Source: Natrinema salaciae (lineage in GTDB: Archaea > Halobacteriota > Halobacteria > Halobacteriales > Natrialbaceae). From it: a stretch of DNA of 64,000 nucleotides. Each line of letters opens with the position of its first letter. Positions within the stretch are counted from its first letter, which is position 1. Shown here piece after piece: positions 1 through 64,000 of the stretch. Below the pieces are notes generated by a model, which ran no database searches, was not told the origin of the DNA, and was given only the letters and a program-made list of their open reading frames with translations. Location of the stretch: the NCBI RefSeq assembly GCF_900110865.1, contig NZ_FOFD01000003.1, forward strand, positions 744,001 to 808,000. The letters are read 5' to 3'. Both the position numbers and the translations under genes were made by a program.

Positions 1-1
1 G

Positions 2-3000
2 CTCGATCCGGACGGGCGCGTCCAGACCTGGAATCCCGGCGGCGAGCGCATCGGGGGGTACGAGGCCGACGAAATTCTCGGTGAACACGTTTCGGTGTTT
101 TACACCGAAGACGACCGCGACGCCGGCGTTCCCGAGGAGAATCTGGCAGCGGCCGCCGAACGCGGTTCGATACGAGACGACGGCTGGCGTGTCAAAGCGG
201 ACGGATCGTGGTTCTGGGCGACCGTCACTATGACGGCGATTCACGATATCGATGGCGAGCTGCAGGGCTACGTGAAAGTCGTCCGCGACATGACCGAGCG
301 GAGGCGCGCGGAAACCGAGCGCGAACTGGTATACGAAGCGACACGGTCCATCGCGGAAGCCGAGACGTTCGAAGCCGGGCTACAGGCAGCACTCCGAGAC
401 GTCTGCGAGATGACCGACTGGGAGTACGCCGAGGCGTGGATTCCGACCGACGACGGGGTGCTCCGGCGCGCAGAGGCGGACTACTACGCGGACGACCTGA
501 CCGAGTTCGCCGCATTTTCGGAATCGTTCACGTTCGCCCGTGGCGAGGGGCTTCCCGGTCGCGTGTGGGCATCCGGGGAGTTCGAGTGGGCGGCCGATCT
601 CTCGAACGGATCGCGCGACGAATTCCCGCGACTGGACGAGGCGTTGGACGTCGGTCTGCAATCCTCGGTTGGGGTACCAGTCGTCAGTGACGACACGGTC
701 GTTGCCGTGCTCACGTTCATCGTACGAACGCCTCGAGAGACCGACGAACGACTCGTCAAGTTGGTATCGTCGATCGCCGGGGACCTCGGAGAACTGATCG
801 CGCGCAGGCGCGCCGAAGAGCGACTGGAGCGCGAACGAGAGCTCATCGAACAGGTCTTCGAGACGGCCCCCGTCGGGATCGCGGTCTTCGGGCCGGACCG
901 TCAAATAGTGCGTGCAAACGAAGGGATGGCGGACCTCATCGGTTCCGCGGGTGGCGACGAAGACGGGTACACGGCCGGTGACCTGACGCTCGTCGGTGAA
1001 GACGGCGAACCGTTGCCGTTCGAGGAGCGTCCGGTCGGCCGCGTCTTCGAAACCGGTGAATCCGTCTTCGGGCAGGAGGTCAAGCTAGTCCATCCGGACG
1101 GATCGTCCCACTGGGTATCGGTCAACGCGGCCCCGTTCACCGACGTGGACAGTCAGGTGGGCCACGTTATCGCCACCACTACGGACGTCACACGGCTCAA
1201 AGAGCAGACCAAGCGCCTCGAACGCAGACGTGAAGACCTGAAAATGGAACTGGAGGAAATCTTCGCGCGCGTCGACGACGCGTTTTACGCGCTCGACGAC
1301 GAGATGCGGTTCGAGTACGTCAACGATCGTGCCGAGGAATTGCTCGGGTATCCCGAATCCGAGTTGCTCGGACGGAACGTCTGGGAAGCACTCTCCACGG
1401 CCGACGACGATCCGATCCGCGATCGATTTCAAACGGCGATGGCCACCCAGGAGCCCGTTACGTTCGAGCGGTTCTCGGAGCCACTCGACATCTGGGAGAT
1501 CGTTCGGATTTACCCGTCGGAATCCGGTCTGTCGGTGTACTTCACGGACATCACTGAACGGAAAGAGCGCGAGTTACAACTCGAACTGTACGAGACGATC
1601 GTCGAGACCGTCGAGGACGGCGTCTACGCGGTCGATTCGGACGCGCGATTCGTCATGGTAAACGACGCGTTCTGCGAGATGACCGGCCGGAACCGAGCGG
1701 AACTCCTCGGGCGACACGCCACGACGATCCACGACGACCATCTCACGCCCCGCGCCGAACGATTGACTGCGGCGGTCGAACACGGGGAGCGCGAGACCGC
1801 AAGCATCGAATTCGACGTACGTACGAAAGACGGAGAACGGTTACCGGCCGAGAGTCGGGTAACCCAGTTTCAGTTCGACGACACCTCCGGCCGCTGTGGC
1901 GTCGTCCGAGACGTCTCGGAACGCAACGAGCGTGAACGGAAACTCGGAAAGCGAATCCGCCAGCAGGAAGTCGTTACCGAGCTCGGTGAGCGCGCCCTCA
2001 AAGACCGTGACCTCGACACGCTGATGGCCGAAGCGGCCGAACTGGTCGCAGAGACGCTCGGCAACGACTACGCCGGTGTGCTCGACCTGAGCGCTGCGGC
2101 CGACGAACTCCTGCTCCGGCAGGGCGCTGGCTGGGACGACGACAGCGTCGGCTCGGCGACGGTTTCGGCCGCCGAGGGCGATTCGCAAGCGGCCTACACG
2201 CTGGCCACCGAGAATCCGGTCGTCCTCGAGGACGTGAGCGTCGAATCCCGATACAGCAGTTCTTCTCTTCTCAGGGATCACGACGTACGCAGTGGCATCA
2301 GTACGATCGTTGGGTCCGCTGACGACCCGTGGGGAGTCCTCGGAACGTACGATACCGAACCGACGGAATTCTCCGAACAAGACACCGCTTTCGTCCAAGC
2401 GGTCGCCAACATTCTTGCAAACGCGGTCGACCGTCACCGGCACGAACAGGAATTGATCCGTCAGCGGGAGCAACTCGCCGCGCTCGACAACATCAACAGC
2501 GTCGTCCGCGAGATTGCCAGTGCGGTCATCGACCAGTCCACGCGCGAGGAGATCGAACGGACCGTCTGTGAACATCTCGCTAACACGGATTCGTACCGCT
2601 TCGCCTGGGTTGGAGATGTGGACGCGCCGTCTCAGACGGTGAATCTGCGGACCGAAGCAGGCGTCGACGGCTACCTCGACGGAATCACGATCTCGATCGA
2701 TCCGGACGACAAACGTAGCAAAGGGCCCACGGGGAGGGCGCTCCGGACGGGGGAGATTCAGGTTTCCCAGGACGTTCTCACGGATATCAGACACGACCCG
2801 TGGCGCGAAGATATCGAACCGTACGGTTTCCGATCGTCCGCAGCCGTCCCGATCGTTCACGAGGGGATGGTCTACGGCGTACTGAACGTCTACGCGGAGC
2901 GACCGTACGCGTTCGAGAGCCAAGAACGCGAGGTGATCGCCCAGCTCGGGGAACTGGTCGGCCACGCTATCGCCGCCACCGACCGCAAGCAAGCGTTGAT

Positions 3001-3658
3001 GAGCGACGAACTCGTGGAACTGGAGTTCCAGATCGAGAACATCCTCGAGACCCTCGACGCGTCAGTAGAGACGGACGGGAGAATTACGCTCGACGACACG
3101 GTTCCAGTCGGCGACGGCGAGTTCCTCGTCTACGGGACGGCGACGGCGGATGCCATCGATACCGTGCACCACCTCACGTCGCTACTTCCGCACTGGGAGT
3201 CCGTTACCGTCCGCTCGGAGGGCGATCCCGCTCGATTCGAACTCAGACTGACCGACCCACCAGTGCTGTCGGCCGTAGCGGCACGCGGAGGGTACGTCGA
3301 TCGCGCTGTCATCGAGGACGGCGACTACCGGATGACCATCCACCTCGCGCCGAGCGTGGAGGCCCGAACGATCATCGAGACCGTCACGGGAACCTACTCG
3401 GCGGCCGAGATGGTTCGACGCCGCCAGATTAGCCGTAAACACGACGACCTCCGACACGTCCAGCGACACGTGATGGCCGAGTTGACCGATCGCCAGCGTA
3501 CCGCGCTGGAGGCCGCGTACCACGTGGGCTATTTCGAGTGGCCACGCGACGCCACCGGCGAAGCAGTCGCCGAATCGATGGACGTGGCTCCGCCGACCTT
3601 CCACCACCACCTTCGGAAGGCCGAGCGAAAGGTGTTCAATGTACTGTTTTCGTCGTGA
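2..3658 (+). CDS. Multi-PAS/GAF bat-type (HTH_10) transcriptional regulator, 5' end outside window
   Basis: The reading frame is open from the first bases, so the true start lies upstream. Domains in order are a partial PAS, a GAF, three PAS repeats each ending in the usual DxTE/DVSE-like tail, two more GAF domains, a bat coupling domain and a C-terminal bacterio-opsin-activator helix-turn-helix (about the last 55 residues, starting LTDRQRTALEAAYHVGYFEW). There is no histidine kinase or ATPase domain, so this is a one-component sensor that binds ligands or light/redox cofactors through PAS/GAF and acts directly on DNA. Haloarchaea carry many such proteins and targets cannot be read from sequence. 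No operon partner is visible downstream. Confidence 0.93.
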   Translation, partial: LDPDGRVQTWNPGGERIGGYEADEILGEHVSVFYTEDDRDAGVPEENLAAAAERGSIRDDGWRVKADGSWFWATVTMTAIHDIDGELQGYVKVVRDMTERRRAETERELVYEATRSIAEAETFEAGLQAALRDVCEMTDWEYAEAWIPTDDGVLRRAEADYYADDLTEFAAFSESFTFARGEGLPGRVWASGEFEWAADLSNGSRDEFPRLDEALDVGLQSSVGVPVVSDDTVVAVLTFIVRTPRETDERLVKLVSSIAGDLGELIARRRAEERLERERELIEQVFETAPVGIAVFGPDRQIVRANEGMADLIGSAGGDEDGYTAGDLTLVGEDGEPLPFEERPVGRVFETGESVFGQEVKLVHPDGSSHWVSVNAAPFTDVDSQVGHVIATTTDVTRLKEQTKRLERRREDLKMELEEIFARVDDAFYALDDEMRFEYVNDRAEELLGYPESELLGRNVWEALSTADDDPIRDRFQTAMATQEPVTFERFSEPLDIWEIVRIYPSESGLSVYFTDITERKERELQLELYETIVETVEDGVYAVDSDARFVMVNDAFCEMTGRNRAELLGRHATTIHDDHLTPRAERLTAAVEHGERETASIEFDVRTKDGERLPAESRVTQFQFDDTSGRCGVVRDVSERNERERKLGKRIRQQEVVTELGERALKDRDLDTLMAEAAELVAETLGNDYAGVLDLSAAADELLLRQGAGWDDDSVGSATVSAAEGDSQAAYTLATENPVVLEDVSVESRYSSSSLLRDHDVRSGISTIVGSADDPWGVLGTYDTEPTEFSEQDTAFVQAVANILANAVDRHRHEQELIRQREQLAALDNINSVVREIASAVIDQSTREEIERTVCEHLANTDSYRFAWVGDVDAPSQTVNLRTEAGVDGYLDGITISIDPDDKRSKGPTGRALRTGEIQVSQDVLTDIRHDPWREDIEPYGFRSSAAVPIVHEGMVYGVLNVYAERPYAFESQEREVIAQLGELVGHAIAATDRKQALMSDELVELEFQIENILETLDASVETDGRITLDDTVPVGDGEFLVYGTATADAIDTVHHLTSLLPHWESVTVRSEGDPARFELRLTDPPVLSAVAARGGYVDRAVIEDGDYRMTIHLAPSVEARTIIETVTGTYSAAEMVRRRQISRKHDDLRHVQRHVMAELTDRQRTALEAAYHVGYFEWPRDATGEAVAESMDVAPPTFHHHLRKAERKVFNVLFSS

Positions 3659-4210
3659 ACGGAAATCGTAGTTGTCCCCTCCGAGTACGGGACGGGAGCT
3701 GGATACACGAGTGATCGGAGGCAACGTCTCGCAGCGAGGCACAGACCGTCTCGGTGGCTGCGACCGTGTCTCCGTAACCGAACACGAAACACGAAAAACG
3801 AGGTCACTCGCGTGGACCGCCGAGACGTGTGCCGTCTTCACCGCCACGGCCGACGGCCCGATGCCGTCTCGTCCGAGTCCCAGCGACTGAACTGCGGCGT
3901 GGCATGATCGCCGAAATATTAACGTATAGATAGTTCGTACACAACAATGGGGTGACGCCCGCCCCTGGCGGAATAATAGGGCAGTCCGTAGCGACCGTTC
4001 GCCGAAGGCTCCCGGCGGAAGGCGCACGACGATCCCGGCGCGGCCGATGGACCCGGCTGTGCGGGGCACCGTCCGAGCCCAAAGCCCTCGCCGACAGGTA
4101 CCGGTCGCCGGCTGCCACCCGAAGAAGCCCCCCGGGGCCACGCGGGACGCCGAGACGTGGTGACAGGCACCGCGCCGAAACCGCGTCGAAGAACTCTCGC
4201 GGATCCGTCC
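3659..4210. other. Non-coding stretch without a convincing gene
   Basis: This 552-base stretch lies between the bat-type regulator and the convergent winged-helix gene. Open frames here are arginine-rich and do not look like haloarchaeal protein. An AT-rich patch at 3914-3933 contains a TATA-like TATAGA (about 3924-3929) that could start a transcript near 3950, but any ORF there is short or implausible. A small RNA is possible but unsupported. Confidence 0.5.
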
Positions 4211-4507
4211 TCAACGATCTCGAGCCGCCGGCTCGAGCTTGCTGGCGTCCAGTTCCTCGTTGAGAAACGCTCGACCGTCGTCGGTGAGCCGATAGAGCCC
4301 CTGAGCGATCCGCTCGACCAGTCCGTAGTCCGCGAGCTTCGAAAGCCGCACACTGGCGTGGCTTCGGGAACAGACACTGAAGTTTTCCACAGCCTGTGGT
4401 GTCAGATTTCCCTCATCCCGCATCGTCTCCATGATGTGCTCGTCGACCGGACGCATCCAGTCGGCCCGTTGTCGTGCCACACCTACGGTGGATCGGTTCG
4501 TACCCAT
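4211..4507 (-). CDS. PhiH1-repressor-like winged-helix protein
   Basis: This 98-residue protein has the layout of the haloarchaeal PhiH1 repressor family. It starts with the WMRPVDEHIMETM segment, where the family has W-M-T/R-x-x-D-x-x-I, and continues with a helix-turn-helix around residues 35-60. The wing has the typical GLVERIAQGLYRLTDDGRAF, followed by the family tail L-x-x-E-L-D-A. It probably binds DNA as a small local repressor. Relatives occur at 39278, 42454, 42759 and 43057 in this window. A short AT-rich stretch with TATA-like sequence lies just upstream of the ATG. The target is unknown. Confidence 0.85.
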   Translation of the reverse strand: MGTNRSTVGVARQRADWMRPVDEHIMETMRDEGNLTPQAVENFSVCSRSHASVRLSKLADYGLVERIAQGLYRLTDDGRAFLNEELDASKLEPAARDR

Positions 4508-4705
4508 AGTTTTACCGATATGTATGGAAATGGATAGAAAACGTTCGAATTCAATGGCTAAGTGTTCTATTACGATTGTAAAACGTTAGGAAGACAGTTG
4601 TAAGTGGAGGGCAACGGACTACTTGACCCGACCCTTCCGGGCCAGAACGTCCGGCGTGTCCCAGCACGCCGGGGTCGGGTCGACCTCGCCACGAGGTCTC
4701 CGACC

Positions 4706-5077
4706 ATGCGAAACGAACGCTCGGGGGCAAATGGATATTCCCCCACTGACAGTGGTATCGCCGGCCGTCCCCGCGGCCGAGACGTCGCTGCGGACGACCG
4801 ACCGTCGCGAAGACCACCGTCTCGCGACGCGATCACCGACGGCGGTCACGACCCCGGCTCGATCGAGCGCCGCCTCGCGGAAATCGACAAACAGGCCGGT
4901 ATCGTCCTCAAGGACCTCGAGACCGCCGACGGACGCGATCTCGAGCCGGCCGCGCGCTGCGCTCTCGAGGACTATCTCGGAACGATCCGCTTCTACACCG
5001 AGGCCGCGACGTGGCTCCTCGAGCACGGCCCGCCTCCGGCCGACGACGGCCTATCGCGGACCGCCGACGGAGAGTAG
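4706..5077 (+). CDS. Hypothetical haloarchaeal protein with helical C-terminus
   Basis: The 123-residue frame begins with a disordered, charged N-terminus. From about residue 50 it forms a predicted helical pair (IERRLAEIDKQAGIVLKDLE and a segment ending TEAATWLLEHGPP). The ATG at 4706 was preferred over the earlier in-frame start at 4604, because the intervening segment has an arginine/proline-rich, non-haloarchaeal composition. The C-terminal half has the acidic bias expected of a real halophile protein. No family was recognised and no function is proposed. Confidence 0.6.
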   Translation: MRNERSGANGYSPTDSGIAGRPRGRDVAADDRPSRRPPSRDAITDGGHDPGSIERRLAEIDKQAGIVLKDLETADGRDLEPAARCALEDYLGTIRFYTEAATWLLEHGPPPADDGLSRTADGE

Positions 5078-5222
5078 CCGACACCCGGACACGCTCCCCG
5101 AGCTGGCCGCCGATTTCGATGACTGAGCGCCTGAGTCGGAAATTGACGGGCCGGTTGACGTCCGCGCGAGACGGCTGCAATTGCAGGCTGGCAGTTATTC
5201 CTCATGGAGGGGGTGCGTTGCG

Positions 5223-5342
5223 ATGGTGTCTTTCGTGCCGCGCTGTACATCTTGTGACAATACGGTTTCGTACGATTTCGCACGCGCTCACGGTGAGGAC
5301 GGTACCGTCGACTGGTGTCCGCGGTGTCGGAACGGCCGGTAA
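5223..5342 (+). CDS. 39-residue zinc-finger micro-protein (two CxxC pairs)
   Basis: The ATG at 5223 is preceded by a strong Shine-Dalgarno-like GGAGGGGG at 5206-5213. The product is 39 residues with one CxxC knuckle (RCTSCDN) near residues 8-11 and a second (WCPRCRNGR) at the very C-terminus, ending in TAA. Two CxxC pairs separated by about 20 residues fit a single tetrahedral zinc site, as in the haloarchaeal family of small CPxCG-related zinc-finger proteins. It converges on secD, whose stop lies 20 bases beyond. Function unknown; a role in regulation or protein interaction is only inferred from the family. Confidence 0.7.
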   Translation: MVSFVPRCTSCDNTVSYDFARAHGEDGTVDWCPRCRNGR

Positions 5343-5361
5343 AACGCCGCTCGAAAACGGG

Positions 5362-6987
5362 TTATCGGTCGGTCAGCAGGCGTCGCAGGATGTCCCCGTA
5401 GGCGGGCCGGGTGATGAGCACCCCGATGAGCACGCCGAGGATGGTGATGATGGCGAACCCCTGGAGGTCACCCAGACTCAGCACCGCGAGCGGCGAGAGC
5501 GCGACGATGGTCGTCGCCGCGGCGGCACCGATGACCCAGAAGGCCTTGCGGAACCGCGACTGGAAGACCCGCTCCGAACTGACGTCGCCTTCGTCCATCA
5601 CCTCGTCGGCGATGATCACGAGGTCGTCGACCCCGGTCCCGACCACGGCGATGAACCCGGCGACGTGCGAGAGGTCGAGCGGCATGCGTATCAGCGCCGC
5701 GAACCCGAGCAGGACCACGACCTCCGCGACCGCCGTGACGATCATCGGGAGGGCGACGCGCGTGTCCGTGTAGCGGGAGTAGACCACGACGCTGACGGCG
5801 ACCACCGAGAGCAGTCCGATCAGCAGCGAGTACTGCTTGAACTGGTCGGCCTGTGCCGGTTCGATCGAGTAGACCTGCTCCTCACCGAAGTCCAGCGGCG
5901 CGCGCAGACTGCCGGCGCGGAGGTTGACCGAGAGCGACTGGGCGTCCCGCCGGTTCTGAGCGCCCATCTGGAAGACGGGGTTGTTCACCCACGACCCTTC
6001 CCGCATGTTGGTCGCGAGCCCGTTGCCACCATGATCGCCCATACTGTGAGCGTCGACGACTTCGCCGTCGACGACCGTCAGGAGACAGTACTGCTGGTCG
6101 TCGTGGTCGAAGCTGATTTCCTCGCCGTCGCCCCGGAGGTTACACATGCCGACGCCCTCGCTGGTGAACCCGAGGTCGTTCATCTGCTGCTGGAAGCCGG
6201 GTGCGGCGTCCTCGTGGACCTGCACCGGAACCACGTAGTCCGACCCGCGTTCGCTCTGTTCCGGCGGGTCGACGTCGGCGATGTCGTCGTTCGTCAACAC
6301 CGTCTGATTCGTCTGATTGCCGTTTTCGGGATAGTACGCCCTGACCTCGACCTGCCCCCGTTCGGCGAGGATGTCGCGGAGTTCGCCGGCGCCCATGTTG
6401 GGCACCTCGACGACGATGTAGTGGTCCCCGCTCACCGTCGTCGACTCGTAGGCCGTCCCGCCCGAGAGCCCCGCGGCGTTGATCTTCGTCTGGATCGTCT
6501 CGATCATGCTATTGCGGGTCCCCTGCGTGACGCCGTCGCGGATGTCGTCCTCGGAGGCGTCGACGTCCGCCGACTGCAACGCCGCGGCGAACTCCGCTTC
6601 GGTCACGTTGTCGGAGAACACCTCCGCGGTGACGGTCCCGTCGTCCTGCACGTCGACGCTGGCGTCCGCCGGTGCGAGGCCGAGCTCCGACTCGAGCGTC
6701 GACTCGACCTCGGTGAGCCGGTCCTGATCGATCTGCCCGTCGTCGCTGACCGCGCCTGCGTCGATGTCTTCGGCGGTCATGCCGGCGACGGGCACCCTGA
6801 GCCGCGTGCCGCCCTCGAGTCCGAGGCCGAACTCGAGGTTGGTGGGACTCTCCTGGAGGCTGTCGTCGGCGAGGCTGTCGTCGGCGACGATGCCGCCCGG
6901 GATGAACAGCGCGACGACGGCGAAGCCGATGAACAGGACGAGCAGAAGCACTCGCCAGTTGGCCTTGACGGCGCCGATCGGGTTCAT
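5362..6987 (-). CDS. secD: Protein-export membrane protein SecD
   Basis: This is a 541-residue archaeal SecD. There is one N-terminal membrane helix (WRVLLLVLFIGFAVVALFI), a long extracytoplasmic domain, then a C-terminal cluster of about five helices containing the SecD-type motif GTGVDDLVIIADEVMDEG. SecD with SecF forms an RND-like complex thought to assist late steps of Sec-dependent protein export. The ATG at 6987 overlaps the secF stop as ATGA, so the two are translationally coupled. An in-frame start nine codons earlier would lie inside secF and is less likely. Confidence 0.95.
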   Translation of the reverse strand: MNPIGAVKANWRVLLLVLFIGFAVVALFIPGGIVADDSLADDSLQESPTNLEFGLGLEGGTRLRVPVAGMTAEDIDAGAVSDDGQIDQDRLTEVESTLESELGLAPADASVDVQDDGTVTAEVFSDNVTEAEFAAALQSADVDASEDDIRDGVTQGTRNSMIETIQTKINAAGLSGGTAYESTTVSGDHYIVVEVPNMGAGELRDILAERGQVEVRAYYPENGNQTNQTVLTNDDIADVDPPEQSERGSDYVVPVQVHEDAAPGFQQQMNDLGFTSEGVGMCNLRGDGEEISFDHDDQQYCLLTVVDGEVVDAHSMGDHGGNGLATNMREGSWVNNPVFQMGAQNRRDAQSLSVNLRAGSLRAPLDFGEEQVYSIEPAQADQFKQYSLLIGLLSVVAVSVVVYSRYTDTRVALPMIVTAVAEVVVLLGFAALIRMPLDLSHVAGFIAVVGTGVDDLVIIADEVMDEGDVSSERVFQSRFRKAFWVIGAAAATTIVALSPLAVLSLGDLQGFAIITILGVLIGVLITRPAYGDILRRLLTDR

Positions 6988-7859
6988 GAGCGGACCCCCT
7001 CGAACTTGTACCACCGGAGTAAGCTCAGGTTCAACATGTAGGTGTTCATGAGGTCGGCCGCGAGGCCGACGAAGAGGATGATACCGATCGAGGCGAGCAG
7101 TCCGATGCCGAAGATGTACGCCGAGACGGCCATCACGAGCATCGCGGCCATCGAGGTGACGGTCATCGTGACGCCGGTCCGCATCGCGCGGGCCGTGCTC
7201 TCGTAGAAGTCACCGCTCCGGCGCAGGACGTGGTTGTTCAGCAGGATGTCGGAGTCGACGGAGTACCCGATCAGCATCAGGAGCCCGGCGACGGTCCCCA
7301 GCGAGAGCGGGATGCCGGCGAGCCGCATGAACGCGAGCGGGATCATGAGGTCCGAAAACGCCGAGATGACGATCGCGATCGACGGGACGAAGGTCCGAAA
7401 GAGGAGGAACGCGATCGCACTCATGCCGACGAACGCGACGACGAGGCCGATCATGGCCGTCCGCTGGCTCTCCTGGCCGAAGCTCGCCGACGTCGAGGAG
7501 ACCGATTGGACGATCGCGCTGTCGCCGTTTTGCTCGAGGTTGGATTCGGCCTGTTCGTTCAGGGCCTGCGAGTCGGTCGAGGAGAACTGGATGATGTACT
7601 CGTTCGAACTCCCCGTTCCCGTCACGGACTCGGGCGGTTCCTCGAACGCCGACCCGATCTCGCCTTCCGGCGTCGTCGTCTGCACGGTCAGCTCCGTCCC
7701 GCCGGCAAAGTCCATCCCGAGCGGAACCGGCGTGCCGTACACGAGAAACGATCCGCTGAGGACGATCAATGCTACCGCGAGGACCGCGAGCGGAACCGCC
7801 GCGAGTTGGCGGTTACTGTACCGGGTGTACTCGATCTCCGGTACGTCGAAATACGCCAT
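6984..7859 (-). CDS. secF: Protein-export membrane protein SecF
   Basis: This is a 291-residue SecF. It has an N-terminal helix, an extracytoplasmic loop of about 110 residues, then five membrane helices with the diagnostic segment LMLIGYSVDSDILLNNHVLR, the SecF counterpart of the bacterial GYSVxDTIVVFDRIRE motif. It pairs with SecD in the export complex. The archaeal gene order secF-secD is kept here. The ATG at 7859 is the first gene of the operon. No yajC or secA is present, as expected for archaea. Confidence 0.95.
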   Translation of the reverse strand: MAYFDVPEIEYTRYSNRQLAAVPLAVLAVALIVLSGSFLVYGTPVPLGMDFAGGTELTVQTTTPEGEIGSAFEEPPESVTGTGSSNEYIIQFSSTDSQALNEQAESNLEQNGDSAIVQSVSSTSASFGQESQRTAMIGLVVAFVGMSAIAFLLFRTFVPSIAIVISAFSDLMIPLAFMRLAGIPLSLGTVAGLLMLIGYSVDSDILLNNHVLRRSGDFYESTARAMRTGVTMTVTSMAAMLVMAVSAYIFGIGLLASIGIILFVGLAADLMNTYMLNLSLLRWYKFEGVRS

Positions 7860-7977
7860 ATAACGGAACCTCGAAGGCCCCCGAAGTAAGCCTTCTCAAT
7901 TCTAGCAGCGCAGATCCCGTCACACGCCCACACGCCCGCCGACGCGTTCGACGCAGTTTCGTCTCGGCCGACGCCGA

Positions 7978-8451
7978 TCAGTCCGGCAGGTAGCGCACGC
8001 TCAACACGCCCTCGTCGGCCGATCGGCGAACCTCCACCCGCACCGCCTCGAGCCGGGCCGCTCGCGCGATCGTCTCCTCGTCGCCGAGGACGTCTTCGGC
8101 GGCGGCCTCGACTTCGCCGTCGGGGACGCGGAAGACGTGGAGTTCGCCCGTTCCGGCACGCTCCTCTTGAACGAAATCGCCGACCTCGGTCTCGGACGCC
8201 AGCGTTTTCTCGTGTTGGGTCGGCTCGAGGTCGCTGTCGACCAGTTCGATCGAGCGCCTGTCCGCGACGTCGATCACTTCCCAGGTGACCTCCAGCGGCG
8301 GCTCCGGCGCGACGGTCGCCTCGAGGACGTCGGAGACCTCGAGGTCGGGGTTGGATGCGAGCGTGTGGACCTGTGCGGTCTCGACGTCGCGAACGACCGC
8401 CGAATCGGACTCGGCGTGCGTGACGACGAACGTTCCCGTCTTTTCGGTCAT
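7978..8451 (-). CDS. DUF5812-like conserved haloarchaeal protein
   Basis: The 157-residue protein starts MTEKTGTFVVTHAESDSAV and is strongly acidic, with no membrane helices or obvious catalytic motif. The N-terminal 90 residues look like a small beta domain and the C-terminal part like an alpha/beta segment ending in VRYLPD. I recognise it from memory as the haloarchaeal DUF5812 family. Function unknown. It is transcribed toward secF with about 118 bases between, and divergently from pgi. Confidence 0.75.
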   Translation of the reverse strand: MTEKTGTFVVTHAESDSAVVRDVETAQVHTLASNPDLEVSDVLEATVAPEPPLEVTWEVIDVADRRSIELVDSDLEPTQHEKTLASETEVGDFVQEERAGTGELHVFRVPDGEVEAAAEDVLGDEETIARAARLEAVRVEVRRSADEGVLSVRYLPD

Positions 8452-8647
8452 GGGCGGTCGTAGGCGGGGGATCGGTTTCGGGGTTTCGGCTTCCGATCGG
8501 TATCGTGGTGTGTGTTCGGTCGGGATCGCTGGGCGGTCGCTCGCGCGGCTGGCGGTCCGTTACTCGCGATCGGACGAGACCACGGACGGAGCCGCGTAGC
8601 GATCACGTCACGGAACGCCTTTATCGCAGGCGGTTGCGTGCTGAGAT

Positions 8648-9943
8648 ATGAACGTCGATATCGGTAACGCGCTCGCGTCCGTCGCGTCGCCGGGCGTCTC
8701 GAGGGCGTCCCTCGAGCGGCTGGACGAGCAGGTCGCGGACGCTCACGAGCGTATCGAGGCGGGAATGGCGAACGCGGAACACGGCTACGAGGCGCTGAAC
8801 GTGCCGGACCGGACCGATCCCGACGAGATCCGGGCGGCGGTCGAGCCGGTCGCCGACGCCGACGCGCTGATCACCGTCGGCATCGGCGGCAGTTCGCTCG
8901 GTGCGGCGACGATCACGAACGCCCTGGATTCGGACACCGAGACGGTCTTCCTCGACAACGTCGATCCCGAGTGGGTCTCGCGCCACCTCGAGCGACTTCC
9001 GCTCGCGGACACGGCGATCAACGTGGTCTCGCGGTCGGGGACGACGGCGGAGACGCTGGCGAACTTTCTGGTCGTTCGCGAGGCCGTCGAGTCGGCGGGC
9101 GTCGACTGGACCGAGCGGACGATCGTCACGACCGGCGAGGCTGGCCCGCTGCGCGACCTCGCGAACCGCCACGATCTCCCCTCGCTGCCCGTTCCCGACG
9201 GCGTCCCCGGTCGCTTCTCGGCGCTCTCGGCGGTCGGGCTCGTCGCCGCGGCCGTCTGCGGGCACGACCTCGAGGCGCTGCTCGAGGGTGCCGCCGCCGA
9301 GGCCGAGACGCTGTCGGGCTCGCTGTTCGACTGTCCCGCCTACGCCTACGGTGCGACGAGCTACGCGCTGGATCAGCGGGGCGCGGGCGTCAACGCAATG
9401 ATGCCCTACGCGGAGTCCCTCGAGACCGCCGCGGAGTGGTTCGCCCAGCTGTGGGCCGAGAGCCTCGGAAAGGACGACCTCGGCCAGACGCCGGTGCGAG
9501 CGCTCGGCGTCACCGATCAGCACTCGCAACTGCAGCTCTACCGCGCCGGCCCGCGGGACAAGCTCGTCACCTTCGTTACCGCGCGCGAGGGCGAGGACCG
9601 TCCGATCCCGGGGACGGACGTCGACGACCTCGCCTATCTGGGCGACGCGACGCTCGGCGACCTGCTCGAGGCGGAGTTCGAGGCCACGGAGGCGAGCCTC
9701 GCGGCGGCCGGTCGGCCGAACGTGCGCGTCGAACTCGAGCGGGTCGACGAGTACGAACTCGGCGGCCTTCTGTACGGGATGGAGGCAGCCTGCGTGCTCG
9801 CGGGCGAACTCTACGGAGTGAACACGTTCGAACAGCCGGCCGTCGAGTGGGCCAAGAAGGCCACTCGCGGCCTGCTCGGCGGCGGCGAGTTCGAGGAAGC
9901 CGCGGCCGTCGCGGAGAAGACCGAGCTGCGGATCGAACGATAG
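8648..9943 (+). CDS. pgi: Glucose-6-phosphate isomerase
   Basis: This is a 431-residue member of the PGI/SIS superfamily that interconverts glucose-6-phosphate and fructose-6-phosphate in the cytoplasm. The sugar-phosphate-binding loops are visible: ITVGIGGSSLGAATI near residues 77-91 and VVSRSGTTAET near 126-136. Haloarchaeal PGI serves gluconeogenesis and glycogen or cell-envelope sugar precursors more than classical glycolysis. A TATA-like TTTATC lies about 28 bases before the ATG, which fits a leaderless or short-leader transcript. Confidence 0.93.
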   Translation: MNVDIGNALASVASPGVSRASLERLDEQVADAHERIEAGMANAEHGYEALNVPDRTDPDEIRAAVEPVADADALITVGIGGSSLGAATITNALDSDTETVFLDNVDPEWVSRHLERLPLADTAINVVSRSGTTAETLANFLVVREAVESAGVDWTERTIVTTGEAGPLRDLANRHDLPSLPVPDGVPGRFSALSAVGLVAAAVCGHDLEALLEGAAAEAETLSGSLFDCPAYAYGATSYALDQRGAGVNAMMPYAESLETAAEWFAQLWAESLGKDDLGQTPVRALGVTDQHSQLQLYRAGPRDKLVTFVTAREGEDRPIPGTDVDDLAYLGDATLGDLLEAEFEATEASLAAAGRPNVRVELERVDEYELGGLLYGMEAACVLAGELYGVNTFEQPAVEWAKKATRGLLGGGEFEEAAAVAEKTELRIER

Positions 9944-10015
9944 CTCGCCCAGGGACCGCCCGTCGCCCTCGTCCGCTTGCGGTGCGCATATGAGTTCTCA
10001 CACGAATACTCGTAT

Positions 10016-11143
10016 ATGACCGAAACTACCCGGGCCGACGACGTCGACCAGCTCGCGTCCGACGCAGTCCCTGGAATCGGAACCGTCCTCTCCGGAGTGA
10101 CGATGGCCGCGATGGCCGTCGCCGTTCGCCGCGGCGTCGACGACCCCGTCGTCTGGGCGGGAACCGGGTTCGCACTCGTCGCGGTGCTCGCCTTTCTGGT
10201 CCGCCGTCACGGCCCCCTCGAGCGGCGGATCGGTGGTCCGATCGCCGCCGTCTCGAGCGTCGCCGTCGTGTTGCTCGCCGGCTACGCGTTGAATCAGGGG
10301 ATTACCGTGCCCGCCGCCCTACCGACGGGGTCGGCATCGGTGTCGATCCCGATCGTCTTCGTCGCGTTCGTCACGGCGGGGCTCACCGCCGGTCTCGGCG
10401 TCGCGGACTACTTCGGGATCAGCAGCGGCGGGCTCAAGCGCCGGAGTCTCCAGACGGCGACGCTGTCTATCGTCGGCGTCGCGGGACTCCTCGCGACGCC
10501 CATCGTCGCGGCGATCCTCGCGGTCCCGCTCTTGCCGCTCCTCGAGCCGCTCTCGGAGATCGAAAACGCGGTCTTCGGGCAGGTCAGTATGGCCATCGGA
10601 ACGATGCTCGTCGCCGGCGGCTACATCGTGTCGACGGACCGCGATCTGTCCTTTATCGACTTCGAGCGGCCGACGCTCCGGGATCTCGGCTGGATCGTCG
10701 GCGGGCTGATCGTCCTTTTCGGCGCGCTCTTCGCGATCTCCGCACTCATGCAGTCGACCGGCGTGGAGAGCGCCGACCATTCGACGACGCAGCGGGCCCA
10801 AGAGAGCCCGGAACTGATGCTGGTGCTGGTCCCGCTCGCGATCCTGGTCATCGGGCCGTTCGAGGAACTGCTCTACCGGAACGTGATCCAGAAGTCGCTG
10901 TACGACACGTTCTCGCGGTTCGGTGCCGTCGCCGTGGCCAGTGTCATCTTCGCGTCGGTGCACGTGCTCGCGTACGCCACCGCCGGGATCGGCGCGGTGA
11001 TCGCCAGCCTCGGCACCATCTTCGGTCTCTCGATCGTCCTCGGAACGATCTACGAGCGGACCGACAACCTCCTGGTGCCGGCGCTGGTTCACGGGGTCTA
11101 CAACGCGCTCCTCTTCGCGAACCTCTACTTCCTCTACGGCTGA
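10016..11143 (+). CDS. CPBP-family intramembrane metalloprotease
   Basis: The 375-residue protein has about eight hydrophobic helices and ends with the CPBP (Abi/CAAX protease-like) core. The core shows FEELLYRN with the paired Glu283-Glu284, FASVHV with His316, and HGVYN with His359 and Asn363. These are the conserved active-site residues of the family, so it should be active. The ATG at 10016 gives MTETTRADD and was chosen over an upstream start lying in the likely promoter. Family roles include prenyl-protein processing and self-immunity; the substrate here is unknown. Confidence 0.88.
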   Translation: MTETTRADDVDQLASDAVPGIGTVLSGVTMAAMAVAVRRGVDDPVVWAGTGFALVAVLAFLVRRHGPLERRIGGPIAAVSSVAVVLLAGYALNQGITVPAALPTGSASVSIPIVFVAFVTAGLTAGLGVADYFGISSGGLKRRSLQTATLSIVGVAGLLATPIVAAILAVPLLPLLEPLSEIENAVFGQVSMAIGTMLVAGGYIVSTDRDLSFIDFERPTLRDLGWIVGGLIVLFGALFAISALMQSTGVESADHSTTQRAQESPELMLVLVPLAILVIGPFEELLYRNVIQKSLYDTFSRFGAVAVASVIFASVHVLAYATAGIGAVIASLGTIFGLSIVLGTIYERTDNLLVPALVHGVYNALLFANLYFLYG

Positions 11144-11188
11144 GCGGTCGAGCGATCGACGGCGACCGAAAACGAGTTCGAGGACGGG

Positions 11189-11647
11189 CTACGACGGGTT
11201 CTTCCGGGCCAGCTCCGACCCGCAGATCGGACACCGGTCTTTCTCCTCGTCGAACTCGCGGCCACAGCCCTGACACTGGAAGTGCCAGTGGCGCTGTTCG
11301 TCGATCCCCTCTCGAGCGATCACTTCGACCGCGACGTTGAGTTTCTCGGCGACGTTCTGCATCGCGTAGTCGTCGGTCACTAACGTGGCGTCGAGTTCGA
11401 AACTCGCCGCGACGAGCCGAACGTCGGTTTCCGAGAGCACCTCGAGATCCCCCGACTCGCGGGCCGCCCGCTGGACCTTCTCGGTGGTGTCGTCGTTGGG
11501 AATGTGGATGTGCATCCCGGAGCCCTCCATCGCGTCGTAGCGATAGGCGCTCTCGTCTTCGAGTTCTTCGCGGACGAGCGGGATGGTTGCAGTCTGTTCT
11601 GTCGTGTGGAAGTCGTGGATAAAAGCGGAGGAGTCGAGAACGTACAT
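11189..11647 (-). CDS. nob1: NOB1-family endonuclease (PIN domain plus zinc ribbon)
   Basis: This 152-residue protein has an N-terminal PIN domain (MYVLDSSAFIHDF with Asp5, further acids at Asp75 and Asp92-Asp93) and a C-terminal zinc ribbon (Cys125, Cys128, Cys139, Cys142). That layout is the archaeal NOB1 family, which matures the 3' end of 16S rRNA at the D site during small-subunit assembly. Its ATG lies five bases after the stop of the PRC-barrel gene, so the two are probably co-transcribed. Confidence 0.92.
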   Translation of the reverse strand: MYVLDSSAFIHDFHTTEQTATIPLVREELEDESAYRYDAMEGSGMHIHIPNDDTTEKVQRAARESGDLEVLSETDVRLVAASFELDATLVTDDYAMQNVAEKLNVAVEVIAREGIDEQRHWHFQCQGCGREFDEEKDRCPICGSELARKNPS

Positions 11648-11651
11648 ACCG

Positions 11652-11897
11652 TTAGCGCTGGACGACGATGTAGTCTTTCACCGCTTGGACGCGGTTGACG
11701 GGAACGAGAAAGCGGCCGGCGTCGTCGAGGTCGAAGTCGACGGCACGCCGGGACAGTTCCTCGTCGGGCTCGATAACGAGATCGTGGAGCTTGCCGGATT
11801 TCAGATCCATCGTGATGTTGTAGAGCAGTCCGAGCTCGGTGCCGTCCGACCCCATGACGGACTTCCCCGAGAGGTTTTCAGCGAGTATATCGCTCAT
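11652..11897 (-). CDS. PRC-barrel domain protein
   Basis: The whole 81-residue protein is one PRC-barrel beta domain, including LSGKSVMGSDGTELG, a predicted barrel strand pair and a conserved ending with VPVNRVQAVKDYIVVQR. Archaeal stand-alone PRC-barrel proteins occur widely, and some sit next to ribosome or RNA-maturation genes. Here it precedes nob1 in the same operon, which suggests, but does not prove, a link to ribosome or RNA maturation. An AT-rich promoter lies in the divergent gap toward IF-2. Confidence 0.9.
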   Translation of the reverse strand: MSDILAENLSGKSVMGSDGTELGLLYNITMDLKSGKLHDLVIEPDEELSRRAVDFDLDDAGRFLVPVNRVQAVKDYIVVQR

Positions 11898-12167
11898 GCA
11901 TACCCGTACTTACTAATCGGTATTAAAAACCACGGGGTCCTCGAACGACGACGCCGAAACCCGGGCGATGGAGACGAGACGGCCCCGATCCGCGACGGAC
12001 CGGCCGCGGCGCGATCGCGGACCGACGGGCGCGGTGGCTCCCGCTCGAGTCGGCGATCCGTGCTCCTCGTGACCGAGGCTCTCGCCGCGGATCTGGAACA
12101 CGGATGACGATGGGTTTAACTACGGCGCTACGGACGATTTAGGTAAGACCTTCTCGGGTGGTTCATC

Positions 12168-13967
12168 ATGTCGGACACGGATACACGCGACCCCACATCT
12201 CTCAGAACGCCGATCGTCGCCGTCCTCGGACACGTCGATCACGGCAAGACAAGTCTCCTCGACAAGATCCGCGGCTCCGCGGTCATCGAGGGTGAAGCAG
12301 GCGCGATCACCCAGCACATCGGTGCGACCGCCGTCCCGCTGGATATCATCTCCTCGATCGCGGGCGAACTCGTCGATCCGGACGACTTCGACCTCCCCGG
12401 CCTTCTCTTTATCGACACGCCGGGGCACCACTCCTTTACGACGCTCCGATCCCGCGGTGGCGCGCTGGCCGACATCGCCATCCTCGTCGTCGACGTCAAC
12501 GACGGGTTCCAGCCCCAGACCCTCGAGGCGCTGGACATCCTCCGTCGGTCACAGACGCCGTTTATCGTCGCGGCGAACAAGATCGACACCGTTCCCGGCT
12601 GGAACGCCACCGAGGACTCGCCGATCAACGACACCTACGAGTCCCAGTCGGACCGCGTCCGCCAGCGACTCGACGAGAGCCTCTACGAGATCATCGGCAA
12701 CCTCTCCGACGAGGGGTTCTCCGCGGACCTCTACTGGCGGGTCCAGAACTTCCAGCGGAACGTCGGCGTCGTCCCCGTCTCGGCGATGACCGGCGAAGGC
12801 GTTCCGGACCTCCTGACCGTCATGATGGGCCTCTCCCAGCGCTACATGAAAGAGGAGATGGAGATCGACGTCGCCGGCCCCGGCGTCGGTACCGTCCTCG
12901 AGGTCAAAGAGGAGAAAGGGTTCGGGACGACGATCGACACCGTCCTCTACGACGGGACGATCCGATCGGACGACACGATCGTCGTCGGCGGGCAGAACGA
13001 GCCCATCGTCACCGACGTCCGCGCGCTGCTCCAGCCCCGGCCGCTCGCCGAGATTCGGACCGAGAGCCGCTTCGAGAAAGTCGACGAGGTCTCGGCCGCG
13101 GCCGGGATCAAGGTCGCCGCGCCCGAACTCGCGGACGCCATGGCCGGCGCGCCGGTTCGCGTCGTCCGCGACCGCGCCCTCGAGGACGTCATCGACGAAG
13201 TCCGGGCCGAACTCGCGGACATCGCCGTCGACACCGCCGAAGCGGGCGTCGTCGTCAAGGCGGACACCCTCGGCAGCCTCGAGGCGATGGCCGACGCCTT
13301 AGGCGACGCGGAGGTACCGATCGTCCGCGCGGAGGTCGGCGACGTCGCGCCGCGCGACGTCTCGGTCGCCTCGACGGCCGACGACGGGAAACAGAAGGCG
13401 ATCCTCGGATTCAACGTCGATACCCTCGACGACGCCGAACAGCGCGCGGAGATCGAGGACGTCGAGATCTTCACCGACGAGGTCATCTACCAGCTCATCG
13501 AGGAGTACGAGGCGTACGTCGAGGGGATCGAGAAGGCCCAGCAGGACACCATCCTCGAGAACATCACGCGGCCCGCCCGGTTCCGCATCCTGCCCGATCA
13601 CACGTTCCGCCAGAACGATCCCGCGGTCGTCGGCGTCGAGGTGAACGCCGGGACCATCCAGAACAACGCGAACGTCGTCAAATTCGAGGGCAACGAACCC
13701 GATCGCGTCGGACAGGTCAAGGGGATTCAAGAGCAGGGCGAGGACGTCGACGAGGCCCGCGCGGGCAATCGCGTCTCGGTCGCCATCGACGGCCCGACCG
13801 TCGGCCGCCAGATCGAGGAGGACGACGAACTCTGGATCGAGATTCCCGAGAAACACGCGAAGATCCTCGAGCAGGAACTCGCCAGCGAAATTCCGGGCGA
13901 CGAACTCGAGGCGCTGAACATGTACCTCGACAAACAGCGCAGTCGGGACCCGTTCTGGGGGAAGTAG
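12168..13967 (+). CDS. infB: Translation initiation factor IF-2 (aIF5B)
   Basis: The 599-residue GTPase is the usual size for archaeal aIF5B, which promotes subunit joining and initiator-tRNA positioning. GTP-binding motifs are present: G1 GHVDHGKTS at residues 21-29, G3 DTPGH, and G4 NKID. Domains II to IV follow, ending with a C-terminal helix EALNMYLDKQRSRDPFWGK. No intein is inserted, although archaeal copies sometimes carry one. It is divergent from the PRC-barrel/nob1 operon. Confidence 0.97.
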   Translation: MSDTDTRDPTSLRTPIVAVLGHVDHGKTSLLDKIRGSAVIEGEAGAITQHIGATAVPLDIISSIAGELVDPDDFDLPGLLFIDTPGHHSFTTLRSRGGALADIAILVVDVNDGFQPQTLEALDILRRSQTPFIVAANKIDTVPGWNATEDSPINDTYESQSDRVRQRLDESLYEIIGNLSDEGFSADLYWRVQNFQRNVGVVPVSAMTGEGVPDLLTVMMGLSQRYMKEEMEIDVAGPGVGTVLEVKEEKGFGTTIDTVLYDGTIRSDDTIVVGGQNEPIVTDVRALLQPRPLAEIRTESRFEKVDEVSAAAGIKVAAPELADAMAGAPVRVVRDRALEDVIDEVRAELADIAVDTAEAGVVVKADTLGSLEAMADALGDAEVPIVRAEVGDVAPRDVSVASTADDGKQKAILGFNVDTLDDAEQRAEIEDVEIFTDEVIYQLIEEYEAYVEGIEKAQQDTILENITRPARFRILPDHTFRQNDPAVVGVEVNAGTIQNNANVVKFEGNEPDRVGQVKGIQEQGEDVDEARAGNRVSVAIDGPTVGRQIEEDDELWIEIPEKHAKILEQELASEIPGDELEALNMYLDKQRSRDPFWGK

Positions 13968-14137
13968 CGGTCGCCCCCGCGTTTCGGGCGTCGACGTCTC
14001 CGCGAGACCGTCGCTCCGAACTGGCATTTTAATTCCGAAAATCGTATCGGTGATGGCCGTTCACCACCCTCGTAACGGTTATCGGCCCGAACTTACTCGG
14101 TTCCGGACGCGAAGGGGACGGTATTCAACGTGATTCT

Positions 14138-15874
14138 ATGTCGATCTATCTCTCTTCCTATCACGTTCTCGTCGCTCTGTCGGCCGCTGTATCGTGCGGA
14201 ATCGCGCTCACCGCCTGGCGAAATCGGGATATTCCGGGTGCTCGCTGGCTCGCAGTGCTCATGGTTGCGGTGACGATCTGGGGCCTCGCGAAACTCCTCG
14301 AGATGTACAGTTCCGGGCTCTCGACGACGCTATTCTGGGTGAACGTCCAGTACGCCGGAATCGTCGTCGTTCCCGTGGGGTGGCTGGCGTTCGCGTTCGA
14401 GTACACGGGCCGAGACGGCCGGGTGAACGGGCGGACGCTGGCATCGTTGCTGGTCGTGCCAGTACTCGTCACCGTCTTGCTCTGGACGAACGAGACCCAC
14501 GGCCTCTTCAGGACGGTAGACGGCATTCGGCGCTACGGCACGTTCTCCGTGCTTCACGCGACGGCCGGGCCGGCGTTCTGGGTTCACATCGGGTATTCCT
14601 ACCTGTTGCTGGTGATCGGTTCGTGGGTGATCGTACAGCTCACCCTCCTGTCCAACCGCCAGTATTACGGACAGGCGATCGGACTGCTCGTCGCTGTGCT
14701 CGTGCCCTGGATCGGGAACGCGATCTACGTTACCGAACTCGCGCCCGCCGGCTTCGACCCGACGATCATGGCGTTTACCCTCACTGGGCTGATGCTGCTG
14801 GTGATCGTCGCCCGCCACCGGTTTCTGGCGCTCGTCCCGGCCGCGAAAGAGGTCGCGCGGGACGAACTCATCGAGACGATGAGCGATGCAGTCCTCGTCG
14901 TCGACGGTCGCGGGCAAATCGTCGATACGAATCCGGCCGCACGGGCCATTCTCGGTGCCGGAAGCTCGGCCGTGACCGGCCGACAGCTCGGCGACGTCTG
15001 CCCCTCGCTGGCCGATGTCGTCGAGACGCCGATCGCCGACGAGAACGAGACGGTCCGGACCGAACTCTCGCTCGTGGACGACGACATGCGCCGCTACTAC
15101 GACGTTCGCGTCTCGGTTCTGACGCGGGGGTACGGACTGGTAACCGGGAAGCTGATCAGTCTCCGGGACATTTCCGAGCAGCGACAGCACGAACAGCGGC
15201 TGAACGTCCTCAATCGACTCCTTCGTCACGATATCCGGACCGAACTGAACGTCATCAAGGGACACACGTCGTTGCTGGCGGACGAACTGGCGGAGTCTCC
15301 CCTTCGCGAGCACACTGCCCGTGTCGATACTGCCGTCACGACCATTATCGAGCGAAGCGAGAAATTCGCTCGCGTCGTCAAGCAGTTGGACGTCGACCGG
15401 TCGGAGCCAGTGGACCTCGCAGCCGATGTTGCCACGCTCGTCGAAACCACACGTCGGACCCACCCCGACGTCCGAATCGCGTTCACCAGCGACGAGGAGG
15501 CCTGGACCACCGCCGGTCCGTTCATCACGACCGCCCTCGAGGAACTCGTCACGAACGCGATCGAACACGCCGACCGTCCCGACCTCGAGATCTCGATCGG
15601 CGTCACGGTCGAGCAGGAGGACGACCGTGACGTGGTCCGAGTTCGAGTAGCGGACAACGGACCCGGTATCCCCGAGGCCGAACTCGAACCGATCGTGCAG
15701 GGCACGGAAACACAACTGACCCACAGCACCGGGGTCGGTCTCTGGCTCGTGACGTGGATCGTCCAGGAAACCGGGGGCTCCATCGAGATCACCGGCGGCG
15801 ACGACGGGTCGAGAGTGGTGATCACGCTCCCTCGCGCCAGCGACCGGGAGCGCGACGCGGCGATGGTCGACTGA
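14138..15874 (+). CDS. Seven-TM sensor histidine kinase with PAS domain
   Basis: The 578-residue protein has an N-terminal 7TM sensing module (residues about 5-230), a PAS domain (about 240-345), a HisKA-like helix pair with the phospho-accepting His in LLRHDIRTELNVIKGH (His364), and an ATPase domain. The ATPase shows ELVTNAIEHAD, VADNGPGIP and STGVGLWLV boxes. It should autophosphorylate in response to a membrane signal and pass phosphate to a response regulator. No receiver gene is next to it, so it is an orphan kinase. Confidence 0.93.
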   Translation: MSIYLSSYHVLVALSAAVSCGIALTAWRNRDIPGARWLAVLMVAVTIWGLAKLLEMYSSGLSTTLFWVNVQYAGIVVVPVGWLAFAFEYTGRDGRVNGRTLASLLVVPVLVTVLLWTNETHGLFRTVDGIRRYGTFSVLHATAGPAFWVHIGYSYLLLVIGSWVIVQLTLLSNRQYYGQAIGLLVAVLVPWIGNAIYVTELAPAGFDPTIMAFTLTGLMLLVIVARHRFLALVPAAKEVARDELIETMSDAVLVVDGRGQIVDTNPAARAILGAGSSAVTGRQLGDVCPSLADVVETPIADENETVRTELSLVDDDMRRYYDVRVSVLTRGYGLVTGKLISLRDISEQRQHEQRLNVLNRLLRHDIRTELNVIKGHTSLLADELAESPLREHTARVDTAVTTIIERSEKFARVVKQLDVDRSEPVDLAADVATLVETTRRTHPDVRIAFTSDEEAWTTAGPFITTALEELVTNAIEHADRPDLEISIGVTVEQEDDRDVVRVRVADNGPGIPEAELEPIVQGTETQLTHSTGVGLWLVTWIVQETGGSIEITGGDDGSRVVITLPRASDRERDAAMVD

Positions 15875-15991
15875 CGAAGCTACCGTTGGGGTGGCGGGAC
15901 GGCGGTCGGGAGGCTGTTTCCGATGCCGTTCCCGCGTCGTCGCGACGGCTCGTTCAGCGCGCGACCTGCAGTCGTCAGTCGGGTCTCGCGG

Positions 15992-16891
15992 TCAAATCGT
16001 CCGTCTCTCGTCGTGTGCGAGTCGCTCGAGTTCCGCGAACACGTCCTCGGGGTCCTCGATTCCGGACCGGTCACAGCGGATGTCGAACCACCGGGTGCGT
16101 CGGCGCTCGAGGATCAGTTCGTCGTCGGTCAGCCGAACGGCCGCGATCGCATCCCACGGGACGAACGTTTTCCCGACCGACTTGTCGACGACGACCCCCG
16201 CTTCGTGTGCGTGCAGTTCCGGCGGATTCCACCGGTCCTCCGGCTCGAAACTGTTCCAGTCGTCGCCCCAGTCGAACCACTGTGAGGCGACCACGATAGC
16301 GGCGTATAACACCCAAAACAGGCCGGCTATGCCTCCCGACGTCCACGCAGTCACGAGTCCGACAGCACCGATCATCAGGACCAGCATCACGTTCCAGACG
16401 CGCTCGTCGGCGCGGAAGTCGGATCTGTGCCACGTCCAGCTCGCGGCCGGCTCGTCGACGGTGATCGCGTCGATGTACCGGTTTTTCGCCATCCGCTCGA
16501 CGCCGAATCCGGACACGCCCGTCAGGGCGACCAGCGCGACCGTAACGACGACGAGTCGGCCGGTGGCCTCGATAGGTGCGAACCGAGGGGCGACGAGCAT
16601 CGCCCCGAACGCCGCCGCTGGCGCGTAACAGGCGAGGCGTCGCCACCTGTTCCGTCCGATTCGCTCGGGGAGGCCGTGTGCGCGTTTCGTGTAAATGTGA
16701 CCGACGATCGCGACGGCCGTCACCGTACTCGGGAGGACCCCGAGCAGCGTCGCGGTCGACGTGCCGGCGAGCAACCCCGCGAGTGCGATGATGCCGGTGA
16801 CGACGATCCCGAGATAGAAGCCGAACCCGGCCTGAAAGCCGATGTCGGGTTCACCGACCCGAACGATCGCGCGTCGCTCGTGAGATGCCAC
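15992..16891 (-). CDS. Predicted multi-pass membrane protein
   Basis: The 299-residue product begins at GTG 16891 (VASHERRAIVRVGEPDIGF). A TATA-like TTTATTTTATA lies about 30 bases upstream, so a leaderless GTG start fits better than an earlier TTG inside the promoter. It has a pair of N-terminal helices, a second pair near residues 80-135 and a third pair near 180-225. A soluble C-terminal domain (about 230-299) follows with GKTFVPWDAIAAVRLTDDEL and an RTRWFDIRC segment that reads like a PH-like membrane-associated fold. I do not recognise the family. It is convergent with the histidine kinase. Confidence 0.75.
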   Translation of the reverse strand: MASHERRAIVRVGEPDIGFQAGFGFYLGIVVTGIIALAGLLAGTSTATLLGVLPSTVTAVAIVGHIYTKRAHGLPERIGRNRWRRLACYAPAAAFGAMLVAPRFAPIEATGRLVVVTVALVALTGVSGFGVERMAKNRYIDAITVDEPAASWTWHRSDFRADERVWNVMLVLMIGAVGLVTAWTSGGIAGLFWVLYAAIVVASQWFDWGDDWNSFEPEDRWNPPELHAHEAGVVVDKSVGKTFVPWDAIAAVRLTDDELILERRRTRWFDIRCDRSGIEDPEDVFAELERLAHDERRTI

Positions 16892-17028
16892 GGTGTTCCA
16901 GACTTCGATCGCGGAGTATAAAATAAATGCGGTGCTATCGCTCCGCAAACACTCGCCGCCGGCTCGAGACGGCGGCCATCGGCAGCGTCTCCTGTAAGCA
17001 TTAACACACTGCTCGTGGTCGATGCGGT

Positions 17029-17403
17029 ATGCTCGTCCAGTTCCGCCAGTACAAACACGAGGAGGTACAGTTCGACGACAACAGGACGACCGGCGAGTCC
17101 CAGACCGAAGACGCGGTGAACCCCGAGGGGGAGGAGTACTTCGGCAAAGACGTGGCCGAACTCGACGTCGAGACCTGGGAGACCGTCGAGTACGAGGGCG
17201 ACCCGATTCAGCGGCGCTCCCTCACGGTCGACGGCGTCACGGCCGTCTCCGTCCCGCAGGACGCGACCGACGGGGACGAGGACGAGTCGGGCCTCCCCGG
17301 GACGACGGTTCAGTTGCGGATGGAGGGCGGTATCGAGTCCTTCGAGCGGGCGGCGATCGTCGAAGTGCAGGACGAGAACCCGCAGGAGACGGAGCGCGAG
17401 TGA
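17029..17403 (+). CDS. Conserved hypothetical haloarchaeal protein
   Basis: This 124-residue, very acidic soluble protein starts MLVQFRQYKHEEVQF. It has no recognisable motif, signal peptide or membrane helix. The codon use and acidic bias are those of its neighbours, and a plausible AT-rich promoter (CATTAACAC) lies about 30 bases upstream of the ATG. It precedes CTP synthase by 213 bases, probably as a separate transcript. No function is proposed. Confidence 0.65.
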   Translation: MLVQFRQYKHEEVQFDDNRTTGESQTEDAVNPEGEEYFGKDVAELDVETWETVEYEGDPIQRRSLTVDGVTAVSVPQDATDGDEDESGLPGTTVQLRMEGGIESFERAAIVEVQDENPQETERE

Positions 17404-17616
17404 ACGGCGGCCACAGCGGGCGATCCCCGCGATAGCTCTCGGACCGGCGGCAGCCGTGGGTCTCGGCCGGGGCGTCGACTCTCGTAGGCGCACGCGGGTC
17501 CGCAGTGGGAGCGACCGAGCGACCGTCACACCGCTGCGGGACGAGAGGGGTGACAACCTCTGTCGGTGGCGGTGTGGTCCCGAAATCGTTTTCAAGCGGT
17601 CGCGCGCACACTCGGT

Positions 17617-19269
17617 ATGCCGACGGAATCGGACACTCATTATGACCCCTCGCTGGGGAACAAGTTCATCTTCGTCACCGGCGGTGTCATGTCGGGGCTT
17701 GGAAAGGGGATCACGGCCGCGAGCACCGGCCGCCTCCTGAAAAACGCCGGGTTCGACGTCACCGCAGTGAAGATCGACCCGTACCTGAACGTCGACGCGG
17801 GGACGATGAACCCCTACCAGCACGGGGAAGTCTACGTCCTCGAGGACGGCGGCGAGGTCGACCTCGATCTGGGGAACTACGAGCGGTTCCTCGACATCGA
17901 CATGACCTCGGACCACAACATCACCACGGGGAAGACGTATCAGCACGTTATCGAGAAGGAGCGGGCCGGCGACTATCTGGGGAAGACGGTCCAGATCATT
18001 CCGCACATTACCGACGACATCAAGCGCCGCATTCGCGAGGCCGCGGCGGGGACAGACGTCTGTATCATCGAAGTCGGTGGCACCGTCGGTGACATCGAGG
18101 GGATGCCCTACCTCGAGGCGCTGCGCCAGTTTGCCCACGAGGAACCGGAAGAGAACGTTCTCTTTACCCACGTCACGCTGGTGCCCTACTCGAAGAACGG
18201 GGAACAGAAGACGAAGCCGACGCAGCACTCGGTCAAGGAGGTGCGTTCGATCGGCCTGCAGCCCGACATTATCGTCGGCCGCTGCGAGGATCGCCTCGAT
18301 CCGGAAACCAAAGAGAAGATCGCGCTGTTCTGTGATATCCCGACCGAGGCGGTGTTCTCCAATCCCGACGTCGAGGACGTCTACCACGTCCCGCTGATGG
18401 TCGAGGACGAGGGGCTCGACCAGTACGTCCTCGAGCACTTCGGACTGGCCGACGAGGCCCTGCCAGCGGGCGAACGGGCCAACGGCTGGCGGGAGACCGC
18501 CACCACCGAGAAAGACGGCGAGATAGACATCGCGCTGGTCGGCAAGTATGACTTGGAGGACGCGTACATGTCGATCCACGAGTCGCTGAAACACGCCGGC
18601 TTCGAACTCGGCCTTGACGTGAACGTCCACTGGGTCCACGCCGACGGGATGGCCGACGGGTACGACGACCAACTCGAGGACGCCGACGGGATCATCGTCC
18701 CCGGCGGCTTCGGGATGCGCGGCACCGAGGGGAAGATCCGGGCGGTCCAGTACGCCCGCGAGAACGACGTGCCCTTCCTCGGGCTCTGTCTGGGCTTCCA
18801 GATGGCGGTCGTCGAATACGCCCGGAACGTGCTCGGCCTCGAGGACGCTCACTCCGCCGAGATGGAAGCGGACACGCCTCATCCGGTCATCGACATCCTG
18901 CCCGAACAGTACGAGGTCGAGGACATGGGCGGCACGATGCGGCTCGGCGAGCACACGACCGTGATCGAACCCGAAACGCTGGCCTACGACCTCTACGAAG
19001 ATACGTCCTGTAGCGAGCGCCACCGCCACCGCTACGAGGTCAACCCCGAGTACTTCGACCAGTTCGACGACGAGCCGCTGGTCTTCTCGGGCACCGCGGG
19101 CAACCGGATGGAGATCCTCGAACTCGAGGACCACCCGTTCTTCCTCGGGACGCAGTTCCACCCCGAGTACACGTCCCGGCCCGGGCAGCCGAGCCCGCCG
19201 TTCCTCGGACTGCTCGAGGCGGTTCTGGAGAACGAATCCGAAGCCACGACCGCCGACGCCAAGGCCTGA
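17617..19269 (+). CDS. pyrG: CTP synthase
   Basis: The 550-residue enzyme makes CTP from UTP, ATP and glutamine in pyrimidine synthesis. The N-terminal synthetase domain starts [16 protein letters not shown] with the P-loop and continues with [19 protein letters not shown]. The C-terminal class I glutamine amidotransferase has the nucleophile elbow GLCLGFQ (Cys391) and a terminal [17 protein letters not shown]. The ATG at 17617 gives the family-typical start, and an earlier in-frame start adds a non-conserved leader. GMP synthase subunit B lies about 8.5 kb downstream, beyond the secreted-enzyme insert. Confidence 0.97.
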
Positions 19270-19334
19270 GTCGGGCCGGTTCGTCGGACAACCCGGAACG
19301 GGCACCGCTGTCCGCAGGTAGCGACCGCACGTTT

Positions 19335-19915
19335 GTGACCAGCCATCGGTCGGCGCTGTACGACGATGGTCGACGAAATCCAGTCGCGATACTCCAGTCC
19401 ACCCGAATCGTCGGCGGACATCGGGGTGCTGAAACCCAACCGACGGTACTGGACCGGATTCGACGCCTCGTGGACGACGGACGACACGCGACGGTCGACG
19501 GAGCGGTCGTCGAGGTCCGCCAGGGTATCATCGAACCCTACGAACAGTCCTTCCTCGGCGAGCGGACGCTCGTGTTCGAGACCGACCTCGAGGAACACCT
19601 CGACCCCGTGGTCGAGTGGTGTCGCCAGAACGGCGGCTACTGCCTCGGAGACTTTCCCCGTCACTGGTCCGGGAAGCAGTACTGGGCGGTTCCGGATACG
19701 GGCAAGCCGAACGCGAAGCTGTCCGAGGAAGTCGAGTCGTTCTGGGAAACGGTCGCACCGCGATACGCCGGCCAGTCGCGCGTCCTCTACGAGGTGTGCA
19801 ACGAGCCGACAACCCGAGTATGTGGGACGACCCGCTCGAGGCCGAATTCGGAACCGAGTCCCGATTATCCGAGCGCGATAGGCACGAGATCATATTAAAA
19901 AACACATTGTTGTAA
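19335..19915 (+). pseudogene. Relic: TrmB C-terminal domain joined to a frameshifted GH5 cellulase fragment
   Basis: Two broken genes lie in one open frame. About 19440-19590 encodes a TrmB sugar-binding tail (VEVRQGIIEPYEQSFLGERT), closely matching GEVVGVHQGIVDPYEKSFMSEQ in the intact TrmB gene at 24208. About 19595-19810 encodes a GH5-type endoglucanase fragment (DPVVEWCRQNGGYC, FWETVAPRYAGQSRVLYEV) ending in the catalytic NEP motif. Immediately after NEP a one-base deletion near 19809 shifts the frame, because the continuation NPSMWDDPLEAE is found in the next frame. The rest of the barrel, including the nucleophile Glu, is missing. It is a dead remnant of a regulator-cellulase region. Confidence 0.75.
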
Positions 19916-19976
19916 AAATTGATATGCTGGAAGCAACATCACTGCGTAGACCCAGCGCAGCGAGCTGGCTATTACC

Positions 19977-21671
19977 ATGACGAACCACGATAAGATGCAA
20001 GGAACGGAAGGCGCGTCGAAACGGAACGATCGCGGGACGGCCACCCGTCGAGACTACCTGCGGACGGTCGGTGTCGCGGGAGCCATCGGCGTACTCTCCA
20101 CCGCGGGTGCGGGCGCAGCGACCGCACAGAGCGACGACTGGGAGAGCGAGGCCGACCGGCGGATCGCCGAGCACCGGCAGGGACGCCTCGAGGTACAAGT
20201 CGTCGACGGGAACGGCCAACCGATCCCGAACGCCGACGTCGACGTCGAGATGCAAGAACACGACTTCGGGTTCGGTACCGCCGTCGGTGCGACGATCGTC
20301 ACGGGCACGGACTCGGATGTGTCCCAGGAAGACGCCGAGGAGTACCGTTCGGTCGTCCCCGAGCTGTTCAACACGGCGGTCCTCGGAAACCACCACAAGT
20401 GGCGGTTCTTCGAGGAGAATCAGGACATCGCCGACGAGGCGACCGCGTGGCTCCTCGATCAGGGGCTGCGCATGCGCGGCCACGTCTGCATCTGGGGAAG
20501 CGTCGACGCGTGGTCCGTCCCGGGGGACGTCGTCGACGCGATGGGCGTCGACCACGAGAGCGGAAACACGGGGCCGGACCTGGATCCGGCGCACGTTGAA
20601 CAGCGCTCGCTCGACCACATCGAACGGATCATCTCCCACTACGACGACTTCGAGTACGACGGCACGTACTACGGATCGGTGATCGATCAGTGGGACGTGG
20701 TCAACGAGGTGGTCCACCAGCAGGGACTGATCGAGGCAGTCGACGGCGAGAACGTCGACGGTGTGGAGGCACCGATCCTGGCGGAGTGGTACCGCCAGGC
20801 GACCGAGGTCGCCCCCGACGACGTCGCGCTGGACGTCAACGACTACAACACGCTCGAGGGTCCGTACCAGTACGCCCGCGACGCGTATCACCGCCAGATC
20901 GAGTTCCTCAACGATTCTTCCGGAGCCAGGCTCGATGGCGTGGGCCTCCAGTCGCACTTCAGCGAGGACGAGGCGCTCACGCCCGACGAGACCCTGTCCA
21001 CGCTAGACGAGTACGCCGCCCACGGCGTCGACGTGCGGATCACGGAGTTCGACGCGGCCGACGAAAATTGGGCGGACGAGGCTCAGGGCGAGTTCCTCTA
21101 CCAGTTCATGAAGACCACCTTCAGTCACGAGGCGGTGACGGACTTCGTTATCTGGGGTCCCTGGGACGGATCCCACTGGCGGGACGATGCGCCGTTGTTC
21201 TACGAGGATTGGACGCCCAAGCCCGGATACGACGCGTATACCGATCTCGTGTTCGATCAGTGGTGGACGTCGGACGCGGGCACGACCGACGACAGCGGCA
21301 CCTACGCCACGGACGCGTTCCTCGGCGTCCACGAGGTGACGATCACCGCCGGCGGCGAGTCGACGACCGAGCAGGTGTCGGTAACCGACGCGAGCGGGAC
21401 GACCGACCTCGTCGTCACCCTCGGGACGAGCACCAACGACTGCGAGGACCAAGGCGGCGTCCAGGTGGGCGACCACTGCGCTCGAGATCCCGACGACGAT
21501 GGTCTGTACGAGGACGTCAATGGCGACGGCCAGACCACGCACGGCGACGTGAACGCGTTCTTCGAGAATCTCGACAGCGACGACATCCAGGGGAACGCCG
21601 ACGCGTTCGACTTCGACGGGAACGGCCGCATCGGCTTCAGCGACGTGATTTCCCTTCTGAGGGATATCTAG
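19977..21671 (+). CDS. Tat-exported GH10 endo-1,4-beta-xylanase with dockerin-like C-terminus
   Basis: The 564-residue enzyme has a twin-arginine signal (Arg24-Arg25 in TRRDYL, cleavage near residue 51) and a short beta segment followed by a GH10 barrel (about 60-430). The barrel has the acid/base in WDVVNE (Glu244), NDYN at 288-291, the conserved His327 in GLQSHF and the nucleophile in ITEFD (Glu357). A linker domain (about 436-485) leads to two EF-hand-like calcium loops, DVNGDGQTTHGDV and DFDGNGRIGFSDV, typical of dockerins. It should hydrolyse xylan outside the cell. It is a tandem paralogue of the next gene. The AT-rich region before the ATG is the probable promoter. Confidence 0.93.
   Translation: MTNHDKMQGTEGASKRNDRGTATRRDYLRTVGVAGAIGVLSTAGAGAATAQSDDWESEADRRIAEHRQGRLEVQVVDGNGQPIPNADVDVEMQEHDFGFGTAVGATIVTGTDSDVSQEDAEEYRSVVPELFNTAVLGNHHKWRFFEENQDIADEATAWLLDQGLRMRGHVCIWGSVDAWSVPGDVVDAMGVDHESGNTGPDLDPAHVEQRSLDHIERIISHYDDFEYDGTYYGSVIDQWDVVNEVVHQQGLIEAVDGENVDGVEAPILAEWYRQATEVAPDDVALDVNDYNTLEGPYQYARDAYHRQIEFLNDSSGARLDGVGLQSHFSEDEALTPDETLSTLDEYAAHGVDVRITEFDAADENWADEAQGEFLYQFMKTTFSHEAVTDFVIWGPWDGSHWRDDAPLFYEDWTPKPGYDAYTDLVFDQWWTSDAGTTDDSGTYATDAFLGVHEVTITAGGESTTEQVSVTDASGTTDLVVTLGTSTNDCEDQGGVQVGDHCARDPDDDGLYEDVNGDGQTTHGDVNAFFENLDSDDIQGNADAFDFDGNGRIGFSDVISLLRDI
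21281..21671 (+). repeat. Copy 1 of 391-bp near-identical linker-dockerin module
   Basis: This stretch aligns without gaps to 23169-23559 with 11 differences by my count, while the adjacent GH10 barrels are far more divergent. It covers the linker domain and the dockerin-like calcium loops and ends exactly at the stop codon. A shorter stretch of 3' flank also resembles the sequence after the second copy. Confidence 0.9.
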
Positions 21672-21698
21672 CCACGGCTGAACGGAGCTGGATCGTCG

Positions 21699-21739
21699 AC
21701 TGATCCGGACGGGAACGGTCGCGTCGATCGGCGTCGACG
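21699..21739 (+). repeat. 41-bp imperfect direct repeat, copy 1
   Basis: This intergenic sequence after the first xylanase matches 24113-24153 at 36 of 41 positions without gaps. The two copies bracket the second xylanase and the GH43 relic. They may be the edges of an old duplication or remains of homologous flanks. Confidence 0.7.
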
Positions 21740-21804
21740 GGTGCTGAAAGCGATCGGCACCGGGACGATCGACTTCGACGAGCGAACCATCGAACACGAC
21801 AACT

Positions 21805-23559
21805 ATGACAACGAATGACGAAGCTAGGGGTGAGCACGACGCGCCGTCGTCACGCGACCCCCAGGACACCGACGCGGATGAGTATCGCACGACCGACCAG
21901 CACGAGGCGACTTCACCGATAGACCGTCGCGACTACCTACGGACCGTCGGGGCCGTCGGGGTGCTCGGCGTCATGGGCGGGCTCGCGGGATCGGCGACCG
22001 GGAGCGCCGCCGCCCAGGCCGACTGGGAGACCGAGGCCGACCGACGGATCGCCGAGCACCGGCAGGGAAGCCTCGAGGTAGAAGTCGTCGACGAGACCGG
22101 CCAACCGGTCCCGAACGCCGACGTCGACGTCGAGATGGCCGAACACGACTACGGGTTCGGATACGTGCTGTCCGCCAACCTCCTCCTGAACGAGACGGAG
22201 CCCGGCCACCCGTACCGCGAGACCCTGAAGGAGGACTTCAACATCGTGTGGTTCGGGAACTACCACAAGTGGCGCTTCTTCGAGGAGAACCAGGAGATCG
22301 CAGATCAGGCCACCGCGTGGGCGAAGGACAACGGCCTGGATATCCGCGGCCACGTCTGCCTGTGGGCCAACGTCGACGCCTGGGCAGTGCCCGGTGACGT
22401 CGTCGACGCGATGGGCGTCGACCACCAGAGCGGTGAGAGCGGGGCGGACCTCGACCCCCAGCACGTCAGGGACAGAAGCTTCGAGCACGTCCGGGAGATC
22501 ATCGAGCACTACGCCGACTTCGAGTACGAGGGCACCGAGTACGGGTCCGTCATCGAGGAGTGGGAGGTGATGAACGAGGTCGTCCACGTACCCGGCATGA
22601 TTCGCGCCGTCAACGGCGTGCCCGGCGAGCAAGAATCCGACGACCTCGACCCAGTCACGGCGCCCGTCCTCGCGGAGTGGTACGATCACGCCCGCGACGT
22701 TGCGCCCGAGGACGTGGGCCTGGCGACCAACGACTACAACACGATGGAGGGCTCGCTGGAGTACGCCCGGAGCGCCTACGAGCGCCAGATCGAGTTCCTC
22801 GCCGAGAACGGATCGCTCGATTACGCCGGAATCCAGAGTCACTTCGGCGACCGGGACTCGGCGGTCTCGCCCGAAGAGACCCTGGACGTCCTCGACAGGT
22901 ACGCCCAGCACGGCGTCCGCCTGCGCGTGACGGAGTACGACGCGACCGGCGACGACTGGTCCGACGAGGAGAAGGCCGACTTCTTCCACGACTACCTCAA
23001 GACCGTCTTCAGCCACGACGCGACCGACGCCTTCCTGGTCGCGGGCGGGAGCGACGCGCACCACTGGCGGGACGACGCGCCGTTCTTCTACGAGGACTGG
23101 ACGCCCAAGCCCGCCTACCACGTGTATCAGGACCTCGTCTTCGACGAGTGGTGGACGGAAGCGTCGGGCACGACCGACGACAGCGGCACCTACGCCACGG
23201 ACGCGTTCCTCGGCGTCCACGAGGTGACGATCACCGTCGGCGGCGAGTCGACGACCGAGCAGGTGTCGGTGACCGACGCGAGCGGGACGACCGACCTCGT
23301 CGTCACCCCCGGGACGAGCACCAGCGACTGCGAGGAGCAGGGCGGCGTCCAGGTGGGCGAGCACTGCGCTCGAGATCCCGACGACGATAGCCTGTACGAG
23401 GACGTCAACGGCGACGGCCAGACCACGCACGGCGACGTGAACGCGTTGTTCGAGAATCTCGACAGCGACGACATCCAGGGGAACGCCGACGCGTTCGACT
23501 TCGACGGGAACGGCCGCATCGGCTTCAGCGACGTGATTTCCCTTCTGAGGGATATCTAG
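21805..23559 (+). CDS. Second Tat-exported GH10 endo-1,4-beta-xylanase with dockerin-like C-terminus
   Basis: The 584-residue paralogue of the preceding xylanase has a longer acidic N-terminus before the twin-arginine motif (Arg41-Arg42 in DRRDYL). The GH10 barrel carries acid/base Glu258 (WEVMNE) and nucleophile Glu377 (VTEYD). The barrel differs clearly from the first copy, for example in the WANVDAWAVPGDVVDAMG loop and an inserted GVPGEQESDDLDP. In contrast the last 130 codons are almost identical, which suggests gene conversion or a swapped module. The paired enzymes probably attack different xylan substructures. There is no cohesin gene in the window to match the dockerin. Confidence 0.93.
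   Translation: MTTNDEARGEHDAPSSRDPQDTDADEYRTTDQHEATSPIDRRDYLRTVGAVGVLGVMGGLAGSATGSAAAQADWETEADRRIAEHRQGSLEVEVVDETGQPVPNADVDVEMAEHDYGFGYVLSANLLLNETEPGHPYRETLKEDFNIVWFGNYHKWRFFEENQEIADQATAWAKDNGLDIRGHVCLWANVDAWAVPGDVVDAMGVDHQSGESGADLDPQHVRDRSFEHVREIIEHYADFEYEGTEYGSVIEEWEVMNEVVHVPGMIRAVNGVPGEQESDDLDPVTAPVLAEWYDHARDVAPEDVGLATNDYNTMEGSLEYARSAYERQIEFLAENGSLDYAGIQSHFGDRDSAVSPEETLDVLDRYAQHGVRLRVTEYDATGDDWSDEEKADFFHDYLKTVFSHDATDAFLVAGGSDAHHWRDDAPFFYEDWTPKPAYHVYQDLVFDEWWTEASGTTDDSGTYATDAFLGVHEVTITVGGESTTEQVSVTDASGTTDLVVTPGTSTSDCEEQGGVQVGEHCARDPDDDSLYEDVNGDGQTTHGDVNALFENLDSDDIQGNADAFDFDGNGRIGFSDVISLLRDI
23169..23559 (+). repeat. Copy 2 of 391-bp near-identical linker-dockerin module
   Basis: This is the second copy of the module at 21281-21671, offset by 1888 bases. 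The sharp change from divergent catalytic domain to near-identical tail points to recent conversion or module exchange between the two xylanase genes. Confidence 0.9.
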
Positions 23560-23593
23560 AGGCTGCACGGAGCTGGGCCGACGCGCTCGAGCG

Positions 23594-23926
23594 GTGACAG
23601 GTGCTGAAAGCGATCAGCGACGGAGCGATCGGTACGATCGGCGCGACCGCCTCGAGTGGCGGCGTTTCGGCGACGAGTTACGCCGACACGTACGACGAGA
23701 ATCCACTGTCCGGTCCGACTTCGCGGACCCGACGATCTACCGCACCGACGACGGGACCCGGTGGACGTCCGCCTCGAACGTGGCCTCCGATCAGTCGGAC
23801 GGCGAACGACTGGTTCCGATCCTCTCCTCGTCGGACCTCGTCGACTGGACGTTCCAGGGCGAGGCCTTCGACACCCGTCCCGGCTGGGTACCGCCACGAC
23901 ATCTCCTTCATAAAAATTACGGGTGA
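23594..23926 (+). pseudogene. Relic of a GH43-type glycosidase (N-terminal part)
   Basis: The frame contains a run that reads like the first blade of a GH43 beta-propeller: SDFADPTIYRTDDGTRW, then LVPILSSSDLVDWTFQGEAF and DTRPGW. The Asp of ADPT is the catalytic base position of GH43 enzymes. The upstream part has no signal peptide or start of the expected type. The frame breaks at HLLHKNYG, about 90 residues in, whereas GH43 enzymes need about 300. It is best read as a truncated remnant of a xylosidase or arabinofuranosidase that belonged to this locus. Confidence 0.65.
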
Positions 23927-24207
23927 ATGAAAGGGAAACTCGATACCGAACTGAGACACCACGGGACGAGCGGAACTACTGCCGACATCGTCGTCGAGAC
24001 GTCACGAATCGCTCGATTCCCCAATCGGAAGGCGAATGTATGTCCTTCAAATAGAAAATTTTAACAGTTACTTTCCCGGTTTTTCTAACGGCTCCAACTG
24101 GACGGTCTCGTCACTGGTTCGGACGGAAACGATCGCGTCGACCGGCGTCGACGAGGTGACGAATCAGTGGCGATTCGGGTGCGTGGGAACGGGCATTGGG
24201 ACACAGA
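23927..24207. promoter_or_regulatory. AT-rich intergenic region before the TrmB-type regulator
   Basis: No gene is visible in these 281 bases. An AT-rich core at 24040-24092 (AAATAGAAAATTTTAACAG and a later TTTTTCTAAC) probably contains the promoter of the regulator gene. The stretch also holds the second 41-bp direct repeat. A clear TrmB operator of the TACT-N7-GAGTA type was not found. Confidence 0.45.
24113..24153 (+). repeat. 41-bp imperfect direct repeat, copy 2
   Basis: This is the partner of 21699-21739 (five mismatches). It lies just upstream of the TrmB-type regulator gene, in its probable promoter region. Confidence 0.7.
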
Positions 24208-25278
24208 ATGACAGATCCACTTCGACGGGAACTGGAACGGCTGGGATTTTCCGACGCCGAGATAGAGGTGTACCTCGGCGTCGTCGACGTCGGAGAGGCT
24301 TACGCGTCGGAACTCGCGGAACTGACGGACGTCTCGAAGCGCCACGTCTACCGGAGCTGTGAACGCCTCGAGACGTGGGGACTGGTCGACGTGCAGGAGC
24401 AACTGCAACCGACGATGATACGAGCGAGCCCGCCGGAGGAAGTGGCGGCCATCATCGAGGACAGTTACGACACGATACTTGATCAGGTCGAAACGAGGTA
24501 CGAACGTTCACCGGACGGCTTCGATCAGGTCGAGGTTCTCAAACGCGAGATAACGACCGTCGCTCGCTGTCGGGATTTGATCGCGAACGCGGAGGAGTGG
24601 GTGATCGTCGTGGCCCCAGTGGATCTGGTGGCGGAACTGGCCGAGGAGCTGGCAGCCGCCAGGCAACGCGGCGTTTTTTCGCTCGTGCTCACCGACACGA
24701 CGAGCGACGTCGAGGGACGATCGATCGAGGAGATAACGGACGTGTTGCGATACCGAGAACGGCTCGACGTGTTCGCGGAGTTTGCGGTCGCCGCCGACTA
24801 CACCCTGTCACTCATGATCCGAAACGGGGACGGTCCGATCGACACCGAACAGTACGGCCCCGGCCTCTTCTTCGATCAGGAGGGGCTGTCGGGCCGGATT
24901 ATCGGGTCGATATTCGCCAACGAGTGGCGCCTCGGAACCGAAGAGTGGGCCCCCGATCCGGTCGAGCTCCCGCACACCTTCGAGCTGTATCCGAGAACCG
25001 TCGCCCACGCTGCGCTGCATCGTCGGGAGGGAACGTCCCTCCGTGCGACCGTGCAATGCCGGCGCGTCCAGGACGGAGAGCGCACGGAACTCACGGGTGA
25101 GGTCGTCGGCGTCCACCAGGGGATCGTGGATCCGTACGAGAAATCGTTCATGTCCGAACAGGCACTCATTCTCCGAACGGACGACGGTCGCGTGACCGTC
25201 GGTGGGCCACCTGCCACCATCGAGGACTACGCTGCACAGCGTGTCACGCTCGAACGAGGTGGCTCGGACGACGATTAA
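24208..25278 (+). CDS. TrmB-family sugar-responsive transcriptional regulator
   Basis: This 356-residue protein has an N-terminal winged helix (about residues 1-75: LERLGFSDAEIEVYLGVVDV, SKRHVYRSCERLETWGLVDV). A central alpha/beta segment and a C-terminal TrmB sugar-binding domain follow (about 225-350, ending QRVTLERGG). TrmB proteins bind sugars and switch DNA binding, controlling sugar uptake and breakdown genes. Its place between xylanase genes and another secreted protein suggests it senses a xylan or related sugar product. The ATG at 24208 was chosen over an in-frame TTG four codons upstream. A degraded second TrmB tail lies at 19440-19590. Confidence 0.9.
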   Translation: MTDPLRRELERLGFSDAEIEVYLGVVDVGEAYASELAELTDVSKRHVYRSCERLETWGLVDVQEQLQPTMIRASPPEEVAAIIEDSYDTILDQVETRYERSPDGFDQVEVLKREITTVARCRDLIANAEEWVIVVAPVDLVAELAEELAAARQRGVFSLVLTDTTSDVEGRSIEEITDVLRYRERLDVFAEFAVAADYTLSLMIRNGDGPIDTEQYGPGLFFDQEGLSGRIIGSIFANEWRLGTEEWAPDPVELPHTFELYPRTVAHAALHRREGTSLRATVQCRRVQDGERTELTGEVVGVHQGIVDPYEKSFMSEQALILRTDDGRVTVGGPPATIEDYAAQRVTLERGGSDDD

Positions 25279-25432
25279 TCCGCACCACAACTGCTGCTTG
25301 CTCATCACCCGGGCGAAGATCTGCTGACTGGGGGGCCGCTCACTGCCCGGCCGGGTCTCCACTCTGTGACGACATATGACACTCAAATTTTCCGGAATGT
25401 TAATGCATCTATATGTCGTGTTGCTATTTCGA

Positions 25433-27463
25433 ATGGTAAGTGAACGTGCTTCGGCGGGGCGTGGTGAGGACGCCCAGACCGACTACGGGACGCCCGGGGG
25501 CACCGACCGAGGAACGATCTCGCGACGACAGATGCTGAAGACCGCCGGTGTGGGATTAGGGGCGATGGCGATTGGAACGTCGGGGGTGACCGCCCAATCC
25601 GCACCGGAGGGGTATCACGTACCGACGGGCGAGGACGCCGTCGGGCCACGCGTGATCTACCTGAACGACTTCGGTGGCGAGGGCGACAATCCCCAGGGGC
25701 TGATTCACTTCCTGCAGTACGTGGACTACCTGCGCGTCGAGGGAATCGCTTCTACCCAGCCCCTTCCGAGTTCGGACGAGGTCCACAAGCAAATCGACAT
25801 GTACGAAGAGCACTGGGAGAACTACCGCACTCACTCGGACTTCCCCTCGCCAGACGAGCTTCGTGGCCTCGTCACGTCGGCTGCGAGTAGTACCCAGTCC
25901 GGGTACGAGCCGTCGGGCGTCAGTGAGACTGCACAGCACATCATCGACCGGGCGCACGCCGACAGCGACGATCCACTGTACCTGGCCGTCGGCGGCTCGA
26001 TGACCGAGGTCGCCCAGGCGGTCCACGAGGACCCCTCGATCACGGATTCGATCCGTGTGACTTCGGTCGGCTCCTGGAACACCGACCAGGATCCCAACGC
26101 ACGGGACTACCTCTACAACGAACACCCGGACCTCTGGTGGGTCGAAAGCGACAGCGCGTACACCGGAACGTGGACCCACACGAATGCGGACACCTGCGGG
26201 TACATGCAGGAGCACATCCACGGTGTCGGGGCGCTGGGCGAGTACTGGGCGACCATCGAGCCCTGCTGTAACGGTCGGGGCTGCTGGCAGACCGGCGACT
26301 TCTTCACCTACGCATTGTTGCTCCACGGCGATCCGGACGATCCGACGAGTCCGTCCTGGGGCGGTCGCTGGAACCCGACGGATCACGGCTCCAACTACTG
26401 GACCGACATCGGTGGAGAGACCATCGGCAGGTGGGCCGACGACTACTTCGCGGACTTCGCGCGGCGCCTCTCCTGGGGCGTCGAGCCGGCGGAAGATCCG
26501 GAGTCCCAGCCCCCGACGACGCCGGGGAATCTGTCCTCATCGAACGCGACGCTGACGTCCGTCGACCTGTCGTGGGACGCCTCGACCGACAGCGGTGGCA
26601 GTGGACTGGCCCACTACGCGGTGTCGATCGACGGGGCGCACTTCGTGGACGTGCCGGCAGGCACGACGAGCACGACACTGTCGGGTCTCGCGCCGGGGAC
26701 GAGCTACGAGGTGGGCGTCACGGCCGTCGACGGCGTGGGCAACGAGTCCGGCGCTGCGACGACGTCGGTGTCGACGACGGAGGGGTCGGTGGTGACGGCG
26801 ATCAACGCGGGCGGCGACAGCTACACGTCGGGCGACATCACCTACGAGGCGGACCCGCTGACGACGGGCTCGACGAACTCGACGACCGACGACATCGGGG
26901 GAACGAGCGACGACGCGCTGTACCAGACCGAGCGCTACGGCGAGCAGTTTACGTACGACCTCTCGGTGCCGGACGGGACGTACGCGGTGCAGTTGCTGTT
27001 CGCGGAAATCTACCACAGCAGCGCGGGCCAACGGGTCTTCGACGTCTCCGTCGAGGGGACCGAACAGCTCTCCGAATACGACCTGTACGCGGCGGCCGGC
27101 CACGACCGTGCGACGGTCGAGACCGTCCAGGGCGTGAGCGTCTCGGACGGTTCGCTGACGATCGAGTTCACCGCGAGTGTGGACAACGCGAAGGTGAGTG
27201 CGATCCGGGTGCTCAGCACCGACTCCGATGGCGGCGACGAACTTCCCGCCGTGGGTGACAACGCGAATCGGCCGACGGACCCGGACGGGGACGGCCGCTA
27301 CGAGGACGTCGACGGCGACGGCCAGCCGACCCACAGGGACGTCAACGCCCTCTTCGAGAACATCGACGCCGAGGAGGTTCAGAACAACCCCGACGCGTTC
27401 GACTTCGACGGGAACGGTCGAATCGGCTTCTCGGACGTTCTCGAACTACTGCGACAGGTGTAG
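25433..27463 (+). CDS. Tat-exported DUF1593 / fibronectin III / malectin / dockerin-like protein
   Basis: The 676-residue product starts at ATG 25433; an earlier ATG at 25376 lies before a TATA-like CTATATG. A twin-arginine signal (Arg31-Arg32 in SRRQMLKTAG) is followed by a DUF1593 nucleoside-hydrolase-like domain (about 72-350, with YLNDFGGEGDNPQGLIHFLQ). Then come a fibronectin III domain (about 361-450), a malectin-type carbohydrate-binding domain (about 452-597, VVTAINAGGDSY to AIRVLS) and two dockerin-type calcium loops (DVDGDGQPTHRDV, DFDGNGRIGFSDV). It is probably extracellular and binds or acts on polysaccharide; the reaction is not known. It ends the xylan locus. Confidence 0.85.
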   Translation: MVSERASAGRGEDAQTDYGTPGGTDRGTISRRQMLKTAGVGLGAMAIGTSGVTAQSAPEGYHVPTGEDAVGPRVIYLNDFGGEGDNPQGLIHFLQYVDYLRVEGIASTQPLPSSDEVHKQIDMYEEHWENYRTHSDFPSPDELRGLVTSAASSTQSGYEPSGVSETAQHIIDRAHADSDDPLYLAVGGSMTEVAQAVHEDPSITDSIRVTSVGSWNTDQDPNARDYLYNEHPDLWWVESDSAYTGTWTHTNADTCGYMQEHIHGVGALGEYWATIEPCCNGRGCWQTGDFFTYALLLHGDPDDPTSPSWGGRWNPTDHGSNYWTDIGGETIGRWADDYFADFARRLSWGVEPAEDPESQPPTTPGNLSSSNATLTSVDLSWDASTDSGGSGLAHYAVSIDGAHFVDVPAGTTSTTLSGLAPGTSYEVGVTAVDGVGNESGAATTSVSTTEGSVVTAINAGGDSYTSGDITYEADPLTTGSTNSTTDDIGGTSDDALYQTERYGEQFTYDLSVPDGTYAVQLLFAEIYHSSAGQRVFDVSVEGTEQLSEYDLYAAAGHDRATVETVQGVSVSDGSLTIEFTASVDNAKVSAIRVLSTDSDGGDELPAVGDNANRPTDPDGDGRYEDVDGDGQPTHRDVNALFENIDAEEVQNNPDAFDFDGNGRIGFSDVLELLRQV

Positions 27464-27828
27464 TCGCCTCGAGTCGGATACGTATCGTTCCGCTCGGCGG
27501 TTGACCTCCTCCCACGTTCACAAGTGCTTCGCTCCTGTGTGGCCCATCAGAACGCTTCGCGTTCTGCGGACGGCTGAAGCCGTGGGATTCCACTGCGTGG
27601 GTGAGTCAGGCGGTGCCTGTGCCACCGGTGGCAAGATTCCCCTCGCAGGGACACCGTTCGAGTCGCTTCCAGCCACTCGAGCCGTCGGTTCGAACCCGTC
27701 CGGGGACGCGGCCGACTGACGATTCAAAATCGTTTTGTCCGTGCCGATCCGAAACTCGCCATGGCGATTACGCTCGGTAGAACTATTCTGTGCGCAGCTG
27801 CGATGGGACGACAGAAGGGTGACCGCGA
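27464..27828. other. Intergenic region with IS-end-like hairpins, no gene
   Basis: The 365 bases before GMP synthase contain the IS200/IS605-like hairpin relic described separately. They also have several small palindromes (for example CCACCGGTGG near 27620) and a TTCGAACC run near 27690. A short AT-rich stretch at 27719-27735 may be part of the guaA promoter. No credible protein is encoded. Confidence 0.5.
27502..27600 (+). mobile_element. Probable IS200/IS605-type (TnpB) end relic
   Basis: The stretch has the haloarchaeal IS605/IS1341 end signature, TGACCTCCTCCCACG later answered by CGGCTGAAGCCGTGGGATTCC. The outer arms TCCCACG (27510-27516) and CGTGGGA (27581-27587) are complementary. They enclose a 7-bp hairpin AGAACGC-TTC-GCGTTCT (27549-27565) and a CGGCT/AGCCG stem (27571-27582). 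No transposase or TnpB frame is attached, so this is a leftover end or a miniature derivative. Confidence 0.55.
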
Positions 27829-28746
27829 ATGGTAGCGACAGACACGTTCGTCCCCGACGCAGTTGCAGAGATCGACGAGGAAATCGGCGACGCGAACGCC
27901 GTCATCGCCCTCTCGGGCGGCGTCGACTCCTCGGTCGCCGCCGCGCTGGCCTACGAGGCCATCGGCGACCGACTCACGCCGGTGTACGTCGATACCGGCC
28001 TGATGCGAAAAGGCGAGACCGACCAGATCCGCGAGACGTTCGACTACATGGAGTCGCTCCGGGTCGTCGACGCGAAGGATCGCTTCCTCGAGGCCCTGTC
28101 GGGCGTCACCGACCCCGAGGAGAAGCGATCGGTCATCGGCGAGCAGTTCATCCGGGAGTTCGAGCGCGAAGCGAAAGACGCGGATGCGGACTACCTCGTC
28201 CAGGGGACGATCTACCCCGACCGCATCGAGAGCGAGGGTGGGATCAAGTCCCACCACAACGTCGGCGGACTCCCCGACGTCGTCGACTTCGACGGCATCG
28301 TCGAACCCGTCCGCGACCTCTACAAGGACGAGGTCCGCGAAGTCGCGCGTCACCTGGGCCTCGACGAGCTCGTCGCCGAACGGATGCCGTTCCCCGGTCC
28401 GGGTCTCGCCGTCCGCGTGATCGGCGAGGTCACCGAGGAGAAACTCGAGGTCGCGCGCCACGCCTGTCACGTCGTCGAGGAGGAACTCGAGGAGTACGAG
28501 CCGTGGCAAGCGCTCGCGGCCGTCATCGGCAAGGCGACGGGCGTCAAGGGCGACAACCGGGTCCACGGCTGGGTCGTCTCCGTGCGGTCCGTCGACTCCC
28601 GTGACGGGATGACCGCTCGCGCCCAGGAGATCGACTGGGACACGCTCCAGCGCATTCAGTCCCGAATCACCGGGTCCCACGAGAACGTCGCCCGCGTCGT
28701 GTACGACGTGACCCACAAACCGCCCGCGACCATCGAGTACGAATGA
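27829..28746 (+). CDS. guaAb: GMP synthase (glutamine-hydrolysing), subunit B (ATP-PPase)
   Basis: The 305-residue subunit carries the ATP-pyrophosphatase motif SGGVDSS (residues 29-35) and the dimerisation/XMP-binding region ([20 protein letters not shown]). It lacks the glutamine amidotransferase domain, as in archaea where subunit A is a separate gene. It converts XMP to GMP with ammonia from subunit A. The ATG at 27829 is followed by [20 protein letters not shown]. It overlaps the next small gene as ATGA. Confidence 0.96.
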
Positions 28747-29075
28747 GCACCGGGACGACCGCAGTCGTCGCCGGCCCCGACGAGGACGGCATCGGCGCGG
28801 CGCTCGAGACCGAAGGCGTCGACGTGACCCGACTCACCGGCGTTATCTCCCGTCCGCAACTCGAGGAGGCGGGCATCGTCGTTGCCGACCTGTACGTCCT
28901 GACCGACGTCGGACAGGCGACGACGATCCCGATCGTGTGTGACCTGAACGACGACGTGCGAACCGTCGTCTACGCGCGACGGACCGTCCCCGAGTTCGTC
29001 AAGGGACAGCTCGACATCGCGATCGACCCGCAGCTGATGGACGCGAGCGTCGTCGCCGACGAGCTCGTCGACTGA
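28743..29075 (+). CDS. Small conserved haloarchaeal protein coupled to guaA (DUF7126-like)
   Basis: The 110-residue acidic protein begins [21 protein letters not shown] and has an alternating alpha/beta pattern resembling a small Rossmann-like or receiver-like fold ([20 protein letters not shown], a predicted strand TTIPIVCDL, then [15 protein letters not shown]). It overlaps guaA by four bases (ATGA), so it is translationally coupled and may support nucleotide synthesis. I recall homologues being labelled CTP synthetase-like or DUF7126; that label is weak evidence for function. No catalytic motif is evident. Confidence 0.75.
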
Positions 29076-29570
29076 CGCCGACGGCCCCCGACCGGTCCCC
29101 GACGACTCCGGAAACGACGATCGAGCGACCGTTTTGTCCGTTGCGTACTGTAGGGAATGCCGAATCGCTATTGTAGCAGTGTAAACTGTCTCGATCCCGA
29201 ATTCGGGCGAATAAATTCGCATTGAATTCGGCGGAATTCGGCGTAAGATCCCTATACCATCACCCCCGTTCAAGTGAGATCGGCCAGTAGGATGCGACGG
29301 AGGTCGACGGGCAGACCCCACCGAAGGCACCCACCACCTGCTCCCGCGACTTCCAGCAACCCCACCACAGCACCCTTCCCCCACCACTGCCAACCGATCC
29401 TTGCCGACGCGGGCCCACCCCCACCCCGGCTCGCGTGGCACCCTGCGATTCTGGCATTCGGTGCGCGGCGGTCTCCGCCGCGCTCCGGGGATGGACCCCC
29501 CTTTCCGTGCACCGATCGACACCGATCGGGCGACCGTCCGTCGAACGGAACTCCCGAGAACACAGCCCGC
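29076..29570. other. Intergenic region with palindrome cluster and C-rich strand
   Basis: The region separates two convergent genes by 495 bases and contains no convincing coding frame. Its first part holds a cluster of palindromes and a tandem 10-mer. A TATA-like CCTATACC follows at about 29250-29257, and from about 29310 to 29430 the + strand is unusually rich in C and poor in G. A non-coding transcript starting near 29280 is possible. Confidence 0.5.
29196..29243. promoter_or_regulatory. Palindrome and tandem-repeat cluster
   Basis: Three elements lie side by side: the perfect palindrome CCCGAATTCGGG (29196-29207), the inverted repeat GCGAAT-AA-ATTCGC (29207-29220), and two exact tandem copies of GAATTCGGCG (29224-29233, 29234-29243). 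This density suggests a protein-binding region upstream of the TATA-like sequence at about 29250-29257. Confidence 0.5.
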
Positions 29571-30332
29571 TCAGCTATCGGTCTCTCGGTCTCGAAGCCG
29601 CTTCAGAACGGGAATTTCCTCGAGTCGCTCGTCGTCGAGCAGGTCCCAGTCGATCCCGGCTGGCTGGTCGCTCTCGTCGAGTCGAATCGTCCGGTCCGGC
29701 GTGACCACGAGCGTCATCGAGACGTCGTGGGCTCCGGTCGCGACGGGGTCGTCGATCAACTGCCGTTCGTGGACCGTCGTCGCGACCGGCGTCCCGTCGT
29801 CGACCAGTCCGAGGTCCCGGAGCACGGCGTACTCGAGGTCGCTGTAGCCCTCGCCTTTGCCGATCCGACCGCCGCGCTCGGTGACCGCGACGCTCCCGGA
29901 GACGATCAGATCGACGCGGTCGACCGCGTCCGGGCCGACCTGCTCGCCGTGTTTCGACGACCCCGAGACGGTCGTCGCCGCGTCGTAGTCCTCGAGATCG
30001 GCGGGATCGAGTTTCAGGAAACACCGCTCGTCGCGAAGCCGCGGGACCGCCATGTAGACCGTCTTCCCCTCGCGCAGCGCGCGCCGCCGAACGGGCAGCT
30101 GCGGGGCGTCCGGATTCGTTTTGATCGTCGTCGCCGCCTCCCACTCGGGTTGCTCGGCCAGCCGATCGGCGGCTTCGCTCGCGCCCGCGAAGTTCGGGAT
30201 CCGACCGTGGGGCGGGAAGGGGAACCGCGCTTGGCCGCTCTCTTCCAGGTCGTCCCAGACGCGTTCGCGGATCGATTCCTTGTCGAGACCGTCGGACACG
30301 GCACCGTCGCCGTCGGCGGTCACGTCACGCAC
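29571..30332 (-). CDS. 5-formyltetrahydrofolate cyclo-ligase family protein
   Basis: The 253-residue protein shows the family's nucleotide/phosphate loop RIGKGEGYSDLEYAVL and the segment KTNPDAPQLPVRRRALREGK typical of the archaeal branch. The enzyme makes 5,10-methenyl-THF from 5-formyl-THF using ATP. Archaeal members are less well proven, so substrate detail is inferred. The GTG at 30332 overlaps the moaB stop by eight bases, and a second GTG at 30323 is also possible. The adjacent moaB indicates one operon. Confidence 0.85.
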   Translation of the reverse strand: MRDVTADGDGAVSDGLDKESIRERVWDDLEESGQARFPFPPHGRIPNFAGASEAADRLAEQPEWEAATTIKTNPDAPQLPVRRRALREGKTVYMAVPRLRDERCFLKLDPADLEDYDAATTVSGSSKHGEQVGPDAVDRVDLIVSGSVAVTERGGRIGKGEGYSDLEYAVLRDLGLVDDGTPVATTVHERQLIDDPVATGAHDVSMTLVVTPDRTIRLDESDQPAGIDWDLLDDERLEEIPVLKRLRDRETDS

Positions 30333-30891
30333 CCCCGTCGGCTCCGTCGCCTTCAGCCTCGCCGTCGTCGGCGTCCGACTCGGCCACCCCTGCGCGCTCG
30401 ACGATCGCGAGCGCTTCCGGGACGACGATCTCCTCGAGCGCGAGCCGAACGGCATCGGCATCTCCCGGCAGGGAGAACACCACCGAGCCCTCGGCGATGC
30501 CGGCGATCGTCCGCGCGGTGATGGCTTCCGTGCCGATCCGTTCGTAGGCCAGCACGGTGAACAGTTCGCTGAAGGTGGCCAGCTCTTTCTCCAGCAGCGG
30601 TTCGACCGCCTCGATCGTGACGTCGGTCGGTTCGACGCCCGTCGCGCCGGCGGTGATCACGACGTCGACGTCGTCGCGGTCGATCAGTCGCGAGACGATC
30701 GACTGCACTCTGTCGTGATCCGCACCGACGTGTTCGCGTACCGTAACCTCGTTGCCGCTGTCCTCGAGCGCCGTGACGATCGCCTCTCCGGAGTCGTCGC
30801 TCTCGAGCGACCGGTTCGACGCGATCGTGACGACGCCGGTACAGAGCGTTCCGTCGCCGGGTTCGGCGTCGGCCGTCTCCGTGTCGGTCAT
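30325..30891 (-). CDS. moaB: MogA/MoaB-family molybdenum cofactor biosynthesis protein
   Basis: The 188-residue protein has the MPT-binding fold with VVITAGATGVEPTDVTIEAV (the TGGTG-type loop appears as TAGATG) and FSLPGDADAVRLALEEIV. MoaB/MogA-type proteins adenylate molybdopterin before molybdenum insertion. The protein ends in an acidic low-complexity tail (about 25 residues) typical of halophiles. It is the first gene of a pair with the cyclo-ligase gene. Confidence 0.88.
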   Translation of the reverse strand: MTDTETADAEPGDGTLCTGVVTIASNRSLESDDSGEAIVTALEDSGNEVTVREHVGADHDRVQSIVSRLIDRDDVDVVITAGATGVEPTDVTIEAVEPLLEKELATFSELFTVLAYERIGTEAITARTIAGIAEGSVVFSLPGDADAVRLALEEIVVPEALAIVERAGVAESDADDGEAEGDGADGGA

Positions 30892-30934
30892 ACGTCGTCT
30901 TCGAAAGCCGGCCGGTAAAAACTACGTACACGCG

Positions 30935-31324
30935 CTATGCACTGGGATCCGGTCCCATGCCGAGATCCGAATCGGTGTCGCGGCTCTGGCCCGATTCGGG
31001 ATCGTGCGCCGGTTCCAGGTCCGACTCCGACGACGCGCCGGTATCGAGGCCGTCGATGAGCGACTCGAGCGTCTCGATGTGATCTTCGAACAGTTCCTCG
31101 CCGTGTTCGGTGAGTCGATACGTCGTCCGGGGCGTTCCGTCGACGAACGCCTTGTCGACGGCGACGCAGTCCGCGTCTTTCATGCGGTCGATGTGGCTGG
31201 CGAGGTTCCCTTCGGTGACCTCGAGCGTCGACGTGAGTTCGGTAAACCCCGTCTCGCCGTTGGCGTAAAGGTGCGCGAAGATGCGGAGTCGCGTGGGCTG
31301 GTGGACGAGTTTATCGAATTCCAT
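30935..31324 (-). CDS. Winged-helix (ArsR/MarR-like) transcriptional regulator
   Basis: The 129-residue protein starts at ATG 31324 (MEFDKLVHQPTRLRIFAHLY). It has a clear helix-turn-helix (FTELTSTLEVTEGNLASHID) and wing (VDKAFVDGTPRTTYRLTEHG), followed by a disordered acidic tail. It matches the family that begins with a phrase like LIHxPTRLRI. The coding region overlaps the membrane-protein gene by 14 bases and is last in the ABC-transporter operon. It probably regulates its own operon in response to the exported compound. The ligand is unknown. Confidence 0.88.
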   Translation of the reverse strand: MEFDKLVHQPTRLRIFAHLYANGETGFTELTSTLEVTEGNLASHIDRMKDADCVAVDKAFVDGTPRTTYRLTEHGEELFEDHIETLESLIDGLDTGASSESDLEPAHDPESGQSRDTDSDLGMGPDPSA

Positions 31325-31949
31325 CTTCGTAGCGTGAGAGGACGGTGTAGGTTCCAACGTGGTGCAGTGCGATTCCGGCTCCGAGGGCGGCGTACTCCCA
31401 TCCCCTGAGGAAGGGGACGTGGGGGATCACCGCTGCGAGAGCCATGATCCACGCGCCGCCGACGACGAAGGCGTACTGATCGACGGCCCGGATACCGGAC
31501 GCGGCGAGCAACTGGCCCATGAGGACGTAGCCGACGCCGACGACGGCCCCCGCAGAGACGAGCGCCAGACGGACCGCGTTCGTCGCGTCGAGGCTCTCGA
31601 AGACGGGCCGGAGCCCGACGAGTAAGACGCTGATTCCGGCGAAGACGGCGAGGCCCCAGCGGCGCTGATCCGGCACCCCCGTCGGCGGTCGGTAGTTCGA
31701 CCTGAGCCGTCGCTTCGCGAGTTCGCAGCCGGCGATCACGCCGCCGAAGGCGACGACGATCCACGGCCGGAACCCCTCGCGGAGCCAGAACTGGACGACG
31801 GCGAAGAGGAGCCCGACGCAGATCCCCTCGACGATCCAGAACCGCCACCAGTAGGGGTGGTCCGACGCGAGCCCCATCGCCCCCTTGATCTCCTCGAGGT
31901 CGGTCCGGAGCGCGTCCGCGTCGACGTCCTCGGAGACGTCCCCCGTCAT
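31311..31949 (-). CDS. Membrane protein encoded in ABC exporter operon
   Basis: The 212-residue protein has a soluble N-terminus (about 35 residues) and five to six membrane helices arranged in pairs (GICVGLLFAVVQFWL, WGLAVFAGISVLLVGLRPVF, LALVSAGAVVGVGYVLMGQL, AFVVGGAWIMALAAVIPHV). Haloarchaeal operons combining an ABC-2 exporter with a winged-helix regulator often carry such a protein. It overlaps the ATPase gene as ATGA and the regulator by 14 bases, so all four genes are co-translated. The function is unknown; it may act in sensing or in export. Confidence 0.8.
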   Translation of the reverse strand: MTGDVSEDVDADALRTDLEEIKGAMGLASDHPYWWRFWIVEGICVGLLFAVVQFWLREGFRPWIVVAFGGVIAGCELAKRRLRSNYRPPTGVPDQRRWGLAVFAGISVLLVGLRPVFESLDATNAVRLALVSAGAVVGVGYVLMGQLLAASGIRAVDQYAFVVGGAWIMALAAVIPHVPFLRGWEYAALGAGIALHHVGTYTVLSRYEDGIR

Positions 31950-32869
31950 CGTCGATCGGAAGTCATCGGCGTCGACACACCGTTCGTGTAGTACGTGAAG
32001 AGGTCGGTATAGGTCGGTTCGACGATCTCGAGGGCCGTCCGATCGATCCCCGCAGCGTCCGAGATCGCGTCGCGTACCGACCTCCCGTCGTCAGTACCTG
32101 CGTCGTACCGCCGTGGGACGAAGCCGCGGACGTTCCCGGCCACCGCGAACGGGGCTCCGTCGACGACGTCCGCGAGGGCGCTCGCGTTCGATGCACCCGT
32201 CTCGAGGACGGGCGGGACCGACGCGAGCAGTTCGTCGGGCGGTCCGGTCGCGACGATCCGGCCGTCCGCGAGGAAAGCGATCCGGTCCGCGATATCGGCG
32301 TTCATCGGTCGGTGGCTGGCAACGACGATCGTCTTCCCCGCCGCCCGTTTTTCGCGAAACAGCTCGTGGACCGTCGGGATCGTTCCGAGATCCAGCGCCG
32401 CGGTCGGCTCGTCGAACAGGTACAGCGGGGCATCGATGCTGGCGGCGATGGCGAGTTCGAGTTTCCGAACCATACCGCCGGAGTAGTCCGCGACGGGTCT
32501 CTCGAGGTCGTCGGCGATCCCCAGCCGCTCGACGTGGTCGCGCCACTCGTCGGTGAACTGCGGGTGAAGCCGGCGGTAGAAGTCGACGTTCTCACGGCCG
32601 GTGAGGGACTCGAGTGCGAGCGCGTCCTGCAAGAGGAAACTCGTCGTGTCGGCGCGGGCCGTCGTCGGCTCGCCGAAGACGTCGACGCTGCCCGCGGACG
32701 GCGTTTGGCTGCCGGCGAGACAGGAGAGCAAAACCGACTTGCCGACGCCGTTCGGTCCCATCAGGACGAGGAGTTCCCCGTCCTCGACCGCGAGATCGAC
32801 GTCCTCGAGGACGCCCGCTTCGCCGAAGGACTTGCTGACACCGCTGACGGTCGCGACCGGATCGCTCAC
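31946..32869 (-). CDS. ABC transporter ATP-binding protein (exporter type)
   Basis: The 307-residue ATPase has Walker A GPNGVGKSVL, the Q-loop as FLLQD, signature YSGGMVRKLELA, Walker B LYLFDEPTAALD and the H-loop ASHRP. It also has a C-terminal extension of about 100 residues without membrane helices. The start is GTG 32869, which overlaps the permease stop (GTGA). It drives export through the ABC-2 permease. The substrate is not identifiable; such operons serve drugs, lipids or peptides. Confidence 0.92.
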   Translation of the reverse strand: MSDPVATVSGVSKSFGEAGVLEDVDLAVEDGELLVLMGPNGVGKSVLLSCLAGSQTPSAGSVDVFGEPTTARADTTSFLLQDALALESLTGRENVDFYRRLHPQFTDEWRDHVERLGIADDLERPVADYSGGMVRKLELAIAASIDAPLYLFDEPTAALDLGTIPTVHELFREKRAAGKTIVVASHRPMNADIADRIAFLADGRIVATGPPDELLASVPPVLETGASNASALADVVDGAPFAVAGNVRGFVPRRYDAGTDDGRSVRDAISDAAGIDRTALEIVEPTYTDLFTYYTNGVSTPMTSDRR

Positions 32870-33723
32870 GGCAGCCACCCCTGATCGTAGAGCGTTCGGT
32901 TCACGAGCATCGTTCCGGCAACGGTCGAGAGAACGGCGTACGCGGCGAGCAGTGCGAGGAACGCCGGCCCGGTCGGCATCCCGGGCGGCGCGACGCCGAG
33001 TTCGGTCCAGTTCTCGGCTGGGACGAGGTGATACACGAGCAGCCGCGTCGGGAGCGTGTTCGGGAGGTAGTTCAGTGCCGGCCCGTCGATCACCGACTGT
33101 GACGGGACGGCCCCGTTGAGTCCGGTGAGAATGAACGCCGTGACGGCGACGAGTGTGGTTGCCATCGACGCGATCCGTTTGTTCCCCGCGGCGACCACGA
33201 ACGGTATCGCCACGACCATCCAGAAGAGACAGGTCAGCACGCCGGCGGCCAGAACGATCGGCACCGATTCGGGACCGCGGAGGCCGTAGGACGCGCCGGT
33301 TGCGAGGCCGGCGACGATCGTCACGGTGAACGCGCTCGCCGCGAGGACCAGTCCGGCGGCCATTCTGCCGGTCAGATCGGCCAACGGCGAGATTGGCATC
33401 GAACGATAGACCACGTAGCGTCTGTCCTCGAGATCGGTCGCGAGCTGATTCCCGAAGACGAAGAGACAGACGAACATCGACCCCAGAATCCCGATTCCGA
33501 TGGAGACGATTGCGTCGGACACGGCTGACCCACTGGCCTCCTGTGTCGTCTGGAGCAGGTACATGATCGCCGGGAACGCGATCACCCATGCCAGCATGAG
33601 CCGACTGTTTCGGACCTCCTGTAGACTCCGTCGAGTGAACGCCTCGGCCTGCTCGAGCCAGACCCGCAGCCCGTCACTCGACTCGCGTTCCGCCCCGTAC
33701 CCTTCCTGTATCTCGGCTGACAT
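32866..33723 (-). CDS. ABC-2 type permease
   Basis: The 285-residue protein has six predicted membrane helices (for example LMLAWVIAFPAIMYLL, SIGIGILGSMFVCLFVFG, VPIVLAAGVLTCLFWMVVAI). It has the ABC-2 family's conserved loop resembling ATDLEDRRYVVYRSMPISPL. It is the first gene of the operon permease-ATPase-membrane protein-regulator. An AT-rich promoter region lies just upstream at 33760-33785. It probably forms the homodimeric or heterodimeric channel with the ATPase gene product. Confidence 0.9.
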   Translation of the reverse strand: MSAEIQEGYGAERESSDGLRVWLEQAEAFTRRSLQEVRNSRLMLAWVIAFPAIMYLLQTTQEASGSAVSDAIVSIGIGILGSMFVCLFVFGNQLATDLEDRRYVVYRSMPISPLADLTGRMAAGLVLAASAFTVTIVAGLATGASYGLRGPESVPIVLAAGVLTCLFWMVVAIPFVVAAGNKRIASMATTLVAVTAFILTGLNGAVPSQSVIDGPALNYLPNTLPTRLLVYHLVPAENWTELGVAPPGMPTGPAFLALLAAYAVLSTVAGTMLVNRTLYDQGWLP

Positions 33724-33864
33724 CGTCTTACGTCGTCCCGACGAGGTGCTGACACATAGTAGTTTGTGTTACAAAGTTACTTTCCGTCACAAACCGCTCG
33801 CTGCTCGAACGTCGAATGCTGGTAGGCCAACTGTTATGGACGGCGTTTCCGTTGGGCTGCGTAT

Positions 33865-34890
33865 ATGCAGGCAGTCCAATTCGCGGAACACGGCGACACG
33901 GACGTTATCGAGTACGGCGAGTACCCCGATCCCGAGATCGACCGGGACGAGGTGCTGGTCGACATCAAGGCTGCCGCGCTCAACCACCTGGACATCTGGA
34001 CGCGGCGCGGAATGCCGGGGATCGACCTCGAGATGCCCCACATTCCGGGCAGCGACGGGGCCGGCGTCGTCGAGGACGTCGGCGAGGACGTCACCCGTTT
34101 CGAGGAGGGCGACCACGTCGCGCTCTCGGCCGGCGTCGGCGATCTCCGGATGGACGACCCGACGCTCGACCCCCGCTTTCACATCATCGGCGAACACGTC
34201 ACCGGCGTCCACTCCGAGTACGCCGCGATCCCCGAGGACAACCTGATTCCCGTCCCCGATCACGTCGACTGGGCGGTCGCCGGCTCGAGTTCGCTGGTCT
34301 TCCAGACCGCCTGGCGAATGCTCATCGAGCGCGCCGACCTCGAGGCCGGCGAGGACGTGCTCGTCCTCGGAGCCAGCGGCGGGGTCGGTCACGCCGCCCT
34401 CCAGATCGCCGACTACGCGGGTGCGGAGGTCTACGCGACCGGCAGCACCGAGGAAAAACTCGACTACGCCGAGGAACACGGCGCGGACCACGTCTGTAAC
34501 TACGAGGAGGAGGACTTCGCGGACTGGGTTCTCTCGGAGACCGGCGGTCGCGGCGTCGACGTCGTCGTCGAACACGTCGGCGCGCCGACGTGGCAGAATT
34601 CGCTGAAGAGCCTGACCAAGGGCGGACGGCTCGTCACCTGCGGCGGCACCGGCGGCGGCAACCCCGAGACGGACATTCCGCGTATCTTCTGGAATCAGCT
34701 CCAGATCATCGGTTCGACGATGGCCACGCCCGATCAGGTCGACGACGTGATGGAACTCGTCTGGGACGGCACGTTCGAGCCCGCGATCCGCGAGGAGCTG
34801 CCGATGAGCGAGACCGCGCGCGCCCACGAGATCATCGAGAACCGGGAGGGGTTCGGCAAAGTCGTCGTTCGGCCGGATAGCGAACGCTGA
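33865..34890 (+). CDS. Zinc-type alcohol dehydrogenase / quinone oxidoreductase family protein
   Basis: The 341-residue medium-chain dehydrogenase has an N-terminal GroES-like domain (MQAVQFAEHGDTDVIEYGEY, GSDGAGVVEDVGEDV). Its Rossmann domain has the nucleotide-binding loop VLGASGGVGHAALQIADY. The catalytic-zinc cysteine of true zinc dehydrogenases is not obvious, so it belongs nearer to the NADPH:quinone reductase (QOR) side. It likely reduces a quinone, enone or aldehyde using NAD(P)H. It is a single gene divergent from the ABC operon; the physiological substrate is unknown. Confidence 0.87.
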   Translation: MQAVQFAEHGDTDVIEYGEYPDPEIDRDEVLVDIKAAALNHLDIWTRRGMPGIDLEMPHIPGSDGAGVVEDVGEDVTRFEEGDHVALSAGVGDLRMDDPTLDPRFHIIGEHVTGVHSEYAAIPEDNLIPVPDHVDWAVAGSSSLVFQTAWRMLIERADLEAGEDVLVLGASGGVGHAALQIADYAGAEVYATGSTEEKLDYAEEHGADHVCNYEEEDFADWVLSETGGRGVDVVVEHVGAPTWQNSLKSLTKGGRLVTCGGTGGGNPETDIPRIFWNQLQIIGSTMATPDQVDDVMELVWDGTFEPAIREELPMSETARAHEIIENREGFGKVVVRPDSER

Positions 34891-34976
34891 TCGGCGCGAC
34901 ACGCGACCCCCGATCACGGTGGCTCCCGCTCGTGCAACCGTGAGGGCTTTCACTGCGCGCTCGAAACGAACTCCTA

Positions 34977-35294
34977 GTGACCTCGAGCGACGACGACGGC
35001 TACGTCCACGATCCGGCGGCGTTCGACGCCGGCGGAGACGACGAACGGGGGGCCGACGAGCCGAGCGACGGCGCGGGCGACGATCCGGCCCACCCTGCGA
35101 CGGCCGACCGCGAGTTCGACTGGCGCGGCTGGACCCTCGTCGGCGTCCTGTGTTTCGCGTTTCTCGTCGCGCCGGCTTCCATCTATCTCGTTCCGCCGGG
35201 CGCGGAGGGCTACCGCTTCGCGCTACTGATTCTACCGTTAGCGCCCGCAATCGTGCTCGCGGTGACGGCCGTCTGGGCGACGACCCGACCCTGA
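34977..35294 (+). CDS. Small two-helix membrane protein
   Basis: The product has 105 residues, starting at GTG 34977. The first half is an acidic, disordered segment (about residues 1-55). Two membrane helices follow, a first ending VGVLCFAFLVAPASIYLV and a second within LILPLAPAIVLAVTAVWA. No family was recognised. The composition is typical of haloarchaeal membrane proteins, so the gene is likely real despite the non-ATG start. Confidence 0.7.
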   Translation: MTSSDDDGYVHDPAAFDAGGDDERGADEPSDGAGDDPAHPATADREFDWRGWTLVGVLCFAFLVAPASIYLVPPGAEGYRFALLILPLAPAIVLAVTAVWATTRP

Positions 35295-35367
35295 ACCCGG
35301 TCGGTCGCGGGGCTGACCGATGCCGTGAGCGCGAAAAACCGAACGGGAAGCGATGCGGCGACCGCAG

Positions 35368-35685
35368 CTACGCCGGTGCTTCGCGGACGTCCTCGAGCAG
35401 TTCGAGGACGGTCGATCCGTGATCGACGTCCCGGTCGGGCGTCTCCTCCCGGTCAACGTACGCGGCAAGCTCGTCGTAGATACGGTCGGCCTGTGGGTCG
35501 GTGAATCGTTCCGTCTCGTCGCCGGTCTCGAGCGTCTCGATTCCCTCGAGTACCCACTCTGGTGGTGTTTCGTCCGCGCCGAGTGCCTCGTCGAGGCGGC
35601 TCGACAGGACGTGGTGGACGACCCATTGCTCGTCTCTGGAGAGCGTGACTTCGTACGTCTCGGTTTCCGGTTGTGAGGAGCTCAT
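35368..35685 (-). CDS. Conserved hypothetical acidic protein
   Basis: The 105-residue protein starts MSSSQPETETYEVTLSRDEQ and is highly acidic with a predicted helical core (WVVHHVLSSRLDEALGADET, then LEGIETLETGDETERFTDPQ). No membrane helix, metal motif or signal peptide is seen. The typical haloarchaeal composition and the ATG with a promoter-like AT patch upstream support it as a real gene. I do not recognise a function. Confidence 0.7.
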   Translation of the reverse strand: MSSSQPETETYEVTLSRDEQWVVHHVLSSRLDEALGADETPPEWVLEGIETLETGDETERFTDPQADRIYDELAAYVDREETPDRDVDHGSTVLELLEDVREAPA

Positions 35686-35944
35686 TTCGTCAGACGGGAC
35701 CGGGTTTGTCGGTCCTCACGCAACGCTACGAACAGCTTCGTAATAAGCCTTGTTACCGTGTGGCATAGTTGCGGCGTTCGATCGACGGGATCGCCCACCG
35801 TCGCGCCCGACCAGCAGCGATCGCGCTCGTAGCCGCGTTTCGGTGGCCGAGATGCCAGTCGCGTGTCACGGACCCCGACCTTCCGGGTGGCGATCAAAAG
35901 CTACTAACAGAATCGCGTCCAGGTGACAGACAGGAGCGACGGTA
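35686..35944. promoter_or_regulatory. Divergent intergenic region
   Basis: The gap contains a mixed AT-rich patch (TTCGTAATAAGCCTTGTTACC near 35729-35756) that likely promotes the acidic protein gene. A second AT patch (GATCAAAAGCTACTAACAG near 35891-35910) likely promotes the phosphatase-superfamily gene. No extra gene is visible. Confidence 0.4.
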
Positions 35945-37012
35945 ATGGACTTGGCGACGCTATCCGGGAAGATCGCGACCGGACGCATCGGATACGCGCT
36001 CTCGCGACTCGTTCCCGCCACCCCGATCTGGGAGCGCGAGTGGGACGTCTGTTGTGTCCTCGACGGCTGTCGGCTGGACCTCATGAACGAGGTCGCCGCG
36101 GCCGGCCACCCCGCGTTGCCCGACGACGACGCCGTCGACTCGCTGTGGTCGGTCGGGTCACAGTCCGCCGAGTGGATGGATCGAACCTTCGCCCCCGAGC
36201 ACCGCGAGGAGATGGCGCGAACCGCCTACGTGACCGGCAACCCCTTCTCGTCGCAGTCCTGCGAGCACATTCTCGTCACCTCCGACGAGGTCCTCCCGCT
36301 CTCGGTCGACGACTTCGCCGTCTTTCACGAGGCCTGGCGGGACGACTGGGTCGACGACGACATCTCGACGATCCCGCCCGAACCGCTGACCGACGCCGCG
36401 ATCGCGATCTGGCGGGCGCGCGAGGAACTGGGCGTCGACCGCGTGCTGGTCCACTACATGCAGCCCCACGCACCCTTCCGGTCGCGGCCGGGGTGGTTCT
36501 TCGGCTCGGCCGACATCGAGCACTGGGGGCAGTTCACCGACGACGCGTCCGCGGGGGACGAGGCCGACTTCGATCCCGAGGCGCTCTCGGCCGAGGAACG
36601 CGAGGCGCTCGAGGCGCTGGCCGCCGCCGAGGAGGAGGACGACGGCGGAGACGCGATGAACGACCCCTGGATCAAACTTCGGAACGGCGACCTGTCGTTC
36701 GACGCGGTCTGGGCGGCCTACCGGGACAACCTCGAGTGGGTCCTCGACGACCTCGCGCGGCTGCTCGCGAACTGCGACGGGACGGTCGCGATGACCAGCG
36801 ACCACGGCAACGCGATCGGCGAGTTCGGCGTCTGGTCGCACCCGCCCGGCACGCCGGTTCCCTCCCTGCGACGCGTCCCCTGGGTCGTCCGCGAGGGACG
36901 GGACCGGGGGACCTGCGATGCCGCGCTTCCCGACGGCGTCCGAACGGACGGCGATCCCGACGCCGACGGCGACGACATCGAATCGCGCCTCGAGGCGCTG
37001 GGGTATCGGTGA
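35945..37012 (+). CDS. Sulfatase / alkaline phosphatase superfamily protein
   Basis: The 355-residue protein has a metal-coordination layout resembling the alkaline phosphatase superfamily. There is an N-terminal DVCCVLDGCRLDLM with the first Asp/Cys region, a middle HYMQPHAPFRS, and a C-terminal MTSDHGNAIGEFG (Asp-His pair) followed by HPPG. A Cys replaces the usual Ser/Thr nucleophile environment in CVLDGCR, which suits sulfatases. A long acidic insertion sits in the middle. It overlaps the next methyltransferase gene (GTGA), so both probably modify the same glycan or lipid. Confidence 0.8.
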   Translation: MDLATLSGKIATGRIGYALSRLVPATPIWEREWDVCCVLDGCRLDLMNEVAAAGHPALPDDDAVDSLWSVGSQSAEWMDRTFAPEHREEMARTAYVTGNPFSSQSCEHILVTSDEVLPLSVDDFAVFHEAWRDDWVDDDISTIPPEPLTDAAIAIWRAREELGVDRVLVHYMQPHAPFRSRPGWFFGSADIEHWGQFTDDASAGDEADFDPEALSAEEREALEALAAAEEEDDGGDAMNDPWIKLRNGDLSFDAVWAAYRDNLEWVLDDLARLLANCDGTVAMTSDHGNAIGEFGVWSHPPGTPVPSLRRVPWVVREGRDRGTCDAALPDGVRTDGDPDADGDDIESRLEALGYR

Positions 37013-37752
37013 CCGGTCGAGTTCGAGACGCGATCTACGCGCTTCGAAAGGCCCGGCTGGGGCTCGAGCGACGCCGACTCGATTACGGCGCGGAGAGCCG
37101 CGAGCGAGCCGATCGACTGGCCGACGTGCTGCCCGCGTCGGCGGCCGACCTGCGCGAGTACGAGCGGGAGTACGCCGCCCTCGAGTGGTTCCACGACGAG
37201 TACGCCGACCGCGTCGCCGAGATCCACGAGGCCGGCGTCGCCACCGACACGACCCACTGGCGCGACGGGATCACGCTCTACGTCGTCTGCCGCGCGCTGG
37301 GGGTCGAGACCGCCGTCGAGACCGGCGTGCTGTTCGGGTCGTTCGACGCGCACGTGCTGGCGGCGATGGCGGAGAACGGCGGCGGGACGCTACACGCGGT
37401 CGATCTTCCCGGCGGGCCGCCCGGGCCGTTCGAGTACGGCCACCTGATCCCGGATCGGTGTCGCGACCGGTGGGTGCTCCACCAGGGCGATGCGCGGGCG
37501 GTGCTGCCGGAACTGCTCGAGCGCGTCGGGCCCGTCGACCTCTTCCTCCACGACTCGGACCACCGGCTGCCTCACATGCGTTTCGAGTACGAGACGGCGG
37601 TATCCCACCTCGAGCCGGGCGGTGTGCTCTCGAGTCACGACGTGCGGCTCTCGCGGCTGTTCGACCGGTTTACCGACGCGAACGGGCTTCGATCCTGCGT
37701 GGTCTGTGACACGGGGATCGCGCGGGTCCCGCCCTCGAGTCGGCGGGACTGA
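37009..37752 (+). CDS. Class I SAM-dependent methyltransferase (Methyltransf_24-like)
   Basis: The 247-residue protein starts with GTG 37009 overlapping the upstream gene (GTGA). It has a helical N-terminus and then a Rossmann-type methyltransferase core with AVETGVLFGSFDAHVLAAM, LHAVDLPG and VDLFLHDSDH. The C-terminal LEPGGVLSSHDV is the family's late motif. This layout resembles cell-surface glycan-modifying methyltransferases. It is co-transcribed with a sulfatase-superfamily protein, so envelope sugar modification is a reasonable but unproven guess. Confidence 0.82.
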   Translation: MTGRVRDAIYALRKARLGLERRRLDYGAESRERADRLADVLPASAADLREYEREYAALEWFHDEYADRVAEIHEAGVATDTTHWRDGITLYVVCRALGVETAVETGVLFGSFDAHVLAAMAENGGGTLHAVDLPGGPPGPFEYGHLIPDRCRDRWVLHQGDARAVLPELLERVGPVDLFLHDSDHRLPHMRFEYETAVSHLEPGGVLSSHDVRLSRLFDRFTDANGLRSCVVCDTGIARVPPSSRRD

Positions 37753-37775
37753 GTCGAGCGGGACCGCGCCGCACG

Positions 37776-38468
37776 CTACGGGTAGTCCGAATTGGGCGTC
37801 AGCGACTCGAGCACGTCCCGTGCGATCGTCGCGACCTCGTCGAAACACGGGGAGTCGTCCCTGTCGTCCTGGAACTGCACGTGCACCCCGCGGACGCCGT
37901 CGGTCTCGTGGGCCGGCAACAGGAAGCGCCACGCGGCCGACGCCGGGTCGTCGAAGGCGGTGAGCTCGTAGCCCTCGATCGTCTCGCCCTCGTAGGCGAG
38001 CGTCCAGTCGAGCCGGTCGCTGGACCCGAAACTCGTCACCCAGTTGTTCGCCGCCGCGTCGTCGTCGGTCGCGCCCTTGTGCTGGCGGATGACCACGTTG
38101 ACGGGATAGGACGCGGATTCCGCCGATTCGGCGTGGCCGAACTGGGCACCGATCGAACTGCTCGATTCGTTGATCTCGCTGTTGTACTCCTCGAACGTGT
38201 CGGGGTACTCGAACAGGTAGGGGAACGCTCGGTCGGGGGGATCGAACGCCGTCGGCGATCCGCGGAGGTCGTCACAGGACGCGGCGGCCTCGGTTCCGTC
38301 GGGATCGGTCCCGCCACCGTTGCCTCCGTCGTCGTCGGTGGTGCCCTCGCTATCCGGCTCGTTCGCGTCCCCGGTGCAGCCGGCGGTCGCCGCGATGGCA
38401 CCCGCGCCGACCAAGGCGAGAAATCGTCGTCTCCCGTTCGGCCCGTCGGATCTGCGTGTCGTGGTCAT
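37776..38468 (-). CDS. Tat lipoprotein of unknown function
   Basis: The 230-residue protein starts MTTTRRSDGPNGRRRFLALV and has a twin-arginine-like motif (GRRRFLAL) followed by a lipobox (ATAGC, Cys near residue 31). It is therefore Tat-exported and membrane-anchored. An acidic disordered linker (EPDSEGTTDDDGGNGGG) leads to a soluble domain (about 65-225) with PDRAFPYLFEYPDTFEEYNS. No known catalytic motif is seen. The ATG at 38468 was chosen over an upstream GTG. Confidence 0.75.
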   Translation of the reverse strand: MTTTRRSDGPNGRRRFLALVGAGAIAATAGCTGDANEPDSEGTTDDDGGNGGGTDPDGTEAAASCDDLRGSPTAFDPPDRAFPYLFEYPDTFEEYNSEINESSSSIGAQFGHAESAESASYPVNVVIRQHKGATDDDAAANNWVTSFGSSDRLDWTLAYEGETIEGYELTAFDDPASAAWRFLLPAHETDGVRGVHVQFQDDRDDSPCFDEVATIARDVLESLTPNSDYP

Positions 38469-38624
38469 GATCGTGGGTGTGGCGACCACGTTCGAACCGG
38501 CTCCGAAGAACTCGAGTCGAGCGCGTTCGTCCGGTGCAGGTCGACATGCTGGCGAGATATAATTTCCGGTCGCGCGGACGGTGGCGACCGCCGGCCGGTC
38601 CGCGGCGTTGGCGAGCGCCCCCGG

Positions 38625-39056
38625 TCAGCCGTCCCGCTCGCGGTCGTCTCGAGCGGCCCCTTCCTCCCCGTCGTCGTCCCGGCGATCGCAGAGGGCGGCG
38701 AGGCGGTCGGCGCGCCCCTCGAGCAGCGTCCGCCCGGCGTCCGTGAGACGGTAGGCGGGGACGCGGCCGGCGCGTCCGTCGCGCGTCGCGACGAGACCGC
38801 GGCCGACGAGCGCGCGCAGGTTCGGCTCGAGGCGCGCGCGGCTGACCGTCGGATACCGCTGCTCGAGGGTCCACTTGATCCCGGAGGGGTAGCCGGCGTA
38901 GCCGTCGCGCTCGCGTCGGGCGACGGCCTCGAGACAGTCGCGCTGGAAGGCGGTGAGTTCGATCCACGCGCGGCGGCCGTCTGCCGTCTGTTCGTCTCGG
39001 GGTGATGCGTCCGCTCGAGCGGGGGGTTCACGGTCCCGCGAATCGTCGTCGGGCAT
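38625..39056 (-). CDS. PadR-like winged-helix regulator (paralogue 1)
   Basis: The 143-residue protein has an acidic, disordered N-terminus (MPDDDSRDREPPARADAS). The winged helix contains ELTAFQRDCLEAVARRERDG, GIKWTLEQRYPTVSRARLEP and GLVATRDGRAGRVPAYRLTD. It is closely related to 41765-42220; both have a nearly identical leader and end in an RGADRLAALCDRRDD-like helix. The ATG at 39056 is shared with the paralogue. The family members probably bind operators in their own leaders, but no target is known. Confidence 0.78.
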   Translation of the reverse strand: MPDDDSRDREPPARADASPRDEQTADGRRAWIELTAFQRDCLEAVARRERDGYAGYPSGIKWTLEQRYPTVSRARLEPNLRALVGRGLVATRDGRAGRVPAYRLTDAGRTLLEGRADRLAALCDRRDDDGEEGAARDDRERDG

Positions 39057-39165
39057 GGCTTTCGCTGGGTGATTACGGGAGCCACGCGGGCCGGTGTTCA
39101 GGCACCGGTCCGCGTTTTCGGGACTGGTTCGGGTAGCCGTGGGTCCGTCTGGCCTCCGTTGTATA
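39054..39165 (-). repeat. Conserved leader of winged-helix paralogue 1
   Basis: The sequence before the ATG is closely similar to that before the paralogous gene at 42220. Shared words include GGCATGGCTTTCGCTGG, GCCACGCGGGCCGGTG, TCCGCGTTTTCGGG and GTGGGTCCGTCTGG. Conservation of an untranslated stretch beyond the promoter suggests a functional 5' leader, or a recent duplication not yet decayed. Confidence 0.7.
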
Positions 39166-39193
39166 CTCTCAGGTCCGGATAGCACTTAATTCT

Positions 39194-39211
39194 GATTACG
39201 GTACCGTAATC
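39194..39211. promoter_or_regulatory. Perfect 18-bp palindrome GATTACGGTACCGTAATC
   Basis: The perfect palindrome lies between the winged-helix gene 38625-39056 and the PhiH1-like gene at 39278. It has the size and symmetry of a dimeric operator. Either regulator, or both, could bind it. The arm TTACGG/CCGTAA resembles the TTACGA/TCGTAA arms of the palindrome between lrp and carA at 56933. Confidence 0.7.
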
Positions 39212-39277
39212 GAAAGTTACGATATAGTATTTGGTTAATGACAATAATGGTCCCAGCACGAGTATTCGCGCCTAATC

Positions 39278-39559
39278 GTGTCGATTCGAGAACGACCAAG
39301 TTGGATGTCGCGTGAAGATTTCCGTATCCTCGAAGCGGTAGGTGACCCCGAGATTCTCGTAGTGCAATCTCCTGCGATAATCGCTTACAATCTGGATATG
39401 ACTCGCCCGCACGTCTCAAATCGTCTTTCCGAGTTCACAGCGCACGGTCTTGTGGAAAAAATCGCGGATGGACGGTACCAGATGACGGACCGAGGTCGTG
39501 CGTATCTCGAGGGCGAACTGCCTGCAGAAGAACTCGAATCCGACGAGCAGTTCTCATAA
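39278..39559 (+). CDS. PhiH1-repressor-like winged-helix protein
   Basis: The 93-residue protein starts at GTG 39278, giving the family form M-S-I-R-E-R-P-S-W-M-S-R-E-D-F. It carries the helix-turn-helix around PAIIAYNLDMTRPHVSNRLS and the wing GLVEKIADGRYQMTDRGRAY, ending in the family tail LEGELPAEELE. It is downstream of the 18-bp palindrome, so autoregulation is plausible. It converges with the frameshifted membrane-protein relic. The target is unknown. Confidence 0.82.
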   Translation: MSIRERPSWMSREDFRILEAVGDPEILVVQSPAIIAYNLDMTRPHVSNRLSEFTAHGLVEKIADGRYQMTDRGRAYLEGELPAEELESDEQFS

Positions 39560-39830
39560 CCCGCCGTCAATTCCCCGCTTGTGAATTCGCTCGAGTTGGC
39601 TCAAGACCTCTTGCTCATCAGCCAAATCTATCGACTGGTGGACGAGGGTGCTCATAACGAGGACGTAACCGACGGTAAAGGCGTAGATGGTCCCCGCCGA
39701 GGTAGCCGCTCGTGATCTTCGTCGGCGCCGTCACGATCACCGCGGCGACGATCATCCCGAGAACCGAGGGCGTGAACAGCCCGGGATCGGAACGCTCGCG
39801 CTCACGGGCCGATACACGGTGACAACAGGC
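39554..39830 (-). pseudogene. Frameshifted two-helix membrane protein
   Basis: On the minus strand the frame reads a charged start (SARERERSDPGLFTPSVL) and a first helix (GMIVAAVIVTAP). After SGYLGG an extra base, in a run of four C at 39692-39695 on the + strand, shifts the frame. Correcting it joins TIYAFTVGYVLVMSTLVHQS (second helix) and a C-terminal helix with DEQEVLSQLERIHKR. No start codon is apparent upstream. The gene is broken by a one-base change, or the sequence contains an error. Its neighbour is an RCK potassium channel, a plausible former partner. Confidence 0.6.
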
Positions 39831-39894
39831 AGTCCGGGCAAACCGGCCACTTAATCAATCAGAGATACTATCCACGGTGACTGGAGGCTATCGA

Positions 39895-41553
39895 ATGCGC
39901 GAACTTCGGGATATCGAGGGACTGCACCCGCGCGATCTCACACAGCGTCAACGGCTGTTAGTGCTATTCGTGATCAGTCTCGTCGTGGTCGTCCTCTTCT
40001 ACACGGTCGTCTACAACTGGGGAATGCGGACGCTCGAGAACGACCCCCAGTCTATCTTCCGGTCGCTCAACACGGTAGTCGAGACGATGACGACGACCGG
40101 GTACGGTGCGGATTCGCCCTGGGCGACGCCAGTGATGAACGTTCTCATGGTGACGATCCAGTTTACCGGCGTCATCATCGGGTTCGTCACGCTGCGCGTC
40201 CTGGTCATTCCGCTCTTCGAGCGGACGCCACTGAACCTCGCCGACCGCCTCACGAGCAAGAACGACCACGTCGTCATCGCGGAGTACCAGCACGACACCG
40301 AGTTGCTCCTCGACGAACTCGAGGAACTGGATATCGACTACGTCCTCATCGAATCCGACGTGGAGGAAGCGAAGCGTCTCTCGGACGAGGGCTATCAGGC
40401 TATCACGGGTGATCCCGAGGAACGGTCGGACCTCGACCGCGCGACGATCGAACGAGCGTCGCTGTTCATCACCGACGCCGGCGATAGAACCGCGAGCATC
40501 GTCCTGACGGCGCTCGAAGCCAACGAGGACCTGCGGGTGATCAGTTTCACGGAGTCGACGCGACGCAAGGCGGCACTCGCGGAAGTCGGCGTCGACCGCA
40601 GCGTCGCTCCGCACGCGCTGATCGGCCGGCGACTGGCGGAGAAAGCGACGACACCGGTCACGGGACCCGACCGAGACGACGAGGACGAGGTCGACGTCCG
40701 CGAGATTCTCGTCCGTCGAGATAGCCCGCTCCACGGCGTCAGGGTCAGCGACTCGCCGATCGTGAACCACCCGAACCTGACGCTGGTCGCCGGTTGGTTC
40801 GACGGCGAGTTGCACCTGCCGCCGTCACCGAACGACGAACTCACGCCCAATACCGTGCTGGTCGTCGCCGGAACGAGGAGCGAGCTCGACGAAATTACGG
40901 ACGAGATCGCGGGCGTCCGGTCGCGGCGCATCGAGACTCCCTCGAAGCTCGTCGTCGCCGGCTTCGGCGAGGGCGGAACCGCAGCCGTCGACGCACTCCC
41001 GGCGGACGTCTCGGTGACGACGATCGACGAATCGGAGGGGCGGAACCCCGACGTCGTCGGCGACGTCACCGAACCGGAAACGCTCCGCGACGCCGGCATC
41101 GACGACGCATCGGCCCTGGTCGTCACCGTCGGGACCGATTCGACCGCACTGATGACCGTCGCCATCGCCCGCTCGCTCTCGAGCGACGTCGAGATCCTCG
41201 CGCGTGTGACCGATAGCGACAAGACGAGAGCAGCGTTCAGAGCGGGTGCCGACTACGTTCTCTCCATCCAGCAAGTGTCCGCTCGGCTGGTCGCGGCGGA
41301 GGTCCACGGCGAACAGGTCATGTCGCCGACGAACCAGATTCGCCTGATTCGGGCCGACGCGGCGCCGTTCGCCGGCGAGTCACTGGCGAACGCCCGTCGC
41401 AACATCGAACGCGGATGGACCGTGGTCGGCGTCTCACGCGGCGGCACCGTTCGTACCGACGAACGCATCACCATCGAAGCCGACGACGACGTGATCGTCG
41501 CGGGGAGCGATGACGCGATCCAGGAGTTCGAGCGAACGGTCACGAGCTCGTGA
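39895..41553 (+). CDS. Potassium channel with two RCK domains
   Basis: The 552-residue protein has a two-helix pore module (about residues 20-110) with the selectivity filter TTTGYG at 66-71. Two RCK/TrkA-like NAD-binding domains follow: HVVIAEYQHDTELLLDELEE (RCK1) and KLVVAGFGEGGTAAVDAL (RCK2). Each has a C-terminal TrkA-C-like segment (for example the EILVRRDSPLHGVRV region). It likely conducts potassium and is gated by nucleotides or ions. The ATG at 39895 has an RBS (TGGAGG) seven bases before it, whereas an upstream GTG would be less favoured. High intracellular potassium makes this relevant to osmoadaptation. Confidence 0.9.
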   Translation: MRELRDIEGLHPRDLTQRQRLLVLFVISLVVVVLFYTVVYNWGMRTLENDPQSIFRSLNTVVETMTTTGYGADSPWATPVMNVLMVTIQFTGVIIGFVTLRVLVIPLFERTPLNLADRLTSKNDHVVIAEYQHDTELLLDELEELDIDYVLIESDVEEAKRLSDEGYQAITGDPEERSDLDRATIERASLFITDAGDRTASIVLTALEANEDLRVISFTESTRRKAALAEVGVDRSVAPHALIGRRLAEKATTPVTGPDRDDEDEVDVREILVRRDSPLHGVRVSDSPIVNHPNLTLVAGWFDGELHLPPSPNDELTPNTVLVVAGTRSELDEITDEIAGVRSRRIETPSKLVVAGFGEGGTAAVDALPADVSVTTIDESEGRNPDVVGDVTEPETLRDAGIDDASALVVTVGTDSTALMTVAIARSLSSDVEILARVTDSDKTRAAFRAGADYVLSIQQVSARLVAAEVHGEQVMSPTNQIRLIRADAAPFAGESLANARRNIERGWTVVGVSRGGTVRTDERITIEADDDVIVAGSDDAIQEFERTVTSS

Positions 41554-41764
41554 CCGCGGGGGCGCTGCCGCGCGAATCCGAGACGACGGACGAGGGGTTC
41601 CTCGCGGAGCGGGTCGCCGAAACCGAGCGCGCGAAAGCCGCGTCAGCTCGGCGAACGCGGAACTCTTCGTCCTCGAGCCGGGACCCGTCCGGAAGCCGCC
41701 GTCGTCGGTCTCCCGGAAGCGCCGCTCGAGGATCGCCCGGACGCGTTCCGCGCGATCGACCGCG

Positions 41765-42220
41765 CTAGCGTTCGTTTCGAGTCCCGAGCGGCCGGTCCGC
41801 TCGCTCCGCTCGAGCGGCCCCTTCGTCTCCATCGTCGTCGGTGTCCCGGCGATCGCAGAGGGCGGCGAGGCGGTCGGCGCGCCCCTCGAGCAGCGCGCGC
41901 CCGGCCCCAGTGAGGCGGTAGGCGGGGACGTGGCCGGCCAGTCCCTCACGCATGGCGACGAGGCTGCGGTCGACGAGTGCGCGCAGGCTCGACTCGAGGC
42001 GACCGGAGCTAACCGCCGGATACCGCTGCTCGAGGGTTTGCGCGATTCCGGAGGGGTAGCAGGGGTAGCCGTCGCGTTCGCGCCGGGCGACGGCCTCGAG
42101 ACAGTCGCGCTGGAAGCCGGTGAGTTCGACCCACGCGCGCCGGTCGTCCGCGGTGTCGGCTGGGGGCGATGCGTCTGCTCGAGCGGGAGGTTCAAGGTCC
42201 CGCGAATCGTCGTCAGGCAT
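41765..42220 (-). CDS. PadR-like winged-helix regulator (paralogue 2)
   Basis: The 151-residue paralogue of the protein at 38625-39056 starts MPDDDSRDLEPPARADASPP. The winged helix carries ELTGFQRDCLEAVARRERDG, YPSGIAQTLEQRYPAVSSGR and GLAGHVPAYRLTGAGRALLE. The paralogues differ in the wing (VRDGRAGRVP against MREGLAGHVP). The upstream stretch carries a 24-bp inverted repeat (42358-42381) that could be its operator. It is transcribed toward the potassium-channel gene. No known target. Confidence 0.78.
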   Translation of the reverse strand: MPDDDSRDLEPPARADASPPADTADDRRAWVELTGFQRDCLEAVARRERDGYPCYPSGIAQTLEQRYPAVSSGRLESSLRALVDRSLVAMREGLAGHVPAYRLTGAGRALLEGRADRLAALCDRRDTDDDGDEGAARAERADRPLGTRNER

Positions 42221-42326
42221 GGCTTTCGCTGGTTGGTTACGGAAGCCACGCGGGCCGGTGGTTGGGCACCGGGTCCGCGTTTTCGGGGACCAATTCGGGT
42301 AGCTGTGGGTCCGTCTGGCTTCCGTT
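42218..42326 (-). repeat. Conserved leader of winged-helix paralogue 2
   Basis: This is the counterpart of 39054-39165, again immediately upstream of the ATG of a PadR-like gene. Similarity stops at the start of the promoter side, where each copy has its own inverted repeat. Confidence 0.7.
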
Positions 42327-42357
42327 AGTTCAGTCAAGGAGCGGACATCACTTAGTA

Positions 42358-42381
42358 CTAGTGCATCGAATACAGCACTAG
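42358..42381. promoter_or_regulatory. Inverted repeat CTAGTGC-N10-GCACTAG
   Basis: This perfect 7-bp inverted repeat with a 10-base spacer lies between the divergent winged-helix gene (start 42220) and PhiH1-like gene (start 42454). The spacing is close to one helical turn, so a dimeric regulator could bind both arms on one face. It is a good operator candidate for either gene. Confidence 0.6.
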
Positions 42382-42414
42382 AAGGGGCTAAACAACGCAC
42401 AAATACTATCGAAT

Positions 42415-42485
42415 CGAGCGTTCTAACACGGTGTTTCGTGTGTTCACGGTCGAATGCGACGGCCACGGGTGGACTGGATGACGCG
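42415..42485 (+). repeat. Promoter/start segment of PhiH1-like gene, intact copy
   Basis: This segment runs from the leader into the first ten codons of the intact gene at 42454. It is repeated at 44534-44603 in front of a truncated gene copy, with shared CACGGTGTTTCGTGTG and CGAATGCGACG and one base of indel. The shared leader includes a CACG/CGTG mini-hairpin. Confidence 0.75.
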
Positions 42486-42735
42486 GGCCGACGACGCGAT
42501 CCTCGAGTTCCTTCTCAACGAGGGGAACCGGCCCCTCATTGCGAATCCGTCCACCGTCGAGGCCAACATCGATTACAAGATTTCGCACGTGCGGCGCAGA
42601 CTGCGGGCGCTGCAAGACGGTGGACTCGTGGAGTATTACGACGCGGATCGGGGACTGTATCGGATTAGCAAGCGGGGTCGGGCATATCTCGAGGGCGAAC
42701 TCGACGCCGAGGAGTTGGAATTGAACGAGGAATGA
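42454..42735 (+). CDS. PhiH1-repressor-like winged-helix protein (array copy 1)
   Basis: The 93-residue protein has the family start MRRPRVDWMTRADDAILEFL and a helix-turn-helix (STVEANIDYKISHVRRRLRA). The wing is GLVEYYDADRGLYRISKRGR and the tail LEGELDAEELEL. It is probably a DNA-binding repressor. It stands first in an array whose second member is 42759 and whose third (43057) keeps only the first 41 codons. The first 124 bases match those of 43057 at about 90 per cent. Confidence 0.87.
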   Translation: MRRPRVDWMTRADDAILEFLLNEGNRPLIANPSTVEANIDYKISHVRRRLRALQDGGLVEYYDADRGLYRISKRGRAYLEGELDAEELELNEE

Positions 42736-42758
42736 CGCTCGACCCGAACGAGAACTGA

Positions 42759-43031
42759 ATGCGCCCGCTGATATCGTGGATGACGAAATCCGATCCCGTA
42801 CTGCTCGAGTTCTTCGAGGAAACAGGGATAGCGATGCCACCAGCGGTGGTCTCGTACAACATCGACGGCGTCTCCCATCCGACAGTGAAACGCCGTTTGC
42901 CGGTCTTGGAAGACCACGGGCTCCTTCGGAAAGTCGACGACAGTCGGGGTTATTACCGTATTACGGATCGGGGTCGCGCGTATCTCGAGGGCGAACTTGA
43001 CGCCGCAGACCTAGAACTGAGCGACGACTAA
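42759..43031 (+). CDS. PhiH1-repressor-like winged-helix protein (array copy 2)
   Basis: The 90-residue protein starts MRPLISWMTKSDPVLLEFFE and is a divergent paralogue. Its recognition-helix region is SYNIDGVSHPTVKRRLPVLE and its wing is GLLRKVDDSRGYYRITDRGR, with tail LEGELDAADLEL. It lies 23 bases after the first copy and is probably co-transcribed. Its recognition helix differs from that of copy 1, so it may read a different operator. Confidence 0.85.
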   Translation: MRPLISWMTKSDPVLLEFFEETGIAMPPAVVSYNIDGVSHPTVKRRLPVLEDHGLLRKVDDSRGYYRITDRGRAYLEGELDAADLELSDD

Positions 43032-43056
43032 TCAGCGCCGATCCGGTGGATGCAGA

Positions 43057-43416
43057 ATGCGACGGCCACGAGTGGACTGGCTGACGCGAGCCGACGACGC
43101 GATCCTCGAGTTCCGTCTCAACGAGGGGAACCGTCCCCTCGTCGCGACCCCGTCCACCGTCGAGGCCAACATCGATTACAGAATGATCACGCTTATTGAA
43201 GCTGTAACAGAATTTCTGGCCATGGAGGCAATCGTGAGAGGGCTGATTTCGGTCGCGCTTGCGTTGCTTCTCGGGTTTTCAGTTTCGTTTGTCGTCAGTC
43301 CAGATCCGACGGGAATCACTCCGGTAATCGTCGGTCTGGTTCTGACGGGTGTACTGATCCCAGCCTTCTATTTCGGACTCCGCAGAACCAGTTCGAACCA
43401 GCAGCTCGCTTCTTGA
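43057..43416 (+). CDS. Truncated PhiH1-like repressor fused or joined to a small membrane protein
   Basis: The first 42 codons repeat the start of the copy at 42454 (MRRPRVDWLTRADDAILEFR and STVEANIDY), then similarity stops and AT-rich sequence follows. After a short linker the frame continues into an unrelated two-helix membrane protein starting MEAIVRGLISVALALLLGFS. That part has its own ATG at 43222 (64 residues, helices LISVALALLLGFSVSFVV and TPVIVGLVLTGVLIPAFYF). The annotation as one 119-residue fusion, or as a dead 5' relic plus a 64-residue gene, cannot be settled from sequence. The junction is the notable point. Confidence 0.65.
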   Translation: MRRPRVDWLTRADDAILEFRLNEGNRPLVATPSTVEANIDYRMITLIEAVTEFLAMEAIVRGLISVALALLLGFSVSFVVSPDPTGITPVIVGLVLTGVLIPAFYFGLRRTSSNQQLAS

Positions 43417-43638
43417 GCAGTCCTTCTCCATACTACCCTGAACTGGGAAGCACGTTCGACATTCCGCACAGCCGTTTTCGGGAAGACTCCCGCGAATCAC
43501 GGCGTAACTCCATCTGCTTCTTGCCCAGCGAACTATTTGTCAGGGGTGTGTGAGTCTCGGCGCGCCACGCTGCAGACACTGCCTCTCGCATGCGAACCCG
43601 GTCAGCAGAGGCGGGTCAGCCGTGTCGAAGCGTCGTCC

Positions 43639-44286
43639 TCAGGTGCGTGACCCACGACGAGCGACGACGAGTTCGACCGGGACGACGAGCACCCGCTCCA
43701 TTTGGGTTCGGACGATCTCGAAACTGGCATCAGCGAGGACGGCACTGACATCGAGCGGGCGACTATCGACCAGCGTCGGCAACACCTCGTTGAGTCGCGT
43801 GTAGAGTGGCGAAACAATCGTGCCTGCTGCTTTTGAGGGACTAATGACACAGATGCGACCCTGTGGGTTGAGCACACGACGAATTTCCTCGAGTATCGTT
43901 GTCCGGTGATCGTCTTCGAACAGTTCGAGCGTGAAGCTCACGAGAACACCATCGAAACTGTCGGTATCGAACGGCAACGCCAGTGCATCGCCACAGACAA
44001 CCGTGGACGGACCCCCGTCGTCGAGGCGATCCTGTGTGAGTCGGCACATCTGCTCCGCAACGTCGATCCCGACGACTTGCCCGTCGAATCCAACAGCGGT
44101 TTGCAATCTGGCGACCCCACGGCCGGTCCCACAGCCCACGTCGAGAACGGAGTCGTCGGAAGACGTGCTGAGGTGCTCGATTCCGCGTCGCCGAAGACGA
44201 CCCTGAAACGGATCGATGAAGACGTCGTAGTACCGACTGAGCGCGTTATACCACGCTTTGCTATGGCGCGTCCGTTCCCGTGTCAC
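43639..44286 (-). CDS. Class I SAM-dependent methyltransferase
   Basis: The 215-residue protein starts at GTG 44286 overlapping the small membrane protein stop. It has the SAM-binding motif VLDVGCGTGRGVARL and the later methyltransferase strand DSFDGVLVSFTLELFED. The start resembles the UbiE/phospholipid-methyltransferase group (KAWYNALSRYYDVFIDPFQG), which act on quinones or lipids. Composition is more AT-rich and less acidic than core neighbours, suggesting acquisition. Substrate unknown. Confidence 0.83.
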   Translation of the reverse strand: MTRERTRHSKAWYNALSRYYDVFIDPFQGRLRRRGIEHLSTSSDDSVLDVGCGTGRGVARLQTAVGFDGQVVGIDVAEQMCRLTQDRLDDGGPSTVVCGDALALPFDTDSFDGVLVSFTLELFEDDHRTTILEEIRRVLNPQGRICVISPSKAAGTIVSPLYTRLNEVLPTLVDSRPLDVSAVLADASFEIVRTQMERVLVVPVELVVARRGSRT

Positions 44287-44465
44287 TGTCCTGTACGCGC
44301 TTCCGATCCGCGAGTGAACCTGTAGATGAGATAGGCGAGCCCGAAGAGTAGCCCCCCACTGATCAGTCCACCCACGAGTAGAATGAGCAGGATGAGGGCG
44401 GTGGGGATGGCAACGTTGGCAATCGGGAGCATCGTGACCGAGCGGAGATCCACGATAATTGACAT
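44283..44465 (-). CDS. Small single/double-helix membrane protein upstream of methyltransferase
   Basis: The 60-residue peptide is almost entirely hydrophobic (helix within AIPTALILLILLVGGLIS and SGGLLFGLAYLIYRF) with a charged tail RGSEARTGQ. It overlaps the methyltransferase start (GTGA), so the two are coupled. A start at the internal ATG 44432 is equally possible. It may anchor or partner the methyltransferase; this is inferred only from coupling. Confidence 0.6.
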   Translation of the reverse strand: MSIIVDLRSVTMLPIANVAIPTALILLILLVGGLISGGLLFGLAYLIYRFTRGSEARTGQ

Positions 44466-44533
44466 CGATTAAATGTTAATCTTTCCAATATTTATATTTG
44501 TTTGCTATTTATCGACTGCTGGTTCGCGCCCCT

Positions 44534-44603
44534 CGAGCGTTCTCCCACGGTGTTTCGTGTGCTCCCGTCGAATGCGACGACCACTGGTGAACTGGCTGAC
44601 GCG
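44534..44603 (+). repeat. Promoter/start segment of PhiH1-like gene, orphan copy
   Basis: This matches 42415-42485 across the leader and the first ten codons with few mismatches and one indel. The downstream repressor body is absent. Confidence 0.75.
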
Positions 44604-44622
44604 TCCTTTCTGCGAACGGTGA
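44572..44622 (+). pseudogene. Relic of PhiH1-like repressor (first 10 codons)
   Basis: The frame reads MRRPLVNWLTR, the family N-terminus, then runs into unrelated sequence and stops at TGA 44620-44622. The body and wing of the repressor are missing. Together with 43057 this shows the same gene family truncated at two different points beside small membrane proteins. Confidence 0.65.
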
Positions 44623-44681
44623 CACACGCACGGAAGTCGAAAGCGAATTTTTCTTCTTCGAATATAGTCGATAGAGAGACC

Positions 44682-44894
44682 GTGAGCGAGATCTATGATC
44701 GTCTCGATAGGTGGGCAGAAACCCTCTCCCGTGGCGAAGCAGCCGTTTTTGTCGGCGCTTCGTCTGCTCTCGGTTATTTTGTACTTGCCACGGTATTACG
44801 GATAGATTCACCGTCACCGATTGCTGCAAGCATTTCTTTGGGTATCATGCAGGCGATCGCCGCTTATTTTCTCACGTTTGCGCACAAGGAGTAG
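44682..44894 (+). CDS. Small two-helix membrane protein
   Basis: The 70-residue protein starts at GTG 44682 (MSEIYDRLDRWAETLSRGEA). It has an amphipathic N-terminal helix and two membrane helices (VFVGASSALGYFVLATVL and ASISLGIMQAIAAYFLTF). A longer reading from 44502 would translate the orphan repressor leader and is less likely. An AATATAG box at about 44660 lies roughly 20 bases before the GTG. It parallels the membrane protein at 43222 in size and context. Confidence 0.65.
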   Translation: MSEIYDRLDRWAETLSRGEAAVFVGASSALGYFVLATVLRIDSPSPIAASISLGIMQAIAAYFLTFAHKE

Positions 44895-45017
44895 CGATGG
44901 GCGGGTACGACCGTTTCGCCCGACCGACCGCGCTCGAGCCCGTCTCGAGTCCCCACCGATCCGTTCGGCGGCCCGCTACCGCGCTGGGTCGTTCCGGATC
45001 GGAGCGAGGCGGGCGTC

Positions 45018-45488
45018 TCACTCGAGCGGCTTGTCCATCTTGTGTCGTCGAACCGCGTACCCGCTGGACTCGTACAGTGCGGCGGCGCTGTCGTTGCTCG
45101 CGTTCACCGACAGGGTGATGTAGTCACAGCCGCGGTCCGCGGCCCACCCCTCTGCCCGGTCCATGAGCGCCGTCGCGATCCCCTCCCCTCGGTGCGCGGG
45201 GACGACGTACAGTTCTTCGAGCGTCGCTTCCGGCCCGCGCGCGAACACCGGCGGCGAGTCGCCGGACACGACGACGGCGTACCCGGCGATCGGTCCGTCG
45301 GCATCCGCGACGAAGGTCGCCACGTCGTCGTCCGCGAGGTGATCCCGTCGATACGTCAGCGCGCTCTCTCGCACCTCGTCGGCCACCTCGTTGTACGAAT
45401 CGAGGTCCGCCATCTCCGCCGCGAAGGGGACCCAGAGGTCGTCGACCAGAGTTTCGATCTCGTCCTCGCGAATGTTTCGAACGTTCAT
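45018..45488 (-). CDS. GNAT-family N-acetyltransferase
   Basis: The 156-residue protein starts MNVRNIREDEIETLVDDLWV and has the acetyl-CoA-binding pattern LEELYVVPAHRGEGIATALM (the RxxGxG/A loop as RGEGIA), then a C-terminal ESSGYAVRRHKMDK. It transfers an acetyl group, probably to an amine or peptide N-terminus. The frame stays open for another 50 codons upstream, but the ATG at 45488 gives the normal family start. The acceptor is unknown. Confidence 0.88.
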   Translation of the reverse strand: MNVRNIREDEIETLVDDLWVPFAAEMADLDSYNEVADEVRESALTYRRDHLADDDVATFVADADGPIAGYAVVVSGDSPPVFARGPEATLEELYVVPAHRGEGIATALMDRAEGWAADRGCDYITLSVNASNDSAAALYESSGYAVRRHKMDKPLE

Positions 45489-45864
45489 GATCGTGGCAAC
45501 TCGCTGACGCTGAAAGACGTTTCCGTTCGTCGTAGTTGTACCTTCGTCGAGACGACCTCCTCGAGCAGTTGTGACGGCACACCGTGCAGCGGGCGACCCG
45601 CTATCATCCCCATCCACTATCTGAAACTCCGCCATAGTCGGCACGCACGAACCGAGTCAGGCGTGCGAGGATACATCGCGCGAAAGGAGTGGGTTGGCGG
45701 TCCGGACTATCTCTGCATCCGGTCGGCGTGACGAGACGCGGACCGCTTTCCGACACCGGTTCGATGTCGTGGCTCCTCCCGACGAACGTGCTCCGAGCGA
45801 TAGCTTGCCGACGCAGCCCTCGGGATGAATACCGCTCGCGCTGCACCTTCGGACGGAGATCGTT
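45489..45864. other. Intergenic region between divergent GNAT and gvpA genes
   Basis: These 376 bases contain no separate gene I can support. The GNAT frame stays open back to 45644, so the region nearest that gene may include a leader. Upstream of gvpA only a GGAG ribosome site close to the ATG is evident, and no clear TATA box was recognised. Confidence 0.4.
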
Positions 45865-46143
45865 ATGGCATCCCCTCAAGCACGACCAGACTCGTCGAGT
45901 CTCGCCGAGGTCCTCGATCGCGTGCTCGACAAGGGCGTCGTCATCGACGTCTGGGCACGCATCTCGGTCGTCGGGATCGAACTGATCACCGTCGAGGCCC
46001 GCGTCGTCGTCGCTTCGGTCGACACCTTCCTGCATTACGCAGAAGAGATCGCGAAGATCGAGCAAGCGACGGCCGAGGGCGAACTGGACGAACTCGAGGT
46101 TGAGACGCGACCGGAGTCGTCGCCACAGGCAGCGACCGAGTAA
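45865..46143 (+). CDS. gvpA: Gas vesicle structural protein GvpA, isolated gene
   Basis: The 92-residue product matches haloarchaeal GvpA almost throughout: [40 protein letters not shown] and [18 protein letters not shown]. Two hydrophobic amphipathic segments form the ribbed wall of the gas vesicle. No gvpC, gvpN, gvpO or the gvpD-M group is present within the window, so vesicle formation would need genes elsewhere. The C-terminus is longer and more acidic ([20 protein letters not shown]) than the common form. A GGAG ribosome site precedes the ATG. Confidence 0.93.
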
Positions 46144-46583
46144 CACTCCGGATTCGCTGCGCCGTCACGAACGCTCCAATCGATCGTCTTTTTCGCGGAC
46201 CAGCGCGACGGGCAATCCGACGATAGCGGGATGGTACCCGAGGGGACCGTCCGTCCCCGTCGAACGCCGGGTTCGGAGCCGGTGCCGGTTCATCCGGTCG
46301 CGATCGTATCGAACTCGCTGTTCGCACAGCTGCGGACGATCGGCCCACGGCCCACCAAACGGGCCGACGAATCCGACAGCATCGGGCAGGAGAGCGCGGA
46401 CGACAAGCACCGTCCCCTCGAGATTGTCGACGAGAACGACGACGCATCAGCGCGGGTTTTCCTGGTATCGCGCTGGTAGAGCGTACGACTGCTGCCGAAT
46501 AGATGGCGTGTATCGGCCGGACCTGGGTTTTCACTCGGACCCGATGCAGAGGGAGCGCGTCTCTCGCCCCGCTGCTCCGTTGA
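46144..46583. other. Mostly non-coding stretch with one doubtful small frame
   Basis: A + strand frame at 46231-46479 (82 residues, start MVPEGTVRPRRTPG) has an acidic C-terminal half (ADESDSIGQESADDKHRPLE) typical of haloarchaea, but no family match or promoter. Minus-strand frames are arginine-rich shadows. I would not annotate a gene here with confidence. Confidence 0.4.
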
Positions 46584-46754
46584 TTAGTTAGCAACGATCC
46601 GGGCGATCCAGACGATCGGGATCACCGGGATGGCCAATCCGGTGACCAGAAGCGCGATGGCGATCACGATTTTCTCGGCGCGACTCGATCTATGCCATAT
46701 CGACTGCCACGTATCATCGACCGCCTGTGCCGTTCGCTGGATCAATCCAGCCAT
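46584..46754 (-). CDS. 56-residue single-helix membrane protein
   Basis: The product starts MAGLIQRTAQAVDDTWQSIW at ATG 46754 and has one amphipathic helix followed by a membrane helix (IVIAIALLVTGLAIPVIPIV) and a short tail. The composition fits a real haloarchaeal small membrane protein. No function is known. A 12-bp hairpin lies about 150 bases upstream. Confidence 0.65.
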   Translation of the reverse strand: MAGLIQRTAQAVDDTWQSIWHRSSRAEKIVIAIALLVTGLAIPVIPIVWIARIVAN

Positions 46755-47238
46755 AGATGATGCTGAGGGTATAGAGACAGAAAATCTCACGGCATGCAAC
46801 GGATTGGGTGCCCCCGTTTCACAGCGTCTGAGACAGTCGTCCTCACGGGCTCTGCTTCCACTTCTCCCCGGGTAATACGAGTCGAATCAGTGCGCTCTAT
46901 CGTGCTGGATACACCCGCTGTATTCAGCACGCCGTTTTGACGGCCGGCAGGTGAGCCGTTCGGTCGATGCTGCATACGGGGCGCGTATTCGGGACGGAAG
47001 CCCCCCGTAGCAAGGTCGATCGATAGCTGGTTCAGATACCGGGACGTCTCGACCCGTTCGGGGAGAAGCAGACGCTTCGTCGTCCCTCTCATCTCGAGAG
47101 CGTATGCGATCGGTTCCCGGGTTCGGATTGGGAGGAAGAAGAGGGACCTGAGCCGAGTGGGTAGACTCTTTCGCGATTCCCTGCCGTCGTTGCGTTCCTG
47201 ACGTTTCCGTCCTCTGTGGGCGTCTCCGGCGGGATGCG
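46755..47238. other. Intergenic region with a strong hairpin and fragmentary open frames
   Basis: This 484-base stretch contains the 12-bp hairpin at 46902-46930 and a smaller GCCGT-TTTG-ACGGC hairpin directly after it. A minus-strand frame around 46800-47140 reads some protein-like text (REPIAYALEMRGTTKRLLLP) but lacks a start and a recognisable family. It may be a decayed gene. No intact gene can be supported. Confidence 0.4.
46902..46930. terminator. 12-bp hairpin, possible terminator or regulatory stem
   Basis: Arms GTGCTGGATACA (46902-46913) and TGTATTCAGCAC (46919-46930) pair at 12 positions with one G-T type mismatch and a 5-base loop. A second hairpin and a T-run (TTTT near 46935) follow on the + strand. 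It could end transcripts, or could be the operator of the small membrane-protein gene. Confidence 0.4.
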
Positions 47239-48294
47239 TCAGTCGTATAGCCGTTCGGTAAACAGCTCTCCAGCCGGCGACAGGCCCGAAAGCGCATCCG
47301 CGGCCAGCACCGCCGCCCCGCCGGTCCACGTCGGCCGGTCGCCCGGCCAGAACTCCTCGTCCTCGAATTGGTAGCCGGTCCAGAAGACGCCCTCGTCGTC
47401 GGTCCACTGGAAGAGCCACTCGTAGATCTCACGCGCGCGCTCCGCCTCGCCGACCGCGGCCAGTGAAATCACCAGTTCGCAGGACTCGGCGACGGTCACC
47501 CAGGGCTCGTCCGCCACGCAGCGACAGCCCAGCCCCGCCTCGAGATACCGATCGAACCCCGCCTCGAGCCGCTGGCGCGCCGGCTCGCCGGTCAGCACGC
47601 CACAGAGGACGGGATAGAACCAGTCCATCGCGTAGCGGGACTTGCTCTCCCAGGTGCGGTCGAACCGGTCGGGCCGCGAACGGATCGCCTCGCCGAGGTC
47701 GGCGCGGGTCTCGAGCCAGCGGTCGCGGGCGTCCCCGTAGCCGAGCACGTCCGCGATCGCCGCGCCGGCGGCCAGGCTCTTGTAGATCGAGGCGCAGCCG
47801 GCGATCAGGGCGTCCTCGTAGACCGCGCCGTCAGCGCCGACGGCCCAGTGGACCTCCCCGGTGGGGGCCTGCCGGGCGCACGCGAACGCGAGGGCGTCGC
47901 GAACCGTCGGCCACAGGGCCTCGAGGAACGCCCGGTCGCCGGTACACTGGTAGTGGTGCCAGACGCCGACGGCGACGTAGGCGCTGCGGTGGGTCTCCTT
48001 GCGCGGCTCGTCGCCGGCGTGGGCCCCCTCGTCGCCGTCGGTCTCGCCGTAGGTGGCCCACAGCCCCCCGTCGTCGTGCTGTACGTCGGCGATCCAGTCG
48101 TACGCGCGGCGGGCGGCCTCGTCGCGGCCGGCGACCGAGAGCCCCATCGCGCTCTCGACGTGATCCCAGGGATCGGCCGGCCCGTCGGGGTACCACGGCA
48201 CGAGCCCGTCCGATCGCTGGACGCGCTCGATGTAGTCGACCGCCGGCTCGAGCCCCCAGTCGGAAAGCGACACGCGCGACGAGACGTTGCTCAC
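47239..48294 (-). CDS. Alpha/alpha-toroid protein (prenyltransferase/glycosidase-like)
   Basis: The 351-residue protein starts at GTG 48294 overlapping the methyltransferase stop (GTGA). It contains repeated helix pairs with QRSDGLVPWYPDGPADPWDH, QHDDGGLWATYGE and DDEGVFWTGYQFEDEEFW motifs typical of alpha/alpha-barrel proteins such as squalene-cyclase-like or six-hairpin glycosidases. An acid-rich pocket (DPWDHVESAM) could hold catalytic acids, but the family is not certain. In the operon with a glycosyltransferase and methyltransferase it may act on a cell-surface or storage glycan. Confidence 0.78.
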   Translation of the reverse strand: MSNVSSRVSLSDWGLEPAVDYIERVQRSDGLVPWYPDGPADPWDHVESAMGLSVAGRDEAARRAYDWIADVQHDDGGLWATYGETDGDEGAHAGDEPRKETHRSAYVAVGVWHHYQCTGDRAFLEALWPTVRDALAFACARQAPTGEVHWAVGADGAVYEDALIAGCASIYKSLAAGAAIADVLGYGDARDRWLETRADLGEAIRSRPDRFDRTWESKSRYAMDWFYPVLCGVLTGEPARQRLEAGFDRYLEAGLGCRCVADEPWVTVAESCELVISLAAVGEAERAREIYEWLFQWTDDEGVFWTGYQFEDEEFWPGDRPTWTGGAAVLAADALSGLSPAGELFTERLYD

Positions 48295-49013
48295 GCTCGC
48301 CCCTCCAGTTCGAAGTAGTAGACGACGCTCTTGCCGACGACCGGATCGAGCGCCTGCTCGAGCAGCCGGACCGGCCGCGGCGATTCCAGCACGTCCCACT
48401 CCAAAAAGCGGTCGTAGGCCCGCAGCGGGAGCGGCGCGTCGCCGCGCTGGTCGCGGTCCCACCAGAGACACTTCAGCCACCAGTAGGGAGCGTGCAGGGC
48501 GTGGGCGAAGTGGCCGTCGACCCGCCGGAACCCGCGGCGCTCGATGGCGGCCCGCAGCTCCTCGCGGTCGAAGATGCGGACGTGGCCGCCCTCGACCTCG
48601 TGGTAGTCGTCCGACAGCGCCCAGCAGACCCGTTCGGGACCGGCTCTGGGGACGCTCACCGCGAGCGTGCCGCCCGGCGCACAGACCCGCCGTAGCTCGT
48701 CGATGGCCGACTCGTAGTCGGGCAGGTGCTCTAGGACCTCGGTACAGCAGACCACGTCGAACGCGCCGTCCGCGAAGGGCAGCCTGAGCGCGTCCCCCGA
48801 GAGGAACGTGACCGGGACGTCCGTCTCGCCGGCGATGTACGTCTCGTAGTCCTCACGGGCCGCCGTCAGGTTCGACCGCTCGAGGTCGAGGCCGACGACC
48901 TCGGCGACGTTCTCGAGGGCAGCGGCGTGGACGTGCCGTCCCTCGCCGCAGCCGACGTCGAGGACGCGCATCCCCGGCGTCAGCGTCAGTCGGTCGAAAT
49001 CGATCGTCTCCAC
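48291..49013 (-). CDS. Class I SAM-dependent methyltransferase
   Basis: The 240-residue protein starts at GTG 49013, two bases after the glycosyltransferase stop. Motif I is VLDVGCGEGRHVHAAA, and the later motifs are DGAFDVVCCTEVLEHLPDYE and LRRVCAPGGTLAVSVP. A family tail with WWLKCLWWDRDQ follows. It probably methylates a sugar or lipid intermediate built by its operon neighbours. It overlaps the toroid gene by four bases. Confidence 0.9.
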   Translation of the reverse strand: METIDFDRLTLTPGMRVLDVGCGEGRHVHAAALENVAEVVGLDLERSNLTAAREDYETYIAGETDVPVTFLSGDALRLPFADGAFDVVCCTEVLEHLPDYESAIDELRRVCAPGGTLAVSVPRAGPERVCWALSDDYHEVEGGHVRIFDREELRAAIERRGFRRVDGHFAHALHAPYWWLKCLWWDRDQRGDAPLPLRAYDRFLEWDVLESPRPVRLLEQALDPVVGKSVVYYFELEGRA

Positions 49014-49015
49014 GG

Positions 49016-50389
49016 TCAGACCACCTGCGACCGCGCGTCGATCGCGTTGCGGTACGTTCGAACCGTCTCGCGGGCGGCCCGCTCCCAGTCGAACTCCTCG
49101 ACGATGCGCTCGCGGCCCCGCTCGCCGAGTCGGCGACGGCGCTCGTCGTCGGCGAGCAGGTCGCGGATCGCGTCGGCCAGCGCGTCGGCGTCGCCCGGCT
49201 CCACGAGGACGCCGGCGTCGCCGACCACCTCCGGCAGTCCGCCGCCGGTGGTGGCGACGACCGGAACGCCGCAGGCCAGCGCCTCGCCCGCGGGGAGCCC
49301 GAACCCCTCGTACAGCGAGGGGACGACCGCGATATCGGCGGTGCCGTACAGTTCGACCATCCGCTCGTAGCTGATCTCGCTGTGGGTCTCGATCGCGTCG
49401 CCGATGCCCAGTTCGGTTATCAGCCGGTCGCACTCGCCGCCCGCGTCGAACTCGCCGACGACGACGAGTTCGGCGTCGACGTCCTCGCGGACGGCTGCGA
49501 CGGCTTCGAGCAGGTGTCGGGCACCCTTCAGCGGAACGTCCGCGCTGACGGTCGTCATTACGCGCGGGCGGTCGCGGGTGCGTGTGCGGTCGACGGGTTC
49601 GAACAGCTCCGTGTCGATGCCGTTGTGGACGACCTGGATCGACTCCGGATCGGCTCCGAAGTCGGTGACGGTGCGGTGCTTTGCGGATTCGGAAACGGTC
49701 AGCACGTGTGGCAGGTCCTGGACGACGTCGCGTTGCATCCGGAGGAACCGATACCACCGGCGGATCAACAGCCGTTCCCCCCAGCCGTCGGCCGCGGCGA
49801 GCGCGGCCTCGCGGTCGACGGTGATCGGATGGTGGACGGTTGCCACGACCGGGTAGCCCCGCTCGCGGAGCGCGTGGAGGCCGTGACAGAGCGACTGGTT
49901 GTCGTGGATCACGTCGTACTCGGGGCGGTGGTCCTCGAAGTAGTCGACGACTTGCCGGCCGAAGACGTAGGGGTCAGGAAAGCCGCCGGTGAGCGCGCTC
50001 AGCCACTCGTAGAGCGCGAGCGGCTCGCGGAGGTACGACGGCTCGAACTGCCCCAGCCGGTCGAGTTCGTCGACGATGTTCTCGCCGGGGAGTTTCACCA
50101 GCCGGACGTCGTCGTCCAGTTCGGGGTACGGCTTGCCCGATATTACGTCGACGGAGTGGCCGAGGTCGGTCAACGCCCGGCTCAGGTATTTCACGTAGAC
50201 GCCTTGCCCCCCGGAGTACGGATTCGAGCGGTAGCTCAACAGACAGATATCGAGCGGTTCGTCGGAGTGTCGCCCCGAACCGGGCGACGGGTCCGACTCC
50301 GTCGTCCCCGGGGCGGTCGACCCCCTCGCCGATGCGGACGACCCGATCACACTCCCCCGGAGAAGACGTCTGAGCGTTCCAGTGACCAT
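49016..50389 (-). CDS. Glycosyltransferase family 4 protein
   Basis: The 457-residue protein has the GT-B fold. The N-terminal acceptor domain has LSYRSNPYSGGQGVYVKYLS. The C-terminal donor domain has VVHNGIDTELFEP, VSADVPLKGARHLLEAVA, and the retaining GT4 signature VVPSLYEGFGLPAGEALACG with its Glu pair. It transfers sugar from a nucleotide-sugar donor. It is first in a three-gene operon (GT4, methyltransferase, toroid) that probably makes a surface glycan or trehalose-like compound. An extra N-terminal segment of about 45 residues is disordered. Confidence 0.93.
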   Translation of the reverse strand: MVTGTLRRLLRGSVIGSSASARGSTAPGTTESDPSPGSGRHSDEPLDICLLSYRSNPYSGGQGVYVKYLSRALTDLGHSVDVISGKPYPELDDDVRLVKLPGENIVDELDRLGQFEPSYLREPLALYEWLSALTGGFPDPYVFGRQVVDYFEDHRPEYDVIHDNQSLCHGLHALRERGYPVVATVHHPITVDREAALAAADGWGERLLIRRWYRFLRMQRDVVQDLPHVLTVSESAKHRTVTDFGADPESIQVVHNGIDTELFEPVDRTRTRDRPRVMTTVSADVPLKGARHLLEAVAAVREDVDAELVVVGEFDAGGECDRLITELGIGDAIETHSEISYERMVELYGTADIAVVPSLYEGFGLPAGEALACGVPVVATTGGGLPEVVGDAGVLVEPGDADALADAIRDLLADDERRRRLGERGRERIVEEFDWERAARETVRTYRNAIDARSQVV

Positions 50390-50639
50390 CGCAGGTTATC
50401 CTGCATGTGTGAGCACTCCCTCATAAACCTCTCGCTCGTGTACTGTTTCCGGACTGTGTCGCGTCCCGAAACGCGGCGGGGCTCGGCGCGGTTTCCCGCC
50501 CCGATACCGCCGGCTGCGCGCTCGAGCGGGCCGCGTGGGAGCGTTTCGGCTCGCCGGACGAAACGGGTTCCGTGCTGGCAGGTCCGGCGTGGTGTCCGCG
50601 ACGGGACCATCCGGCGGCGATCGGCTGGCACCTCGATCG

Positions 50640-51206
50640 CTACCGGACGTCCCGGCGCACGGCGATCTCGAACCACGGACAGAGCCGCAACTGCCGGTAC
50701 CACTCCGGATTCGAGTGGAGCCGCTCGTAGGGGACCCACATCAGCCCGGCGACCTCCTCCTCGTTGGGGTCGAGGCTCCGGTCGGACAGCGTCAGTTGCA
50801 GGACCGCACAGACCTCGTGCTCGACGCCCGCGTTCTCGAAGTACCGCTTGTACTCGAAGCGGTCGGTCACCTGCAGGTCGTCGTACTGGTCCGGCGTGAT
50901 CCCCAGTTCCTCCTCGAGTCGCTGGCGGGTCGCTTCCTCCTGGCTCTGGCCCTCGACGGGGTGGGAGGCGACGGTGCCGTCCCAGTAGGTACCCCACAGG
51001 CGCTTGCCCGGCGCTCGCTGGGCGAGTAAGACGTTGCCCTCGCCGTCGAAGACCAGCGAGGTGAACGCCCGGTGGCGAATGCCGTCCCCGGTGTGGGCGT
51101 CGAGTCGGTTGACGAGTTCGAGTTCGTTGTCGTCGGCGTCGACGGCGATCACGTCCTGGCCGGCGTTCTCGTGTTGGAGGTCCTCGTCCTCCTGCGGCGC
51201 GCTCAT
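50640..51206 (-). CDS. idi: Type-1 isopentenyl-diphosphate isomerase-like Nudix protein lacking the catalytic Cys
   Basis: The 188-residue Nudix-fold protein aligns with type-1 IDI. It has the metal-site histidines in LDAHTGDGIRH (His38, His45), the Nudix helix GQSQEEATRQRLEEELG and the acids in GVEHEVCAV (Glu129, Glu131). In the E. coli enzyme the catalytic cysteine lies in SVCGHP; here the same spot reads TVASHP (Ala80-His82). Metal ligands are kept but the cysteine is lost. It may still bind isoprenoid diphosphates or hydrolyse a nucleotide, but isomerase activity is doubtful. Confidence 0.8.
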   Translation of the reverse strand: MSAPQEDEDLQHENAGQDVIAVDADDNELELVNRLDAHTGDGIRHRAFTSLVFDGEGNVLLAQRAPGKRLWGTYWDGTVASHPVEGQSQEEATRQRLEEELGITPDQYDDLQVTDRFEYKRYFENAGVEHEVCAVLQLTLSDRSLDPNEEEVAGLMWVPYERLHSNPEWYRQLRLCPWFEIAVRRDVR

Positions 51207-51282
51207 ACCCGCACAATTACGGTGACTCTTGAAACCAGTATCGTCTCGTCTCGACCGTTTCGAATCGATACCGTCGGTGAGA

Positions 51283-52242
51283 CTACCGATTCGCGGGCAC
51301 CTCGAGCGGCCAGCGGTCGCCGTCGTCAGGGTCCGGTCGATAGCCGTCTCCGACCGGGATCGTGAGTCGCTGCACGGCCGTCTCGAGGCGGAGGGTCTCG
51401 GTCTCGAGCATCTCGCCGTCGAGACTGTACTCGACGGAGTCCCCGCGACTCTCGATCGTGAGCGACGGCGCTCGGCGGCGAATGATGTGCGCGCTGTCCC
51501 GGCCGAGCAGGCCCTCGAGCGCCGCGCCGCCGACGAGGTTCGCGGTCGCGGCGTCCTCGACGATCGTGACCTCGAGCAGGCCGTCCTCGACGTTCGCCTG
51601 TGCGGTCCGCGCGCCGGTAAAGCGCCGGCAGTTCCCGATGAGGACGAACAGCGCCTCGCCCTCCCAGGCCCGCGCCCGCTCGCCGTCCGGTGCCGACGCC
51701 GTCTCCACCCGCAGCGGGAGCGAGTCGAACTCGCCGACCGTCTCGACCGTGTTTTTCACGTACGCGAGCACGCCCAGCTCCGCCTTGCTCTCGGTGGTCG
51801 TCTCGCTGCTCGCCTCGGCGGTGATCCCGCCGACGCAGGAGTTGACGAAGAGCCGGTCGTTCGCCGTGCCGATGTCGATCGATCGCCGCCGCCCCGCTTC
51901 GATCACGGTAAACGCGTGCTCGATCCCCTCGATCCCGACGTTGGCCGCGAAGTTGTTGCCCGTCCCGGCGGGGACGACCGCGACGGTGGTCGTCTCGAGC
52001 GCGTCCGCGGCGGCGACGCCGTTGACGACGGCGTTGAGGGTGCCGTCGCCGCCGGCCGCGGCGACGAGGTCGGCGTCGGGTGCGGCCTCGCGGGCCAGTC
52101 GCGTCGCGTCGCCGGCTTCTTCGGTTCTACGAATGTCGAAGCCGTGGTCGCCGGCGAGCGTCGCGACGTCGTCGACGTGGTTCCCGTTTCCGCTGACGGG
52201 GTTGAGGACGAGAACGCGGTCGCTCGTCTCCGCGGGAGTCAT
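51283..52242 (-). CDS. Diacylglycerol kinase / lipid kinase-like protein
   Basis: The 319-residue protein carries the DAGK catalytic loop AAAGGDGTLNAVVNGV and the phosphate-binding opening VLVLNPVSGNGNHVDD. The C-terminal domain (FVLIGNCRRFTGARTAQANV to EVPANR) is the family beta fold. It probably phosphorylates a lipid or sphingosine-like alcohol with ATP, in archaea likely an isoprenoid-derived diol. The ATG at 52242 is divergent from the PHP gene, with 54 bases between them. Confidence 0.88.
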   Translation of the reverse strand: MTPAETSDRVLVLNPVSGNGNHVDDVATLAGDHGFDIRRTEEAGDATRLAREAAPDADLVAAAGGDGTLNAVVNGVAAADALETTTVAVVPAGTGNNFAANVGIEGIEHAFTVIEAGRRRSIDIGTANDRLFVNSCVGGITAEASSETTTESKAELGVLAYVKNTVETVGEFDSLPLRVETASAPDGERARAWEGEALFVLIGNCRRFTGARTAQANVEDGLLEVTIVEDAATANLVGGAALEGLLGRDSAHIIRRRAPSLTIESRGDSVEYSLDGEMLETETLRLETAVQRLTIPVGDGYRPDPDDGDRWPLEVPANR

Positions 52243-52296
52243 ACTGCAGTACATGCCGGCCGCACGCAAAAGAGTCTGCCCGGCGTTTGCTCCAGT

Positions 52297-53013
52297 ATGT
52301 ACGCGGTCGATCTGCACGCACACACGCGCTTCTTCCACGGCCGACGCTCGCTCGGGGACCGGTTCGACCCGCTCGGCGTCCGCCTCCTCGCGGCGGTGGC
52401 CCGGCGGCGCGGCCTCGACGGGGTCGCGACCACCAACCACGATTACTACACCGCGTTCGATCCGTCCTCCCACGTCGAGACTCTGCCGGGGATCGAGATC
52501 ACGACCGACCGCGGCCACGTCCTCGTCGTCGGCCCCGATCCGCCGGCGGCGACGAAACCCGGCGCGCTCTCCCCCGGGGAGGCGGTCGCGCTTGCGCACG
52601 ACCGCGACTGCGCCGCCATCGTCGCCCACCCCTTCCGGAACAGCACGGTGCGGGAACTCGAGGACGTCCCCTTCGACGCGATCGAGGTCAACGGCAAACA
52701 CCCGCGCTCGCAGCCGCTGGTCGAGCAGTTAGCCGAAGAACGGGATCTCCCGCTGGTCGGCGGTAGCGACGCGCACTACCCCTTCGAGGTGGGCCGGGCG
52801 TACACGGTCGTCGAGGCCGACCGGCTCACGCCCACGTCGATCGTCGACGCCATCCGCGAGGGGAACGTCAGCGCGCGCGTCTCGAGGACGGGACCCGACC
52901 GCCTGCTCCGCCGGGGCTACCGGGCGATCCACGACCGCAAACAGGTGATCGACGCGATCGAACGGCCGACGCCCGGCGTGGGCAAACCGCCGGGCGAGGA
53001 GGAGGCCGATTGA
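52297..53013 (+). CDS. PHP-domain phosphoesterase
   Basis: The 238-residue protein has the PHP metal motifs YAVDLHAHT (His8 and His10 pair), TTNHDYY, IEITTDRGHVLV, IVAHPFRN and GGSDAHYP, in the order expected of a trinuclear metallo-phosphoesterase. Archaeal family members hydrolyse small phosphate esters; the closest known role is uncertain. An extra C-terminal stretch (RRGYRAIHDRKQVIDAIERP) is also typical of this subgroup. It is divergent from the DAGK-like gene. Confidence 0.9.
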   Translation: MYAVDLHAHTRFFHGRRSLGDRFDPLGVRLLAAVARRRGLDGVATTNHDYYTAFDPSSHVETLPGIEITTDRGHVLVVGPDPPAATKPGALSPGEAVALAHDRDCAAIVAHPFRNSTVRELEDVPFDAIEVNGKHPRSQPLVEQLAEERDLPLVGGSDAHYPFEVGRAYTVVEADRLTPTSIVDAIREGNVSARVSRTGPDRLLRRGYRAIHDRKQVIDAIERPTPGVGKPPGEEEAD

Positions 53014-53397
53014 GGGATCAACTGCGGTCCGGCCGACAGACCGATCGCCGTGGGGTGGCGCGCGCTGTCTGCGAGACGCTTCCAACGATCGCGTCTCCAA
53101 AGCGAACAGAGAGCGAAGCGATCCGTGAGCGGGCCATCCGTGCTCGTGCGAGTGCGTGGTCCGAAATCACCGTCTTCTGCTCACCGCTACAACGACGGAA
53201 CGTGGTTTTCACCCCCGTCACTCGAGGACGCGCTGTTCGCAACGGTCACTGTGATATCGTCGGTATCGCGCTTCGAGGGGGCCGTCTCCCCGTACGACTT
53301 CCGACTGTCTCGATTCGCAACGGAAGCGAGTCGAACTCGCCGACCACTCCCTTTAATACCGTGACACTTTTCCCCTCTATCTGGTATACTGTGAAAC
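53014..53397. other. Non-coding stretch before small membrane protein
   Basis: No gene is supported in this 384-base stretch. A minus-strand fragment within 53187-53330 reads acidic, protein-like text (KRDTDDITVTVANSASSSDG) but has only a start inside the next promoter, so it may be a remnant. A CCCTTTAATACC sequence at about 53349-53361 fits an archaeal TATA box for the gene at 53398. Confidence 0.4.
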
Positions 53398-53673
53398 ATG
53401 ATGGTCACGATCGTCGTGGGATACGTTTTCTTGTCCGTCGTCGCTCTTCCGGTTCTCGTCTATTTCGACGCGCGACGACTCGAGATAGACGATCCCGGTA
53501 AATGGATCGGAATTGTCCTCTTGACGGGCGGAACGGGTGTTTTGTTGTACCTCTTCGAACGGACTGATGCGAAACACGGAAGCGGGAGCGACGAGGCTGA
53601 TCCGTTCGGTCTCCCCGGGTCATCGCCCCCCGACAGAGCAGCGTCCGATCGCGATATCGACGACTCCAAGTGA
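53398..53673 (+). CDS. Small two-helix membrane protein with acidic tail
   Basis: The 91-residue protein starts MMVTIVVGYVFLSVVALPVL and has two membrane helices (VVGYVFLSVVALPVLVYF and WIGIVLLTGGTGVLLYLF). An acidic disordered tail (SGSDEADPFGLPGSSPPDRA) follows. ATG 53401 would be equally good. The arrangement resembles the PLDc_N/phospholipase leader of membrane proteins, but the match is weak. No function is proposed. Confidence 0.72.
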   Translation: MMVTIVVGYVFLSVVALPVLVYFDARRLEIDDPGKWIGIVLLTGGTGVLLYLFERTDAKHGSGSDEADPFGLPGSSPPDRAASDRDIDDSK

Positions 53674-53742
53674 GACGGTACACCGCCGTCTCGTGGGTTT
53701 CATCCTCGACCCAGACCGATACAATCCGGGCCCATTAGCAGT

Positions 53743-53749
53743 AGATATA
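53743..53749 (+). promoter_or_regulatory. TATA box for the structured RNA element
   Basis: AGATATA (53743-53749) stands about 27 bases before 53771, the first base of the first hairpin. That is the normal spacing between archaeal TATA box and transcription start. Confidence 0.55.
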
Positions 53750-53770
53750 AGTTCTAACGAGTCAATGGAT

Positions 53771-53898
53771 AGACCGGAAGCCGGTCTCCCGTGGGGACGT
53801 TACCGAAACGTCCCGGGTGGTCCAAGCACCCGAGACTTGGCTTCCACCATACGGCGAAGCCATGATTCCGTACAGCCTTCCGGGATATAAACGTCCCG
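53771..53898 (+). ncRNA. Structured RNA candidate: four hairpins, pseudoknot and alternative pairing
   Basis: Consecutive stems can be read directly. H1 is AGACCGG/CCGGTCT (53771-53777 with 53781-53787). H2 is GGGACGTT/AACGTCCC (53794-53801 with 53807-53814). H3 is CGGGTG/CACCCG (53814-53819 with 53827-53832). H4 is TGGCTTC/GAAGCCA (53838-53844 with 53856-53862). The loop of H4 (TACGG, 53850-53854) can pair with CCGTA at 53868-53872, making a pseudoknot. A second AACGTCCC at 53890-53897 competes with H2, and CGGGA/TCCCG (53881-53885 with 53894-53898) can form a closing stem. It starts at the expected distance from a TATA box and precedes a zinc-finger gene, so it may be a 5' leader or an independent RNA. 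An alternative is an IS605-derived (omega-RNA) relic, because ACGGC-GAAGCC-TG-ATTCC resembles 27570-27590. Confidence 0.5.
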
Positions 53899-53974
53899 CA
53901 CGACGCCCGAATCGCCAGCCGCGACCAGTCTCGAGTCCGCGCACACGGCCGCGACGACCCGGGAGGGCCGGCGC

Positions 53975-54145
53975 GTGAGCGACGACGGCGAGGCCGGCGC
54001 GGTCTCCCCGGCCCCGTTCCCCGACTGTCCCCACTGCGGCGAGCCGGTGCAGTTCGTCGTCGCCACGGGTCCCCACACCGGCACCGTCGAACCCTGCGGC
54101 TGTTCCCTGCCGCCGGACCTGTTCGACCAACTTCGCGAGGAGTAG
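53975..54145 (+). CDS. 56-residue zinc-finger micro-protein
   Basis: The frame starts at GTG 53975, eight bases after the GGGAGGG at 53961-53967. It encodes an acidic N-terminus, then PDCPHCGEPVQFVVATG and VEPCGCSLPPDLFDQL, ending in TAG. The four cysteines (CPHC and CGC) can form a zinc site. The C-terminus forms a short helix (FDQLREE). This fits the haloarchaeal class of small zinc-finger proteins. Its leader contains the structured RNA element at 53771-53898, which would be unusual for this group, because most haloarchaeal messages are leaderless. Confidence 0.7.
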   Translation: MSDDGEAGAVSPAPFPDCPHCGEPVQFVVATGPHTGTVEPCGCSLPPDLFDQLREE

Positions 54146-54277
54146 TCGCCCTCGCGCTCGAGCCCCCCGAAACCGGCCGGAACGGAGATGAGAACTCGAG
54201 GGGCGGTCCGATCGATTCTGCCCGTTTTATTCGTCGCGTTGCGCACTTTTATACTACCCCGTTTCGTACGTATAATC

Positions 54278-54439
54278 ATGGGTCGCGATAGGGAGTCCGT
54301 TCCGGTCTTGCTTCCGCCGGAACTTGTTCACGAACTCGATGCGCTGGTCGAACAGGGGATGTTTAGCTCACGGTCCGAAGCGCTCCGGTACGGCGCGCGG
54401 CTCGTCGTCCGCGAAGAACGGCGGTCGCGCCACAACTGA
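54278..54439 (+). CDS. Small ribbon-helix-helix (CopG-like) DNA-binding protein
   Basis: The 53-residue protein starts MGRDRESVPVLLPPELVHEL and has the ribbon-helix-helix pattern (PVLLPPELVHELDALVE and GMFSSRSEALRYGARLVV). A TTTATACT box at 54247-54254 lies about 27 bases before the ATG, which fits a leaderless transcript. It is likely a transcriptional regulator or an antitoxin-like protein; no partner toxin gene is adjacent. Confidence 0.85.
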   Translation: MGRDRESVPVLLPPELVHELDALVEQGMFSSRSEALRYGARLVVREERRSRHN

Positions 54440-54584
54440 CGCGCCGACGGGCGGACCCGCGACGACGGTCGCGAGCGACTGGGACGGAACGTGCGTCCGC
54501 GCCTCGCCATCGATTCTCGCGCTACTGCACCCGCCCGATCGGCCGGCGAGCTGTGTCGATCGCGAGTCGCTCGAGCCGCCGCCC

Positions 54585-54863
54585 TCAGCCGCCGGGCCGC
54601 CTGAACGTGTACGCCACGTCGTCGGCGTCGATCGTGAGCGACCCCGCGTCGTGGTCCACGACGAACTCGACCGCCCCACGCCAGTCGAAGTCGTGCAGCG
54701 GCATCCCCGTACTGACGCGTCCGTCACGCGAGACCTCGAGGTGGGCGGCACCAAAGTCGATCCGAATCCGATCGTCTCCGGTCGTCACGTCGCCGGTTTC
54801 GCCGAACCGGCGCAGTTCGTCGATCACCGTCTCCCAGTCGCCGAGCTGGACCCTGTTTGCCAT
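54585..54863 (-). CDS. Conserved hypothetical haloarchaeal protein
   Basis: The 92-residue protein starts MANRVQLGDWETVIDELRRF and shows a mixed beta-rich pattern (DDRIRIDFGAAHLEVSRDGR and GAVEFVVDHDAGSLTIDADD). No metal or catalytic motif is seen. It lies next to a RHH regulator and an amidase without operon overlap. The function is unknown. Confidence 0.75.
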   Translation of the reverse strand: MANRVQLGDWETVIDELRRFGETGDVTTGDDRIRIDFGAAHLEVSRDGRVSTGMPLHDFDWRGAVEFVVDHDAGSLTIDADDVAYTFRRPGG

Positions 54864-54955
54864 CGGGGTGAAGACGACGCCCGCGAACTAATACCGCCGG
54901 GCGACAGATTCAGGTCCCTGGTCCGGGACTACCCGGTACGGATTCGACCTCTCGC

Positions 54956-56464
54956 ATGTCCACATCGCTTCCCGACTCGTTCGATCTCCTCGAGGCGACC
55001 GTCGCCGACGTTCGCGCGGCCGTGGCGGACGGGCGCGTCACCGCCGAAGCGCTCGTCGACCGCTATCTGGCGCGTATCGACGCCTACGACGATCTGAACG
55101 CGATTCTGACGGTCAACGACGACGCCCGGCGGCGGGCTCGCCGGCTCGATGAGCGCTTCGAGAGCGACGGGTTCGTCGGCCCGCTCCACGGCGTTCCGGT
55201 CGTCGTCAAGGACAACCACGACACACACGATATGCCGACCACGGCGGGATCGGTAGCGCTCGCCGAGTCCACGCCGTCGCGCGACGCGTTCGTCGTCGAG
55301 CAACTCCGCGACGCCGGGTGCGTCGTCGTCGCGAAGGCGAACCTGCAGGAGCTGTCGTTCGGCGTCGACACGATCAGCTCGCTCGGCGGTGCGACGCGGA
55401 ACGCGTACGACCTCGAGCGGCGGCCGGCGGGCTCCAGCGGCGGCACTGCGGCGGCCGTCGCCGCGAACCTCGCCGTCGTCGGAACGGGGACCGACACCTG
55501 CTCGTCCGTTCGGTCGCCGCCCGCGTTCAACGATCTCGTCGGCGTCCGTCCGACCAGGGGGCTGGTGAGCCGGACGGGCATCGTCCCGCTGAGCGAGACG
55601 CAGGACACGCCGGGCCCCATCGCTCGGACCGTCGCGGACGCCGCGCGGCTGCTCGAGGTCGTGGCCGGCTACGATCCCGCGGACCCGGTCACGGCGAGGG
55701 GCGCGGATCAGATCCCCGAGGACGGGTACGTCGCCCACCTCGACGATGCCGGTCTCGAGGGGGCGCGCATCGGCGTCGCCCGGCAGTTCTTCGGGCTCCG
55801 GAACGAGGAGCACGCGTCCGCGGCCGACGCCGAGGCGGTCACGGCGGTCGTCGAGGACGCGATCGAGGCGATGGCGGCGGCCGGTGCGACGATCGTCGAC
55901 CCCGTCGAGGTCGTCGACGGCGACCGCCTCGCGAGCGCTCGCGTGCTGCAGTACGAGTTCGCGCGCGACTTCGACGACTACCTGTCGGAACTCGGGGACG
56001 CGACGCCCCTCGACTCGCTGGCCGACCTCGTCGACACGGGAACGATCGCCCCGTCGATCGAATCCCGAATGGAAGCGGCCGGCATCCTCGAGATGGACAC
56101 CGGGTCGCTGGACGAGAACGTCGGCTACCTCCGGCGACTCCGGCGGCGAGGGCGGCTCAGGGAGACGACGCTCTCGAGGCTGGCCGAGCACGACCTCGAC
56201 GCCGTCCTGTATCCGCCCTCGACGGTTCCGCCCGTCGAGATTCCCGACCACCAGCCGTTCGAAGAGATGAACTGCGAGCTGTCCGCGCACACGGGACTGC
56301 CGGCGATCGTCGTCCCGGCCGGCTTCACGGACGACGGGCTCCCGGTCGGCGTCGAACTGCTCGGCAGGGCGTTCGCCGAACCCCGGCTGTTCGAGCTGGC
56401 GTCCGCCTTCGAGCGAGCGACCGACAACCGGCGGCCGCCCGACCGGTTCGGGGCGCTCGACTGA
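54956..56464 (+). CDS. Amidase-signature family protein
   Basis: The 502-residue enzyme carries the Ser-Ser-Lys triad of the amidase signature family. The lysine is Lys85 in PVVVKDNHDT, the cis-serine region is PAGSSGG (about 158-163), and the nucleophile is Ser184 in GTDTCSSVRSPPAFN. The usual GGS before the nucleophile reads CSS here. It hydrolyses amide bonds of unknown substrates, with indole-acetamide, nicotinamide or aminoacyl-tRNA-type relatives. It is too short in context to assign GatA: no gatB/gatC genes are next to it. Confidence 0.88.
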   Translation: MSTSLPDSFDLLEATVADVRAAVADGRVTAEALVDRYLARIDAYDDLNAILTVNDDARRRARRLDERFESDGFVGPLHGVPVVVKDNHDTHDMPTTAGSVALAESTPSRDAFVVEQLRDAGCVVVAKANLQELSFGVDTISSLGGATRNAYDLERRPAGSSGGTAAAVAANLAVVGTGTDTCSSVRSPPAFNDLVGVRPTRGLVSRTGIVPLSETQDTPGPIARTVADAARLLEVVAGYDPADPVTARGADQIPEDGYVAHLDDAGLEGARIGVARQFFGLRNEEHASAADAEAVTAVVEDAIEAMAAAGATIVDPVEVVDGDRLASARVLQYEFARDFDDYLSELGDATPLDSLADLVDTGTIAPSIESRMEAAGILEMDTGSLDENVGYLRRLRRRGRLRETTLSRLAEHDLDAVLYPPSTVPPVEIPDHQPFEEMNCELSAHTGLPAIVVPAGFTDDGLPVGVELLGRAFAEPRLFELASAFERATDNRRPPDRFGALD

Positions 56465-56482
56465 CGCGTTCGACCGATCGGC

Positions 56483-56896
56483 CTAGCCGAGCTCCTCGTC
56501 CAGAATCAGCCGCGTCTTCGTGTTCACGACCTCCTCCTGGTCGCGGGCCTTCGTGATCAAATCGTTGACCCCGCGCGTGTCCGCGGCGTCGACGACGAGC
56601 ACGACGTCCTGCTCGCCCGAGACCATCCAGACGAAGTCGACCTCGTCCCACTCGGCCATCCGCTCCGAGACCGCTTTGGTGTCGACGTCGACCGCGACGC
56701 TGATCTCGAGCATCGCCTGGACGTTGCCGGTCCGGGTCGAAATCGTGAAGCGTTCGATGACGTCGTCGTCCATCATGCGCTCGACGCGGTTGCGGACGGT
56801 CCCCTCGCTCGTCCCAACCTCGTCGGCGATCTCGGTGTACGGCGTCCGGGCGTCTCGCCGGAGAATATCGAGAATCTGTCGGTCCAGGTCGTCCAT
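56483..56896 (-). CDS. Lrp/AsnC-family transcriptional regulator
   Basis: The 137-residue protein has an N-terminal winged helix (LDRQILDILRRDARTPYTEI and GTSEGTVRNRVERMM). The RAM ligand-binding domain is visible with DEVDFVWMVSGEQDVVLVVD. Haloarchaeal Lrp proteins of this size sense amino acids such as glutamine and act near nitrogen-metabolism genes. It is divergent from carA with a TTACGA palindrome between them, so autoregulation and control of carA are likely. The ligand is not determined from sequence. Confidence 0.9.
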   Translation of the reverse strand: MDDLDRQILDILRRDARTPYTEIADEVGTSEGTVRNRVERMMDDDVIERFTISTRTGNVQAMLEISVAVDVDTKAVSERMAEWDEVDFVWMVSGEQDVVLVVDAADTRGVNDLITKARDQEEVVNTKTRLILDEELG

Positions 56897-56932
56897 GGAG
56901 ATGCGTACCTACGTGTGACCTGCACTTACCGA

Positions 56933-56947
56933 TTACGAAAATCGTAA
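56933..56947. promoter_or_regulatory. Lrp-type palindrome TTACGA-AAA-TCGTAA
   Basis: The perfect inverted repeat (arms 56933-56938 and 56942-56947) lies between the divergent lrp (start 56896) and carA (start 56999) genes. Its arms and spacing fit haloarchaeal Lrp operators. A second, weaker TTCGTAA half-site occurs just before the carA ATG. Confidence 0.7.
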
Positions 56948-56998
56948 CTGAGCTTCGAAGACAACACTTATGATGGTCCATCCGATACGTAGTTCGTA

Positions 56999-58078
56999 AT
57001 GACGGAAGCCTACGTCGCACTGGAGGGCGGCCACGTACTCGAGGGTCGTGGTCGCGCGTCAGGAACGGCTCGCGGTGAACTCGTTTTCACGACAGCGTAT
57101 ACGGGGTACGAGGAGAGTCTGACCGACCCCTCCTACGAGGAGCAGATTCTCACGTTCTCGTACCCGCTGATCGGGAACTACGGCGTCCGCGAGGAGCGGT
57201 TCGAGGACGACCGCGTTCACCCGCGTGCCGTGATCGCGAAGGAACTCACCGAGGACGTCGTCGGCTGGCTCGAGGACGAGGGCGTCCCGGCGGTCGACCA
57301 CCTCGACACGCGCGAGGTCGTCACCGACATCCGCGACGGCGGCGCGATGAAGTGCGGCATCGCCGTCGGCGAGGACGTCACCGAGGAGGACGCGCTGGCC
57401 GAACTCGAGCAGTGCGAGGCCATGAGCGACCACACCGACATCGGCGCGCAGGTCAGCGTCGACGAGCCGGCCGTCCACGGCGCGGACAACGACGGCGAGA
57501 CCGTCGCCCTGATCGACTGCGGCGCGAAGGGCTCGATCGTCGACTCGCTGCTCGAGCGTGACGCGACCGTGCACGTGTTCCCCTACGACGCGGCCGCCGC
57601 CGACGTCGAGGCCGTCGACCCCGACATCCTGTTCGTCTCGAACGGTCCCGGCGACCCGGTCAACTTCGAGGGCGCGATCGCGCTCGTCGAGGCGTTCGTC
57701 GAGGACACGCCCGTCGCTGGCATCTGTCTCGGCCAGCAGATCGTCGCCGAGGCGCTCGGCGGCACCACCGAGAAGATGACCTTCGGCCACCGCGGCGTCA
57801 ACCAGCCCGTCCTCGACCTCGAGTCCGGGCAGGTCGTCATGACGACCCAGAACCACGGCTACACCGTCGCCGATCCCGGCGAGCACCTCGAGGTCACGCA
57901 GATCAACGTCAACGACGACACGCCCGAAGGGATCGACGGCGTCGAGTACGACGTGATCACCCGCCAGTACCACCCCGAAGCGAACCCCGGCCCCGAAGAC
58001 ACCCTCGACTTCTTCGACGACGTGCTCGCGATGGCTTCCGAGCGAGCGGACACGCGGGCGGTTCCGGCCGACGACTGA
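56999..58078 (+). CDS. carA: Carbamoyl-phosphate synthase small subunit
   Basis: The 359-residue glutamine-hydrolysing subunit has the N-terminal CarA domain (YVALEGGHVLEGRGRASGT, FTTAYTGYEESLTDPSY) and a class I amidotransferase with the nucleophile in GICLGQQ (Cys243) and the catalytic His in HGYTVAD/YHPEA regions. It supplies ammonia for carbamoyl phosphate, used in pyrimidine and arginine synthesis. carB is not in the window downstream. A TTATGA box about 27 bases before the ATG suggests a leaderless start. Confidence 0.95.
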   Translation: MTEAYVALEGGHVLEGRGRASGTARGELVFTTAYTGYEESLTDPSYEEQILTFSYPLIGNYGVREERFEDDRVHPRAVIAKELTEDVVGWLEDEGVPAVDHLDTREVVTDIRDGGAMKCGIAVGEDVTEEDALAELEQCEAMSDHTDIGAQVSVDEPAVHGADNDGETVALIDCGAKGSIVDSLLERDATVHVFPYDAAAADVEAVDPDILFVSNGPGDPVNFEGAIALVEAFVEDTPVAGICLGQQIVAEALGGTTEKMTFGHRGVNQPVLDLESGQVVMTTQNHGYTVADPGEHLEVTQINVNDDTPEGIDGVEYDVITRQYHPEANPGPEDTLDFFDDVLAMASERADTRAVPADD

Positions 58079-58210
58079 CGGCCAACTGCGACCGCGACGT
58101 GTCGTGTCGATTCTATGTTTGTTCCCGTCCAGTGGCGACGCCGGCCGTGACTCGAGGACGATCGGAGCGACGAGTGAGCGAGTCCGACTCGCGATCGCTT
58201 CCGGACCTGC

Positions 58211-59164
58211 TCACTCGTCGCTCGAACCGTCCCGGTCGAGCCTGTCGGCGTACTCCCGGACCGCCGCGTCGTCGACGGCCTCGAGCAGGACCTCGTCGTC
58301 GAGTGCCGCCGCGAGCCGTCGCTGGCCGCGGTCGGCGCGCCGGTCGGCCGCGTCGGCATCGACGTACTGCTCGAGGCGGTCGTCGGTGTGCTCCTCGGCG
58401 AGCCGGCGGATCGTGTCCGCCTCGAGATCGTCGGGTGCGTCCCGATCGAACAGGTCGACCCACCGTTCGGGGTCGGCCCACTCCGCTTGCAGGTTCGCGG
58501 CCCTGCGCCGCCAGTCGTAGTGATCCGCGAACCGGCCCCAGTACCCGTCCTCGCGTCGCAGGTCGCGGCACAACGCGCGGGCGACGGTCGCGCCGTGGCC
58601 GGCAGCGATGATCGCCTGATCGCCGCAGCCGGCGAGCGGCCCGGCGACGTAGCAGCCGTCGACCGGCGTTCGACCGTCGTCGTCCGGATACTCGCGATCG
58701 AACCGGTCGGCCGTCTCGCCGTCGCCTTCCGCGGTGACGAACAGCGCGTCGTCGTCGTCGAGCCCGCGGAGATACGACCCGTCGTACTTCGTCGCGGCGA
58801 TCACGAACCGTGCCGTGAGCGGGTCCCCTTCCTGCGTCTCGAGCCGGAACCCCCCGTCGTCGAGGGACGCGACCGACTCGACGAGGTCGTCGCGGAGCCG
58901 ACAGCCCGCGGTTTCGGCGTGCTCGTGCGCCAGCGAGAGGAACGTGTCGACGTCGATCGCGCCGGGAAACCCGAGGTAGTTCTCGAGGGACGCACACCGC
59001 CGCAGCGAGGAGGGGCCGCGATCGAAGAGCACCGTCTCGAGGTCGGCTCGAGCGGTGAAGACGCCGGCGGCGCAGCCGGCGGGACCGCCACCGACGATAG
59101 CGACGTCGGCGTCGAATCCCGGATCGCCGTCGCCGGGTCCGCGCTCGTCGTTGTCGCCGCTCAT
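58211..59164 (-). CDS. FAD-dependent (thioredoxin-reductase-like) oxidoreductase in iron-box operon
   Basis: The 317-residue flavoprotein has the N-terminal FAD loop VAIVGGGPAGCAAGVFTARA, a family segment (FVIAATKYDG), and a late FAD-type motif (GCYVAGPLAGCGDQAIIAAGHG). The redox CxxC of true thioredoxin reductase is absent. It lies one base after the substrate-binding protein stop, in the same iron-regulated operon. A reductase acting on ferric siderophores is a reasonable inference. The C-terminal 80 residues are helical and acidic, with no known domain. Confidence 0.85.
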   Translation of the reverse strand: MSGDNDERGPGDGDPGFDADVAIVGGGPAGCAAGVFTARADLETVLFDRGPSSLRRCASLENYLGFPGAIDVDTFLSLAHEHAETAGCRLRDDLVESVASLDDGGFRLETQEGDPLTARFVIAATKYDGSYLRGLDDDDALFVTAEGDGETADRFDREYPDDDGRTPVDGCYVAGPLAGCGDQAIIAAGHGATVARALCRDLRREDGYWGRFADHYDWRRRAANLQAEWADPERWVDLFDRDAPDDLEADTIRRLAEEHTDDRLEQYVDADAADRRADRGQRRLAAALDDEVLLEAVDDAAVREYADRLDRDGSSDE

Positions 59165-59165
59165 T

Positions 59166-60341
59166 CTACGCTCCGTCAGTGACGATCGCCGCCACGCGCT
59201 GGCGGTCGAACAGTTGCTCGTCGTCGGGGATCGTCGGGTACGAGTCGCCGGACTCGTAGCCGGGCCACTCGCCGAACTGCTCGGGATAGAGCTGCTTGGC
59301 CGTCATCTCCAGCTGGAAGAGGTTCATGATCGGCCCCTGGTATCGCATGCCGCTCGCGAGGACCTGGTCGTTCCCGACCGCGGTCAGTTCCCTGCCCGCG
59401 GCGTGTGATTCCAGGCGGTCCCGGACGTTCTCGATCGCGTAGTTCGGCGTGATACCCCAGAGGTGGAGGATGACGTCCGGGTCGGCCTCGAGCATCGTCT
59501 CGTAGTCGACCTGCCCCCAGTCGCCCTCCCACTCCACGTCGGCGAGCGCGTCGTGGGCACCGAGTGGCCGCGTCTCCGCCTGCCAGAAGCCGGGCGTGTT
59601 GAGGTGGTAGGCGTAGAACACGCCGTCTCCCAGCGTGACTCGGGCGACCGTCGGCCGGTCGTCTTCGGGCGGGAGGGCCGACTCGATCCGCGTCCGCGTC
59701 TCGTCGTAGACCGCGGCGAGCGCCTCGTAGCGGTCCCGTTCCTGAAAGACGGCCGCCACCGTCTCGAAGAGCTCCCAGAGGGTGTAGTACTCGTAGCTGT
59801 CGGCGTAGACGTCGGCGGGCTCGCTGTGGACGCCGCTGTGGTAGCTGCCGATCCAGGGGGCGACCGCGTCGGCGATCTCCTCGACGTCGTCGTCGTCCCA
59901 GTCGTCCTGCGTCGTCAGCACGTACGACGGATCGAGGAAGTGGACGTCGCTCTCCGCGCCGTAGAGCTGTTCTTTCGTCACGCCGCCCTCGAGCGGGTTC
60001 TCCAGGCCCTCCCAGTCGAACTCGACCCCCTCGAGTCGGTCGTAGAACTTGGTCATCGTCGTCCCCGACATCTCCGGGGCGAAGAGCGTCTGCACCGCGT
60101 CGCCGTGCCCGAGCGCGACCGCCATGTCGGCGTACTGCGTGAAGGTGACGAAGGCCCGCTCGGGGACGCCGTCGAACTCGACCTCGCCCATCGGTGCCAT
60201 CGACACCGTGTACGAGTCGCCCCCGCTCTCCGAGCCGGGCTCGGTCCCGCTGATACAGCCGGCCAGCGCGGCGCTTCCGGCGGTCACTCCCGTCGCCACG
60301 AACGCACGTCGGCTTTGGCCCGATCGCATCGTCGCTTCCAT
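59166..60341 (-). CDS. Siderophore/iron ABC-transport substrate-binding lipoprotein
   Basis: The 391-residue protein begins MEATMRSGQSRRAFVATGVT, with a Tat-like SRRAF motif and lipobox (ALAGC), so it is a surface lipoprotein. It shows the TroA/FecB-like fold with ERAFVTFTQYADMAVALGHG and LEADPDVILHLWGITPNYAI. It should bind ferric siderophores or another iron complex. The gene is preceded by two iron-repressor boxes. No permease or ATPase genes are next to it, so transport must rely on genes elsewhere. It is first in a pair with a flavoprotein. Confidence 0.9.
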   Translation of the reverse strand: MEATMRSGQSRRAFVATGVTAGSAALAGCISGTEPGSESGGDSYTVSMAPMGEVEFDGVPERAFVTFTQYADMAVALGHGDAVQTLFAPEMSGTTMTKFYDRLEGVEFDWEGLENPLEGGVTKEQLYGAESDVHFLDPSYVLTTQDDWDDDDVEEIADAVAPWIGSYHSGVHSEPADVYADSYEYYTLWELFETVAAVFQERDRYEALAAVYDETRTRIESALPPEDDRPTVARVTLGDGVFYAYHLNTPGFWQAETRPLGAHDALADVEWEGDWGQVDYETMLEADPDVILHLWGITPNYAIENVRDRLESHAAGRELTAVGNDQVLASGMRYQGPIMNLFQLEMTAKQLYPEQFGEWPGYESGDSYPTIPDDEQLFDRQRVAAIVTDGA

Positions 60342-60346
60342 ACGTT

Positions 60347-60360
60347 TTAGGCTCGCCTAA
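60347..60360. promoter_or_regulatory. DtxR/Idr-type iron box TTAGGCTCGCCTAA
   Basis: The 14-bp palindrome TTAGGC-TC-GCCTAA lies five bases before the ATG of the siderophore-binding protein. It fits the iron-dependent repressor (Idr/DtxR) box known in haloarchaea. Binding of the iron-loaded repressor here would block the start of a leaderless transcript. Confidence 0.85.
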
Positions 60361-60381
60361 CAATTCAAAAGTCGTTCGGTT

Positions 60382-60395
60382 TTAGGCCGGCCAAA
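60382..60395. promoter_or_regulatory. Second, weaker iron box TTAGGCCGGCCAAA
   Basis: A second imperfect copy of the iron box lies 22 bases upstream of the first one (TTAGGC-CG-GCCAAA). The pair suggests cooperative iron-repressor binding over the promoter. Confidence 0.65.
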
Positions 60396-60476
60396 ATGTG
60401 GGGGAAGGCACCGTCTCGTCGCACAGCGCCGCCCTCGTCGCTCGAGGGCGGCCGCCGATCGCCCCGCTCGCCGCGA

Positions 60477-61226
60477 TCACTCGTCGAACGAATACGTGAC
60501 CGTGACGCTGGCGCTCACGCTGACGGGGTCCGCCTCGATCTCCGTCGGCGGTGCCGCGTCCTCGGCTGCGTCGCCGCTCGAGAGCGTCTCCCGGACCGGG
60601 TGGACCGCCACGTCGTTGGTCGTGACGGCCGTCGTTCCCTCGAGTTCGACGTTGCGGTTGTCCGCGATGTGGCTCGCTTCCTCGTCGGCGCTCCCGAGTG
60701 CGGCGTCGATCGCCTCTTTTCGCAGCGTCGAGCGCGTGTCTTCCTGTAGCGTGAAGTTCACGCGTCCGACATCGTCGGCGCCGGCCTCGATCGCCGCGTC
60801 GATGACCTCGCCGACGCGGTCGACGTCGGTGACCGTCACCTCGAACGAATGTGATCCCTCGAACCCGTCGGCGTCTCGTCCGTGCGCCGGGTGAACGCGG
60901 TACCGGCCTTCTTCGACGTTCTCCTCCGGAATGCCGAGATCGTCGAACGCCGCGCGAAGCTGTTCGGCCCCCGTCGCCAGCTCGTCGGTCACGGCGTCGG
61001 CGCTCTCGCCGGTCGCCTGCACGCCGACGCTGATGGTCGCTCGATCCGGGTCGGCGTCGACCTCGCCGGTCGCGCTGACCGTAATCTCGCCGCGGTCCGC
61101 GCTCGCGTTCGCGTTCGCGTCCTCGTTCGGTTCGGAGTCGGTACGACTGAGCGGATTACCCGCACAGCCCGCGATCGCCGCCGCGACCCCGACGCTCGAG
61201 GCCGCGAGGAACTGTCGTCGATCCAT
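60477..61226 (-). CDS. SIMPL-domain lipoprotein
   Basis: The 249-residue protein starts MDRRQFLAASSVGVAAAIAG with a twin-arginine-like DRRQF motif and lipobox ending GCAG. The mature part has the SIMPL/DUF541 domain (VDADPDRATISVGVQATGES to SASVTVTYSFDE). Such surface-anchored proteins form oligomeric rings of unclear function, related to bacterial oxidative-stress-linked OmpW/BP26 proteins. It is divergent from cysK. Confidence 0.87.
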   Translation of the reverse strand: MDRRQFLAASSVGVAAAIAGCAGNPLSRTDSEPNEDANANASADRGEITVSATGEVDADPDRATISVGVQATGESADAVTDELATGAEQLRAAFDDLGIPEENVEEGRYRVHPAHGRDADGFEGSHSFEVTVTDVDRVGEVIDAAIEAGADDVGRVNFTLQEDTRSTLRKEAIDAALGSADEEASHIADNRNVELEGTTAVTTNDVAVHPVRETLSSGDAAEDAAPPTEIEADPVSVSASVTVTYSFDE

Positions 61227-61385
61227 ACCGTTCGGTCGACGGGCAGGGAAAAAACCCCTCGCCAAGCTCAAACGGGCCTTTGAGCGTCGAGTCCGTGCGA
61301 CGATCGATCCCGTTCCCAAGGGCTGGTACGACAGTCGAAGACGTTCGGGGGAATCGATAGTTCGGAAGGCACGAATGACTGTCCG

Positions 61386-62327
61386 ATGGACGGAACTGCC
61401 GAATCCACGGCCGACATCGACGCCGCCGAGAGCGTCGACGAACTGATCGGAGAGACGCCGCTCGTTCGGCTGGACGCCTTCGCCGACAACTGCTACGGGA
61501 AGCTCGAGGCGGCGAACCCCTACTCGGTCAAGGATCGCATCGCGCGGGCCATCGTCGACGCCGCCGAGCGTGCAGGTGCGCTCGAGCCCGGCGGCACCCT
61601 CGTGGAATCGACCAGCGGCAACACGGGAATCGGGCTCGCCGCGGTCGCCGCCGCGCGGGGGTACGACTGCGTGCTGACGATGCCCGAATCGATGTCGACC
61701 GAGCGCCGCCAGCTTCTGCGGGCGCTGGGGGCGGACCTCGAGCTCACCCCCGCCGAGGACGGGATGGGCGGGGCCAACGAGCGCGCCGAGGAACTCGTCG
61801 CCGACCGCGAGGACGCGATCATGGCCCGCCAGTTCGAAAACGCGGCCAATCCCGCGGCCCACCGGGAGACGACGGGGCCGGAGATCTGGGCGGCGACCGA
61901 CGGCGGCGTCGACGCCGTGGTCGCGGGCGTCGGCACCGGCGGGACGATCACCGGCGTCTCGGAGTACGTGAAAGAGGAGCAGGGGAAGACCGAGTTCACG
62001 TCGGTCGCGGTCGAACCCGCCGAATCGCCGACCCTCTCGGCGCTCAGTTCCGACGGCCACGACATCCAGGGGATCGGCCCCGGCTTCGTCCCCGATATCC
62101 TCCGGACCGAGCTCGTCGACGAGACGCGAGCGGTCGAGGCGGCCGATGCGAAAGCCGCGGCCCGGAAATTGGGACGCAGCGACGGACTGCTGGTCGGTAT
62201 CTCCGCGGGGGCAGCGCTGGCCGCCGCCGCCGACTACGCGACCGACCACCCGGACGAACTGGTCGTCGCAATCCTGCCGGACACCGGCGAACGGTACCTC
62301 TCGACGGATCTCTACGCGCTCGAGTAG
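61386..62327 (+). CDS. cysK: Cysteine synthase (O-acetylserine sulfhydrylase family)
   Basis: The 313-residue PLP enzyme has the family motifs. The PLP lysine lies in NPYSVKDRIARAI (Lys49 region), the substrate loop is STSGNTGIGLA, and the phosphate-binding loop is GVGTGGTITGV. It likely makes cysteine from O-acetylserine and sulfide in the cytoplasm. The short PGGTLVEST stretch and the C-terminal ILPDTGERYLSTDLY fit CysK rather than cystathionine beta-synthase. Confidence 0.93.
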   Translation: MDGTAESTADIDAAESVDELIGETPLVRLDAFADNCYGKLEAANPYSVKDRIARAIVDAAERAGALEPGGTLVESTSGNTGIGLAAVAAARGYDCVLTMPESMSTERRQLLRALGADLELTPAEDGMGGANERAEELVADREDAIMARQFENAANPAAHRETTGPEIWAATDGGVDAVVAGVGTGGTITGVSEYVKEEQGKTEFTSVAVEPAESPTLSALSSDGHDIQGIGPGFVPDILRTELVDETRAVEAADAKAAARKLGRSDGLLVGISAGAALAAAADYATDHPDELVVAILPDTGERYLSTDLYALE

Positions 62328-62391
62328 CCGGTCCGGCCCTCGAGCCGTCCGGGTTTTGCTCGAACGGGGCCGCTCGAGCCCGACCGCCGCC

Positions 62392-63462
62392 TCAGTCGAG
62401 CGCGACCCGACAGCCCGTCTCGGTCGACTCGTAGGCGGCCTCGATGGCGTGCAGGTCCGCGAGCCCGTCTTCGCCGTCGGGCTCGGGATCGGTTCCCGTC
62501 AGCACGCAGTAGCCGAAGTAGTCGAACTCCTCGCAGACCTCGTCGACCGTCGGCCCCGTGTACTCCATTCGAACGTCGCCGCTCTCGACGACCATCTCGT
62601 GGGGGACGACGCCGCCGAACGGCGACTCGATGTGGATCTTTCCGTCGGTGCCGACCAGTTCGAGCTGGCTGCTCGCGTGGGCGTCGAAGCTCGCCGTACA
62701 CGAGGCCGTCGCGTCGGTCTCGTACTCGAGCTGGAAGGCGACGTGTTCGTCGACGTCCGCGAAGGGGCCGCCGCTCGAGTGTGCGGTGGCGTACACGCCC
62801 GTCGGCTCGCAGTCGAGCAGGAACCGGATGGTGTTGAGCGGATAGACGCCGAGGTCGACCAGCGCCCCGCCGCCGGCCAGCTCCGGATCGAGCCGCCACG
62901 TGTCGGGACTCGCGTGCTCGAGCAGCGGGTGCGAGAACGCGCCGTGGACCTGCACGACGTCGCCGATAACCTCCTCGTGAACGAGCTCTCGGGTGCGTCG
63001 AACCGTCGGCTCGGTCTGCAGCCGGTAGGCCGTCATCAGCGTCACGCCGGCGTCGGCGCAGGCGTCGACGATCCCTCGAGCGCGCTCGCTGGTGATCTCG
63101 AGGGGTTTCTCGCAGAGGACGTGCTTTCCGCGCTCGGCCGCCGCGGTCGCGTACCGTCCGTGGAGGGCGTTCGGCGTGGCGACGTAGACCGCGTCGTAGG
63201 CGGCCGCGCGCTCGCCCGCGAGGAAGTCGTCGTAGTCGAGGACCACCGAGACGTCGCACTCCGCTGCGACGGCGGTCACGTCGTCGGGGGAACTCGTGAC
63301 CAGCGTCGTCGTCTCGCAGTAACTGCTCGCGGCGATCGCGGGGAGTGCGCGCTGGCGGGCGAAGCCGCCGATTCCGACGACGGCGAGCCGGACCGTTCCG
63401 TCGGCCGGTTCGTGCTCCCAGTCCCGTACCGTGAAGTTCGCGAACACGTCCTCGAGTGCCAT
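62392..63462 (-). CDS. Gfo/Idh/MocA dehydrogenase, D-xylose dehydrogenase (gfo6)-like
   Basis: The 356-residue protein starts MALEDVFANFTVRDWEHEPA. It has a Rossmann NAD(P)-binding start (VRLAVVGIGGFARQRALPAI) and the conserved Lys in CEKPLEITSERARGIVDACA. Later motifs include GGGALVDLGVYPLNTIRFLL and the family tail EDGLADLHAIEAAYESTETG. Start, motifs and length resemble the D-xylose 1-dehydrogenase of Haloarcula/Haloferax in my memory. It may oxidise xylose released by the xylanases in this window, but it sits 35 kb away from them. Confidence 0.8.
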   Translation of the reverse strand: MALEDVFANFTVRDWEHEPADGTVRLAVVGIGGFARQRALPAIAASSYCETTTLVTSSPDDVTAVAAECDVSVVLDYDDFLAGERAAAYDAVYVATPNALHGRYATAAAERGKHVLCEKPLEITSERARGIVDACADAGVTLMTAYRLQTEPTVRRTRELVHEEVIGDVVQVHGAFSHPLLEHASPDTWRLDPELAGGGALVDLGVYPLNTIRFLLDCEPTGVYATAHSSGGPFADVDEHVAFQLEYETDATASCTASFDAHASSQLELVGTDGKIHIESPFGGVVPHEMVVESGDVRMEYTGPTVDEVCEEFDYFGYCVLTGTDPEPDGEDGLADLHAIEAAYESTETGCRVALD

Positions 63463-63666
63463 ACCGTCTCTAGGGATCACGGCGAAAAGCTTCCATCGAC
63501 CGGACTCCTGACGGTCTCGAGCGGTGATCTGTCGGCAGCGATGAACAACCGACAATACGTTTTCGACCGTTGTATCCGTCGATGGTATTCCCCCGGAACT
63601 AACTTTCGAAGGAAAAATTTATTCAATAGCCGGGACTGATATGCGTGTACCCACAGGTGACGTAAG

Positions 63667-64000
63667 ATGGTCAAAATGGAAACGGCGGAGCTGGAAACCG
63701 ATCTGAGTTTGTTCAAATACGACTCCCTCGAGCAGCTGCCGTCCCGGTACCGGGATTTGGCGGCGGACGAGCGGACCGATCGCATCGAGGCGGCGCTCGA
63801 GGAACTCGGCGACGACGTCGTGATTCTGGGACACAACTATCAGCGACGGGAGATCGTCGAGCACGCGGACTTCATCGGGGACTCCTACCAGCTCTCGAAG
63901 GAGGCGGCCGAGGCCGACGCCGAGTACGTGATCTTCGGCGGCGTGACGTTCATGGCCGAGAGCGCGGACATCATCACGGACGACGATCAGTCCGTGATCC
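63667..64000 (+). CDS. nadA: Quinolinate synthase, 3' end outside window
   Basis: The frame starts MVKMETAELETDLSLFKYDS and continues to the window edge. It already shows the NadA features VILGHNYQRREIVEHADFIG and GDSYQLSKEA, which bind iminoaspartate and dihydroxyacetone phosphate. NadA makes quinolinate for NAD synthesis using a 4Fe-4S cluster. A TATA-like TTTATTC stands at about 63618-63624, with a short leader before the ATG at 63667. The rest of the gene, including the cluster cysteines, lies beyond the window. Confidence 0.95.
   Translation, partial: MVKMETAELETDLSLFKYDSLEQLPSRYRDLAADERTDRIEAALEELGDDVVILGHNYQRREIVEHADFIGDSYQLSKEAAEADAEYVIFGGVTFMAESADIITDDDQSVI

Follow-up and report, generated by a model that had tools for sequence, protein, structure and literature searches.

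Most haloarchaeal messages are thought to be leaderless, and to our knowledge natural riboswitches are essentially undocumented in haloarchaea. A 2021 article cites a single natural archaeal riboswitch that had been determined experimentally, the fluoride riboswitch, and gives a c-di-AMP-like riboswitch of Halobacterium as a prediction only (PMC8241225). The window analyzed here, a stretch of 64,000 nucleotides from Natrinema salaciae (Natrialbaceae), contains at positions 53770–53864 a member of a structured RNA class of salt-loving archaea that had not been catalogued before. This stretch is probably a haloarchaea-specific, cis-acting 5′ leader that controls the translation of the following gene, a reading derived from sequence comparison. 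Rfam 15 contained no family matching the window at the gathering score, and for the leader stretch a relaxed threshold gave no more than chance-level matches. An earlier description of the leader class was not found in the open literature. The parts of the locus are as follows:

53744–53751, plus strand: TATA box GATATAAG in the conserved block CAGTAGATATAAG (coordinates checked; alignment)
53770–53864, plus strand: structured leader RNA, 80.7 bits with the leader-only covariance model R2; the 3′ end is the ATG of the upstream ORF
53776–53788, plus strand: 5′ strand of P1, GGAAGCCGGTCTC (covariation)
53793–53814, plus strand: hairpin P2 with conserved GAAA in the loop (own versus swapped strands, z = −4.6)
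53815–53831, plus strand: hairpin P3, GGGTG-N7-CACCC, with a near-invariant stem and a variable loop of 6–7 nt
53832–53845, plus strand: 3′ strand of P1, GAGACTTGGCTTCC (covariation)
53856–53861, plus strand: 3′ strand of P4, GAAGCC, directly 5′ of the upstream-ORF ATG
53862–53978, plus strand: putative upstream ORF of 38 codons, basic, MIPYSLPGYKRPARRPNRQPRPVSSPRTRPRRPGRAGA (suggested by its conservation)
53881–53898, plus strand: hairpin P5, CGGGATATAAACGTCCCG, within the upstream ORF; its codons are unusual (covaries, z = −5.4)
53961–53966, plus strand: Shine–Dalgarno-like GGGAGG inside the upstream ORF, 5′ of the zinc-finger start
53975–54145, plus strand: zinc-finger microprotein of 56 amino acids, CPHCG-x18-PCGC, GTG start

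In this architecture, the long helix P1 closes a three-way junction with P2 and P3, which is built from four helix segments that all covary, and the 3′ end of the leader is an ATG in nearly all copies. Among 161 leaders, the AT content was maximal 20–25 nt 5′ of the start of the leader model, and 101 TATA-like matches began at −24 from it. This grouping indicates that the leader is probably the 5′ end of the transcript, which is predicted to lie near 53770 in the window. In leader promoters outside Natrialbaceae (e.g., loci L240, L246, L257, and L261), locus-specific inverted repeats flank the TATA box; their longest exact arm measured 5.82 for own and 4.40 for swapped arms (z = 10.7), and they are absent in Natrialbaceae. 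These repeats look like gene-specific operators.

The leader occurs in many copies. A BLAST search with 53740–53910 detected 12–13 dispersed copies in the own genome, and a covariance model detected 14 strong ones. At least 120 stretches were found by a pattern scan of named genomes, which belonged to Natrinema, Natrialba, Halopiger, Halovivax, Natronoglomus, Natrarchaeobius, Natribaculum, Halostagnicola, Natronolimnohabitans, and Natronobiforma. The first covariance model matched 82 out of 125 genomes of the family with hundreds of copies, at least 24 of them in some genomes; outside the family, it found weaker relatives ahead of unrelated genes. With R2, matches were obtained in 206 of 392 Halobacteriales genomes, distributed over 68 of 95 genera (the E-values of the models R1 and R2 are rough), for example on plasmids of Haladaptatus halobius, Halorubrum ezzemoulense, Haloarcula halobia, Natrinema sp. 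SYSU A 869, and Halopiger xanaduensis. A phylum-wide sample yielded no leader matches outside the order Halobacteriales, and phage records gave none either. The loci L001, L002, and L005 have both flanks in common across three species, and three Natrinema species carry the window copy at the same place, which speaks against a mobile repeat; overall, 16 cross-species pairs of copies had homologous sequences on both sides. The window itself harbors two further leaders and one weak candidate:

42218–42329, minus strand: second leader, 29.5 bits, with the ATG of a PadR-like winged-helix ORF as its 3′ end
about 41765–42220, minus strand: PadR-like winged-helix ORF behind the second leader
39054–39163, minus strand: third leader, 24.7 bits, with the ATG of a PadR-like paralogue as its 3′ end
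about 38625–39056, minus strand: paralogous PadR-like ORF behind the third leader
4617–4708, plus strand: weak candidate leader, 19.7 bits, with an ATG at 4706; its GGTCGG can pair either with CCGACC in the 5′ arm or with a second CCGACC just 5′ of the ATG

The covariation was assessed against shuffles, slides, and swaps of partner strands between loci. In 91 rows found by R2, double changes occurred in 23 of 24 pairs, the covariation score was 0.316 (0.123 shuffled, at most 0.089 slid), and 87.5% of the cells were paired (75.8% shuffled); these counts favor P1, P2, and P3 because the R2 model contains these helices, whereas P4 is free of this bias. P3 was paired in 99.3% of the cells, with double changes in four of its five pairs, and its loop (53820–53826, 6–7 nt) differs in almost all paralogues within one genome. 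Besides the P3 stem, few positions are conserved across all families while unpaired, mainly the GAAA of the P2 loop. The single-sequence fold was only modestly better than shuffles (z = −1.78); chance is ruled out by homology, that is, by the copies and their covariation, rather than by folding energy.

The 3′ strand of P1 covaries not only with the 5′ strand of P1 but also with the 6–9 nt directly 5′ of the ATG, which form P4. In the first set of loci, own versus swapped strands gave z-values of −8.8 (other families) and −9.2 (Natrialbaceae) for P1, and of −6.2 and −4.4, respectively, for P4. For 31 further loci, which had been found with a model lacking P4, the values were −10.6 for P1, −8.6 for P4, and −0.2 for the control. 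Since one strand has two covarying partners and cannot pair with both at once, P1 and P4 are mutually exclusive. In the window, the common strand GGCTTCC (53839–53845) can pair either with GGAAGCC (53776–53782) in P1 or with its rival GAAGCC (53856–53861) in P4. The computed energies of the two folds were −53.9 and −54.7 kcal/mol; across 85 copies, the median gap was 1.4 and 72% lay within 5; these figures lack a matched control and take no account of molar salt.

These results bear on a sequence-only reading of the locus, which had described a TATA-driven structured leader with two possible folds 5′ of a zinc-finger microprotein. This description is supported by homologues with compensatory changes, a check the reading had itself proposed, and the TATA box, the local hairpins, CCGTA at 53868–53872, the GTG at 53975, GGGAGG, and the 56-residue CxxC ORF all lie at the positions it gave. 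The four hairpins it counted are present, but the first local one is weak (z = −1.2 overall, −2.7 in Natrialbaceae). Both partners that it assigned to GGGACGTT exist, but pairing with 53890–53897 shows no covariation (z = 0.1), so that the supposed switch between two folds is supported as the exchange of P1 for P4 and not as this pairing. A pseudoknot of the fourth loop with CCGTA found no confirmation, as the complement is not conserved (15% own, 9% swapped). The stem at 53881–53898, counted as the last one, lies within the coding sequence of the upstream ORF. The reading had missed that the ATG of this ORF is where the RNA ends, and that the class extends throughout the haloarchaea and precedes many other genes.

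The upstream ORF became apparent in 135 instances, in which the block supposed to be a hairpin or a second TATA box encodes M(I/F)xYILPGYKRPARxxNR, beginning with an ATG right behind GCC. Because the pattern used for this census included the coding block, the census was repeated on copies from a model ending at the ATG; a zinc ORF was present in 43 of 55, with a stop/start overlap of −4 in 27 and −8 in 5 of the 43. At the window locus, the TGA of the upstream ORF overlaps the zinc-finger GTG by 4 nt (GTGA). The overlap is thus kept across homologues, which suggests translational coupling. The second TATA at 53884 was rejected as an internal promoter, since it corresponds to the codons GGA-TAT-AAA of the conserved ORF. 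In hairpin P5, GGGA/TCCC is exchanged for GAGA/TCTC, and the codons switch jointly between Gly/Pro and Arg/Leu in most copies. As a universal part of the leader, P5 was dismissed; it is weak outside the zinc-finger subgroup (three offsets examined).

The zinc-finger protein gave nothing above the cut-off against Pfam and PDB. Proteins of the CPxCG-related class are shorter than 100 amino acids and combine a CPxCG-like pattern with a second C/H-x2-3-C/H pattern 7–40 residues apart. The first pattern and the length of the 56-residue protein fit this class; its second pair is CxC instead of C/H-x2-3-C/H, and PCGC was found in 39 out of 39 aligned zinc-finger proteins. Genes behind other leaders encode SWIM zinc fingers, CxxC proteins, PadR-like regulators, and exported or Cys-free proteins. 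As the PadR-like, exported, and Cys-free proteins stand beside many Cys-cluster proteins, a zinc riboswitch is not claimed. SWIM genes on plasmids of Halorubrum lacusprofundi and Haloferax lucentense have no leader; the leader is therefore not simply part of the SWIM gene.

Up to 24 places resembling one small SWIM protein were found in a single plasmid record of Haladaptatus. Behind leaders of other families, unrelated proteins have a common N-terminal pattern like P-T-Q-E-G-x-D, which suggests that the module reaches into the coding region. An inverted repeat of the type CTCGAGCCCC...GGGGCTCGAG recurs after many Natrinema copies, in the window at 54150–54215, 3′ of the zinc-finger ORF, and is possibly a terminator. 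On a plasmid of Haloarcula halobia (L307), the listed CDS starts 108 nt inside the match and misses the leader-adjacent ATG; at L306, the zinc-finger CDS is absent from the PLSDB gene table, which is incomplete.

Either of two competing helices can form, and one of them abuts the start codon, which looks like a translational on/off switch. Such a switch appears to be the most economical reading of the alignments. Transcription would start near 53770. Stabilization of the P1 junction by a small ligand, an ion, or a shared protein would leave the stretch before the ATG free, so that the upstream ORF could be translated, and ribosomes terminating at GTGA might re-initiate on the zinc-finger gene. 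If P1 is not stabilized, pairing in P4 would extend to the base immediately 5′ of the AUG, and initiation would be blocked. We infer this direction of switching, with P1 as the on and P4 as the off state. One RNA core ahead of unrelated proteins points to a shared signal rather than to each protein controlling its own leader. A conserved structured aptamer with covariation, as in riboswitches, was found together with an alternative, mutually exclusive helix that would control expression. Tentatively, the leaders may thus form a natural riboswitch class that is confined to haloarchaea, responds to one common metabolite or ion by the exchange of P1 for P4 at the AUG, and was amplified in Natrialbaceae, where a genome would carry dozens of paralogous operons of an upstream ORF and a zinc-finger gene.

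The main rival is a shared protein partner. An RNA-binding protein, or the encoded zinc protein, would bind P2/P3 and shift the balance of P1 and P4, and no small-molecule riboswitch would be involved. Although we consider this rather unlikely, the conserved bases are located mostly in the P3 hairpin and the P2 loop, as in protein-binding sites, and many downstream genes encode small proteins of zinc or DNA/RNA-binding type. The leader also has fewer conserved unpaired bases than many metabolite aptamers, so a protein partner or the lack of any ligand is possible. Autoregulation by the own product is unlikely, because zinc-finger, SWIM, PadR-like, and exported proteins have the same RNA core; a common third protein could be the partner. 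Ionic strength or temperature might also set the balance of P1 and P4 physically and ligand-free. The near-equal fold energies and the restriction to halophiles are in accordance with such a sensor, but a simple melting switch needs no conserved three-way junction with conserved loop bases, and we judge such a sensor improbable.

In a further alternative, the leader is a processing signal at which an endonuclease cuts beside the AUG to yield a leaderless mRNA. In nearly every copy P4 stops right at the AUG, which would fit, as would leaderless translation being the haloarchaeal norm; since it does not account for two exclusive helices that covary separately and are similar in energy, little weight is given to this explanation. 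An independent small RNA or a transposon relic (TnpB omega-RNA, IS605 end, MITE or REP element) would account for dispersed multiple copies with their own promoter, but the copies are fused to a start codon with the coding frame kept and occupy orthologous positions across species, which makes this origin very improbable. The mobile-repeat variant (MITE/REP) was discarded in view of the orthologous flanks and the kept linked ORF. The TnpB/omega-RNA relic had been put forward in the sequence-only reading on account of a similarity near 27570; R2 finds nothing there, the chance identity GAAGCC is all that the leader and this tract have in common, and the copies precede zinc, SWIM, or PadR-like ORFs, so that homology is not limited to IS605 ends. 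The tract itself (GAACGCTTCGCGTTC...GGCTGAAGCCGTGGG, 27540–27600), which we take to resemble haloarchaeal IS605-type ends, lies just 5′ of a tRNA-Gly and is unrelated to the leader.

A covarying leader that sits immediately on the start codon and occurs in roughly half of the Halobacteriales genomes sampled, sometimes in more than 20 copies per genome, is a concrete, testable candidate for RNA-based control of translation without a Shine–Dalgarno sequence. The leader further reveals hundreds of small genes that are unannotated or have wrongly assigned starts, including the upstream ORF, zinc-finger microproteins, and N-termini missed by annotation.

The putative switch resembles translational riboswitches in having a junction-closing helix P1 that can lose its 3′ strand to a second helix beside the start codon, and in being one 5′ module ahead of many genes; it differs from them in lying outside Rfam 15 and in having no Shine–Dalgarno sequence to mask at the first AUG. 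Ribosomal-protein leaders likewise provide related genes with a common structured leader (PMC7247131), but here the downstream genes do not encode ribosomal proteins and no Rfam leader matches. With operons of the leader-peptide or attenuation type, the locus has in common a short conserved upstream ORF that contains unusual codons and has a 4- or 8-nt overlap with the main ORF; in contrast to these, the RNA switch precedes the upstream ORF, and no terminator was seen. The encoded protein is similar to Brz of Halobacterium salinarum, a CPxCG-related small zinc-finger protein, in size and in a paired Cys motif starting with CPxCG (PMC2253796). Its second pair PCGC (CxC), however, falls outside the C/H-x2-3-C/H definition, and the expanded paralogues, each with a leader and an overlapping upstream ORF, form an arrangement not described for Brz (PMC2253796).
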